Below are positions 1 through 44,099 of a DNA stretch of 44,099 nucleotides, piece by piece (positions within the stretch are counted from its first letter, which is position 1; the number at the start of each line of letters is the position of its first letter). The translations under genes and the position numbers were made by a program. The DNA is from Moraxella sp. (GTDB lineage: Bacteria > Pseudomonadota > Gammaproteobacteria > Pseudomonadales > Moraxellaceae). The notes below the pieces were generated by a model. It searched no databases, was not told the DNA's origin, and saw only the letters and a list, made by a program, of their open reading frames with translations. The stretch covers positions 1-44,099 of the forward strand of contig JAUMYZ010000011.1 in assembly GCA_030528385.1 (NCBI GenBank), read 5' to 3'.

Positions 1-40
1 CTTGTATTGACAAAAATCCACACAAGTTGTTCTTTGGTAT

Positions 41-52
41 GTTGTTAAAGAG
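41..52 (-). promoter_or_regulatory. boxA-like antitermination element in a probable rRNA leader
   Basis: On the minus strand this reads CTCTTTAACAAC, which closely matches the boxA core of bacterial rRNA leaders (TGCTCTTTAACA in E. coli). It lies about 40 bases downstream of the -10 of the nearest leftward promoter. In rRNA operons boxA recruits NusB/NusE so that untranslated transcription escapes Rho. The 16S gene itself would lie beyond the left edge, so the assignment rests on this motif plus the promoters. Confidence 0.6.
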
Positions 53-91
53 TGTATGATACATCGTCTGTATCATCAATCAAGACTAATC

Positions 92-119
92 ATTATATGA
101 TGATGATTTTGGCTGTCAA
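92..119 (-). promoter_or_regulatory. sigma70 promoter, leftward, proximal of three
   Basis: The minus strand shows TTGACA (114-119), a 16-base spacer and TATAAT (92-97), both hexamers perfect. Directly upstream on the minus strand is an A/T-run segment (about 121-140) resembling an UP element. With boxA downstream this fits the proximal promoter of an rRNA operon. It points out of the window to the left. Confidence 0.8.
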
Positions 120-259
120 TGCCTTTTTTAAATTTTTTTCAACTTTTTATTGATGCTTGGTTAAGTTAAGGTTGTTATGTAAAGTTAGTATAAGTGATTT
201 GCTATTCGCTTAACTTATGATGTGATAACTCTGCTTAACCTTGCTAAGTTCAGCCGTAA

Positions 260-288
260 ATTATACAGGGGGCTTTTGGGGGTGTCAA
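260..288 (-). promoter_or_regulatory. sigma70 promoter, leftward, middle of three
   Basis: The minus strand shows TTGACA (283-288), a 17-base spacer rich in C-runs, and TATAAT (260-265). Hexamers and spacing are both consensus. It is the middle one of three tandem promoters pointing the same way with no gene between them, as is typical of strong stable-RNA operons. Confidence 0.8.
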
Positions 289-377
289 GTTTTTTAACAA
301 ATTTTTTTAACTAAAAAAATTGGGCTAACCACTTGATTTCTTATTGATTTTTACACCTGTTCGCTTGATTTTGAGTT

Positions 378-406
378 ATTATAAGGTGTTTTATTTCAGG
401 GGTCAA
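378..406 (-). promoter_or_regulatory. sigma70 promoter, leftward, distal of three
   Basis: The minus strand shows TTGACC (401-406), a 17-base spacer and TATAAT (378-383): eleven of twelve consensus bases. It is the most distal of the tandem set. It diverges from the decayed autotransporter that starts near 571 on the plus strand. Confidence 0.7.
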
Positions 407-570
407 GTAATTTTTAGCATTTGAGTAAAAATTTTAATATATTGATTCTATTTGATTTTTACTTTTAAAATTTGACTTGTTGCAAAACATTTGTTCTTAT
501 ACAATACGCACAAACAATACAAATGTATTATTTCTTTTGACTGATACTTATTCTGCTTTGGTTTAAGGAT

Positions 571-2109
571 TTTTATGACCAAGTTGCCTTTTCTCCCATT
601 TTTAGTCTAACCATTTTGAGTATTGCCATCTCAGCAGCATTATCTGCCAATACATCTGTACAATTTAGCAAACAAGATTTGGGAACTTTACACACGAACA
701 ATACAGGTCAATCTGGCACCAACGCTTTAAATAGCAACGGTTCAGTCGTCATTGGAACAGCCAATCATCATAAAAATGATACCAACGGAACAGATAACAA
801 AACAAAAACAGAAGACCCCAAGCATAGGGTTGGCAATGGCGCTCATATATCTGGATAAAGATCTTACCCTTCCCACCCCTTCTGATAATTTAAAAAATAT
901 GCAAGCACCATCTTAGATATATTAGCAATGATGGCAAGGTTATCGTAGGAGACACACCCACCAGCATTAATGGTCTTGTATATACCAGTACAAATTCCAT
1001 GCCAACTTTACAGGCTGCGATAATTTTAATCGCACCATCAGTCTAAAATTACCCAGCGGATATGCCAATTCAACCACTTTTGCCAGCAGCATTAGTGGCG
1101 ATGGCAAAGTGGTTGGTGGCGTTGCCCCTTCCAATCATGGTTATGTGGAAATTAAAATATAACGACACAACCACACCACCTGTTACACCAACAACACCTG
1201 TCGTCATTACTAAAATTGATACGGCAAATACCCTACAAACCATCAACAAAATAGGGCAAGACAGCTTTACTTTGATGAGCATGCAATCACATGTATTTGA
1301 CCATCTACAATATAGCTGCGGCAATTACCAAGGGGTGTTTTTGGTATACAACAAGACATCAACATCAGCAAAGATAAGTCAAACAACAAAACTCAAGACA
1401 CCACCATTGGGCTTAATGTTGGTTATGGCTTTGGTGATGGCGTGTCGGCTGGTATTTTGCTTGCTCACTCAATCCATCGCAAACTGCTTGACAGCTATCG
1501 TCATCATGATAACAATGTTCTTAGCAATGGTGATACGTTATCAGTTGCCGACTGGCTACTTTGCAGAAGTCTCTGGAGCTTATGATAAATATTCTGCTAC
1601 CATCACTCGCCCCACGCTTCAACACCGAACTTGGTGTAAATGATGCTGACATCAAAGGCATGAAGTTTGGCAGGGTCTTTGGTGCAAACCAGAATCACTG
1701 TCTATATGCTGGTGTAAGCCATCACGACATTAGTCATGGTACTTATAGCGAAAATGAGAATACCGCCTTTCCAGTCTCATATGGCAAAATGCAGTACCAA
1801 CAAACATTTGCCATGCTAGGAGCAAACACCAAAATACCTACAACCAACACTCTGTCTTGGATATCAGTGATAGAAATAAAACACCGTCTGTCAGGCAATA
1901 ATCCCACTTACTTGTGCAAGTTTGACTGGCGTGGATAAATATGACTTTGCCCATGCCACCAAGCCTACTAAAACTCAAAGCTATATTGCCACCGGTGTAT
2001 AACATACCATTACCCCAGCCCACATGCCACATTTAGCCCCTATATAAGCAAGATGGCAACGGGCAACAATAGTGCAGGAGCACTGCTCAAACTAACAGGG
2101 GTGTTTTAG
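571..2109 (+). pseudogene. decayed autotransporter with HAF-like repeats and a broken beta-barrel
   Basis: No single frame is open. Fragments in different plus-strand frames read as parts of one autotransporter. Near 586-650 is a signal-peptide-like segment (PIFSLTILSIAISAALSA). Three passenger segments share an [S/N].[D/N]G.V..G theme: NSNGSVVIGTA near 735, ISNDGKVIVGDTP near 920 and ISGDGKVVGGVAP near 1090, similar to the 'extracellular HAF repeat' pattern. A Thr/Pro linker near 1170 is followed by barrel-like text (TIGLNVGYGFGDGVSAGILL near 1400 in one frame, FAEVSGAYDKYSATITRP near 1561, then ELGVNDADIKGMKFGRVFG in another). Several frameshifts and stops separate the pieces. When intact it would have been a surface-exposed outer-membrane protein. 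Exact ends are uncertain. Confidence 0.7.
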
Positions 2110-2191
2110 GTACTATTAAAGACAAACTGGTAATTCGCCAGTTTATTTTTTGGTTATTAACAATCATGACACTGATAAGTCATTGGTCTTA

Positions 2192-2222
2192 TTATCAATT
2201 ATCCTATAAACAATGTTATAAT
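2192..2222 (+). promoter_or_regulatory. possible upp promoter
   Basis: A perfect TATAAT at 2217-2222 lies about 38 bases upstream of the upp ATG. The best -35 (TTATCA, 2192-2197) is weak and 19 bases away. It is proposed mainly from the -10. Confidence 0.35.
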
Positions 2223-2259
2223 ACCAATTTATATCAGCATTATTATAAGTAGGCATTCC

Positions 2260-2892
2260 ATGAACATCACTGTCATCAATCACCCCCTAGTCCGCCACAA
2301 ACTCTCGCTCATGCGTGAAAAAGATTGTAGCACTTATAAATTTCGCACACTCACCAAAGAACTTGGGCGACTGATGGCGTATGAAGCCAGTCGTGATTTT
2401 GAGATTGAAACCTTTAAAATGGCTGGCTGGTGCGGACAGATTGATGGCGAGCAGATTAAGGGCAAAACAGTAACCCTAGTGCCGATTTTGCGGGCAGGGC
2501 TGGGTATGTTAGATGGCGTACTAGATTTATTGCCCACCGCCAAAATCTCGGTGGTCGGCTTGCAACGAGATGAGACCACGCTTGAACCTGTGCCGTTTTT
2601 TGAAAAGTTTGTCAAAGATATTGATAAACGCCCTGCTCTTATCCTAGACCCAATGTTGGCAACAGGTGGCAGCATGGTTGCCACCATTGACATGCTCAAA
2701 AAACATGGCTGTCAAAACATCAAAGCCCTAGTGTTGGTCGCCGCCCCAGAAGGTGTCAAGCTGGTCAATGACGCCCACCCCGATGTACAAATTTTTACCG
2801 CCGCCCTTGACAGCCATCTTAATGAACAAGGCTATATCATTCCTGGACTTGGGGATGCTGGCGATAAGATTTTTGGCACCAAACAGCTCTAA
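2260..2892 (+). CDS. upp: uracil phosphoribosyltransferase
   Basis: Cytosolic pyrimidine-salvage enzyme that converts uracil and PRPP to UMP and pyrophosphate. The 210-residue product matches the usual family length (about 208). The PRPP-binding loop [10 protein letters not shown] is at residues 129-138, and the uracil-binding C-terminal region [16 protein letters not shown] is intact. The ATG at 2260 starts directly at the family N-terminus ([11 protein letters not shown]). The gene stands alone: upstream is a decayed autotransporter and downstream a convergent small lipoprotein gene. No uraA permease gene is adjacent. Identification is secure from motif, length and overall sequence. Confidence 0.96.
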
Positions 2893-2931
2893 ACACGCCT
2901 TATCACACAAGCCCACTTTCAAAATCTGCCA

Positions 2932-3165
2932 CTATTGACTGCTTGTAGATGTGCCACTTATGGTGTCGGTGGCGGAAGTCGCTTCATCTGCTTCTAACAC
3001 CACAGGTTCGGCATTCATCACCCCTGTTGGCTCGGCTGGCTCAGCAGACATGGGCACCTCAGGCTCAGGCTGTGCTTGGGTTTTGGTGTCTTGGGTGTCG
3101 TTGTCGCAAGCTGACAAACCAAGTGCCGCCACAACAATGGCTGTTGTTATGCTTTTGTAGTTCAT
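2932..3165 (-). CDS. small putative lipoprotein
   Basis: The 77-residue product starts with a short basic N-terminus, a hydrophobic stretch (TTAIVVAALG) and the lipobox LSAC, so the mature form should be lipid-anchored at Cys20. The mature part is short, acidic and rich in Glu, Pro, Ala, Thr and Ser, with no folded domain I can recognise; it looks like a disordered tail. The start has an AAGGTAA ribosome-binding site just upstream. It follows secA on the same strand after a very short gap and may be read from the same transcript. Function unknown. Its small size lowers confidence, but signal peptide and lipobox are clear. Confidence 0.7.
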   Translation of the reverse strand: MNYKSITTAIVVAALGLSACDNDTQDTKTQAQPEPEVPMSAEPAEPTGVMNAEPVVLEADEATSATDTISGTSTSSQ

Positions 3166-3181
3166 AAATTACCTTAAAAAA

Positions 3182-5983
3182 TTATTGGAGCTTGCCGTGG
3201 CACTGCTTATATTTTAAGCCACTGCCACAAGGACATGGAGCATTACGACTGATGTTGGCAGGAATGACCAAATCTTCATCGTTCACAGTAGTCGTTTGAT
3301 TGTCTGATGGGCTTGCTCCCAAACTGATATTCATTGCCACCGATGGCGTATGAGATGTTGGCTTTTGGCTAACGACTTGGTCGTCAAGCTCGCCTTCAAG
3401 CCCCATCTGATGATGTTCAAAACGCATTTGCATTTGCTGGGCTTGCAATCGGCGTTCTTCCGCCAAAGCCGCCATCTCTTCTGGGGTGGGGATATGCACC
3501 CGTGCCAAATCCTGCACCACGTCCGACTTAATCGCCCCAAGCATGGCACGAAACAGCTCAAAAGACTCACGTTTGTACTCTTGTTCGGGATTTTTTTGGG
3601 CATAACTGCGCAAATGAATGCCTTTACGCAACTGATCCATTTGGGTCAAATGCTCTTTCCAATGGCGGTCAAGATTGCGAAGCATAAAATCACGCTCCAA
3701 ACGAGCGGCGTTTTGTTCGCCCATTTGTGTGCGTTTATTGTCATAATGAGCGATGGCGGTATCCACAATTTTTTGGCGCAACCCCTCTTCGTCCAAACGG
3801 CGGTCAGCGTCCAGCCAGTCATTGATGGGCATATAAAAACGAAACGCTTCTTCTATCTCGTCTTCTAAGCCATCAATATTCCATTGGTCGTCCACCGAGC
3901 CTGGCGGGACAAACTGGTCAATCAACGCATTGTATACTTCATGGTGCATGGCTTTGATGTCGTCTTGCAAATCTGCTTGACCAAGCAAATCATCACGCTG
4001 GGCATAAATGACTTTACGCTGTTCGTTAGCGACATCGTCATATTTAAGCAGTTGTTTACGAGCGTCAAAATCTCGTGCTTCTACTTTGCCTTGGGCGTTT
4101 TCAATGGATTTGGACACCATCTTATGCTCAATGGCTTCATCTTCTTTAAGACCCATCGTACGCATCATCGCCACCACACGGTCGCCAGCAAAAATACGCA
4201 TCAAATCATCTTCTAGCGACAAGAAAAAGCGTGAATAACCAGGGTCGCCTTGTCGCCCCGCTCGCCCACGCAGCTGGTTGTCAATACGGCGTGATTCATG
4301 ACGCTCAGAGCCAATGATGTGTAATCCGCCCGCCTGTTTGACTTGTTCGTTTTTGATAAGCCAGTCTGCTTCTAGTGCCTGTTTTTGCTCATCGCTCAGC
4401 TCGTGCAAATTGGGCACTTGGGCTTGCCAGTTACCCCCCAAAATAATATCTGTCCCACGTCCTGCCATGTTGGTGGCAATCGTTACCGCTTTGGGTCTGC
4501 CCGCTTGGGCGATGATTTCGGCTTCGCGTTCGTGCTGTTTGGCGTTTAGGACGTTGTGGGCGATGTTTTCTTGGTCAAGCAAATAAGACAGCTCCTCAGA
4601 CGCTTCAATGGTCGCCGTCCCCACCAGCACAGGCGCTCCTTTGGCGGTAATCTCACGAATCTCGCGGATAATGCCTTGGTATTTGCCCAATTTGGTCAAA
4701 AAAATCTGGTCGTTTAAATCGGTACGAGCAATCGGACGATGGGTGGGAATAATCACCACATCAAGGTCATAGGTGGACTTAAACTCCGCCGCTTCGGTGT
4801 CGGCGGTGCCGGTCATGCCAGAGAGTTTGTCATACAAGCGAAAATAGTTTTGAAAAGTGGTGGTTGCCATCGTTTGGTTTTCAGCTTGGATTTCTACGCC
4901 TTCTTTGGCTTCTACCGCTTGGTGCAAGCCATCGCTCCAGCGCCGACCTGGCATGGTGCGACCTGTGTTTTCATCAACAATCACCACCTCGCCCTCAGAG
5001 ACGATATAGTGAATGTTTTTAACAAAAATATGATGGGCTCGGATAGCCGCTTGTACATGAGCCAATAAAGGCAAACGAGCAGGACTGTACAAACTTTCTT
5101 TTTCGCCCAGCTCGCCCACTTCTACCAAAAACTTTTCTATTTTTTCGTAGCCTTTTTCGCTGATTTCAATGGCTCGGTTTTTTTCGTCAATCCAAAAATC
5201 GCCTTCTTTGTTTTCTTTGTTGAGCTCCTCATCTTTTGAGCGTATCAAGCGGGGAATGATGGTGTTAATCAAGGCATACAAATGCGCCGAATCCTCCGCC
5301 GCCCCAGAGATGATGAGCGGGGTGCGAGCCTCATCAATCAAAATGCTGTCAATCTCATCAATGATGCAGTAGTTGAGCGGACGCTGTTTTTTTTCGTCCA
5401 TGCTAAACACCATATTATCACGCAGATAATCAAAGCCGTATTCGTTGTTGGTGCCATAAGTGATGTCCGCCCGATAAGCGTCAAACTTTTCATAAGATGG
5501 CTGCTGACTATAAATCACCCCAACCGTCAGCCCCAAAAAGCTAAACAAAGGACGGTTTAGCTCAGCATCACGGGTCGCCAAATAATCGTTGACCGTAACC
5601 ACATGAACGCCTTTGCCACTGATGGCGTTCAGATAAATGGCAAGGGTCGCCATCAAGGTTTTACCTTCGCCCGTTTTCATCTCGGCGATTTTGCCTTCAT
5701 GGAGCGTGATACCACCGATAAGCTGTACGTCATAATGACGCATACCATTGACACGTTTGGACGCTTCACGACACACCGCAAAAGTTTCAGGCAGCAGTTT
5801 GTCTAAGCTCTCGCCTGCTTGGTAGCGGTTTTTAAATTCGCTGGTTTTTTGGTGCAATTCATCATCAGTCAGTGCCGAAATGGTGGGTTCGTAGGCATTG
5901 ATTTTGTCTACGATTTTTCTCATGCGTTTTAATTCACGCTCATTTTTGGTGCCAATAACGCTACCGATGATTTTTGCTAACAT
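3182..5983 (-). CDS. secA: preprotein translocase ATPase SecA
   Basis: Motor ATPase that drives unfolded preproteins through SecYEG at the inner membrane. I chose the ATG at 5983 because it begins [20 protein letters not shown], the classical SecA N-terminus, and has a GGTGG ribosome-binding site; an open frame continues 23 codons further upstream without family similarity. The 933-residue product carries Walker A MKTGEGKT near residue 105, the DEID Walker B region with [11 protein letters not shown], the [10 protein letters not shown] helicase motif, and a C-terminal zinc tail CPCGSG...QCH for SecB and lipid binding. Full length and intact. It follows hemL on the same strand after about 117 bases. 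Confidence 0.97.
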
Positions 5984-6100
5984 AATATATCCACCATCAA
6001 TTATCAGCACGCCCAACGCTTGGTATGCTGTGCCAACCAAATTGGTCGGCAATCATTAAACTTGCATTTATATGGTTATTCTCAAAAAAATAACAAGGGT

Positions 6101-7387
6101 TTATGTGCCTGACAGCTCGCCAAAGACTTCGTCTGCTGCCAAAAGCGTTTTTTGGATATCTTCATCGGAATGCATGATGGACATAAACGCCGCTTCAAAG
6201 GCAGAAGGAGCCAAATAAATACCACGGTCAAGCATGCCATGAAAAAACTTGGCAAATTTTTGGCTGTCGGCTTGGCTGACTTCATTAAAATTTTGTGGCA
6301 AAGTCTTGGCAAAAAACAGTCCAAACATACCGCCAAGATGGCACGTTGCAAAATCCACGCCATGTTTGTCGGCCAATGCCTGCAAACCTTGTACCAATTT
6401 GGTGGTTTTTTGAGCTAATTTTGTATAAAAATCGTTTTGGGTCAGCTCATCAAACATCGCCTTGCCTGCCCGCATTGCCAAAGGGTTGCCAGAGAGCGTG
6501 CCTGCTTGATAAACCCCGCCCAAAGGAGCGATATGCTCCATAATTTCACGCTTGCCCCCAAACGCCCCTACAGGCAAACCCGCCCCGATGATTTTGCCAA
6601 AAGTGGTCAAATCAGGGGTAATGCCAAAATGAGCCTGAGCTCCACCGAGTCCCACCCGAAAACCTGTCATCACTTCATCAAAAATCAGCACCACGCCGTT
6701 ATCCGTACACAGCTGGCGGAGCTTGTCATGAAAATGCTGGCTAGGGATAATCATGTTCATATTGCCAGCGATGGGCTCAACAATCACACAAGCAATTTCA
6801 CTGCCAAATTTTTCAAACGCCGCCTGTAATGCTGACACGTCATCATAAGGCAAAGTCAGCGTATGTTTGGCAAAATCGGCTGGCACGCCCTTGGAAGTTG
6901 GCTCACCAATGTCCAACATACCCGAGCCTGCTTTGACCAGCAAACTGTCAGAATGCCCATGATAACAGCCTTCAAATTTAACAATCTTATCACGCCCTGT
7001 ATAACCACGAGCCAAACGAATGGCACTCATGGTCGCTTCTGTGCCAGAGCTGGTCATACGAATGAGCTCAACACTTGGCACAATATCAGCGATAATATCC
7101 GCCATCGTGGTCTCACTGGGTGTGGGAGCCCCAAAAGACAAACCATCATCGGCGGCAGCCTTGACGGCGTCAATCACCTTGGGGTGGGCGTGCCCCAAAA
7201 TCATCGGCCCCCACGAGCCCACATAATCAATATAAGCACGCCCTGTCGTGTCATACATCTTTGAACCAGCGGCACGGCTAATAAATACAGGTGTACCACC
7301 CACGCCGGCAAAGGCACGTACTGGTGAGTTTACCCCGCCTGCAATGTGGCGTTTGGCGGCATTAAATAACTGTTCATTGGTGTGCAT
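6101..7387 (-). CDS. hemL: glutamate-1-semialdehyde 2,1-aminomutase
   Basis: PLP enzyme of the C5 tetrapyrrole pathway that turns glutamate-1-semialdehyde into 5-aminolevulinate for haem synthesis. The 428-residue product shows the family start ([21 protein letters not shown]), the PLP phosphate region SSGTEATM, the cofactor-binding DEV in FDEVMTGFR, and the Schiff-base lysine at about K265 in [13 protein letters not shown]. Length is normal and there are no breaks. The ATG at 7387 is the only sensible start. The neighbouring secA is functionally unrelated. Confidence 0.97.
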
Positions 7388-7621
7388 TGATTGTCCTTAT
7401 TATTTGGCAAAATAACTGATTATTTTAGCACTTTTCATCATCATTTAGTATGTTTATGCCCCCAAATCATCACTTTTTTGGCGTCTTTAAGGCTACTATT
7501 AAAGGTGCTACTAATTGTCATATTTCCGCCATCTTGACCACTTGGACACAAAATACGCCCAGCCCCTGTAACCCAAAACAACCAATATCTCACTTTGACC
7601 CATAATATCACACCAATCATC
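7388..7621. other. hemL-side half of a gene-free interval
   Basis: Between hemL and the roadblock cluster there are 436 bases without a coding region I can support. The hemL-proximal half, this feature, should hold the hemL promoter, but I see no strong -35/-10 pair. The half nearer the roadblock gene holds an inverted repeat, a promoter-like site and a run of hairpins, listed separately. Confidence 0.5.
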
Positions 7622-7641
7622 GGTCATTCAATCAAATGACC
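7622..7641. repeat. operator-like inverted repeat
   Basis: GGTCATT, six spacer bases, then AATGACC: a perfect 7-bp inverted repeat. Its right arm overlaps the -35-like TGACCA of the promoter proposed at 7637-7666. That position suits a dimeric regulator. No regulator family is suggested by the sequence. Confidence 0.4.
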
Positions 7642-7666
7642 AGTAGGCGATGCGCTTTGGTATATT
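7637..7666 (+). promoter_or_regulatory. possible promoter of the leader and roadblock cluster
   Basis: TGACCA (7637-7642), an 18-base spacer and TATATT (7661-7666). Neither hexamer is consensus, but the site lies just upstream of the run of hairpins and overlaps the inverted repeat, so it is the best candidate for driving the downstream transcript. Confidence 0.35.
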
Positions 7667-7672
7667 TATTGC

Positions 7673-7790
7673 AAATTCAATACCAAGGGCATGAACGCTT
7701 GGTTGTCAAAAACAAGCAACAACTTGCTCTCTGGTAGGTCTTGTCCTACAATACAAAAGCCTATCGGTAGTTTTTTGACAGGCTTTTTTG
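7673..7790 (+). ncRNA. candidate structured leader or small RNA ending in a terminator hairpin
   Basis: About 115 bases upstream of the roadblock gene hold successive potential hairpins: ACCAAG/CTTGGT (7682-7703), AGCAA/TTGCT (7714-7727), GTAGG/CCTAC (7734-7749) and AAAAGCCT/AGGCTTTT (7755-7787), the last followed by T residues. TGTCAAAAAC near 7704 could also pair with GTTTTTTGACA in the loop of the last hairpin, giving an alternative fold. This suits either a small RNA or an attenuating leader. It matches no riboswitch class that I recognise, and whether it is transcribed is unknown. Confidence 0.4.
7755..7790 (+). terminator. rho-independent terminator-like hairpin upstream of the roadblock gene
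   Basis: AAAAGCCT pairs with AGGCTTTT across a 17-base loop and is followed by further T residues. It lies 34 bases upstream of the roadblock ATG on the same strand, with no coding gene between it and the divergent hemL. That implies a short transcript or a regulated leader. Confidence 0.5.
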
Positions 7791-7823
7791 GTATTTTAAT
7801 ACACTCAAATAAAGGGTTAAATT

Positions 7824-8186
7824 ATGCGCACTGACATGTTCCAACAAATTTTGGAAGACCTAAACAGCTCATCGGCAGACGTTGAAGCATCTGCCCTTAT
7901 CTCCACCGACGGTTTGATGATTGCTTCTGCCTTGCCAACCGGCATTGACGAAGACCGCGTGGGTGCGATGAGCGCAGCACTGTTGTCATTGGGCGACCGC
8001 GCCGGTAGCGAGCTTGGTCGTGGCAGCACTGACCGAGTTTTGGTACAAGGCGAAAAAGGCTATGTCATCATGACGTCGGCAGGCTCTGAAGCGGTTTTGA
8101 CCGTGATGGCAAAACCCAATGCCAAGCTAGGTTTGATTTTCCTAGACATTAAACGTGCTTCAGAAGCACTGTCAAAACTGCTCTAA
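7824..8186 (+). CDS. roadblock/LC7 domain protein (MglB/CvnB-like)
   Basis: The 120-residue single-domain protein has the roadblock/LC7 layout: N-terminal helix (MFQQILEDLN), strand pair VEASALISTDGLMIASALP, long helix VGAMSAALLSLGDRAGSEL, then strands DRVLVQGEKGYVIMTSAG and AVLTVMAKPNAKLGLIFLDI with a closing helix. Family members (MglB, CvnB) form dimers that bind and often regulate Ras-like GTPases. An AAGGG ribosome-binding site is seven bases before the ATG. It opens a same-strand cluster that also encodes a GTPase, its likely partner. The domain call is strong; GAP or scaffold activity is inferred. Confidence 0.9.
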   Translation: MRTDMFQQILEDLNSSSADVEASALISTDGLMIASALPTGIDEDRVGAMSAALLSLGDRAGSELGRGSTDRVLVQGEKGYVIMTSAGSEAVLTVMAKPNAKLGLIFLDIKRASEALSKLL

Positions 8187-8268
8187 AACGCACTGCCAAA
8201 AACCCAATCGCTACTGGTGATGTGTTTTTGGCACATTGCCAACGACAAATGATAAAGGAATCATTATC

Positions 8269-8754
8269 ATGACTCAACTATCCGATATGCAAAAACCAAG
8301 TGGTGAATGCAGCGAGCATACACTGACCTTTTTTGATGGCACAACGCGCACCGTTTATGACACAGGCGTGGAACGTCCTTTTCCAGATGGCAAACTCATC
8401 ATTTCACGCACCGACCTAGACGGCGTACTGACACACGTCAATGATGCTTTTGTTGAAATCAGTGGCTATCAAGAAGATGAGCTTATTGGCAAGCCCCAAC
8501 ACATCTTGCGCCACCCTGACATGCCCAGCCAAGCCTATGCCGACCTTTGGAATACTGTCAAAGCGGGCAAAAAATGGCATGGTTATGTCAAAAACTTATG
8601 CAAAGATGGCAGCCATTATTGGGTATATGCCACTGTCGTCCCCAATGTTCGCCGTGGCGAAACTGTTGGTTATACTTCTGTGCGTCGCAAACCATCACGC
8701 AGCAAAATTGAAGAAGCCAGCAAACAATATGCCGCCCTAAAAGGAGCAAACTGA
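8269..8754 (+). CDS. stand-alone Aer-type PAS domain protein, probably flavin-binding
   Basis: The start at 8269 is chosen for its AAGGA site nine bases upstream; an in-frame ATG at 8236 lacks one. The 161-residue product is almost entirely one PAS domain (about 45-140): ISRTDLDGVLTHVNDAF, EISGYQEDELIGKP, then RHPDMP at 81-86, ADLWNTVK and a VKN..KDG.HYWV stretch, ending in SVRRKPSR. This series closely resembles the FAD-binding PAS of the energy-taxis receptor Aer. Aer's HAMP and methyl-accepting parts are absent, so any output must go through partner proteins, plausibly the roadblock/GTPase pair encoded alongside. It ends one base before the next gene. Redox sensing and FAD are inferred. 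Confidence 0.85.
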   Translation: MTQLSDMQKPSGECSEHTLTFFDGTTRTVYDTGVERPFPDGKLIISRTDLDGVLTHVNDAFVEISGYQEDELIGKPQHILRHPDMPSQAYADLWNTVKAGKKWHGYVKNLCKDGSHYWVYATVVPNVRRGETVGYTSVRRKPSRSKIEEASKQYAALKGAN

Positions 8755-8755
8755 T

Positions 8756-9502
8756 ATGTCAAATCGTTTTGTTATCGCCCCTGATTTTCCACCAAATCTA
8801 TTTAGTGGCTGGTATACCCTAAACACCTTACTACAAAAGCGCTCAGATTTGTCCATTCACCTAGAGACACCCGCTTCGTCCCAAGAACAAACACAAATGA
8901 TTGCCCAAGGCGGCATTACACTGGTTTATGCCAACCCCTTTGACGCCGCCAAACTCATTCGCGAACAAGGCTACAAAGCCATCGCCCGCCCTGCTGGCAA
9001 ATCCGATGAAATGGTGATTGTCTCTGCTGCCAAAGGCAACATCAAAACTTTGGACGACCTAAAAGCTGGCGCAACCATCGTCATGGCAGACAACCGCGAT
9101 GTGAAGTTGATTGGTCTGCGTCTGTTAGAAGCGGTGGACTTGACCGAAAACGACGTCAAATTTGAGATTACCGAAACTTACCAAGCCGCTGCCAAACTGG
9201 TCGCCCAAGGTCAAGCAGACGCGGCGTTCTTTATCGCTGAGATTTATCATTCGCTGTCCAATCTGACCAAAATGCAGCTCAATGTGCTCATTGAAAGCGA
9301 CCTTGCTGACATCACCCACGTGCTGCTTGCCAAAGACGGCTTTGCAGACGCCAACAAAGTGCGCGATGTGTTATTGTCGCTCAAAGACGATGCCGATGGT
9401 CAATCGGTGTTAACCGAACTTGGTATGCCAAATGGCTTTGAAGCGGTCAGCGAAGAAGAAGCCGAGTTTATGATTGACCTAATGGAAACATTATTAGACT
9501 AA
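8756..9502 (+). CDS. PhnD/NMT1-type periplasmic-binding-fold protein without a signal peptide
   Basis: The 248-residue product resembles PhnD-type solute-binding proteins. It begins in the fold (VIAPDFPPNLFSGWYTLNTLLQ), has a 'binding lobe' stretch (GGITLVYANPFDAAKLIREQGYK), a domain-swap strand (DDLKAGATIVMADNRDVKLIG) and a second-lobe segment (AAAKLVAQGQADAAFFIAE). There is no hydrophobic leader or lipobox, so it should stay in the cytoplasm. The AAAGGAG site overlaps the PAS gene's end and the start is one base after its stop, so the two are surely co-translated. No ABC permease or ATPase is nearby. A role as an internal ligand sensor is inferred; its ligand is unknown. Confidence 0.8.
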   Translation: MSNRFVIAPDFPPNLFSGWYTLNTLLQKRSDLSIHLETPASSQEQTQMIAQGGITLVYANPFDAAKLIREQGYKAIARPAGKSDEMVIVSAAKGNIKTLDDLKAGATIVMADNRDVKLIGLRLLEAVDLTENDVKFEITETYQAAAKLVAQGQADAAFFIAEIYHSLSNLTKMQLNVLIESDLADITHVLLAKDGFADANKVRDVLLSLKDDADGQSVLTELGMPNGFEAVSEEEAEFMIDLMETLLD

Positions 9503-9538
9503 GCTGGCAACAACACCAGATGGCTTGTGGGGGAAATT

Positions 9539-10135
9539 ATGTCTGAATTACAAAGAACACCTATCGCTGTGCGTGAGCGTTATCGCCGCGCTTCTAGACG
9601 GGTATTAAACGCACCAACCACCACAAGCTATCACAGAGAACGCATTCGTATCGCCTTAAATTTTTTTGAGACCGAGCCCTTACAAGGGGCGTTGGCAGAC
9701 TATTTTTTTGGCTGCTGGTATGACATGCCATTTAGTGGACAAGCCATTTTAGAAGAAGTCAAAGAACGCCTGCCTGTACCAATCTATCAAGCCTTTTTCA
9801 AATGCACACACAAAAAAGACTATATTTGGTCAATCAGCCCGCTGGCCACCCGCTGGAGCGTGTTGGTAACGCCATCTTTGGACGTGCCCAGCCACAAACT
9901 GCGCACCAGCAGTGATACCGCTTGGTATGTCTCAGACAATGTCGTTGCCACCCTACTAAAAGCCCGCAACGAAAACAGCCCCACCCTTAGCCAAGCCGAA
10001 GACGATTTTTTGGAGCATTGTGTGGCATGTACCGACCGCATGGCGTTTATGATGGTGTGGTTTCGCTTAAATAAAGAAAACTGGCTATTTGATGAACGTT
10101 GGCTAAACTGTCGCAAAACCTTAGAAAAACAATAA
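9539..10135 (+). CDS. conserved-looking protein of unknown family in the roadblock/GTPase cluster
   Basis: The ATG at 9539 has a strong GGGGGA site six bases upstream; an in-frame GTG at 9527 is less likely. The 198-residue product is soluble, with no membrane segment or signal. It has a basic N-terminal region (RERYRRASRRVLNAP), aromatic-rich text (DYFFGCWYDMPF) and Cys residues (LEHCVACTDR, LNCRKT) that do not form a clear metal site. I recognise no domain. It follows the PhnD-like gene by 36 bases on the same strand and is presumably part of the same system. Confidence 0.7.
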   Translation: MSELQRTPIAVRERYRRASRRVLNAPTTTSYHRERIRIALNFFETEPLQGALADYFFGCWYDMPFSGQAILEEVKERLPVPIYQAFFKCTHKKDYIWSISPLATRWSVLVTPSLDVPSHKLRTSSDTAWYVSDNVVATLLKARNENSPTLSQAEDDFLEHCVACTDRMAFMMVWFRLNKENWLFDERWLNCRKTLEKQ

Positions 10136-10297
10136 ACCCATCGCCATCACATACTTTAGCCATACCAACATCACCAAACCAACCACCCGTTAGCAGACCA
10201 AATACCAATCAATGAATATTAAATGATACAATGACCGACCAATATAACGCGGCTATGTGCCATCAATGTATGAATTTTAATTTTTAAGGAATTCTTA

Positions 10298-11554
10298 ATG
10301 AAACTTTTATTTATTGGTTTTTCTGAGCAAAATGCCAATTTGTTAAGTTTTTTAATTCAACAAAATTTCACTCATATTGACTGTGTGTATGTTGAGCGCA
10401 ATTTGACACAAGACCTAAAATTTAGTCTGCCCATCATTCCCAACCAGCACAAAGACGCACAAGCGATGATTGTCAATCTTGACGGCGTTGGCATGCTCTC
10501 TTATCAGACACGCCACAAAGACAATTTGGAAAAGTACATCAAGCAGCTGCCCACGTTGCTGACCACGCGCATGGCAATTTATCCTTGGCAAGAATCGCTG
10601 GAGCAACACGCCAACATTTTTTATCTGCAAGCGCCCTACAACAAAGACAGCATGTTGTTTGTTTTGCATCAACTCATCAACTGCAGCAAACACATCTCAA
10701 GCACAACCACCAATGCCAATCTTACCAATGACGCCCCAACAGACCATCAAACCACCACCGTCATCACAGCCCACACCGACAAAAAACAATCGCTGTTTGA
10801 CAGTGCACTCATACAAGCACCCAACAACAAAGAACAAGCGCTGATTGACAAGGTACTGACCAAAAACTTTAACGCCGCCTACCAAACACCACTCATCAAA
10901 GAGTTTGGCAAAGTGTTTTTTCAAGAACAGCCCTTTATCCTAAGAGCCAGTCGCTATTATATGCTTGTGGACACCAACAGCAATCTTGCCGTCAGCACCA
11001 ACATTGCCAGAATGCTGGACTATTTTAGCGTCGCCAAAAACCATGAGCAATTTTCCAGCTCCATCACCATAGAAGTGTTAAGCAATGAACAATATTTGGC
11101 ACACCTACAAGAGCTTGAGCGCCTTGACGCCAAAAAATACGCATTAAATACCTTACTTTGGCAGATTTATCACGCCATCTTGCCCGATGAAATCCAAACT
11201 CAGGCACGAAACTTGCAGATTAAAGTTAAGTTTATGCCCAACTTTGCCAGCCTAGAAGATACGCCCAACTACACCCAAGCTGTGATTTCATCGTGTTTGT
11301 CCATACCCAAAACTTTGGATGAATTGTACATTATTTTTGGTGAAATCAAAGCAGAGCATATCAACCGTATTTTTTTATTGGCGGTCTTATCCAAGATTGT
11401 GGATTTGGACGTGTTGGCAACGCCAAGAACAGACAACCAAATTAGCATCAACCAAATCTTAAAGACACAGCACAAAAAGCAAAAAAACGACGGCGTAAAC
11501 AAAGCAACCAAGACAGGCTTTTTTAGACGTTTGCTTAAAAAATTGTCTTTATAA
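10298..11554 (+). CDS. unknown protein with a possible degenerate receiver-like N-terminus
   Basis: The 418-residue product has an AAGGA site seven bases before its ATG. Residues 1-130 have a receiver-like alternation (KLLFIGFSEQNANLLSFLIQ, then AMIVNLDGVGM, then IFYLQAPYNKDSMLFVLHQL), but the acidic pocket and Lys of true response regulators are not clear. Residues about 140-175 are Thr/Asn/Ala-rich and look like a linker. Residues 180-380 form a second region that I do not recognise (PFILRASRYYMLVDTNSNLAV...). The C-terminus is strongly basic (TKTGFFRRLLKKLSL), perhaps binding membrane or nucleic acid. A 162-base gap separates it from the gene before. It is 33 bases upstream of the GTPase gene. 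Confidence 0.7.
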   Translation: MKLLFIGFSEQNANLLSFLIQQNFTHIDCVYVERNLTQDLKFSLPIIPNQHKDAQAMIVNLDGVGMLSYQTRHKDNLEKYIKQLPTLLTTRMAIYPWQESLEQHANIFYLQAPYNKDSMLFVLHQLINCSKHISSTTTNANLTNDAPTDHQTTTVITAHTDKKQSLFDSALIQAPNNKEQALIDKVLTKNFNAAYQTPLIKEFGKVFFQEQPFILRASRYYMLVDTNSNLAVSTNIARMLDYFSVAKNHEQFSSSITIEVLSNEQYLAHLQELERLDAKKYALNTLLWQIYHAILPDEIQTQARNLQIKVKFMPNFASLEDTPNYTQAVISSCLSIPKTLDELYIIFGEIKAEHINRIFLLAVLSKIVDLDVLATPRTDNQISINQILKTQHKKQKNDGVNKATKTGFFRRLLKKLSL

Positions 11555-11587
11555 ACATCAATCATCTTGTCATCAATGGAGCAGTTC

Positions 11588-12136
11588 ATGCTAGACTTAC
11601 AAGAACTTAGTGCCAATACCTACAAACTCATCATCGCAGGCCCTGTGGGTGCTGGCAAAACAGCCGCCATCCGCTCGTTGTCGGACAAAGGCGTGGTTAC
11701 CACCGAAGAGATTGCTTCTGACGATGTCGGCAAAATAAAAAAAACCACCACCGTGGCGATGGACTATGGCGTGATGAAACTAGACAGCGGCGAACAAGTG
11801 CGCTTGTATGGCACGCCTGGTCAGCGTCGCTTTGATTTTATGTGGGAAATTCTTAGTGAAAATGCGCTGGGTCTGGTCTTACTGCTCAACGCCGAAGAAA
11901 GCGACCCTGTGGCAGATTTAGCGTATTATTTGGACAGTTTTCAACCACTAATTAAGGGCAGCGCTTTGGTGGTTGGGGTTACTCATGCCGAAAATGCTTC
12001 TTGGGATTTGCACCAAAAGTTGTCAGAATTTTTGGTCAATAAGGGCATGGCTGCCAACGTCAGCATGGTTGATGCCCGTGAACGTGAACAAATGCGTCAG
12101 TTGGTGCGCTCACTGGTTTATATGATTGCTGCTTAA
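11588..12136 (+). CDS. CvnD/MglA-type small GTPase
   Basis: I chose the ATG at 11588 for its TGGAG site; in-frame starts at 11567 (TTG) and 11576 have none. The 182-residue product has P-loop GPVGAGKT (18-25), a switch I-like KTTTVAMDYG (52-61), and G3 GTPGQRRFDFMW (75-86). These match the CvnD proteins of Streptomyces conservons and, more loosely, MglA. The G4 position reads VGVTHAEN instead of NKxD, as is common in that branch. It probably cycles between GTP and GDP forms in the cytoplasm, with the roadblock protein as partner. GTP rather than ATP preference is not provable from sequence. It is followed by a possible second roadblock gene after 50 bases. Confidence 0.88.
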   Translation: MLDLQELSANTYKLIIAGPVGAGKTAAIRSLSDKGVVTTEEIASDDVGKIKKTTTVAMDYGVMKLDSGEQVRLYGTPGQRRFDFMWEILSENALGLVLLLNAEESDPVADLAYYLDSFQPLIKGSALVVGVTHAENASWDLHQKLSEFLVNKGMAANVSMVDAREREQMRQLVRSLVYMIAA

Positions 12137-12186
12137 TTTTGCCAAGAACAGCCATCAACAGACGCAACGTTTTTGGATAACCCATC

Positions 12187-12801
12187 ATGCACACACATTT
12201 TACCGACGATTCGTACATCATTTTAACGCCCGCTGGCGTATTTGAAGCCTTTGCCCAAGTCAAACCCAACGAACAACAACAAGCCCTGCAAGAGCTGATT
12301 TCTGGCAAATCCTGCCTGCAAGTGTCAACTTGGACAAATAAATATTATCACGACTGGCTAGAAGACTTTGTAGGCAATGGTTGGGTTGAGTTGTTAAGCA
12401 CCCCGCTAAGCGCACCCAATTTGCCTTTGGATAAGTTTTTGCCCTATGTGGTCGCCAGTTTGTCAGGCACGCGCCGAGCAGCGATTGGTTCAAACGAAGG
12501 TTTTTGTTTGGCGCGCATTGGTTATACCCAAGAAGAAGCCGACACCTTGAGTGTGGCAGCGGCAGACTTTTTTGACTTTTTGAACCGTCAGCAGCAACGC
12601 GGCTGGGTCATCAAAGAACAAGCGGTGTCATTTTTTGGACAAGTGGATTTATTGATGCCCACAACCAGCTTTGTGTTCTTGTGGATTGATGGCAGCGGCT
12701 ACGTGCTGATTTTGGACAGCGAACCACTCACCAACAACCGTGCTTTTGTGGAGCTGATTTGGGCAATCAAAACTTCGGGGCTAAAATTTGAAACTGAATA
12801 A
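12187..12801 (+). CDS. unknown protein with a possible divergent roadblock-like C-terminal domain
   Basis: The 204-residue product has two parts. Residues 1-75 may be a small helical or winged-helix region (YIILTPAGVFEAFAQVKPNE, then YYHDWLEDFVGNGWVELL). Residues 90-204 have a strand-helix-strand order like roadblock/LC7: RRAAIGSNEGFCLARIGYTQ, helix DTLSVAAADFFDFLNRQQQR, then SFVFLWIDGSGYVLILDSE and a last helix. This lines up by eye with the protein encoded at 7824. It is the last same-strand gene of the cluster. The roadblock-like reading is inference and needs structure comparison. Confidence 0.65.
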   Translation: MHTHFTDDSYIILTPAGVFEAFAQVKPNEQQQALQELISGKSCLQVSTWTNKYYHDWLEDFVGNGWVELLSTPLSAPNLPLDKFLPYVVASLSGTRRAAIGSNEGFCLARIGYTQEEADTLSVAAADFFDFLNRQQQRGWVIKEQAVSFFGQVDLLMPTTSFVFLWIDGSGYVLILDSEPLTNNRAFVELIWAIKTSGLKFETE

Positions 12802-13130
12802 ACCAAAAACCCAACAGCAAACTGGGCATAGCAAGTGGCAAAACGCCTAATATTTGGCAAGGCTTGGGCAAGCTGGCTCTATTTTACGGTTCTGGTTTAA
12901 AAAAGTATGCTAAAAAAGAAAACGCTTGCCATGAGCTCGTTAATGGTATGATTTTTCTAGGCTTCGGCAGGCTTAGTCCAAACACAACATCTGATTGGCA
13001 TACTTTTTAGACCATTGCCAGCTACGTTTTAACCCAATACTATCAGCTGATTTATCACCTTTAGCGGTTGGTTGTTAAAGCTCTGGCGGTATTGTTTATC
13101 ACCTGTGGATTTTTCTAAAACCACAATAAA
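12802..13130. other. gene-free interval between convergent genes
   Basis: The end of the roadblock/GTPase cluster and the end of the leftward EIIC-like gene face each other across 374 bases. Apart from the hairpin at 13131-13156 I see no reading frame, RNA gene or repeat that I can support. No clear terminator follows the plus-strand cluster. Confidence 0.5.
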
Positions 13131-13156
13131 GGCTTGACACAGCCCAATGTCAAGCC
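13131..13156 (-). terminator. terminator hairpin of the EIIC-like gene
   Basis: GGCTTGACA and TGTCAAGCC form a perfect 9-bp stem with an 8-base loop, 20 bases beyond the stop of the leftward gene at 13176. On the minus strand it is followed by TTTATT. The plus-strand side has no T-run, so I assign it to the minus strand. Confidence 0.7.
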
Positions 13157-13175
13157 AAATAAACCCAAAACCCAG

Positions 13176-14252
13176 TCAGCTTGCCAGTCTCATATCGCCC
13201 AGCTGTATTTTACCAGTTTTGTATAGCCAAAGGCTCACCAGCCAAGCCACCAAGGCAGGCACGATGAGCATCAGCAGCACAATCGCCAGCCACATCATTG
13301 TCGGCGACATCACGGTGCTACTGGCTTCTAGCACTGCAAACACCCCCACCAAACCTGCTGTGCCCATACCCGCCCCACTGGCTGAGCAGTGCAGTCCAAA
13401 CACCACCGTTGCCAAAGGCCCCACAATGGCACTTGCCACCACCGCAGGCAGTAGGATAATGGGTTTTTTAAAGATGTTGGGAATTTGTAGCATGCTTGTA
13501 CCAAGTCCTTGGGCAATAAGACCACTCACACCATTATCCCTAAAACTTGCCACCGCAAAGCCCACCATATGAGCGGCACAGCCAACCACTGCCGCCCCAC
13601 CTGCCAAACCGTTTAGACCGATGGCGATACAAATTGCCGCACTGCTGGTTGGCATGGTAAGCAGCAGTCCCACCACCACCGAGATAATCAGCCCCATCAA
13701 AAACGGCTGCAACTCAGTGGCTTCTTTAATCGCCAAACCAATCCATTCTACCATCGTTACCACAGGCGGACAAAGCCACGCACACACCGCCAACGCCACC
13801 AAAAACATCACCAGCGGCACCAGCAAAATGTCCAGCTTGGTTTTGCCAGCGACACGCATTGCCACCACATAAGACAGCACGGTGGTCAAATAAGCAGCAA
13901 TGGGATTGCCCGGCAGTGCCTTAAAGGTCAGCGGCACATCACCTGCAGTTAAAATCACCCCTGACATGAGCACCCCAGAATGCGCCCCCATCATACCGAC
14001 CACAAGGCTACTTAGCACCACCAAGGTTGGGGCTTTGAGATAATAAGCAATGCCCACACCAATCCCCGCCCCCATCAGCATGCCCGCCAATTTGCCGATG
14101 TTGATAAGCACAGGCAAATCCAACCATGTGCCAATCTGTGAGATAATCAGCCCTGCAATCAAGGTAACAAACAGCCCTTGTGCCATGCCTGTAAAGGCGT
14201 CTATTAGGTATTTGTGGGAAAGACCTTTTATGCTTAACGTATCACTCATCAT
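13176..14252 (-). CDS. PTS EIIC-like multispanning membrane protein
   Basis: The 358-residue protein is hydrophobic throughout, with about eight to ten membrane segments and the loop FKALPGNPIAAYLTTV. This is the PTS_EIIC_2 family, a set of EIIC-like inner-membrane proteins usually encoded without EIIA or EIIB. None is present here, so sugar phosphotransfer cannot be assumed and the substrate is unknown. The start could be either of two adjacent ATGs (14252 or 14249); an AGGA site precedes both. The gene is alone, ends at a clear hairpin, and faces the roadblock cluster. Confidence 0.8.
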   Translation of the reverse strand: MMSDTLSIKGLSHKYLIDAFTGMAQGLFVTLIAGLIISQIGTWLDLPVLINIGKLAGMLMGAGIGVGIAYYLKAPTLVVLSSLVVGMMGAHSGVLMSGVILTAGDVPLTFKALPGNPIAAYLTTVLSYVVAMRVAGKTKLDILLVPLVMFLVALAVCAWLCPPVVTMVEWIGLAIKEATELQPFLMGLIISVVVGLLLTMPTSSAAICIAIGLNGLAGGAAVVGCAAHMVGFAVASFRDNGVSGLIAQGLGTSMLQIPNIFKKPIILLPAVVASAIVGPLATVVFGLHCSASGAGMGTAGLVGVFAVLEASSTVMSPTMMWLAIVLLMLIVPALVAWLVSLWLYKTGKIQLGDMRLAS

Positions 14253-14488
14253 CTGATGTCCTGTTATCTTGTTTGTGTCTGACCTGTTCTTTTTGATGTC
14301 ATGTGTCGTCTTTTTGCTTTTGCAAAGCCTTGAACGATCACACCCACATCATCACAGCTCATGTTTTATCCCCAAAATGATAAAAATCATAGCACAACTG
14401 TACTAAGATAAAAAGCAAAATCCCAAGTTTATTGTTATTTTCCTAAAATATTATTATATTCCATAAAGTTATGAATAGCTTTCTTTGT

Positions 14489-16171
14489 TTAGCTCAATTG
14501 CCAAACATCACAAATCAGTTTTGCCAAACGTTCGTTATTTCTAAAAATATCATCATCTGTCCACTCAGGTTTTTGCAGAATTGGTTTGGCAATATGCAAA
14601 TGATTGTGTGCCAATAAACCTTTCATTTTACCCTTACCATGAACACGTTCATACCAAGTTGCATCTTTTAGGGCATTATTAAGTTTTTGGGGCGTAATGG
14701 TCATATTTCCTAAGGTTTTAACTGCGATTTGGCGTGTTTGCTCATCTAAGGGACGAGACCAGTTTTTTTGCCATTTGAGTGGCATAAAATAGTCTGCTGA
14801 ATATTTATCAAAACCATATAAATTTTCAAGACTTTGTGCTTGCCGTTTCATATTATCCAGCAAATAAAAAACGAGCAACGCTCTTTTTTGAGTTTGAGAT
14901 TTATTTTTTAATAAGTATGTAATTTCGTTGTCGGTTGGTACATAATGCAAATGCGTGTTTTTATACCCCATAAAGTGAATTTTTAAGGCTTTGGCAGAAA
15001 TGATATTACCAACAATCAATCTATTACCAAATAATTCGGCATAATCTTTTGCAATCAATGTGCCCTTATCAATACCCAGCATACGCCGTATTAAATAACT
15101 TTCTAGGATAAATAATACCTTATCACGCTCATCAGGGTTTTGTTCTAGTTCAGCAAGTATAAAAATAACATAAGGAATAATAGAGAATAAATTACCTTCA
15201 AATATGATTAAATTTATTCTGTCCATTTGTGTGGATAGACGTTCTTTTTTAATATTAGGATTAAAATTTTTTCTAAACAGATTGGCATAATGTTCCATGT
15301 CCTGCAAAAACACTTCTTTATCATCAATATAAGCCATCAGTTTTTTATAGGAGCAAAATAAATTAACACTCTGATTAAATCCCTTTTTTATATGACTGGG
15401 CAAATGTTTTGATTTAATCTGCAAAAAAGCAAACAAAAATATATCTATTAAATTTTTGTTATCCTTGCTATCAGTTGAAATATCCCAATACTCTATTGTT
15501 TCTGTATCTTTTTCAAAAATATCTTGCCAATATTTTTTATAAAAATCCAACTCATCGGTTTTAAATAGTAAATTTTTTATCAGTTCTGCCGATGTTAAAC
15601 GAACGCCTGATGAATTTATGGTATCAAAAATCTGCTGTTCATTTTCATGTTCATATAAATAAATCCCAACAAAAGTAATACGTTTAGATAAAATGGAAAT
15701 ATCCAGTCTATCGGCATCTATATTTTCTTTAAAATAATTAAAACATTCTTCTATTTTATTTCTTGGGTTATCAATCTCTTGTAATATAGCCAAATTTAAA
15801 ATTAGCTCAAAAGTTTTTCTGTCATTTTTATTATGTCTAATGATTGATTTATTATCATCAATCGTTTTAAACATATTGTCAAATCTATTATTATCACCCT
15901 TTAATAAAGACAAAACTTTAAAAAACAGCACCAAAGTCGTTAAACGCTGCTGTCCATCAATCACCATTTTATTTTTAATCGTTTCACTTTCGTCTTTTAA
16001 GATGACTGAACCCAGAAAAAACTCTTGGTCGCTGTCAGAAATTTCATACATATCACCTAAAAACCGCTCCCACTCTTCTTCGCCCCACACATAAGAACGT
16101 TGAAAAAATGGAATATCCAAATGCCAGTTTCTATCAAAAATTGAACTAATTGTTCGTTTACCTGCGTCCAT
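14489..16171 (-). CDS. DUF262 (GmrSD-like) protein with altered C-terminal nuclease motif
   Basis: The 560-residue product opens with the DUF262 signatures PFFQRSYVWG (21-30) and DGQQRLTT (72-79), which in GmrS/BrxU-type proteins belong to a ParB-like NTPase or nuclease domain. The C-terminal part resembles DUF1524: the GNMTITPQKLNNAL stretch is present. Where that family has an EH.xPQ.W histidine motif, this protein reads DYFMPLKW, so the catalytic His looks replaced by Tyr. The DNA is clearly more AT-rich than its neighbours, suggesting horizontal transfer. An AAGGA site precedes the ATG. No methyltransferase or other restriction gene is adjacent. Defence against modified phage DNA is a family-based guess. 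Confidence 0.8.
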   Translation of the reverse strand: MDAGKRTISSIFDRNWHLDIPFFQRSYVWGEEEWERFLGDMYEISDSDQEFFLGSVILKDESETIKNKMVIDGQQRLTTLVLFFKVLSLLKGDNNRFDNMFKTIDDNKSIIRHNKNDRKTFELILNLAILQEIDNPRNKIEECFNYFKENIDADRLDISILSKRITFVGIYLYEHENEQQIFDTINSSGVRLTSAELIKNLLFKTDELDFYKKYWQDIFEKDTETIEYWDISTDSKDNKNLIDIFLFAFLQIKSKHLPSHIKKGFNQSVNLFCSYKKLMAYIDDKEVFLQDMEHYANLFRKNFNPNIKKERLSTQMDRINLIIFEGNLFSIIPYVIFILAELEQNPDERDKVLFILESYLIRRMLGIDKGTLIAKDYAELFGNRLIVGNIISAKALKIHFMGYKNTHLHYVPTDNEITYLLKNKSQTQKRALLVFYLLDNMKRQAQSLENLYGFDKYSADYFMPLKWQKNWSRPLDEQTRQIAVKTLGNMTITPQKLNNALKDATWYERVHGKGKMKGLLAHNHLHIAKPILQKPEWTDDDIFRNNERLAKLICDVWQLS

Positions 16172-16196
16172 AGCAAATCCTTAAATAAAACATATC

Positions 16197-16243
16197 ATCA
16201 CCAGCACTGCAACAAACATACCAAAGTTTACAGTGCCAGTGAT
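16197..16243. repeat. 13-bp imperfect inverted repeat between ettA and the DUF262 gene
   Basis: ATCACCAGCACTG (16197-16209) faces CAGTGCCAGTGAT (16231-16243) across 21 bases; 12 of 13 positions pair and the other can wobble in RNA. It follows the ettA stop on the minus strand, but T-runs are poor. It may end ettA transcription or regulate the DUF262 gene. Confidence 0.45.
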
Positions 16244-16255
16244 AAATAAGTGATA

Positions 16256-17917
16256 TTAACCCCCAATCTTCTTATATTTCATCCGCTTTGGTGTGGCATC
16301 TGCCCCTAGGCGTTCTTTACGCCATTTTTCGTACTCGCTGTAGTTGCCATCAAAAAACTCTGGCTCTTCATTTTCAAAGGACAAAATATGCGTACAAATT
16401 CTATCCAAGAACCAACGGTCATGCGACACCACCATCACCGTACCAGGGAAGACTTGCACCGCATCTTCCAAGGCACGCAAGGTCTCTACATCAAGGTCGT
16501 TTGATGGTTCATCCAGCAAAATCACGTTTGCCCCTTGTTTTAGGGTTTTGGCAAGTTGCAGGCGATTTCGCTCACCGCCTGACAGAGAGCCGACACGTTT
16601 TTGTTGGTCTTGCCCTTTAAAATTAAAACGCCCAATATAAGCACGGCTTGGCGTGGTGTACTCGCCCACCGTAATCATGTCCAGTCCGTCCGAGACTTCT
16701 TCCCACACGGTTTTGTTGTCGTCTAGCTCATCACGCACCTGACCCACATAGGCAACTTTGACGCTCTCGCCCACTTCCACCGAACCCGTATCGGGCGTGT
16801 CTTTGCCAGTAATCATGTTAAACAGCGTGGTTTTACCTGCACCATTGGGCCCAACAATGCCGACAATTGCCATCGGTGGTACGGTGAATGACAGGTTTTC
16901 GTACAGCAGGCGGTCGCCAAAGGATTTAGAAATGTTTTTAACTTCAATGACTTTGTTGCCCAAACGTGGTCCTGGTGGAATATAGATTTCGGCGGTTTCG
17001 TTGCGTTGTTGGAATTCACGAGAGTTCATCTCTTCAAAACGCTCTAAGCGAGATTTAGATTTGGCTTGCTGACCTTTTTGGTTTTTACGCACCCATTCTA
17101 ACTCTTGCTTCAAGGCTTTGGCAAAGGCTTCTTCTTGTTTTTGTTCTTGTTCTAGGCGTTTATTTTTTTGTTCTAGCCACTCGGTGTAGTTGCCTTTATA
17201 AGGATAGCCATAGCCACGGTCAAGCTCCAAAATCCACTCGGCGACATTATCAAGAAAATAACGGTCGTGGGTAATCGCCACAATCGTGCCAGAATAATCC
17301 TTTAAAAAACGTTCAAGCCACGCCACGCTCTCTGCGTCCAAATGGTTGGTCGGCTCGTCAAGTAAGAGCATATCAGGCTTAGATAACAGCAAACGACACA
17401 AAGCAACACGGCGTTTTTCACCGCCAGAGAGTTTAGACACATCAGCGTCCCAAGGTGGTAGGCGAAGTGCGTCCGCCGCTTTTTCTAGCTGAGTGTTTAA
17501 GTTATGAGCGTCCCACGCTTGAATGATGTCTTCCATTTTGCTCTGCTCGGCAGCCAATTTATCAAAATCGGCGTCAGGCTCGGCGTACTCGGCATAGATT
17601 TGATTTAGGCGTTCTAGGGCATCTAGGGCTTCACGGACACCATCTTCTACGTTGCCACGCACGTCTTTATTTGGGTCAAGCTGGGGTTCTTGGGGCAGAT
17701 AGCCCACTTTAATGCCTGCCTGAGCTCGGGCTTCGCCGTTAAACTCGGTGTCCACACCTGCCATAATGCGTAGCAAGGTGGATTTGCCCGCACCGTTTAG
17801 ACCCAGCACGCCGATTTTGGCACCGGGGAAGAAAGACAGCGAAATGTCTTTTAAAATTTCACGTTTGGGCGGAACAAGTTTTGACACTTTGTTCATGGTG
17901 TAAATATATTGAGCCAT
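16256..17917 (-). CDS. ettA: energy-dependent translational throttle ABC-F protein EttA
   Basis: ABC-F ATPase that binds the ribosomal E site and gates the first elongation steps according to the ATP/ADP ratio. The 553-residue product starts as in E. coli EttA (MAQYIYTMNKVSK). It has two nucleotide-binding domains: GLNGAGKST (39-47) with LSGGEKRRVALCRLL and LLLDEPTNHLDAES, then GPNGAGKTT with LSGGERNRLQLAKTL and ILLDEPSNDLDVET. Between them lies the charged P-site tRNA-interaction linker, and the EttA arm lies in the first domain. No membrane domain is present. Family length is about 555. The gene is followed by the DUF262 gene and preceded by hisH. Confidence 0.95.
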   Translation of the reverse strand: MAQYIYTMNKVSKLVPPKREILKDISLSFFPGAKIGVLGLNGAGKSTLLRIMAGVDTEFNGEARAQAGIKVGYLPQEPQLDPNKDVRGNVEDGVREALDALERLNQIYAEYAEPDADFDKLAAEQSKMEDIIQAWDAHNLNTQLEKAADALRLPPWDADVSKLSGGEKRRVALCRLLLSKPDMLLLDEPTNHLDAESVAWLERFLKDYSGTIVAITHDRYFLDNVAEWILELDRGYGYPYKGNYTEWLEQKNKRLEQEQKQEEAFAKALKQELEWVRKNQKGQQAKSKSRLERFEEMNSREFQQRNETAEIYIPPGPRLGNKVIEVKNISKSFGDRLLYENLSFTVPPMAIVGIVGPNGAGKTTLFNMITGKDTPDTGSVEVGESVKVAYVGQVRDELDDNKTVWEEVSDGLDMITVGEYTTPSRAYIGRFNFKGQDQQKRVGSLSGGERNRLQLAKTLKQGANVILLDEPSNDLDVETLRALEDAVQVFPGTVMVVSHDRWFLDRICTHILSFENEEPEFFDGNYSEYEKWRKERLGADATPKRMKYKKIGG

Positions 17918-18141
17918 AGTTTTTCCTATGATGGATAAATAAACCCTTTATTATCGCAGGTTTGGGTGGTGGGGGCAAGCCATAAGTCTTGTCAGCTACA
18001 AGACAAACAAACAACACAATCATGACGCGTTGCACAGATTTATTTTAAGAGCACAAACCACACAATCTTGTTGTCCATCAACCAATGGTCTTTACACTTT
18101 TAGACATTTAAAAACAATACGCAGCCAGTCATGCGGCACGC

Positions 18142-18786
18142 TTAGGGTTGCCACTCAACAAAATTCTTTAACAATCTTAGTCCCACATCGTGGCTTTTTT
18201 CAGGGTGAAACTGGGTAATAAATAAATTATCCTTAATCACGCTGGCACAAAAGACAGTGCCATAATCACACGTTGCCATAATCACACCGTCATTACGCGC
18301 GTCTGCCATATCAGGCTGACAGTAGTAGCTGTGAGTAAAATAAAAATGACGGTTGGCACAGCCTTGCCATAGCTGATGGTCGCTGTCGGTATTGACCACA
18401 TTCCAGCCGACATGGGGGATTTTGATGGGTTGCCCATTATCCGTCCACGCCTTATCAAAACGCTCCACGCTACCTGCCAAAACCCCCAAACAATCCACAT
18501 GACCGCCTTCGGTAGAGTAGTCAAACATCGCCTGCATACCCACACAAATCGCCATCACAGGTTTGTTTGCCAAAGTTTCTTTGACCACCACATCAATGCC
18601 AGTTTGTCTCATGTGGTGCATGACATCACCCATTGCCCCCACCCCTGGGAGCAGGATTTTGTCGGCTTGTTTGATGACGCGCGGGTCATTGGTGATGACC
18701 ACGTTCGCTCCTGCCACCGTCAGGGCATTGGCAACCGAATACAGATTGCCCACCCCATAATCCAACAACGCAACTTTTGTCATCAT
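18142..18786 (-). CDS. hisH: imidazole glycerol phosphate synthase glutaminase subunit
   Basis: HisH hydrolyses glutamine and passes ammonia to HisF, making imidazole glycerol phosphate and AICAR in histidine synthesis. The 214-residue product shows the class I amidotransferase triad: nucleophile C81 in AICVGMQ, and His and Glu in QFHPEKS near the C-terminus. The oxyanion-strand PGVGAMGD is also present. Either of two adjacent ATGs (18786 or 18783) may be used. It begins six bases after the hisB stop, so the two are one operon. hisA and hisF are not in the window. Confidence 0.95.
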   Translation of the reverse strand: MMTKVALLDYGVGNLYSVANALTVAGANVVITNDPRVIKQADKILLPGVGAMGDVMHHMRQTGIDVVVKETLANKPVMAICVGMQAMFDYSTEGGHVDCLGVLAGSVERFDKAWTDNGQPIKIPHVGWNVVNTDSDHQLWQGCANRHFYFTHSYYCQPDMADARNDGVIMATCDYGTVFCASVIKDNLFITQFHPEKSHDVGLRLLKNFVEWQP

Positions 18787-18792
18787 ATATCC

Positions 18793-19383
18793 TTATAACA
18801 TCTCTTTGGTAGATGGCAATTTGCCTGCCGCTCGCTCATCTATTTCACACGCCATACGCAACGCCCGAGCCAACGCTTTAAACACGCTCTCTATCTGATG
18901 ATGGCTGTTTTTGCCTTTTAAATTGTCAATGTGCAAGGTAATCATGGCGTGATTGACCAGCCCATAAAAAAACTCGCTAAACAAATCCACGTCCAACTTG
19001 CCCACATAAGCACGTGTAAATGGCACGTCCATATGCAAACTTGGTCTGCCTGAAATGTCCACCACCACGCGGCTTAGGCTCTCATCAAGCGGGGCATAAA
19101 AATGCCCATAACGGCGAATGCCTTTTTTGTCGCCAAGGGCGATTTTTAGGGCTTGTCCTAAGGCAATGCCCACATCTTCTACGCTATGATGGTCATCAAT
19201 GTGGGTGTCGCCTGTGCATTTGACTTCTAGGTCAAACAGCCCATGACGGGTGATTTGCTCCAACATATGGTCTAAAAACGGCACGCCTGTATCTAATTTG
19301 CCAATGCCTGTGCCGTCAATGTTAAGCGAGACAAAAATTTGTGTTTCAGCGGTGTTTCTGGTGAGTTGTGCGGTGCGCGTCAT
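18793..19383 (-). CDS. hisB: imidazoleglycerol-phosphate dehydratase, monofunctional
   Basis: HisB removes water from imidazole glycerol phosphate to give imidazole acetol phosphate in histidine synthesis. The 196-residue product is the stand-alone dehydratase, without the N-terminal phosphatase of enterobacterial HisB. Manganese-binding histidine clusters are present: [12 protein letters not shown] and [14 protein letters not shown] in the first half and [11 protein letters not shown] with [15 protein letters not shown] in the second. The ATG follows a short intergenic space shared with the divergent def promoter. hisH follows within six bases. Confidence 0.96.
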
Positions 19384-19431
19384 AACATACTCTTATCAAA
19401 ATTAACTATTTTACACAATTTCGGGGCAACT

Positions 19432-19460
19432 TTGCACCCAAGCAATGATTGATTTATAAT
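19432..19460 (+). promoter_or_regulatory. sigma70 promoter of def
   Basis: TTGCAC (19432-19437), a 17-base spacer and TATAAT (19455-19460). Transcription would start near 19467, downstream of an in-frame ATG at 19449, so translation must begin at the ATG at 19485. Confidence 0.7.
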
Positions 19461-19484
19461 AACACAATTTCAAGTGAGAATTTT

Positions 19485-19997
19485 ATGGCTGTATTACCGA
19501 TTTTACATTATCCCGACCCACGTTTGCGCACCATTGCCAAACCTGTGGAAAGTTTTGACAATGCCCTAAAAACGCTGGTGGCAGACATGTTTGACACCAT
19601 GTATGACGCTCGCGGTATTGGTTTGGCCGCCACACAAGTGGACAGACACGTCCAAGTGGTGGTGATGGATTTGGCAAAAGAAGACGAAGCGCCCGCCCCC
19701 AAAGTCTATATCAACCCCAAAGTAGTGCCATTGACCGATGAGCTGGGCGTTTATAAAGAAGGCTGCTTGTCCATTCCTGAAGTGTACGAAGACGTCAAAC
19801 GCCCCCTGTTGGTGCAGATTGACGCGCTGGACACCGATGGTCAACCCTTTAGTGTCAAAGCTGATGGGTTGCTGGCGGTGTGTATTCAGCATGAACTTGA
19901 CCATCTAAATGGCGTGCTGTTCGTGGATTATTTGTCGCGCCTAAAACAAGACCGTGCCAGAGAAAAAGTACGCAAAGTCATCAGCAAAAAAGCCTGA
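19485..19997 (+). CDS. def: peptide deformylase
   Basis: Metallo-enzyme (usually Fe2+) that removes the formyl group from the first methionine of nascent proteins. The 170-residue product, from the ATG at 19485, carries all three motifs: GIGLAATQ (44-51), EGCLSIP (92-98) and QHELDH (135-140), whose Cys and two His bind the metal and Glu is catalytic. The chosen start gives [15 protein letters not shown], the usual type I N-terminus, and lies after the predicted transcription start. No fmt gene is adjacent, although def-fmt is a common pairing. Confidence 0.96.
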
Positions 19998-20149
19998 CCG
20001 AGCAATCGCATTTTGGGTCGTTCACTTTTGACGTGATGGGCTGCTGTCCACATCAATATCAAGCATTTGCCCCTTGTCAAGTCAGAACAAAAGTTTTGCC
20101 AGCCATATTATCATCACAATGACCAGTTACTGCCCTTGGCAGATGATGG

Positions 20150-20202
20150 TGCTGGCAAAACTGACACCCACAAGCTCAACACATGCCAGCAATAAAATTT
20201 TT
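20150..20202 (+). terminator. possible def terminator
   Basis: TGCTGGCA (20150-20157) and TGCCAGCA (20184-20191) form a perfect 8-bp stem across a 26-base loop. It is followed by ATAAAATTTTTAT. The loop is long and the stem lies about 150 bases past the stop, so it is only a candidate. Confidence 0.4.
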
Positions 20203-20273
20203 ATGGCACAATTCCCTTTGGTGAAGGTGTGTTTTGTATCAGCGTTTTAAAGTCAAGCAAAAATCCCCTTCCA

Positions 20274-20297
20274 TAAAAAACCGCCCTAATGGACGGT
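20274..20297 (-). terminator. thrS terminator
   Basis: On the minus strand ACCGTCC pairs with GGGCGGT (one G-U pair) around a 4-base loop, directly followed by TTTTTT. It begins about 18 bases after the thrS stop. Confidence 0.75.
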
Positions 20298-20314
20298 CTT
20301 TAATTTACCCTACT

Positions 20315-22231
20315 TTATGCCACTCGCCCCTTTAAGGCGATTTTTTCATTTAGGATTTGAACAAACCCATCTAGCGACATACTGCCCAAGTTTTCACCTT
20401 CTCGGGTACGCACATTGACCGTGCCACTTTGCATTTCTTTGTCGCCGACCACAAGCATAAAAGGAATACGTTCTAGGGTACGTTCACGGATTTTAAAGCC
20501 GATTTTTTCGTTACGCAAATCGCTGATTGCCCTAAACCCTTGGGCGTTGAGTTGATTGACAACGTCTTCACAGTAATTGGCTTGTTTGTCGGTGATGTTC
20601 ATCACCACCGTCTGCACGGGGGCAAGCCACGCTGGGAACAGACCGGCATAATGCTCAATCAAAATGCCAATAAATCGCTCAAATGAGCCCAAAATCGCCC
20701 GATGGAGCATCACAGGGCGTTCACGCTCGCCCGCTTCGTTGATAAATTCCGCCCCCAAACGCTCAGGCAAGTTAAAATCTAGCTGCAAAGTGCCACATTG
20801 CCACACCCGCCCTAGGCAGTCTTTTAGGCTAAATTCAATCTTAGGGCCATAAAACGCCCCTTCGCCTGCTTGTAACTCCCAGTCTAGCCCCGCACTGTCC
20901 AAAGCGTCCGCTAGGTCTTTTTCTGCCAAATCCCAAAGCATATCCGAGCCAACTCGCTTTTGGGGGCGGGTAGAGAGCTTCATGGCGATGTTGTCAAAGC
21001 CAAAATCCTTGTAAACATCAAGGGTCAGTTTGATAAAATTAAGGGCTTCTTGGCGAATTTGGGCATTGGTACAAAAAATATGCGCGTCGTCTTGGGTAAA
21101 ACCACGCACTCGCATGATACCATGCAATGCCCCCGATGGCTCGTTGCGATGACACGAACCAAACTCCGCCAAACGCAAAGGCAAATCACGGTAGGACTTT
21201 AAACCCTGATTAAACACCTGCACATGACAAGGGCAGTTCATGGGCTTGATGGCATAATCACGGTTTTCGCTGGATGTGGTAAACATATTTTCGGCGTAGT
21301 TTTCCCAGTGCCCCGAACGCTCCCACAAACTTCTGTCTACCACTTGGGGGGTTTTGATTTCCAGATAGCCGTTGTCTTTTTGGATTTTACGCATGTATTG
21401 CTCTAACACCTGCCAAATCGTCCAGCCATTTGGGTGCCAAAACACCATACCAGGGGCTTGCTCTTGTAAGTGAAACAGACCCAACTGCTTGCCGATTTTG
21501 CGGTGGTCGCGTTTTTCGGCTTCTTCAATGCGTTTGATGTAGGCTTGCAGTTCTTTTTTGTCCGCCCACGCCGTGCCATAAATCCGCTGTAATTGCTCAT
21601 TTTTGGCATCCCCCCGCCAGTACGCCCCGCTCATCTTGGTCAGGGCAAATGCCTTTAAAAAACGAGTGTTTGGCACATGGGGCCCACGACACATGTCCAC
21701 ATACTCTTGGTGATAATACAGCCCCATGTGCGTCTCATCAGGCATATCGTCTACCAGACGCAGCTTGTAAGTTTCGCCACGTTCGCTAAATACCTTGATA
21801 ACTTCATCACGGGGGGTCATTTTTTTAATCACGTCATAATCTTGGTTAATCAAGACTTTCATGCGTGCTTCAATGGCTGCCATGTCCTCAAGCGTAAAGG
21901 GGCGCTCACTATAAATGTCATAATAAAAGCCATCTTCAATCACAGGACCGATGACCATCTTAATCTCAGGGTAGAGCTGTTTGACCGCATGACCGAGCAA
22001 ATGGGCACAAGAGTGGCGGATAATCTCCACGCCCTCAGGGTTTTTTGGGGTGATAATCTCTACGGTCGCATCGGTGGTGATGGGGTCATGTGCGTCCACC
22101 AATTTGCCATTGACACGCCCTGCCACGGTGGCTTTGGCAAGTCCTGCACCGATATTTTGAGCGATTTGCATGACTGTTGTTTGTCCGTCAAATTGGCGAA
22201 CGCTACCATCTGGTAAAGTGATTGCAACCAT
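20315..22231 (-). CDS. thrS: threonine-tRNA ligase
   Basis: Class II aminoacyl-tRNA synthetase that charges tRNA-Thr in the cytosol. The 638-residue product has a TGS domain (1-62, [11 protein letters not shown]), the editing domain with its zinc-like [16 protein letters not shown] and later HH/C residues, the class II core including [21 protein letters not shown]'s motif region and [12 protein letters not shown] motif 2, and a C-terminal anticodon-binding domain. Length is normal (642 in E. coli) and no break is seen. No infC/rpmI/rplT genes are adjacent, unlike E. coli. The gene ends at a clear hairpin. Confidence 0.97.
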
Positions 22232-22363
22232 AAAAACTCCTAAATGTGGCGTTGGCAGTGATGTTTGTTACTCTCAAACATATAACCGCTACCTTTGGAA
22301 AATTGAAAGAAAAAACAGTTATTATAGCAAAAATTTTAGCTGTATTCTATTTTTCGTGTGGGT

Positions 22364-23764
22364 TTATGCCATCACCTTCATAATCACCCCCACTTTGTCC
22401 AAACATTCTTGGTATTCATCATCACAGTTTGATTTGATGGTAACGCCCCCGCCTGCCCACAGCTGTGCTTGGCTGTTTTGGGCTTGTAGGGTGCGAATGA
22501 GCACATTCCACCGCCCTGTGCCATCAAAATTGACATAGCCCATCGTGCCACAATACGCCCCACGTGGCTGGTTTTCTAGCTCGCTGATAATCTCACACGC
22601 CCGTTTTTTGGGAGCTCCTGTGATTGAGCCAGCGGGCAGTGAGCCAAACAGCACCGTCAAAGGGTGTGTGTCTGATTTTAATGTGGCAGTGATGGTGCTG
22701 ACCATGTGATGCACGTTTTGAAAACTCTCAATGGCAAAGCATTTGGGCGTTTTTACCGTGCCAACATGAGCATATTTGCCCAAATCATTACGCAATAAAT
22801 CCACAATCATCACATTTTCGCTGATGTCTTTGTCGCTGTCGGCAAGCTCGTTTTTTAGTTGCTCGTCCACGCTGGGGTCGGCACTTCTGGGACGAGTGCC
22901 TTTGATGGGTTTGGTGGTGATATGGATTTGCCCGTCTTTTTTATAAAATTCAAAAAACAGCTCAGGCGACAGCGACAACAGCTCAAAATCATCTGCCCTT
23001 AAAAAGGCAGCAAAAGGCGCGTTCATGGTGCTTTGCAGTTTTGGTAGGTAATTTGCCAGTTTGTCTGTTAAATGTGCCTGCCATGCTTGGGTGAGATTGA
23101 TTTGATAAGTATCACCTGCTTTGATGTATTCTTGGGTTTTGGCAAAGGCTTGAGCATAATCGCTCCTTTGCCACAGCGGGCTAAACTGACAACTCATCGG
23201 CACAGGCAAAGGCTGTGATAATAGGCATTCAAGTTGCTGTTTTATCTTATCTAATAGCCCCGTCTTTACCCCCACGCCACACAATACAAAACCCTGATGA
23301 GACGGTTTTAAATAAATGTCATAATGCCCCATAAAAGCACACAGCTGACCGTCCTTGATGGCAATGATGGGGTTTAGGGCGTAAGCCGACCAATCATAGC
23401 CGATAAAGCCCATCAAGCCATGATGATAGCCATCATTTGATGGGTTAAATTGTCCACCAATTTGACGGGCAAATTGATTGTCAAATGGGGCAGATGGGGC
23501 AAATTGCTGGCAGTAATTTTCCAGCTCTTGTTGCCACGCCTGATAATCGCTGACATAATGGGACACATCGCCATCACGCACGCTTTTTTTGACCCAAAAT
23601 TTACCCGCCATATAGGACACTTGCCATGACACTTTGGGTAAAATACCAATCACAGGGCGACACTCATCATGTAAAAAACACACTTGCCACGCTGGATAAC
23701 GGTTGGCGATTTGTGCAACAAACCAAGCAACAGAATTTGTGGTGGTGATAAAAATTGACTGCAT
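22364..23764 (-). CDS. pabB: aminodeoxychorismate synthase component I
   Basis: PabB uses ammonia from PabA to make 4-amino-4-deoxychorismate from chorismate, for folate. The open frame runs 32 codons further upstream, but the ATG at 23764 follows a GGGGTT stretch and avoids the upstream gene's terminator, so it is preferred, giving 466 residues. The chorismate-binding C-terminal half shows TKPIKGTRPR, in which Lys (not Ala, as in TrpE) is diagnostic of PabB, plus IVDLLRNDLG and FGSLPAGSITGAPK. The N-terminal half is divergent. It lies between the hydrolase and thrS genes; no pabA is in view. Confidence 0.92.
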   Translation of the reverse strand: MQSIFITTTNSVAWFVAQIANRYPAWQVCFLHDECRPVIGILPKVSWQVSYMAGKFWVKKSVRDGDVSHYVSDYQAWQQELENYCQQFAPSAPFDNQFARQIGGQFNPSNDGYHHGLMGFIGYDWSAYALNPIIAIKDGQLCAFMGHYDIYLKPSHQGFVLCGVGVKTGLLDKIKQQLECLLSQPLPVPMSCQFSPLWQRSDYAQAFAKTQEYIKAGDTYQINLTQAWQAHLTDKLANYLPKLQSTMNAPFAAFLRADDFELLSLSPELFFEFYKKDGQIHITTKPIKGTRPRSADPSVDEQLKNELADSDKDISENVMIVDLLRNDLGKYAHVGTVKTPKCFAIESFQNVHHMVSTITATLKSDTHPLTVLFGSLPAGSITGAPKKRACEIISELENQPRGAYCGTMGYVNFDGTGRWNVLIRTLQAQNSQAQLWAGGGVTIKSNCDDEYQECLDKVGVIMKVMA

Positions 23765-23794
23765 AAATAACCCCAAAAACCCAATCCTACCAAA

Positions 23795-23818
23795 AACAAA
23801 ACCCCAAAACTGGGGCTT
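23795..23818 (-). terminator. terminator of the lipoprotein hydrolase gene
   Basis: On the minus strand CCCC, loop AGTTTT and GGGG are followed by TTTTGTTTTT, about 17 bases after the hydrolase stop. Short stem but good T-run. It would also separate that transcript from pabB. Confidence 0.6.
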
Positions 23819-23834
23819 TATATTATATTCATAT

Positions 23835-25418
23835 TCACCAAAAATCCACACTACGCACATAAATGGGGTGTTTGGGGTCTAGGGTAATCTGGGTAATGGT
23901 CTCTTTGGTGATGTCAGGTGGCAAAGGCACACGCACCGTCCCCAGCCGATAGGTGCCATTATCGTGTTCAGACTGACGGCTGATGAGTGCAGGGTGGTCA
24001 GCAGGCAGCTCTATGGTGGTGGCGTGATTGGCGGTGTGTAAAGTTAGGGCAACCGCCGTGCCTTGTACACCCTGATGACTGTCTGTGGGAGCAAGTTGTA
24101 AAGAGACACCCTTAGCCCCTTGTATTTGTGTTTTGGCACTGCTGACACCAGATAAACGTGCCACAGGAGTCAAGATTTGTACAAAGCCATGCTCAGGCTC
24201 TGGACAAGCGTTTTTTGGTCGCACAGGATTCATGGGGTCAGCGTGGACACACACCATCACACCTTTGCCACTTTGAACATCTGTCCAGTCTTTGGGTCCT
24301 ACAAAGCCAATCGCCTTTGGTGTCAAAGACAGCCAACGTGCCGTCTCACCTGCCACTTTGTCAGACAAAGGCATATCAGCACGCATGGGCAAGTCAGGCG
24401 CCCTGCCTAAAAGCGTGCTGGCAAACCAATCGCTTGCCAGCTCGGTAACAATCCACTCATGTGTCTTGGCATCAGCACATTCTAGCACATCACAGCCAAT
24501 ACGGTCATCAAAGCCAATCTCACTGGCGGCACGGTTGATATACATATGCCCCAGTGCAGGCAGCTCCACCACCGAAGCAGGCGTTTGACGAGACGTGGTC
24601 GCATAGTGCCCCAGCCACAAATTGGCAGACGAGCCGACATCAGCGTCCAAACTGCCCACCACCGCCAAATACGGCACATCGGCAGGCACAGGCGAGATAA
24701 ATTCTAGCTCCACCGTATCATAGGCGGGAGCATAGGCAAACACGCCTTTTAGGTTGTCTTTGCCAAATAACTGTCCAGCAGCATCCACCATCTGCCCCGA
24801 ACGTGAATGCACAAACAGCCCCACCTTGCTAAAGTCCACAGGGGCGATGTCCACGCCAAAGGTGTCGGTTGTGCCTTGAAGGTCAGTTTTGATGGCGTCA
24901 ATAAATTTGCCGACCACCTGTTGCCACATACTACCTTGGTCATAAGGATTGGTTACATCCGCTCCAACAAACACCCCAGCCAAATCTGGAATGATGACCG
25001 TGTAGCCTTGCTTTGCCAAATACTCACCCAGATAGCTCATGCCTTGGTCGTAGCGGATTTCTGCTGCGTCAGCACAAGGATACGCAAAACTCTTGTCCAA
25101 GCAGTTGGGTGCACGCAAATGACTGATGACAATCACAGGTGTGGGCGCTGATGAATGCATGGGCGTGATTAGTATGCCACGTGCAGGCGTGCTGTATTTG
25201 CTCTGCACGACATTACCAAAATCCATCTCAACACGATGTATACCATCATGACTTTTGATGACACGTTTTGCCAATGGACGGTCAGTAGGGGCGTGCGGGC
25301 CATCGTCTGCTGCTTGCTCTGTTACTTGTAGATTGTCCTTGTTTGTTGGAGCACAACCAGCCAAAGCCACCACCAAAATGGCACTTAGGGTCATCGTAAG
25401 CACATTGCACTTTTGCAT
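23835..25418 (-). CDS. alpha/beta-hydrolase lipoprotein
   Basis: From the ATG at 25418 the product has 527 residues and a type II signal peptide with lipobox LAGC, anchoring it at Cys22; an open frame upstream is not needed. Residues about 80-300 look like an alpha/beta hydrolase: strand PVIVISHL, then nucleophile S205 in VHSRSGQ, possible acid D258 or D260 in VVGSLDADVG, and H291 in ALGHMYIN, in the right order for a triad. The second half (about 310-527) has the look of beta-rich accessory domains and is not recognised. An esterase, lipase or dienelactone-hydrolase type activity in the envelope is likely; the substrate is unknown. It is a single gene upstream of pabB. Confidence 0.75.
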   Translation of the reverse strand: MQKCNVLTMTLSAILVVALAGCAPTNKDNLQVTEQAADDGPHAPTDRPLAKRVIKSHDGIHRVEMDFGNVVQSKYSTPARGILITPMHSSAPTPVIVISHLRAPNCLDKSFAYPCADAAEIRYDQGMSYLGEYLAKQGYTVIIPDLAGVFVGADVTNPYDQGSMWQQVVGKFIDAIKTDLQGTTDTFGVDIAPVDFSKVGLFVHSRSGQMVDAAGQLFGKDNLKGVFAYAPAYDTVELEFISPVPADVPYLAVVGSLDADVGSSANLWLGHYATTSRQTPASVVELPALGHMYINRAASEIGFDDRIGCDVLECADAKTHEWIVTELASDWFASTLLGRAPDLPMRADMPLSDKVAGETARWLSLTPKAIGFVGPKDWTDVQSGKGVMVCVHADPMNPVRPKNACPEPEHGFVQILTPVARLSGVSSAKTQIQGAKGVSLQLAPTDSHQGVQGTAVALTLHTANHATTIELPADHPALISRQSEHDNGTYRLGTVRVPLPPDITKETITQITLDPKHPIYVRSVDFW

Positions 25419-25502
25419 AAATAAAACCATCAAAAATACCGTCAAACCAACCAATACATCACACGATAAATTGGCGCCATCAAAAAGTTCAAAAATCCCC
25501 AC

Positions 25503-25894
25503 TTCAAATCAATACCCAGCCGATGACAACACAAACTTTGGATTGACAAAGCGTGTCATCAATCAAAAGGTATTGACCATTTTATGGGGCGCATCAAACA
25601 GTTACTGTGTGTGGAGATGTTTTAAACAACACAAATGTTTGAAAAACAACCACCCAGCCGCTTTATTTTACATCATACAAGCGGCTTAGCTTTTTATATT
25701 TGCCACAAAACACAATTTAAGCATTTTACAAGAATATGGACAGATTTGCAGATTTTTAATATGTCAAATACGTTATAAAAGCTCAATACACCCCAAATTG
25801 GGCGGCTGGCATTTTGATTAAAAACCTGCCAAGCTGTGATTTTTGTGTTTTTATGGCAAATACAAAGGTTTGACACACCCATCAATCAAAGACA
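25503..25894. other. gene-free interval upstream of the hydrolase gene
   Basis: About 390 bases between the fabB stop and the upstream edge of the hydrolase frame. It holds the hairpin at 25656-25690 and should hold the hydrolase promoter on the minus strand, but no strong -35/-10 pair is evident. No gene is supported. Confidence 0.5.
25656..25692 (+). terminator. orphan terminator-like hairpin
   Basis: AGCCGCTT (25656-25663) and AAGCGGCT (25679-25686) form a perfect 8-bp stem with a 15-base loop, followed on the plus strand by TAGCTTTTTAT. No plus-strand gene lies upstream, so it may end an unseen small RNA or work for fabB on the other strand, where its T-run is poor. Confidence 0.4.
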
Positions 25895-27127
25895 TCACCC
25901 ATCAAAACGCTTGATAATCAGCGCAGCGTTTGTGCCACCAAAGCCAAAGCTGTTGCTCATCACCGTATTTAATGGGGTTTGGCGAGTTTGGGTAACAATA
26001 TCAAACGCTTTTGCCCCATCGTCCATCTCGGTGATGTTGATGTTTGGAGCGATAAAGCCATGAGTTAACATGAGCAAACAATAAATCAGCTCCTGAGCCC
26101 CCACCGCTCCTAGGCTGTGTCCTGTCATGGATTTGGTGGAGCTAATCGGTGGCACGTTGCTTGCCCCACCAAACACTTCGCTGATGGCGTTAAGCTCAGT
26201 AATGTCGCCAAGTGGCGTGCTGGTGCCGTGGGTATTAATGTAGTCCACCGTGTTAAGTTTCGCTTGATTAAGAGCGATTTGCATACAACGCACCGCCCCT
26301 TCGCCACTTGGAGCCACCATCTGTGCCCCATCTGATGTCGCCCCATAGCCCACCACTTCTGCCAAAATGGTCGCTCCACGAGCTTGGGCGTGTTCTAGGC
26401 TTTCTAGCACCAACATCGCTCCGCCACCTGCAATCACAAAGCCATCACGCGTGGCGTCATAAGGGCGACTGGCGGTGCATGGGGCATCATTATATTGGGT
26501 ACTCATCGCCCCCATCGCATCAAACATACACGACTGTGTCCAATGCTCACTCTCACCACCACCAGCCAAGACCACGTCTGCCTTGCCAAGCTGTATCAAC
26601 TCCATGGCATGACCCACACAATGGCTGGATGTGGCACACGCAGATGAGATGGAATAGCTAATGCCTTGAATTTTTAAACCAGTTGCCAGCGTGGCAGAGA
26701 CGGTGCTGCTCATGATTTTTGGCACAGCCATCGCTCCCACGCCACGCAAACCCTTGCTTTTCATATTATCCACAGAAGCCACCACATCAGCCGTGGACGC
26801 ACCCCCTGAACCTGCCACTACCGCCACACGGGGGTTGTGGGCGATTTGTTCATCACTTAGCCCTGATTGTTTGATGGCTTGCAAGGCACTGACATAAGCA
26901 TAAAGGCTAGCTTCTGACATAAAGCGTTTGAGCTTACGGTCAATCTGCGTGGTGTTTAGCGTGTTTTGGTCAATACTGCCTGACACACATGATTTAAAGC
27001 CATTATCTGCATAACTTTGATTAAAAGACAACCCTGATTGCCCATGAAACAACGCATCTTTGACCGATTCTAAGTCATTACCCAAACAAGAGACAATGCC
27101 CGCCCCTGTAATTACCACACGTTTCAT
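25895..27127 (-). CDS. fabB: beta-ketoacyl-ACP synthase I
   Basis: FabB condenses malonyl-ACP with acyl-ACP and is the KAS that elongates the unsaturated branch of fatty acid synthesis. The start at 27127 ([13 protein letters not shown]) matches E. coli FabB and lies 7-8 bases from AGGAA; an extra ATG lies one codon upstream. The 410-residue product has the nucleophile C164 in SACATSSHC, His in NTHGTSTP and TGHSLGA, and Lys in STKSMTG. The whole sequence tracks FabB rather than FabF (for example [11 protein letters not shown] and [11 protein letters not shown]-like text). The usual FabB partner gene fabA is not adjacent in this window. Confidence 0.94.
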
Positions 27128-27162
27128 CATTCGTTCCTATTTTTGCTCAAGTTTACAAGCGT

Positions 27163-27184
27163 AAATTGTTCATTGTAACAATTT
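27163..27184. repeat. operator-like inverted repeat upstream of fabB
   Basis: AAATTGTT, six bases, then AACAATTT: a perfect 8-bp inverted repeat starting 36 bases before the fabB ATG. It lies where a repressor of fabB could bind. Resemblance to a FabR-type operator is not established. Confidence 0.35.
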
Positions 27185-27255
27185 ATGACAAAAAAATCAG
27201 TAAATTTTTGCCAAAAAAATGGCGGGCTGCCCCACCACTTTGGCCATCTAGACAC

Positions 27256-27912
27256 CTAAAATGGCATATCATCATCGGCAATGCCACTCGGTGGGGTGAT
27301 TGCCTTTGGTTGTCCTTGTGGTGCTGATGGCGGTTGGCTCATAAATTGGTTGTGATGACCTTGGGTGGGTGCTGGCATGCCTTGGTGGTTATTTTGGTAA
27401 GCCTGATTGGCAGCAAAGTTGCTGTTGGGGTCTTGCCAGCCTTGGTGGTTTTGGTTGGACGAATGATTTTGGACAAAATTTGTTTGTGCGCCAAAGTTTT
27501 GTGCTTGTGCGCCAAACTGATTGCCTTGATAACCCTGATGATAGCCAACATGAGCGTCTTGGTTTTGGTTGGCATAACCAGAGCCACCAAGCATTTGCAT
27601 GGATTGGGCTTTGATTTCGGTGCTGTAGCGCTCTACGCCTTGTTGGTCTGTCCATTTGCGGGTGTGCAAACTGCCTTCAATATAAACGCTGCTGCCCTTT
27701 TTGAGATACTGGGCGGCAATCTCGCCCAAACGATTAAACAAACTGATGCGATGCCACTCGGTTTGTTCTTTGGGCTGACCCGTTTGCTTGTCTGTCCAGC
27801 GCTCAGAAGTTGCCACACTGATGTGGGTTACGCTGCCCCCATTTGGAAACTGGCGCACTTCAGGGTCAGCGCCCAGATTGCCGACGATGATTACTTTATT
27901 GACACTTGCCAT
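27256..27912 (-). CDS. ssb: single-stranded DNA-binding protein
   Basis: SSB coats single-stranded DNA during replication, repair and recombination. The start at 27912 ([20 protein letters not shown]) is the family N-terminus; an upstream in-frame start has no similarity. Residues 1-110 form the OB fold ([32 protein letters not shown]). The rest is a Gln/Asn/Gly-rich disordered linker, and the acidic tip DDDMPF docks partner proteins. Length is 218 residues, longer than E. coli SSB because of the linker. fabB lies downstream on the same strand after about 130 bases. Confidence 0.96.
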
Positions 27913-28097
27913 AATTGTCCACTCAATCAATTTAATCAAATTTTTGTGCTGTTATGAGACAAAACACGCTGCGTTTTTATCTTTTTGTTGATGTGGTTTA
28001 TTGGCATATTGGTTAACCATAAAAACCACCGACACAAAGTTTATTCTATCAAAATTCCCAATAAACGGGTATCTCTTTTTACAATTTTATTGACATA

Positions 28098-28128
28098 AAA
28101 AATGGGTCAGAAAAACTCCGACCCATTT
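28098..28128 (-). terminator. hns terminator
   Basis: AAATGGGTC (28100-28108) and GACCCATTT (28120-28128) form a perfect 9-bp stem with an 11-base loop. On the minus strand it is followed by a T-run, and it lies 35 bases after the H-NS stop. Confidence 0.85.
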
Positions 28129-28162
28129 ATGCTATCAACAAGCGTCAGTAATGGCGCTGGGA

Positions 28163-28477
28163 TTATACGGCATAATCTTCAAGTTTTTTGCCGCTGGCAA
28201 GCGCTTGCTCTAACCATACTGGCTTACGACCACGACCAGCCCATACATTTTTGGGGTTTTGTGGGTCGCGATAAGCAACGCGACTCTCTTTTTGGACGCG
28301 CTTGCCCACTTTTAAAATCTCTTCAATGGTTGTGCCATGCGCTTTGGCAATTTCTTTAAATTGCAAATAGGCTTCCTTGAGACCCTGCGCTTGTTTTTGT
28401 TTGATTTTTGCTTGAGCATCTTTTGCCAATGCTTCCAATTGCTCCACACTCAAACCATCAATATTTACGTTGCTCAT
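28163..28477 (-). CDS. H-NS family nucleoid protein
   Basis: DNA-bridging nucleoid protein that silences AT-rich genes. The 104-residue product has an N-terminal helical oligomerisation part (1-55) and the C-terminal DNA-binding part with AYRDPQNPKNVWAGRGRKPVWL-type sequence, where AGRGRKP (80-86) is the minor-groove loop. This arrangement is typical of BpH3/Bv3F-type H-NS of beta- and some gammaproteobacteria rather than E. coli H-NS. The start has a GGGAG site. It is a single gene with its own terminator and a long AT-rich upstream region that holds an 11-bp inverted repeat. It may silence the AT-rich genes in this window (DUF262, helicase pair), which is inference. Confidence 0.93.
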   Translation of the reverse strand: MSNVNIDGLSVEQLEALAKDAQAKIKQKQAQGLKEAYLQFKEIAKAHGTTIEEILKVGKRVQKESRVAYRDPQNPKNVWAGRGRKPVWLEQALASGKKLEDYAV

Positions 28478-29100
28478 TAAACACTCCCAAATGGTCAGTA
28501 AACATACTAAAATAATTTGTCATAAAACAACAATGCCTTTATGACAAAATCAACTCTAATTTATTATCAGGCAATAATAACATATTATAATTTAAAAAAA
28601 AACAGTTTCTTTATTATTTTTTAAATTCATCATATTGATTGAAATCATCAAAGCAATTTAATAGCAATGTTCAATGATAAACGTCAATGCCGAATGCCAT
28701 TTTTAACAATACACACATTGAATAAAATCACAAAAAGATATGTGGCGCAAATGTTTTTAGTGCGTGTGTTTTGATACCATCTGGCAATGTTAAGCCCACA
28801 ATTTGGGCGCTATTATTGTGCGCATTGGCAACATTGTTGTTGCCCTGCAAAAATTGTCGGCGCGTTCTACGATTTTGTGGCAATTTTTATTTCAATGAGC
28901 ACATTAATGTTGGATTTTGGCGCTCATAAAACGCTTGTTGTCTGACGCCACCACAAAAGGCGATTGTGATGTTCTTGGATTTTGATATTGGTTTGGTTTT
29001 CTTGGATACGCGTTGTGGCGCCGTTTCTTTTTTCAATCATCATTGCCAAAATAGCCGCAATCGGCGTTTTAAAAATCGGTCGCCACACTTATGCGCTCAG
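28478..29100. other. long AT-rich interval upstream of hns
   Basis: About 620 bases between hns and the MAPEG gene. The hns-proximal part is strongly AT-rich and contains the inverted repeat listed separately. From about 28740 the composition is less AT-rich and short open stretches occur in both strands (up to about 60 codons), but none has a recognisable product or a clear ribosome-binding site. It could contain a decayed gene; I see no identity for it. Confidence 0.4.
28516..28548. repeat. perfect 11-bp inverted repeat upstream of hns
   Basis: TTTGTCATAAA, 11 bases, then TTTATGACAAA: perfect arms. On the minus strand TTGTCA in the upstream arm and TATGAC in the other are 17 bases apart, as a -35/-10 pair would be. 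So the repeat may be an operator laid over the hns promoter, or a hairpin if transcription starts further upstream. Confidence 0.5.
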
Positions 29101-29523
29101 TTATATCACTTTGATGGCAAAATAAAACAACCAAACACAACACAATAAGGACAACCCCCAAATCAGCGAGCGAAAAGTTGCCATGTTCAAAGCATAAGCC
29201 ACTCCATAAACCAGCCTTAACAACACATAAAGCCAAGCAAGCGCATTGACAATATATTGCGGCACAAAACAATACATCGCCACAAGCACCGCCGCCAAAA
29301 AGATGGGCAAACTCTCAAAGCTGTTTTGTTGGGCGGCATTTAGGCGCGCCGAAACGCCTGTGGCTTGTGCCAAAAACGCTCTTGGGTTGGCGTTGTCTTT
29401 TTTAAAATCAAAACCGCCTGTGATTTTTGCCAGCAGCGCAAACACAAAAGGGAGCACACTTGCCACCAACATGGCGGTCAGCGCATAACCAATACCTGAT
29501 GGGAAATACTGTATCCAAGACAT
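29101..29523 (-). CDS. MAPEG family membrane protein
   Basis: The 140-residue protein has four membrane segments (about 8-32, 68-85, 88-110, 116-138), the layout of the MAPEG family (membrane-associated proteins in eicosanoid and glutathione metabolism). The family motif RLNAAQQNSFESLPIFLAAV is at residues 60-79. Bacterial members are inner-membrane proteins, some with glutathione transferase or peroxidase activity. The gene starts four bases after the OsmC-family gene's stop, so they form an operon, and a joint role in peroxide or electrophile defence is plausible. Exact substrate unknown. Confidence 0.88.
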   Translation of the reverse strand: MSWIQYFPSGIGYALTAMLVASVLPFVFALLAKITGGFDFKKDNANPRAFLAQATGVSARLNAAQQNSFESLPIFLAAVLVAMYCFVPQYIVNALAWLYVLLRLVYGVAYALNMATFRSLIWGLSLLCCVWLFYFAIKVI

Positions 29524-29527
29524 ATCA

Positions 29528-29947
29528 TTACCGTTCTATAATTTGATAATCATGAGTGATGTTCACACCACCATCGGCAAGCATTTTTGATGCCGAACAA
29601 TACTTTTGTGCCGACAGCTCAACAGCTTTGGCAACTTGACTGGCTTTGACATTGCTGCCAGTAACCACAAACTGCAAATGAATGTCAGTAAACACCGCAG
29701 GAATGCTGTCGGCACGTTTTGCAGACACATGGCACACCACATCGGTGATGGCTTGGCGCGATTTTTGTAGGATACTGACCACGTCATAACTGGCGCAGCC
29801 ACCAAGTCCCATTAACATCAGCTCCATTGGCTTGGCTCCAAGTTTTTGTTCTGAATCAATCAGCACGCGATGACCAAAATCGTTGCTGGCTTCAAAATTG
29901 ATGGCGTCTTTTTTTAGCCAAGTTACTTTAGTGTGCATGTCGGTCAT
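29528..29947 (-). CDS. OsmC family peroxide-reducing protein
   Basis: The 139-residue product shows the OsmC/Ohr fold's two redox cysteines: C51 in LGGCASYDV and C117 in KYCSASKML. Family members reduce organic peroxides in the cytosol using a Cys pair. It looks closer to the YhfA-like OsmC branch than to Ohr, judging by the LGAKPMELMLMGLGGC context. The start has a GGGGG site; a second ATG lies three codons in. Co-transcribed with the MAPEG gene. Confidence 0.88.
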   Translation of the reverse strand: MTDMHTKVTWLKKDAINFEASNDFGHRVLIDSEQKLGAKPMELMLMGLGGCASYDVVSILQKSRQAITDVVCHVSAKRADSIPAVFTDIHLQFVVTGSNVKASQVAKAVELSAQKYCSASKMLADGGVNITHDYQIIER

Positions 29948-30160
29948 GGTTGCCCCCTAAAAATTTGCCATTTATCATACACAACACACCACAAATAGCA
30001 AGTAAATAATCACAAATCTTGCCATTTTGTGGCAATCTCATCAGCATTGGCAATAATTGTATGATAAACATAAAATGTACTACCTTTTTTGCTAAAATTT
30101 TGGTTTAATAGCAAGGTTTTTCGCGCTTGCGAATAAAATAAATGTAAAAAAGAGTACGAT

Positions 30161-30655
30161 ATGATTGATGCAGATGGCTTCAGAGCCAATGTCGGCATCA
30201 TCTTGGCAAATACAAAAGGGCAGGTGCTGCTCGCCAAACGCATTGGAGAAAACAACTGGCAGTTTCCCCAAGGCGGCATTGACAAAGGCGAAACACCCAT
30301 TGACGCGATGTATCGTGAGCTTTACGAAGAAGTCGGCTTGTACCCACATCATGTGGAAATGCTGGCGATGACTCGTGATTGGTTGCGCTATCGTCTGCCC
30401 AAGCGTTATGTGCGACTTGGACAAGAGCCTTTGTGTATTGGACAAAAACAAAAGTGGTTTTTGTTGCGCCTAGATGAAAAAAACACCGACTTTATTCGTT
30501 TTGACACCAGCACGCCAGAGTTTGACAAATGGGAATGGGTAAGTTACTGGTACCCCTTGGGTCAGGTGGCGTTTTTTAAGCGGGGCGTGTATCAACGCGC
30601 GCTGTTTGAGCTTGCCCAGCAGCTCCCCTTGGGCAAAGAACTCCAGCTTTGTTAA
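30161..30655 (+). CDS. rppH: RNA pyrophosphohydrolase RppH
   Basis: Nudix hydrolase that removes pyrophosphate from 5'-triphosphorylated RNA, triggering RNase E-dependent decay. The 164-residue product starts [15 protein letters not shown] as in E. coli RppH. The Nudix box spans residues 38-59, with GGIDKGET and REL.EE.G including the metal-binding Glu residues. RNA-binding RPLPKRY-like text (YRLPKRYVR) and the WEWVSYWYP segment are also typical. An AAGAG site precedes the ATG. The gene is alone and ends with a textbook terminator. Divergent from the OsmC gene. Confidence 0.95.
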
Positions 30656-30669
30656 CCTAACTTCACCAC

Positions 30670-30697
30670 AGCCAAGTTCGCTTGGCTTTTTATTTTT
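30670..30697 (+). terminator. rppH terminator
   Basis: AGCCAAG, loop TTCG and CTTGGCT, followed by TTTTATTTTT, 15 bases after the rppH stop. The UUCG tetraloop and T-run make this very clear. Confidence 0.92.
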
Positions 30698-30704
30698 GCT
30701 CAAA

Positions 30705-30731
30705 AACAAAAAAACCGCCTACAAGAGACGG
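30705..30731 (-). terminator. rpmE2 terminator
   Basis: On the minus strand CCGTC pairs with GGCGG (one G-U pair) across a 7-base loop, followed by TTTTTTTG. It lies about 19 bases after the rpmE2 stop and stands back to back with the rppH terminator. Confidence 0.7.
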
Positions 30732-30749
30732 CACAGATTGGCTTTTGGC

Positions 30750-31010
30750 TTATTTTTTGCCACGTTTGGCAAAGGCACCAAAACGCTTGTTAAAGCTCGC
30801 CACGCGACCTTCGTTGGCTGCTTTGCGCTGCTCACCTGTATAAAATGGGTGGGACGCGCTGGACACATCAAGCGGGAAATAAGGATACTCTTGACCTTGG
30901 TACTCGCGCGTGGTCTTGGTGGTCGCTGTAGAGCGAATTAAAAAATACGCATCGGCGTTGGTGTCGTGAAACAGCACTTCTCTGTATTCTGGGTGAATGT
31001 CTTTACGCAT
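30750..31010 (-). CDS. rpmE2: 50S ribosomal protein L31 type B
   Basis: The start at 31010 gives [14 protein letters not shown], the usual type B N-terminus, and has GGAT eight bases upstream; another in-frame ATG two codons earlier is too close to it. The 86-residue product lacks the CxxC pairs of zinc-binding L31, and ends in a basic tail ([10 protein letters not shown]). In many bacteria this zinc-free paralogue replaces L31 during zinc shortage under Zur; I see no clear Zur box here. Whether a type A gene exists elsewhere cannot be told from the window. Confidence 0.94.
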
Positions 31011-31196
31011 AATCATCTATCCAATAAACCCAAGCACCAATAAAAGTGTGCCGAAGCACAGCTGCGCCATCATTACTTTTAACAAAGTGCAGCATAAGCG
31101 TTTTATTAGCCAACTTAGGTGGGAACTTAACTAAAACAGACGGCTATTGTATACAAAAAGCCCAGCGCTTGCAAGTCAATTGTTGGACAAATGCCA

Positions 31197-31979
31197 TCAG
31201 CCCAACAAAATCTGCTGATAAGACGCATAAATGGCAAGCAGCGCCAATGGAAACGCCACAAAATAACCCAGCCCCAAAGGAATGGCCGCCACGACATTGA
31301 TGAGTGCTATCACTACAGCATACACCAAAAACGGCAGCATATTGCGCGCGCATGCCTTAAAACTTAGTTTCATCGCTTCAATGGCGTACAAATCGTGCAA
31401 CAACACCAAAATGGGGGCAAAAAACATCGCCATCGCCAAAGGAATGGCAATCAACAAAACCGACAACACCACAAAACCAACAACCAACAAACTTAAACTG
31501 CCAATGTCATCAATACCAATACCAATAACACGAACCACCACAGCAACAGGCACAACAATCACAGCGATACACACCATCGTCAACAAAAACAAAATTGTCA
31601 GCTGCAAGGTGTTTTGTTTAAAACCAACAAACAAATCACCAATATTGGCTTCATTGCCCATGTCTGTTAGGTGAGCCATGTACGCCATGCCAGCCAACAA
31701 AAAAATATTCAGCAGTGCCGACAATATGTTAAGTATGGGTATCCAAGAAGCCACCATCAGTATGGCAATATAACACAACCCCATTCCCACCCAAAACAAT
31801 GGCCGCAACAAAAAAATCCGCCACGCGTGTTTTATCCACTCAATGCCACTGCTGGCGGGCAAGTAATTTGGTTCATGGAGCAAGCTCAAACACCTGCCAC
31901 GCTCTGGCACAACATCGGCTGCCTGATAAGGATTGTAGCTTGACAAATTGATGGAATCCTTAGAATCATTGGCATACAT
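31197..31979 (-). CDS. BPSS1780-family membrane protein
   Basis: The ATG at 31979 has GGAG eight bases upstream; a GTG three codons earlier overlaps that site, so it is rejected. The 260-residue product has a short soluble N-terminus, then about six membrane segments (from GIEWIKHAWRIFLLRPLFWVG onwards, ending PLALLAIYASYQQILLG). This matches the BPSS1780 family of inner-membrane proteins with no established function. It stands alone, divergent from valS across about 220 AT-rich bases. Confidence 0.8.
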   Translation of the reverse strand: MYANDSKDSINLSSYNPYQAADVVPERGRCLSLLHEPNYLPASSGIEWIKHAWRIFLLRPLFWVGMGLCYIAILMVASWIPILNILSALLNIFLLAGMAYMAHLTDMGNEANIGDLFVGFKQNTLQLTILFLLTMVCIAVIVVPVAVVVRVIGIGIDDIGSLSLLVVGFVVLSVLLIAIPLAMAMFFAPILVLLHDLYAIEAMKLSFKACARNMLPFLVYAVVIALINVVAAIPLGLGYFVAFPLALLAIYASYQQILLG

Positions 31980-32124
31980 GGCTATCACTCCCGCTTTTGT
32001 TTACGATAACTTAAAATAAAGTAAAAATATTAACAACTTTATAACAAATATTAGCACAAAAATATAATATTTTTACTTCAAACCCAAACAATACAAAGAT
32101 AAGTTGTAGCGCCTGCAATAAACC

Positions 32125-32154
32125 TGCCAAAAGTACAGCAAATTTGCTATACTA
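32125..32154 (+). promoter_or_regulatory. probable valS promoter
   Basis: TATACT at 32149-32154 with a weak CTGCCA -35 at 32125-32130 (18-base spacer), about 45 bases before the valS ATG. No better pair is visible. Confidence 0.4.
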
Positions 32155-32198
32155 AGCGACATTTTTCTTTTTATTTACAGACAATTAAGGCAGCATTT

Positions 32199-35042
32199 AT
32201 GCACAACAGCGCCCTACCCACCACCTACGACCCGTCCGCCCTAGAACAAAAATGGTACGACATTTGGGAAAAGAGTGGCTATTTTAAGCCAACATTGGAC
32301 AAAGAAAAGTCTTTTTCTATTGTTTTACCACCCCCCAACGTAACAGGCTCACTGCACATGGGGCATGGCTTTAACAACACCATCATGGACGCACTCACCC
32401 GCTATCATCGCATGCAAGGCTACAACACCCTATGGCAAGGCGGCACCGACCACGCTGGCATTGCCACACAAATGGTGGTGGAGCGTCAGCTTGGTTTACA
32501 AAACATCAGCCGTCATGATTTGGGACGTGAAAAGTTTTTAGAAAAAGTGTGGCAGTGGAAAGAGCAATCAGGCGGTACAATTACCAGCCAAATCCGCCGT
32601 TTAGGTTCATCGGTGGACTGGTCGCGTGAGCGTTTTACCATGGAAGACGGGTTATCGGACGTGGTCAAAGAAGTGTTTGTGCGTTTGCATGAAGAAGGCT
32701 TGATTTATCGGGGCAAACGCTTGGTAAACTGGGACGTAAAATTACAAACAGCCATTTCCGATTTAGAAGTAGAAAACCGTGATGAAAAAGGCTTTATGTA
32801 TCACGTCCGCTACCCCTTTGTGGCAGGGCAAACAGACATCAACGGCAACAGCCTTGATGGTCAGTATATGCATATTGCCACCACACGCCCAGAGACCATT
32901 TTGGCGGACGGCTGTTTGGCGGTACATCCTGATGATGACCGCTATACACACGTCATTGGCAAAATGGTACACGTGCCTTTAACCGACCGCACCATTCCTG
33001 TATTGACCGACCCTTATCCCGACCCTGAATTTGGTACAGGCTGTGTCAAAATCACCCCCGCCCATGATTTTAATGATTATGAAGTGGGACAACGCCATGA
33101 CATTGAGATTATCAACTTGATGAACCTTGATGGCACGATGAATGAAAATGCCCCACCTGCTTATCAAGGGCTTGACCGTTTTGACGCTCGCAAACAAATC
33201 ATTGAAGATTTAGAAAGCCACAGCTTTTTAGAAAAAGTTGAACCGCATGAGTTGAAACGGCCTTATGGCGACCGCTCTGGCGTGGTGATTGAACCACTTT
33301 TGACCGACCAATGGTATGTCAAAATCGCCCCCCTTGCCCAGCCTGCCATAGAAGCGGTGCAAAACGGCGACATTAAATTTGTGCCTGAGCAATACACCAA
33401 TATGTACATGGCGTGGATGCGTGATATTCAAGACTGGTGTATCAGTCGTCAGCTGTGGTGGGGACACCGTATCCCTGCGTGGTATGACGACAAAGGCGGG
33501 GTTTATGTGGGGCGTAGCGAGACAGAAATTCGCCAAAAATACAACCTAGGCGATGTGCCACTTCGTCAAGATGAAGACGTGCTAGACACATGGTTTAGCT
33601 CGGCACTGTGGACGTTTTCAACGCTTGGCTGGACAGGCACGGATAAAGATTTTGACAATGACATCTTGCAAAAATTTCACCCAACGAGCGTCTTGGTAAC
33701 GGGCTTTGACATCATTTTCTTTTGGGTGGCTCGTATGATTATGATGACCTTGCACTTTGTCAAGGACAAGGACGGCAAGCCGCAAGTGCCATTTCACACT
33801 GTCTATGTGCATGGTTTGGTGCGAGATAGTGAAGGTCAAAAAATGAGCAAATCCAAAGGCAATGTGCTAGACCCTTTGGATTTGATTGATGGCATTGACT
33901 TAGAAAGTCTGGTCGCCAAACGCACCACGGGACTGATGAACCCCAAAGACGCCCCCAAAATTGAAAAAGCCACCCGCAAAGAGTTCGCTGACGGGATTAG
34001 TGCCTATGGCACGGACGCACTGCGTTTTGCCTTTGCCAGCCTAGCCAGCACAGGGCGAGACATCAATTTTGATTTAAAACGCGTGGAAGGCTATCGTAAT
34101 TTTTGTAATAAGATTTATAACGCCAGCCGTTTTGTGCTGATGAATGTGGACGGCAAGGCAATTGACCAAACTGCTCGCCCCGAGCTTTGGGGACTGCCAG
34201 AGACATGGATAATCAGCCGTCTGCAAAAATGCGAACAAGCGGTGGCAACCGCCTTTGAGACTTATCGCTTGGATTTGGCAAGTTCGGCGATGTATGAGTT
34301 TATTTGGAATGAGTATTGCGATTGGTATGTGGAGCTGACCAAGCCTGTGTTAAATGACCCTGCGGTGTCTGATGAACAAAAAGCTCAGGTGCGTTATGTG
34401 TTGCTGGCGGTGCTAGAGACAGCGTTGCGACTCATTCACCCCATCATGCCCTTTATCAGCGAAGAGCTGTGGCAAACCATCACGCCACTTTTGGGCAAAA
34501 CTGGCAAAAGTATCATGCTAAGTGCCTATCCTGAATGTGATGATGGCAAAATCAACGAACAAGCCGAAAGCGACATGACATGGCTACAAAGCCTAATCGG
34601 TGTGGTGCGTAATATCCGTGGTGAGATGAAACTGGGTAATGCTGTGCGTCTGCCTGTGCTGATTTGTGGGGCAAGCGATGAACAACAAGCAAGTCTTGTC
34701 CGCATTGAGCGTCAGTTTAAAGCCCTTGCTAAGGTGGAGAGTCTGACTTTGGTTGGTGAAAATGATGAAGTGCCACTGTCATCACAAGCGTTGATTGGCT
34801 CACTCAAAGTGCTGGTGCCCATGAAGGGCTTGATTGACCCCACCGCAGAAATCGCCCGCTTACAAAAAGAGCTGGACAAACTCACCAAACAGCACGACCA
34901 AATTGCAAGTAAACTTGCCAATGCAGGCTTTATTGCCAAAGCCCCTACAAATGTGGTAGAAGCCGAGCGAGTCAAACTAGCGGAGTTAGAAGGGCAGATT
35001 GGAGAAGTGGAGAGGCAGGTGGGGGAGTTGAAATCCCTGTAA
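32199..35042 (+). CDS. valS: valine-tRNA ligase
   Basis: Class I aminoacyl-tRNA synthetase that charges tRNA-Val, with an editing domain that removes misattached Thr. The 947-residue product has the HIGH-type motif HMGH at 53-56 (in [14 protein letters not shown]) and KMSKS at 548-552. The editing domain includes [10 protein letters not shown]. The C-terminal part holds the anticodon-binding domain and a coiled coil ([21 protein letters not shown]). Length is normal. It ends at a terminator hairpin just before the AT-rich helicase cassette. Confidence 0.97.
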
Positions 35043-35055
35043 TCCATTGAAAAAT

Positions 35056-35091
35056 AAAAAATCCTTGACTATAATGGTTGAGGATTTTTTA
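35056..35091 (+). terminator. valS terminator
   Basis: AAAAAATCCTTGAC and GGTTGAGGATTTTTT form a stem of about 14 pairs, including G-U pairs, around a TATAAT loop. It starts 14 bases after the valS stop and also ends just 16 bases before the next ATG, so it should insulate the helicase gene from valS. Confidence 0.8.
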
Positions 35092-35106
35092 TTATAGGGA
35101 AATAAT

Positions 35107-37158
35107 ATGTTTGTTTTAAATACCGAGCAAAATCAAGCCTTAGACAAAATACAAGAATTTATTTTTAATGATGATCTTGATGTGTTTATTTTGCGTGGTA
35201 GTGCAGGCACGGGAAAAACCACACTAATTTCACAATTGATTTTGAGGCTTGATCAAGTCAACTGTTCATACGCCTTATTAGCACCCACAGGGCGTGCATC
35301 TCGTATATTGGGTGCCAAGATTCACAGTATAACAGGAAATAATACCAATACAAAAACCATTCATAGTTGCATCTACTCATTTGAGCATATCCAAATTAAC
35401 GATAACGAAGAATTATCAGTAAATGACCCTGTATTAAGATTTATATACCCTTTAAAACACGATGAATCACCTGTTAAATTACTTATCATTGATGAATCAT
35501 CAATGATTGGCGATAAAGAAAATAAAGGCGATGTTATGCAATTTGGTTCAGGAAGACTTTTAAAGGATATCGTAGAATTCGCTCGCATTGGGCGACTTGG
35601 CAGAAATGACGACCATACCACAAAAATATTGTTTATGGGTGATCTAGCCCAATTACCACCTGTTGGTGAAAATGACTCCTGTGCATTATCTGATGATTAT
35701 CTAAATAAAAATTATCAATTAAGTGTTTCATCATTTGATTTAACACAAATCATGCGACAGGCAATTGACAGTAATGTACTAACAGAAGCAACAAACTTAA
35801 AAAATTCTATCAATGATAATAACTTCAATCACTTTGAAATAAAAATCAATGACAATGATATAAAACAGCTTGACAAAATACAAGCATTAGAGTGGATTGT
35901 TGATAATATTCAAAATAAAATTTCAAGTGTTGCCGTTGTTTATTCTAATAGCGACGCCTTAGGATATAATCAAGCCATTCGTGAAAAATTATATAACAGA
36001 CCCTTATTAACCATACAAGAAAGCGATTTGTTACTAATTAACAAAAATTCTAATTTACATCAATTAAGTAATGGTGATTTAGTAAAAGTAACTCATGTTG
36101 GTAATTATGAAGAAAGATCCATTTCGCTAAAAGTTAAAGATAAACAGACAAATATAACAGAAACAAAACATGTTATTTTAAAATTTAGAAATATTACCGT
36201 TGCTTATGAAAACCATAATGTAGGTATTATATACACTAATTGTTTGATTTTGGAAAATCTATTAGATTCGCCAGACAGGGAATTATCGGCATTAGACCAA
36301 AGAGCATTATATGTTGATTTAAGAATGAGACATTCAGGCATTGCACCGCAATCACTAAATTTTAAAGAAATTTTAAAATCAGACCCTTACTTTAATGCTT
36401 TGCAGGTTAAATATGGTTATGCGATTACTTGCCATAAAGCACAAGGTGGAGAATGGGAAAATGTTTTATTAGATTTTGCAAACATAAAAGGTTTTAATAA
36501 TGCCAATTTTTTCCGTTGGGCATATACAGCTATTACTCGTACATCAAAAAACTTACTTTTAGTTAATCCACCCCAGTTTTCTAGCACAAGCTCAATGAAA
36601 TGGATGGATATTGGTAGTAAAAATGCAACTACAATTGCTCCACAAAACCAGCCATTAGAAAAAATTCATGAAACCTTACAAGATCGTTGGAGAAATCTAG
36701 GTTTTCAAATTGTAGATTTAAAACATATGCAATATTGTGAACGATATACCTTAAATTGCAATAATCGAATGATTGAAGTTCAGTATTATTATAATGGTAA
36801 ATTTTCAATTAGCTGCTTTGAGATATTGCCAAATCAAAATTTAGATAATATCTTGTCCAATCAAATATTATCTGCATTCCAAGATTTAACAAATAATAAG
36901 CAATTGCAGAATCATAATGACTTTATTCAAGAATTTTTAGAAAATATTGATAAAATATTAAAAAATACCAATATCAAAATTCAAAATCATCAATTATTAT
37001 CTTATAAACTAAGAATAACATTTTCTGACGAAAATAGAATGGGTGCAATCGATTTTAATTTTAACGGTAAAAAGCAATGGACAAGTGTTCAAGAGGTTGG
37101 CGGTATAGGTGCCACACAAGGCTTATATCAAGAGATTCAACAGTTGATGATTAATTAG
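35107..37158 (+). CDS. SF1B (RecD/Pif1-like) helicase with an unknown C-terminal region
   Basis: The 683-residue product carries the superfamily 1 set: Walker A GSAGTGKTT (31-39), APTGRAS (59-65), Walker B LLIIDESSM (125-133), motif III MGDLAQLPP (177-185), and the late motifs TCHKAQGGEW (441-450) and AYTAITR (472-478). It acts on nucleic acid with ATP. Residues 490-683 are not recognised and may bind a partner or substrate. The DNA is visibly more AT-rich than valS. An AGGGA site precedes the ATG. The next gene follows after 11 bases, so they work as a unit. It may be a defence or genome-maintenance system; no known named system is claimed. Confidence 0.88.
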   Translation: MFVLNTEQNQALDKIQEFIFNDDLDVFILRGSAGTGKTTLISQLILRLDQVNCSYALLAPTGRASRILGAKIHSITGNNTNTKTIHSCIYSFEHIQINDNEELSVNDPVLRFIYPLKHDESPVKLLIIDESSMIGDKENKGDVMQFGSGRLLKDIVEFARIGRLGRNDDHTTKILFMGDLAQLPPVGENDSCALSDDYLNKNYQLSVSSFDLTQIMRQAIDSNVLTEATNLKNSINDNNFNHFEIKINDNDIKQLDKIQALEWIVDNIQNKISSVAVVYSNSDALGYNQAIREKLYNRPLLTIQESDLLLINKNSNLHQLSNGDLVKVTHVGNYEERSISLKVKDKQTNITETKHVILKFRNITVAYENHNVGIIYTNCLILENLLDSPDRELSALDQRALYVDLRMRHSGIAPQSLNFKEILKSDPYFNALQVKYGYAITCHKAQGGEWENVLLDFANIKGFNNANFFRWAYTAITRTSKNLLLVNPPQFSSTSSMKWMDIGSKNATTIAPQNQPLEKIHETLQDRWRNLGFQIVDLKHMQYCERYTLNCNNRMIEVQYYYNGKFSISCFEILPNQNLDNILSNQILSAFQDLTNNKQLQNHNDFIQEFLENIDKILKNTNIKIQNHQLLSYKLRITFSDENRMGAIDFNFNGKKQWTSVQEVGGIGATQGLYQEIQQLMIN

Positions 37159-37169
37159 TAGGGATTGCC

Positions 37170-38582
37170 ATGAGTTCAAAAGAGATATTTGCACTAAGAA
37201 GACAAGGTCAATCTGGTGAGGCTTTAAATTTGGCACGCCAACAATACCTCAATTTTCAAAATGATGAGTGGTTTATAAGAGCATATGGTTGGGCATTGTA
37301 TGATCATGTTAAAAAGATCGTACAAGATTATGAAAATGGTCAGATTTATGCTGCGGTATTAAATAATCAATTATCGCCACTCATGCAAGAATTTTCACGT
37401 ATTGGCAATCCCTTGAGAAGAGATATGTGTTTTTCCCAGTTTTTAACACTTGCTAATAAAGTCGCTAAAGATTGGAATGAATTTTTGTATTTTGCACGTT
37501 GGGTGGGTGTCGATAGTTTTTCTGATGATGATGAACAACCTTACACTACTGATAATGGAGATAGAATAGCCCCATTAGCAGAGCGTTTTATTCGTGCTAT
37601 TGCTCGTGAAGTTACTAATAAATACCGCCAAATAAACGATAACGAGTTATTAACTTGGGGAAAATCAATTATAAAATACGCATTAGAAAAATATCCCAAT
37701 GATCAATGGTTGTATTACTATCAAAGTAAGGTATTTTTGGCGGAAAATGACACCCAATCAGCTATTAAGTTTCTAATACCTGTCATTCATCGTCAATCCA
37801 AGTCAGCATGGATATGGGCTTTATTGGGTAGCATTCTAAATAACAATCCAGAACAATCTTTAATTTGTTATATTCATGCAACGCAAATTGCAAGAGAAGA
37901 ACAGGAACTTGCTAAGATAAGAATTATCTTAGCAAATAAACTGGTTCAACTATCTCGCTATAATAAGGCAGGGTATCAAGTTAAGAAGGCTTTAGAATAT
38001 CGTGCAAATAATAATTTTAGACTTACTGATGAGTTATTGAATTTAAAAAATAGCCAATGGTATAATCAAGTAGAAAATGAAAACTCATTTAAGCCTTGTG
38101 ATATTGTTAAAAATCAAGCTAAAGAGTTAATCGTGGATTTAGATAAGGATAATATTTATTATGAGCGTTATATTATAGACCACCATAACACACACAAGGA
38201 AATGACCTACGTAGTCAACTCATTGGAAAAAGGTACTGCACTTTTTCATAAAAAATTTTCAGATATTGCAAAACTTGAAATCGGCACGGCAATTGATATT
38301 GCTTTTTCTAAAATAGGACAAAAGAGACCTTTATCTTATAAGGTCTCTGATGAAGGTGAGATCGCAGGGTTTTGCCAAGTTTTTAGTGGTCAGGTTTTGA
38401 AAAAATCAGAGCAAAACTTTGCTTTTTTAAAAAGTAATCTTGATGGTGTTTTTATTCCGCCAAATTTATGCCAATCTTTTGAGAATGATACGGAATATAA
38501 AGTCCAATGTTTGGCGATAAAAAGTAAAAATAAACAGGGTAAAATTGGCTGGCGGGCAATTAGGATTCTGACAGTTAATTAA
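37170..38582 (+). CDS. helical-repeat protein with a C-terminal cold-shock-type domain
   Basis: The 470-residue product is mostly helical, with repeat-like text (SGEALNLARQQYLNFQNDEWFIRAYGWALYDH; later WLYYYQSKVFLAENDTQSAIKFLIPVI, WIWALLGSILNNNPEQSLICYIHATQI) that suggests TPR-like units over about 1-300. Residues about 405-466 look like a cold-shock OB fold: SGQVLKKSEQNFAFLK, GVFIPPNL, YKVQCLAIKSKNKQGK, GWRAI. A less clear OB-like stretch precedes it (about 335-395). Such a protein may bind single-stranded RNA or DNA and pair with the helicase. It has a GGGAT site, and its gene is 11 bases after the helicase gene. Same AT-rich composition. Function unknown. Confidence 0.75.
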   Translation: MSSKEIFALRRQGQSGEALNLARQQYLNFQNDEWFIRAYGWALYDHVKKIVQDYENGQIYAAVLNNQLSPLMQEFSRIGNPLRRDMCFSQFLTLANKVAKDWNEFLYFARWVGVDSFSDDDEQPYTTDNGDRIAPLAERFIRAIAREVTNKYRQINDNELLTWGKSIIKYALEKYPNDQWLYYYQSKVFLAENDTQSAIKFLIPVIHRQSKSAWIWALLGSILNNNPEQSLICYIHATQIAREEQELAKIRIILANKLVQLSRYNKAGYQVKKALEYRANNNFRLTDELLNLKNSQWYNQVENENSFKPCDIVKNQAKELIVDLDKDNIYYERYIIDHHNTHKEMTYVVNSLEKGTALFHKKFSDIAKLEIGTAIDIAFSKIGQKRPLSYKVSDEGEIAGFCQVFSGQVLKKSEQNFAFLKSNLDGVFIPPNLCQSFENDTEYKVQCLAIKSKNKQGKIGWRAIRILTVN

Positions 38583-38631
38583 AGAGGTAGGATGTGTAAG
38601 ATCGTCTAAAGTCATTATGTGTGGACTTATA

Positions 38632-39534
38632 TCACCCCACAAGACCACTCGCCACCCCAAACACCCCACAATGTGCCTTAACAATATCATCAATATCGGG
38701 TGAATAACCACCACCCATCACCACTGCCACAGGGATACCTGCCTTATAAGCGGTGGTGAGCACCAACCTGTCTCGCTCATAACAGCCCTGTATGGTCAGC
38801 GATAATTTGCCCAGTTTATCCGTCGCCAGCACGTCCACACCCGCTTGATAAAACAACATATCAGGGTCAAAGTCACAGATAATCTTGGGCAAAGTCTCGC
38901 CCAAAATTGCCAAATATTCACCATCGCCCGTACCGTCATCTAGCTCAATGTCCAAATCAGACGGCGGTTTATAAAAGGGATAATTCTTTTTGCCGTGCAT
39001 ACTAAACACAAAAACACAAGGATGATGTGCCATGATAGACGCATTGCCATTGCCTTGATGGACGTCCAAATCCACAATCAAAATCCGCCGAGCTTGCCTG
39101 CGATTTAATAAAAGATGACTGGCGATACAGATGTCATTAAACACACAAAAGCCTTCGCCATGGTCAGCAAAGGCATGGTGTGTACCACCTGATGTGGATA
39201 GGCTCACGCCATATTGCTTGGCGTACAAAGCACATTCATAAGTCCCATGAGCGATATATCGCTCACGCTTGACCAAGTCTTTTGACATTGGCAGTCCGAT
39301 TTTGCGGATTTCTTGGGGGCTTAATGTGCCTGTGTTGAGTTTGTGCCAGTAGTTGGGCGTGTGTGTGCTTAAAATCTCGCTTTCGGATAACAGTTGTGGG
39401 TGAAACAAGTTATCCTGCGTGATGATGCCATCAGCAAGCAGTTTTTTGGGGATGAGTTCATATTTTGCCATCGGAAAACGATGACCTTCTGGCAGGGCAT
39501 GACAAAACAGTGGCGAGTGGGCGATTTTTAGCAT
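38632..39534 (-). CDS. histone deacetylase family zinc hydrolase
   Basis: The 300-residue product (ATG at 39534; a TTG four codons upstream is possible) belongs to the class II histone deacetylase/AcuC family. Catalytic-site residues are visible: GGTHHAF with H119/H120, DLDVHQGNG with metal ligands D157 and H159, and the last metal Asp in YQAGVDVLA. In bacteria members remove acetyl groups from proteins, polyamines or small molecules; the substrate here is unknown. Its ribosome-binding site is weak. The YbjN-like gene lies 40 bases upstream on the same strand, so they are probably co-transcribed. Confidence 0.9.
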   Translation of the reverse strand: MLKIAHSPLFCHALPEGHRFPMAKYELIPKKLLADGIITQDNLFHPQLLSESEILSTHTPNYWHKLNTGTLSPQEIRKIGLPMSKDLVKRERYIAHGTYECALYAKQYGVSLSTSGGTHHAFADHGEGFCVFNDICIASHLLLNRRQARRILIVDLDVHQGNGNASIMAHHPCVFVFSMHGKKNYPFYKPPSDLDIELDDGTGDGEYLAILGETLPKIICDFDPDMLFYQAGVDVLATDKLGKLSLTIQGCYERDRLVLTTAYKAGIPVAVVMGGGYSPDIDDIVKAHCGVFGVASGLVG

Positions 39535-39574
39535 GGCTTTTGACAATCATTACTGTTTTAAAGACTTTGAAAAA

Positions 39575-40168
39575 CTATTGATAAGTGCGTGTCGGTAAAA
39601 AGAAAGTAGTTATCTCATCGCTCTTTGGCACAACATCATCGCCCAATTTTTGAGCAATCAACTCATCAATATCGCCATTGGTCAGCACCGTTTGCACCGT
39701 GTCTTTAGTAAGTACCACCAGCTCGGCAAGCATTTGTAGATGATAATCAAGCATTTCTTTGCTGATAGCACCAAAGCGAGTGTTGATGGTTAATTTGGCG
39801 TATGCCTCACCATGTTCACCATCAAAGCCCAAACTGCCATGCACCAACACCAAATTCATCTGTGCCAGAGCTGTCAGTATTTGCAAATAATAAGACGCTG
39901 GCACCGTCTGCTCTAATATGCCCAACATGGACACCACCCCGCTGTCTTCATTGACTAAAATCACAAAAGTCCAATCATGAGTGTGGTCGCTAAAGCCTGC
40001 CATCAGATGATGGACACTGCCTTTCATGTCGTGTTTGTATCGCCAACCACACTCATCTAGCCACGCTGTCAGCTCTTGGCTGATGGGCTTATCTGGCTTT
40101 GGGCTGGCGGGTTTAGACCGTTTGGGCAAACTCAACAACTGGCGAATTTTTTTAAAAATACTCATCAT
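39575..40168 (-). CDS. YbjN-like (type III chaperone-fold) protein
   Basis: The 197-residue product has a basic N-terminal tail (FKKIRQLLSLPKRSKPASPKPDK) followed by an alpha/beta domain (about 33-180) with SQELTAWLDECGWRYKHDM, a long strand run and the helix YYLQILTALAQMNLVLVHGSLG. The arrangement resembles YbjN or DUF1821-type proteins, which share a chaperone-like fold. No catalytic motif is visible. It is just upstream of the deacetylase-family gene on the same strand and divergent from ccmA. Function unknown. Confidence 0.6.
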   Translation of the reverse strand: MMSIFKKIRQLLSLPKRSKPASPKPDKPISQELTAWLDECGWRYKHDMKGSVHHLMAGFSDHTHDWTFVILVNEDSGVVSMLGILEQTVPASYYLQILTALAQMNLVLVHGSLGFDGEHGEAYAKLTINTRFGAISKEMLDYHLQMLAELVVLTKDTVQTVLTNGDIDELIAQKLGDDVVPKSDEITTFFLPTRTYQ

Positions 40169-40291
40169 TCATCACTGGATTGTTTTTAGGGCATAACAAA
40201 AAAGATAATAACAAAAATTTGCCACTTTTGCTGATTTATCTTTTTAGTTAAGCCAGATTTTGTTATCATTAAAGCTTTTTAAGATGTTTGT

Positions 40292-40906
40292 ATGAATAGC
40301 CCAACCACCACCGCGCTGCTTAGTTTGGACAAGGTTGACGTCCAGCGTGGCGACTTTGTCTTGTGCCAAAACATCTGTTTGTCGCTGTTTGCAGGCGATG
40401 TGTGTCATTTGATTGGTGAAAATGGCTTGGGCAAAACCACCTTGCTCAATCAAGTTGCAGGGCTATTGCCCACCCAAACAGGCACTGTTACTACCGATGG
40501 CGCGCCCGTCTACATCTCGCACCAACTGGGTATCAGCAAAGAGCTGACTGTCGCACAAAACTTGCGCTTTTTGTTGTCATTATATGGCGCAAACAGCGAC
40601 GATGACACCTTAGATACCGCCCTTAGAGCCGTTGGTTTGTATGGGCTTGGCGACACATCAAGCGCCCAACTGTCTGCAGGACAGACCAGACGCATTGGAC
40701 TGGCGCGACTGTTTGTACTTACCACAGCGCACAGCAAACTTTGGCTGCTTGATGAGCCACTGACCGCCCTAGATGTGGCGATGGTTAATGCCATTGAACA
40801 ACGTATACAAGACTTTGCCCAAGCGGGCGGAGCGGTGCTGACCACCAGCCATCAAGCCCTAAAAGGCAGCAACAAGCAACTAGATTTGGCGGAATTTGCC
40901 CTATGA
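40292..40906 (+). CDS. ccmA: haem exporter ATP-binding protein CcmA
   Basis: ATPase subunit of the CcmABCD complex, which releases holo-CcmE during cytochrome c maturation at the inner membrane. The 204-residue product has Walker A GENGLGKTT, signature LSAGQTRRIGLARL and Walker B LWLLDEPLTALD, the compact size of CcmA and a VYISHQLGISKELTVAQNLRF region typical of it. Its last four bases overlap the ccmB start (ATGA), so the two are translationally coupled. ccmC-H do not follow. Confidence 0.92.
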   Translation: MNSPTTTALLSLDKVDVQRGDFVLCQNICLSLFAGDVCHLIGENGLGKTTLLNQVAGLLPTQTGTVTTDGAPVYISHQLGISKELTVAQNLRFLLSLYGANSDDDTLDTALRAVGLYGLGDTSSAQLSAGQTRRIGLARLFVLTTAHSKLWLLDEPLTALDVAMVNAIEQRIQDFAQAGGAVLTTSHQALKGSNKQLDLAEFAL

Positions 40907-41571
40907 GTATTTATCAACAAATCGTCAAACGCGAATGGCAACTCAAGCGTCAAGGCATGGTGCAGTGGCTATACCCTTTGGTGCTGTTTTTGCTCATCAT
41001 TACTTTATTTCCGCTTGCCATCGGCACCGAGCCGAAGACTTTGTTGCGTTTAGCAAGCTCAGCTGTCTGGATAGCTACCTTGTTATCGCTGGTGATTGGT
41101 GTTGATGATTTGTTCCGCCCTGATTTTGATAATGGCACACTGGCACAACTGATGGTGGCGCGTGCGCCGTTGCCGTTTTGGGTGTTGGTGCGTTTGGGCA
41201 TGCACTGGTTATTTAGCGCTGGCTTTGTGTCGCTGCTGTCGCTGCTGGCGGTGCCACTGTTTGGAATGCCTTGGGCAGAAGCGTGGATATTGTTGTTGTC
41301 CATCGTGGCTGGCTCACCCATGCTGCTCATGCTCTCCGCTATCGCCAGCAGTTTGACACTCACCCTAAAAAACGGCGCGGTGCTTGTGCCACTTATTGCC
41401 TTACCCATGCAGCTGCCCGTGTTGATTTTCGCCACAGGGGCGGTGGATTTGTATGCCACAGGTTTAAATGGCTTGCCCACGCTGGCACTGCTGGGCGCAA
41501 GCAGCATTTTAGCAATTATTGTCAGTCCTTGGGCGATTGGGGCGATTTTAAAGATGGCATGGTCAAACTAA
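40903..41571 (+). CDS. ccmB: haem exporter permease CcmB
   Basis: The 222-residue inner-membrane partner of CcmA, with about six membrane segments and the CcmB-type N-terminus (KREWQLKRQGMVQWLYPLVLFLLIITLFPLAIG). The DDLFRPDFDNGTLAQLM loop and the GSPMLLMLSAIASSLT stretch fit the family (220 residues in E. coli). Its start overlaps ccmA by four bases. The end overlaps the stop side of a convergent small membrane protein gene by nine bases. No ccmC follows, so the rest of the pathway must be elsewhere or absent. Confidence 0.92.
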   Translation: MSIYQQIVKREWQLKRQGMVQWLYPLVLFLLIITLFPLAIGTEPKTLLRLASSAVWIATLLSLVIGVDDLFRPDFDNGTLAQLMVARAPLPFWVLVRLGMHWLFSAGFVSLLSLLAVPLFGMPWAEAWILLLSIVAGSPMLLMLSAIASSLTLTLKNGAVLVPLIALPMQLPVLIFATGAVDLYATGLNGLPTLALLGASSILAIIVSPWAIGAILKMAWSN

Positions 41572-41937
41572 ATACCTAATACAAAAGGACAACGCCATAA
41601 AGCACAGCATGGGTATGCCCGCAAATATAAACCACACCCAATGATGGGTTGTGTTGATTGTCCACCAAATAAACAGTGTTAGCCCCAACATGGGTACGCC
41701 TAGTCCCAACAACAAAAGCCACTGATACAGCGTGGCGATTTGCCAGCCAAAAATCTGCCAAACAAACAGCCCATAGCTCAACAAAAGCAGAGTGATGTAC
41801 AGCATATCATACATTTTATCAGCTTTTAAAAACAACCTTAACGGCAAATAATTATGCCATAGCAAATATACATACAAAAACAAGTTTGGCAGCCACAGTG
41901 GCGCAAACAAACTGAGCGTATCAAGCACAATCTCCAT
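41563..41937 (-). CDS. small membrane protein, paralogue of the one at 42023-42331
   Basis: The 124-residue product has about four membrane segments. Its middle part, YGLFVWQIFGWQIATLYQW and GLGVPML, is nearly the same as in the neighbour upstream. No domain is recognised. A GGGGTG site lies before the ATG. It converges on ccmB with a nine-base overlap, which leaves no room for a terminator between them. Function unknown. Confidence 0.7.
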   Translation of the reverse strand: MEIVLDTLSLFAPLWLPNLFLYVYLLWHNYLPLRLFLKADKMYDMLYITLLLLSYGLFVWQIFGWQIATLYQWLLLLGLGVPMLGLTLFIWWTINTTHHWVWFIFAGIPMLCFMALSFCIRYLV

Positions 41938-42022
41938 ATTTCACCCCAATTATCCCTTTGTCCATCACCACTTTATCTACAATCCCCATACAAAGCCTAT
42001 TTGTCTGTCGGACAAAAACAAA

Positions 42023-42331
42023 TCACCAAGAATCTGTCGCCATCAGCGACAAATACAGCACGCCTGCCATCAAGATGAGCATTGGCACACCCAAAACAGC
42101 CATCCATAGCCACTGATACACAGAAACAGTTTGCCAGCTAAAAATCTGCCAAACAAACAGCCCAGCACCAACAAGCAACACCAACCCATAACACAGCCAA
42201 TAAAACTTATCGGTGATGGGGTGCATCACTTGGGGCAAAACTTGACGCAGTCCAAAAGCGTACAACCCTGTCAGACACATCGGCAGTCCAATCGGTGCCA
42301 ATAAAGCCAATACCGTCCACACCATCGCCAT
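42023..42331 (-). CDS. small membrane protein, paralogue of the one at 41563-41937
   Basis: The start at 42331 (ATG) has GGAG five bases upstream; a GTG two codons earlier overlaps that site. The 102-residue product has about three membrane segments, with AGLFVWQIFSWQTVSVYQW and LGVPML matching its neighbour. The pair probably arose by tandem duplication. No function can be assigned. It is followed by its paralogue after 85 bases on the same strand. Confidence 0.7.
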   Translation of the reverse strand: MAMVWTVLALLAPIGLPMCLTGLYAFGLRQVLPQVMHPITDKFYWLCYGLVLLVGAGLFVWQIFSWQTVSVYQWLWMAVLGVPMLILMAGVLYLSLMATDSW

Positions 42332-42506
42332 ACGCACTCCATCCTTGAAAAACCGTTTAAAGCAGCCTTAGACAAGCCCAACGTTTACCACGCACAAAGG
42401 CAGCCCATCTCTTTGGTGCAACAGTTTGGCACAAAACCACTTAGCGCGTGAGCGCAAGCTGGGTGTTTTGGCGTATCTTGGGCGCTCTTATCCTATAGCA
42501 AACTTG

Positions 42507-43991
42507 TCAGTCCAGCACCTGCGTCAGCTCACCTTCCACCAAGTGCATACTGATGGCATCGGTGATTTTGACCGTTACAAATTTGCCCAAAAGCTCATCA
42601 CTCCCCCGAAAAATCACCGAACGGGTATTGTCCGCCGTGCCATGCAAATAGCCTTCTCGGCGGTTGGCACGCTCTTCTACCAACACTCGCACCACTTGAC
42701 CGACCATAGAGCGGGTTTTGGCAAAGGTGGACGCTTTGATGACTTCTTGAAAAGTGGCAAGGCGAGCCTTTTTGGTTTCAAAGCTGACATTGTCAGGCAA
42801 CTCAGACGCTGGCGTACCAGGGCGTTTTGAATAAATAAAACTGTACGAATGGTCAAAGTCCAGCTCTTTGGCAAGATTTAAGGTATCAGCAAAATCTTGG
42901 TCGCTTTCATTGGGAAAGCCAATGATAAAATCGCTGGACAAATGCAAATCGGGGCGAATGGCTCGCAATTTGGCGATTTGGGTGGTATAAACATCAATGG
43001 TGTGGTTGCGTTTCATCGCCGCCAAAATGGCGTTTGAGCCAGATTGTACAGGCAAGTGCAAATGCGACACCAGCTTAGGGATATGCTTATAGGCTTCAAT
43101 AATGTCATCGGTAAACTCTAAGGGGTGGCTGGTGGTGTAGCGAATACGCTCAATGCCATCAATATGCGACACATAGTACAAAAGTTCACTAAAACGACAA
43201 ATGGTGCCATCGTCTTTTTGACCGCGATAGCCATTGACGTTTTGACCCAAAAGATTTATCTCACGCACGCCTTGTTCGGCTAGGCTATCAATCTCTGCCA
43301 GCACATCGTCCAAGGGACGAGACAGCTCTTCGCCACGCGTATAAGGCACCACACAAAATGAACAGTATTTAGAACAGCCTTCCATGATGGAAACAAATGC
43401 CTTATAGCCTTCTACCTTGGGCTCAGGCAAAAAATCAAACTTTTCAATGCTTGGAAAAGACACGTCTACCACGCCAATGCGATTTTTGGGGGCAGGAGCG
43501 TCCACCAACTTGGCTTGCGTAGTGGTGGCGTCATAGAGCTCTGGCAAGCGGTGCAAGGTTTGCGGCCCAAACACCATGTCCACATAAGGGGCGCGTTTTT
43601 GGATATTGTCGCCTTCTTGGCTTGCCACACAACCACCCACACCGATGACCAAATTGGGATTTTTTTCTTTTAATTTACGCCAGCGACCCAGCTCACTAAA
43701 CACCTTTTCTTGGGCTTTTTCACGGATTGAGCAAGTGTTCATAATCAGCACGTCAGCTTCGTTGATGTCGTGGGTGATGACCATGCCATGACTGTCGCCC
43801 AACACATCGCCCATTTTTTGGCTGTCGTATTCGTTCATCTGACAGCCTTGGGTAACGATAAAGACTTTTTTGGGGTGGTTGCCAGCCGCTTGCTGCGGTT
43901 CATCAAGGTGATAAATGCTGTTTTGTGCCGTTGTTTGGGGATTGTGGGTTTTGGGCTGATAAGTTTTGGGATTAAAAGTAGCAACGGTCAT
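42507..43991 (-). CDS. miaB: tRNA-2-methylthio-N6-dimethylallyladenosine synthase
   Basis: Radical-SAM methylthiotransferase that adds the methylthio group to i6A37 of tRNAs. The ATG at 43991 has a GGAG site; a longer frame extends upstream past the -10 proposed below, so is rejected. The 494-residue product binds one 4Fe-4S cluster through C50, C87 and C121 ([28 protein letters not shown]) and the radical-SAM cluster through C206, C210 and C213 (CSKYCSFC). A C-terminal TRAM domain is present. An N-terminal extension of about 40 residues, lacking clear function, precedes [10 protein letters not shown]. Confidence 0.95.
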
Positions 43992-44027
43992 GGTTTTCTC
44001 CAAGGGTTTACTAAACAGTGTTGAGCA

Positions 44028-44033
44028 ATTATA
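44028..44033 (-). promoter_or_regulatory. probable -10 element of miaB
   Basis: TATAAT on the minus strand, 37 bases before the miaB ATG. The -35 is not clear. Transcription from here would start downstream of the longer miaB frame's start, supporting the shorter protein. Confidence 0.5.
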
Positions 44034-44099
44034 ACACAGATGTCCATGCCTTAGACACAAATGACCACGTCCAGCAATGGTGCTTTTATTTGTCTCAAT

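Follow-up and report, generated by a model that had tools for sequence, protein, structure and literature searches.

Seven genes in a 44,099-nucleotide stretch of Moraxella sp. DNA, the whole of which is referred to as the window, form one signalling system, an operon, in which stand-alone sensors of the oxygen or redox type seem to feed into a Ras-like switch (Table 1). Ras-like GTPase modules set front-rear polarity in Myxococcus, and the inputs sensed by such modules in other bacteria are, to our knowledge, largely open. Switches of the kind that the P6 module resembles control cell poles and pili elsewhere. The original prediction, that no characterised version of this set exists, holds for the exact seven genes, since we found no study that treats them as a single system, but not for the core version, which is already known as the 'Group 3 MglA' systems of beta- and gamma-Proteobacteria in the available text of PMC4316618. 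New here are the membership of P4, P2 and P3 in a Group 3 MglA-like system, chemoreceptor-type sensor genes as alternative neighbours of P1, FimV/HubP and bactofilin genes adjoining the cluster in some lineages, and several lineages that lack the GTPase yet retain both roadblock proteins.

Table 1. The seven genes of the cluster, with positions in the window
Gene	Position	Strand	Product	Basis
P1	7824-8186	+	Roadblock/LC7 protein (MglB/CvnB-like), 120 aa, Asp-Gly pair D29 G30	Robl_LC7, alignment, solved-structure relatives
P2	8269-8754	+	Stand-alone PAS protein, Aer (aerotaxis receptor) type, 161 aa	PDB profile matches, RHPDMP
P3	8756-9502	+	PhnD/phosphonate-type solute-binding fold, no visible export signal, 248 aa	PF12974, alignment
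P4	9539-10135	+	Almost all-helical protein, possibly TPR/HAT-like, 198 aa	
P5	10298-11554	+	Receiver-like N-terminal domain (1-139), disordered linker (about 135-175), C-terminal domain, basic amphipathic C-terminal helix (about 408-417)	
P6	11567-12136	+	Small Ras-like GTPase, Group 3 MglA type (GPVGAGKT, TTVAMD, GTPGQ, DAR)	Motif counts, tree
P7	12187-12801	+	Small N-terminal domain plus divergent roadblock domain, 204 aa	Pfam, P7-family Robl_LC7 matches, profile versus solved structures

Gene order and optional parts

The seven open reading frames all lie on the plus strand within positions 7824-12801, and the intergenic gaps are short apart from the 162 bp between P4 and P5. The search with P1 gave 80 named loci, of which 75 contain other parts of the system and five have P1 alone; likewise, 35 of the 40 loci of a class-wide sample carry further parts beside P1. 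The commonest arrangement is P4-P5-P6-P7-P1(-P2-P3), with the order 4-5-6-7-1-2-3 in 23 of the named loci, 4-5-6-7-1 in 21, 4-5-7-1-2-3 in 19 and minor variants in 12. Methylomonas lenta is a cultivated species with the full set of seven. The window's own family carries the same genes in permuted order, namely 1-2-3-4-5-6-7 in 11 and 1-2-3-4-7 in six of 20 places that we chose ourselves, one of which is a distant second P1 copy. The claim of a single signalling unit, for which conservation of the neighbourhood in relatives had been named beforehand as the condition, was thus borne out. The arrangement goes far beyond chance, and the whole or partial set is common to many Gammaproteobacteria.

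Several of the parts are optional. P2 and P3 co-occur in 49 of the 80 named loci and are both undetected in 30, while P2 occurs without P3 in a single locus on a short contig and P3 never without P2. Neither PAS nor PhnD was detected in 25 of the 53 named loci that carry the GTPase; 20 of these 25 have at least 1.7 kb of sequence after P1, and five end within 1.7 kb. The GTPase, which adjoins P7 in the gene-order strings, is itself optional and missing from many clusters, such as those of Neptuniibacter and Amphritea. A genome-wide profile search detected no MglA-like GTPase in G216, G037, G278, G074, G156, G238, G624, G579 and G794, and gave only a marginal match of 20.8 bits in G675. P1 persists in all of these genomes including G675, and P7 in all except G675, so that the roadblock pair must act without the GTPase where the latter is missing.

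Features of the component proteins

P1 matches Robl_LC7 with an E value of 3.9e-18, as expected for the predicted roadblock protein, has a mean column identity of 77% in a 14-row alignment, and counts CvnB5 and MglB among the solved-structure relatives of its profile. P7 had been proposed as a possible second roadblock protein. Its own Robl_LC7 match is sub-threshold (E 0.0047), and in the P7 family 14 of 27 proteins reach E <= 0.05 against this profile, the best at 0.0018; the best solved structure for the P7 profile is Streptomyces CvnB5 (3leq, E 1.5e-4), and direct comparison with the P1 profile gave a weak match (probability 0.7, E 0.083). These similarities support P7 as a probable second roadblock protein, and its position next to P6, with P1 in the same cluster, agrees with the one or two MglB homologues encoded beside Group 3 GTPases.

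P6 matches a P-loop/GTPase profile (ATP_bind_1, E 2.9e-11) and carries both motifs quoted for the anticipated CvnD/MglA-type GTPase, TTTVAMD and GTPGQ.RF.FMW. The segments YGTPGQ and KKTTTVAMD give it GTPGQ in G3 and, in G2, a Thr where Group 1 has Arg, while G4 reads VTHAEN, which deviates from [NT]KxD and contains no NxFD, and G5 reads VDARE with the DAR motif. Across 65 P6-family members, GTPGQ is found in nearly all and GTPGE in at least three; TRMD is the commonest G4, and TKTD is kept in at least three. The window-family GTPases form a long branch in a tree with four other MglA-like GTPases, which holds only loci of the present analysis.

The Aer-type assignment of P2 stood up well. Besides a PAS_3 match (E 6.1e-17), the top PDB matches of its profile are aerotaxis-receptor PAS domains (8dik, E 7.2e-45; 31cj, E 1.2e-43), and RHPDMP is invariant in 12 of 12 alignment rows; Pfam finds no fused MCP signalling domain in this protein of PAS only. 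P3 likewise has the expected PhnD fold (Phosphonate-bd, PF12974, E 1.9e-36) with no export signal seen in the alignment read by eye, the protein beginning at the first strand of the fold in 12 of 12 rows, and the C-terminal EFMIDL..TL is invariant.

Neither P4 nor P5 matches a Pfam family at E <= 1. Both had been described as unknown proteins; solved-structure comparison matched residues 1 to about 140 of P5 to the receiver fold. P5 thus combines a receiver-like N-terminus and a variable linker beside the GTPase, as the Group 3 partner does; none of the structural matches listed covers its C-terminal part. A basic amphipathic C-terminal stretch was recognised by eye in all 52 P5 proteins of the named set whose cluster includes a GTPase, the last 25 residues having a mean net charge of +5.1, and the basic tail is kept in the GTPase-less clusters of L184, L200, L201 and L214. 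Judged from its composition, the tail may bind membranes, presumably resembling anchors such as that of MinD.

Neighbouring genes and the proposed mechanism

Other sensor genes lie beside P1 in relatives. In 11 of 140 loci a protoglobin gene, and in two a CZB gene, lies on the P1 strand no more than 170 bp away from P1, and Pfam confirmed protoglobin in four of four and CZB in two of two neighbours tested; in L216, an ODP gene (E 3.8e-70) follows an AAA-roadblock fusion. FimV-like genes adjoin the cluster in 25 of the 140 loci, and a bactofilin gene lies upstream in 25, each count including two duplicate locus pairs. All five FimV-like proteins tested passed the FimV_Cterm cut-off. Most cases of both neighbours come from Thiotrichales-type lineages, and the 20 loci retrieved for the window's family have neither; the window's genome has three PilT-family genes over the cut-off and one FimV-core gene. 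Snodgrassella has three mglB genes and a Group 3 mgl operon; when an orphan mglB was mutated there, soft-agar colony spreading and gut colonisation changed, and the authors interpreted the spreading change as type IV pilus-dependent motility (available text of PMC11112851).

With moderate confidence, we read the whole as a polarity module of the Group 3 MglA type that takes in redox and ligand signals through its own members and acts as a redox-gated switch for polarity and type IV pili. The analysis shows the parts and their conservation together, the receiver fold of P5, chemoreceptor-type sensor genes next to P1 and, in some lineages, linkage to FimV/HubP and bactofilin genes; the physical interactions, flavin and membrane binding, sensor-to-roadblock step and output are inferred, as follows. 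P6 would switch between its GTP and GDP forms, controlled by the canonical roadblock protein P1 with its Asp-Gly pair and the divergent roadblock protein P7 with its extra N-terminal domain. P5 would serve as a membrane-associated scaffold or effector of the module, not as a DNA-binding regulator, and P4 as a helical adaptor. P2, as a flavin-type, Aer-like PAS protein, may sense redox state or oxygen, and the cytoplasmic PhnD-type P3 a small molecule, both acting on P1. The output would be the placement or activity of a FimV/HubP-organised pole, most likely of type IV pili.

These readings compete with several others. A roadblock-centred scaffold, in which P1 and P7 would form a Ragulator-like platform for the sensors and P4/P5 with the GTPase merely an optional client, seems unlikely, yet it accords with the retention of the cluster in genomes where no MglA-like GTPase was detected anywhere, and with the equal conservation of P1 in lineages lacking the GTPase and in others (75-83% identity to a GTPase-bearing relative). 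It is opposed by the frequency of the GTPase beside P7, and by the joint absence of P5 and P6 from 10 window-family loci that keep P4 and P7 (11 counting the decayed L179), a pattern that points to joint action of P5 and P6. We regard as rather improbable a transcription-regulating G-protein pathway, in which the GTPase and roadblock proteins would control P5 as a receiver and winged-helix DNA-binding protein. This 2014 proposal for Group 3 cites a winged helix-turn-helix that Phyre2 supported at the C-terminal end of the partner protein (available text of PMC4316618) and fits the receiver fold of P5, but the basic amphipathic tail and the FimV/HubP and bactofilin neighbours in some lineages argue against it. 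The C-terminal domain of P5, which none of the listed structural matches covers, may nevertheless bind DNA.

Still harder to credit is aerotaxis-like sensing into a single PilJ/Chp-type chemoreceptor pathway, with P2 as a free-standing Aer input and the roadblock and GTPase proteins as regulators of that pathway. The window's genome does encode one MCP-signal protein (708-aa frame) along with type IV pilus retraction genes, and the Pfam-named alternative neighbours of P1 are chemoreceptor-type sensory domains; however, the MCP domain through which Aer signals is missing from P2, and the list of 20 recurrent neighbour families around the 80 loci, inspected by eye, includes no chemotaxis gene. 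A chance neighbourhood of unrelated genes would suit the differing gene content among lineages, but the order tallies across 140 loci refute it, leaving it a negligible probability.

Beyond the polarity module that we favour, we tentatively suggest that P1-type roadblock proteins may be a general socket for soluble chemoreceptor-kind sensors (flavin PAS, haem protoglobin, zinc CZB, di-iron ODP), giving Gammaproteobacteria a second, CheA-independent oxygen/redox route to polarity and pili; the NTPase output would then be exchangeable between a Ras-like GTPase and, in one fusion, an AAA ATPase. With sensor genes inside the operon and other oxygen/redox sensor genes beside the same roadblock gene in relatives, direct control of a roadblock/GTPase switch by an aerotaxis-type sensor, without chemoreceptors, becomes testable. 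The FimV/HubP and bactofilin linkage ties the systems of some lineages to a main polar organiser of Gammaproteobacteria, and the GTPase-less lineages with both roadblock proteins are natural knockouts for roadblock function alone.

Comparison with known systems

The cluster resembles Streptomyces conservons (CvnABCD, Group 2) in combining a roadblock protein with a small GTPase bearing GTPGQ and DAR, and the P1 and P7 profiles match CvnB5. The original prediction had envisaged a conservon whose kinase was replaced by PAS and ligand-binding sensors. It was right that the CvnA histidine kinase and the CvnC DUF742 protein are absent, neither appearing among the Pfam matches of the seven proteins, but the GTPase lacks the NxFD of conservon G4, and conservon identity was rejected on these three grounds; the GTPase and its partner fit Group 3 MglA instead, and the supposed replacement sensors are both undetected in many loci. 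The Myxococcus MglA-MglB-RomR/FrzS module (Group 1) similarly has a GTPase, roadblock proteins and a receiver-domain protein, with polarity and type IV pili as its output, whereas the present genes share one operon with sensors. Group 1 identity (Myxococcus, Thermus) was rejected, as P6 of the window has GTPGQ and Thr, no TVPGQ and no intrinsic Arg finger.

The closest likeness is to Group 3 MglA, in the GTPGQ with Thr for the Group 1 Arg, a G4 away from [NT]KxD and DAR in G5 (available text of PMC4316618), and in the two roadblock proteins, the partner protein that joins a receiver-like N-terminus to a variable linker, and the beta/gamma-proteobacterial spread (same text; Snodgrassella mgl operon, available text of PMC11112851). 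In contrast to Group 3 as described in the available 2014 text (PMC4316618), the present clusters add P4, the Aer-like PAS protein P2 and the cytoplasmic PhnD protein P3, are permuted in the window's family, have protoglobin or CZB beside P1 elsewhere, and include GTPase-less forms. P2 shares the invariant RHPDMP and a profile match over the whole PAS domain with E. coli-type Aer, but stands alone, with no membrane or signalling domain. Finally, HGbRL of Methylacidiphilum (PMC4476040) is one fused protein with a different globin type, whereas the genes in relatives, though not in the window, are separate and side by side; in both cases a haem globin sensor is associated with a roadblock domain.

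Conservation and gene order of the cluster

All seven genes proposed as one cluster in the original prediction were found in the window at the predicted positions. A Pfam search identified P1 as a clear roadblock protein, P2 as a PAS protein, P3 as a PhnD-type fold and P6 as a small GTPase, and gave a weak roadblock match for P7; for the helical protein P4 and the receiver-like protein P5, no Pfam family matched at E ≤ 1. P1 is the sole Pfam roadblock match in the window genome (2.05 Mb, 20 contigs), and P6 the sole GTPase match.

The seven genes form one system. An order-wide roadblock search yielded 35 carriers among 293 genomes, and in the 20 neighbourhoods fetched within the order, P1-type matches were surrounded by the same genes; other roadblock matches sat in unrelated pairs. 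A locus of the window's genus (L031) carries all seven genes in identical order. In other families, we found P4-P5-P6-P7-P1-P2-P3 (L037 of family f18, L043 of f45, and L036 of f14 without a recognised P4), and P4-P5-P7-P1-P2-P3, with the GTPase missing, in f37 genomes (L038–L042); the cross-family homology of P4 and of P7 was derived from iterated profiles, and P5 of the window and of other families was equated on shared position and fold rather than on sequence.

Named genomes were then scanned with a P1 profile, keeping the best 80 of at least 527 relatives; these are top matches to one query and no random draw, the class-wide sample being the even one. Carriers among the best 80 include Thiothrix, Leucothrix, Methylococcales, Amphritea, Neptuniibacter, Marinobacterium, tubeworm symbionts and one member of Burkholderiaceae, with the gene orders 4567123 (23 loci), 45671 (21), 457123 (19), P1 alone (5) and minor variants (12). 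In the window's family, 67 of 199 genomes have P1 at E ≤ 1e-20, and the 20 places fetched gave 1234567 in 11, 12347 in six, P1 only in two (one contig end and one distant second copy) and a decayed cluster in one. Class-wide, 44 of 369 genomes, among them that of the window, had P1 at E ≤ 1e-30, and at least one further part accompanied it in 35 of the 40 places fetched out of 48. From these tallies, the window order is therefore the common order circularly permuted, with 1-2-3 ahead of 4-5-6-7.

The decayed cluster (L179, genome G319) has an internal stop in P1 and keeps P4 and P7; P2, P3, P5 and P6 were not found there. Within the window's genus, another, more distantly related P1-like roadblock gene also occurs at L180 (G359:C9) and L049 (G196:C1), with no other cluster parts nearby.

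Features located by coordinates
Location	Strand	Feature
Window 7824-12801	+	Seven-gene cluster
Window 13176-14252	-	Membrane protein gene, downstream of P7
Window 14489-16171	-	560-aa protein, DUF262-type by eye
L042:8089-9927		P5 homologue; linker of many head-to-tail EAERLEA-type repeat copies
L164:8515-9666		P5 frame stopping before or within the conserved tail
L173:8731-10098		P5 frame stopping before or within the conserved tail
L114:2068-2787		Second PhnD-like protein between the GTPase/P7 part and P1; fold confirmed by Pfam
L118:3457-4176		Second PhnD-like protein, same placement
L125:7708-8445		Second PhnD-like protein, same placement
L184:6484-7218		Second PhnD-like protein, same placement
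L199:6270-7157		Orphan P1 copy adjoining a 158-aa protein, the latter without Pfam match at E ≤ 0.01
L216:5468-9361		P1-like roadblock domain fused to AAA ATPase, then ODP di-iron protein (E 3.8e-70), then OmpA protein; also a membrane protein with a roadblock-like end by eye

Variation in the GTPase, P5 and sensor genes

Twenty named loci (among the best 80 of at least 527), from Amphritea, Neptuniibacter and their relatives, lack the GTPase, and the gap between P5 and P7 there never exceeds 110 bp. In the window's family, GTPase and P5 are both absent in nine loci of genus g3 and in one of g122, or two counting the decayed L179. Profile searches detected no MglA-like GTPase anywhere in genomes G216, G037, G278, G074, G156, G238, G624, G579 and G794, and a match of only 20.8 bits in G675; distant MglA-like GTPases are encoded elsewhere in the g3 genomes G236, G154 and G276 (35–38% identical) and in the f37 genomes G258, G177 and G198.

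Judged by eye in the named set (best 80 of at least 527), the basic amphipathic P5 tail was present in 52 of 52 loci with the GTPase, versus 0 of 20 without it. Counter-examples to this pairing are L214 together with L184, L200 and L201, which lack the GTPase and retain P5 including the tail. The truncated P5 frames of L164 and L173 also count against it, and reflect a frameshift, an assembly error or a real loss.

PAS and PhnD are absent in 25 GTPase-bearing named loci, firmly so in the 20 with at least 1.7 kb after P1. In 11 of the 140 loci scanned, a same-strand protoglobin gene sits no more than 170 bp from P1, in some of them between P7 and P1 (Pfam-confirmed in L076, L087, L116 and L187), and a CZB gene is likewise placed in two of 140 (L097 and L189, both Pfam-confirmed). 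Since L195 has protoglobin alongside PAS and PhnD, protoglobin does not replace them in every case. Two more copies of P1, in L105 and L126, are preceded by a different PAS protein, and in Methylacidiphilum a roadblock domain fused to a haem globin is reported (PMC4476040). The L216 cluster may be a system of its own, in which an ATPase replaces the GTPase.

Polarity genes and a proposed mechanism

A bactofilin gene past P4 and a downstream FimV-like gene were each found in 25 of 140 loci, each count including two duplicate pairs; neither neighbour was seen in the 20 loci fetched from the window's family. The L060 bactofilin passes Pfam (E 1.5e-24), and all five FimV-like proteins tested exceeded the NCBIfam FimV_Cterm cut-off, one also matching FimV_core. 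In three loci of Leucothrix type (L064, L067 and L078), the FimV-like frame and P1 share 4 bp; in L103 and L109 the FimV-like gene lies on the opposite strand. The window genome has pilus genes, with three PilT-family genes over the cut-off, as well as one FimV-core gene on a different contig from the cluster, and one chemoreceptor.

Most likely, P2 and P3 would pass information on redox state and a small ligand to P1, P1 and P7 would control which nucleotide state P6 is in, and P5, membrane-held via its tail, would relay that state to the pole. The closest experiment is the Snodgrassella mglB work (PMC11112851), which describes a Group 3 operon with one mglA and two coupled mglB genes, and an orphan mglB (121 aa) elsewhere. 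Orphan-mglB mutants formed motile flares on soft agar, interpreted by the authors as a change in the motility that depends on type IV pili, and were better at colonising a non-native host; according to the authors, earlier transposon data had indicated all three mglB genes to be beneficial. By length and family, the counterpart of P1 is likely one of these mglB genes.

Comparison with known GTPase systems

The original prediction had read the cluster as conservon-like, but it fails the definition of the Streptomyces conservon (CvnABCD). Wuichet and Sogaard-Andersen (PMC4316618) describe Group 3 MglA systems as confined almost wholly to beta/gamma-Proteobacteria; the GTPase has GTPGQ, Thr for Arg in G2, an aberrant G4 and DAR in G5, and its companions are one or two MglB and a partner with a receiver-like N-terminus, a variable linker and a winged-helix C-terminus. 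The window agrees in its GTPase motifs, the receiver-like fold of P5 and the roadblock proteins, a likeness judged by features of sequence and fold; the structural matches to P5 cover residues 1 to about 140, none reaching the C-terminal part where a winged helix would lie. In our tree of 65 system GTPases and four MglA-like GTPases from other roadblock pairs, the four shared one side of a branch, subject to warnings of long branches meeting; the window-family GTPases sit on a long branch (1.97). A literature search, taking in PMC4316618 short of its figures and supplementary tables, found no paper naming the set with P4, P2 and P3, and these three are regular members of the system, new here.
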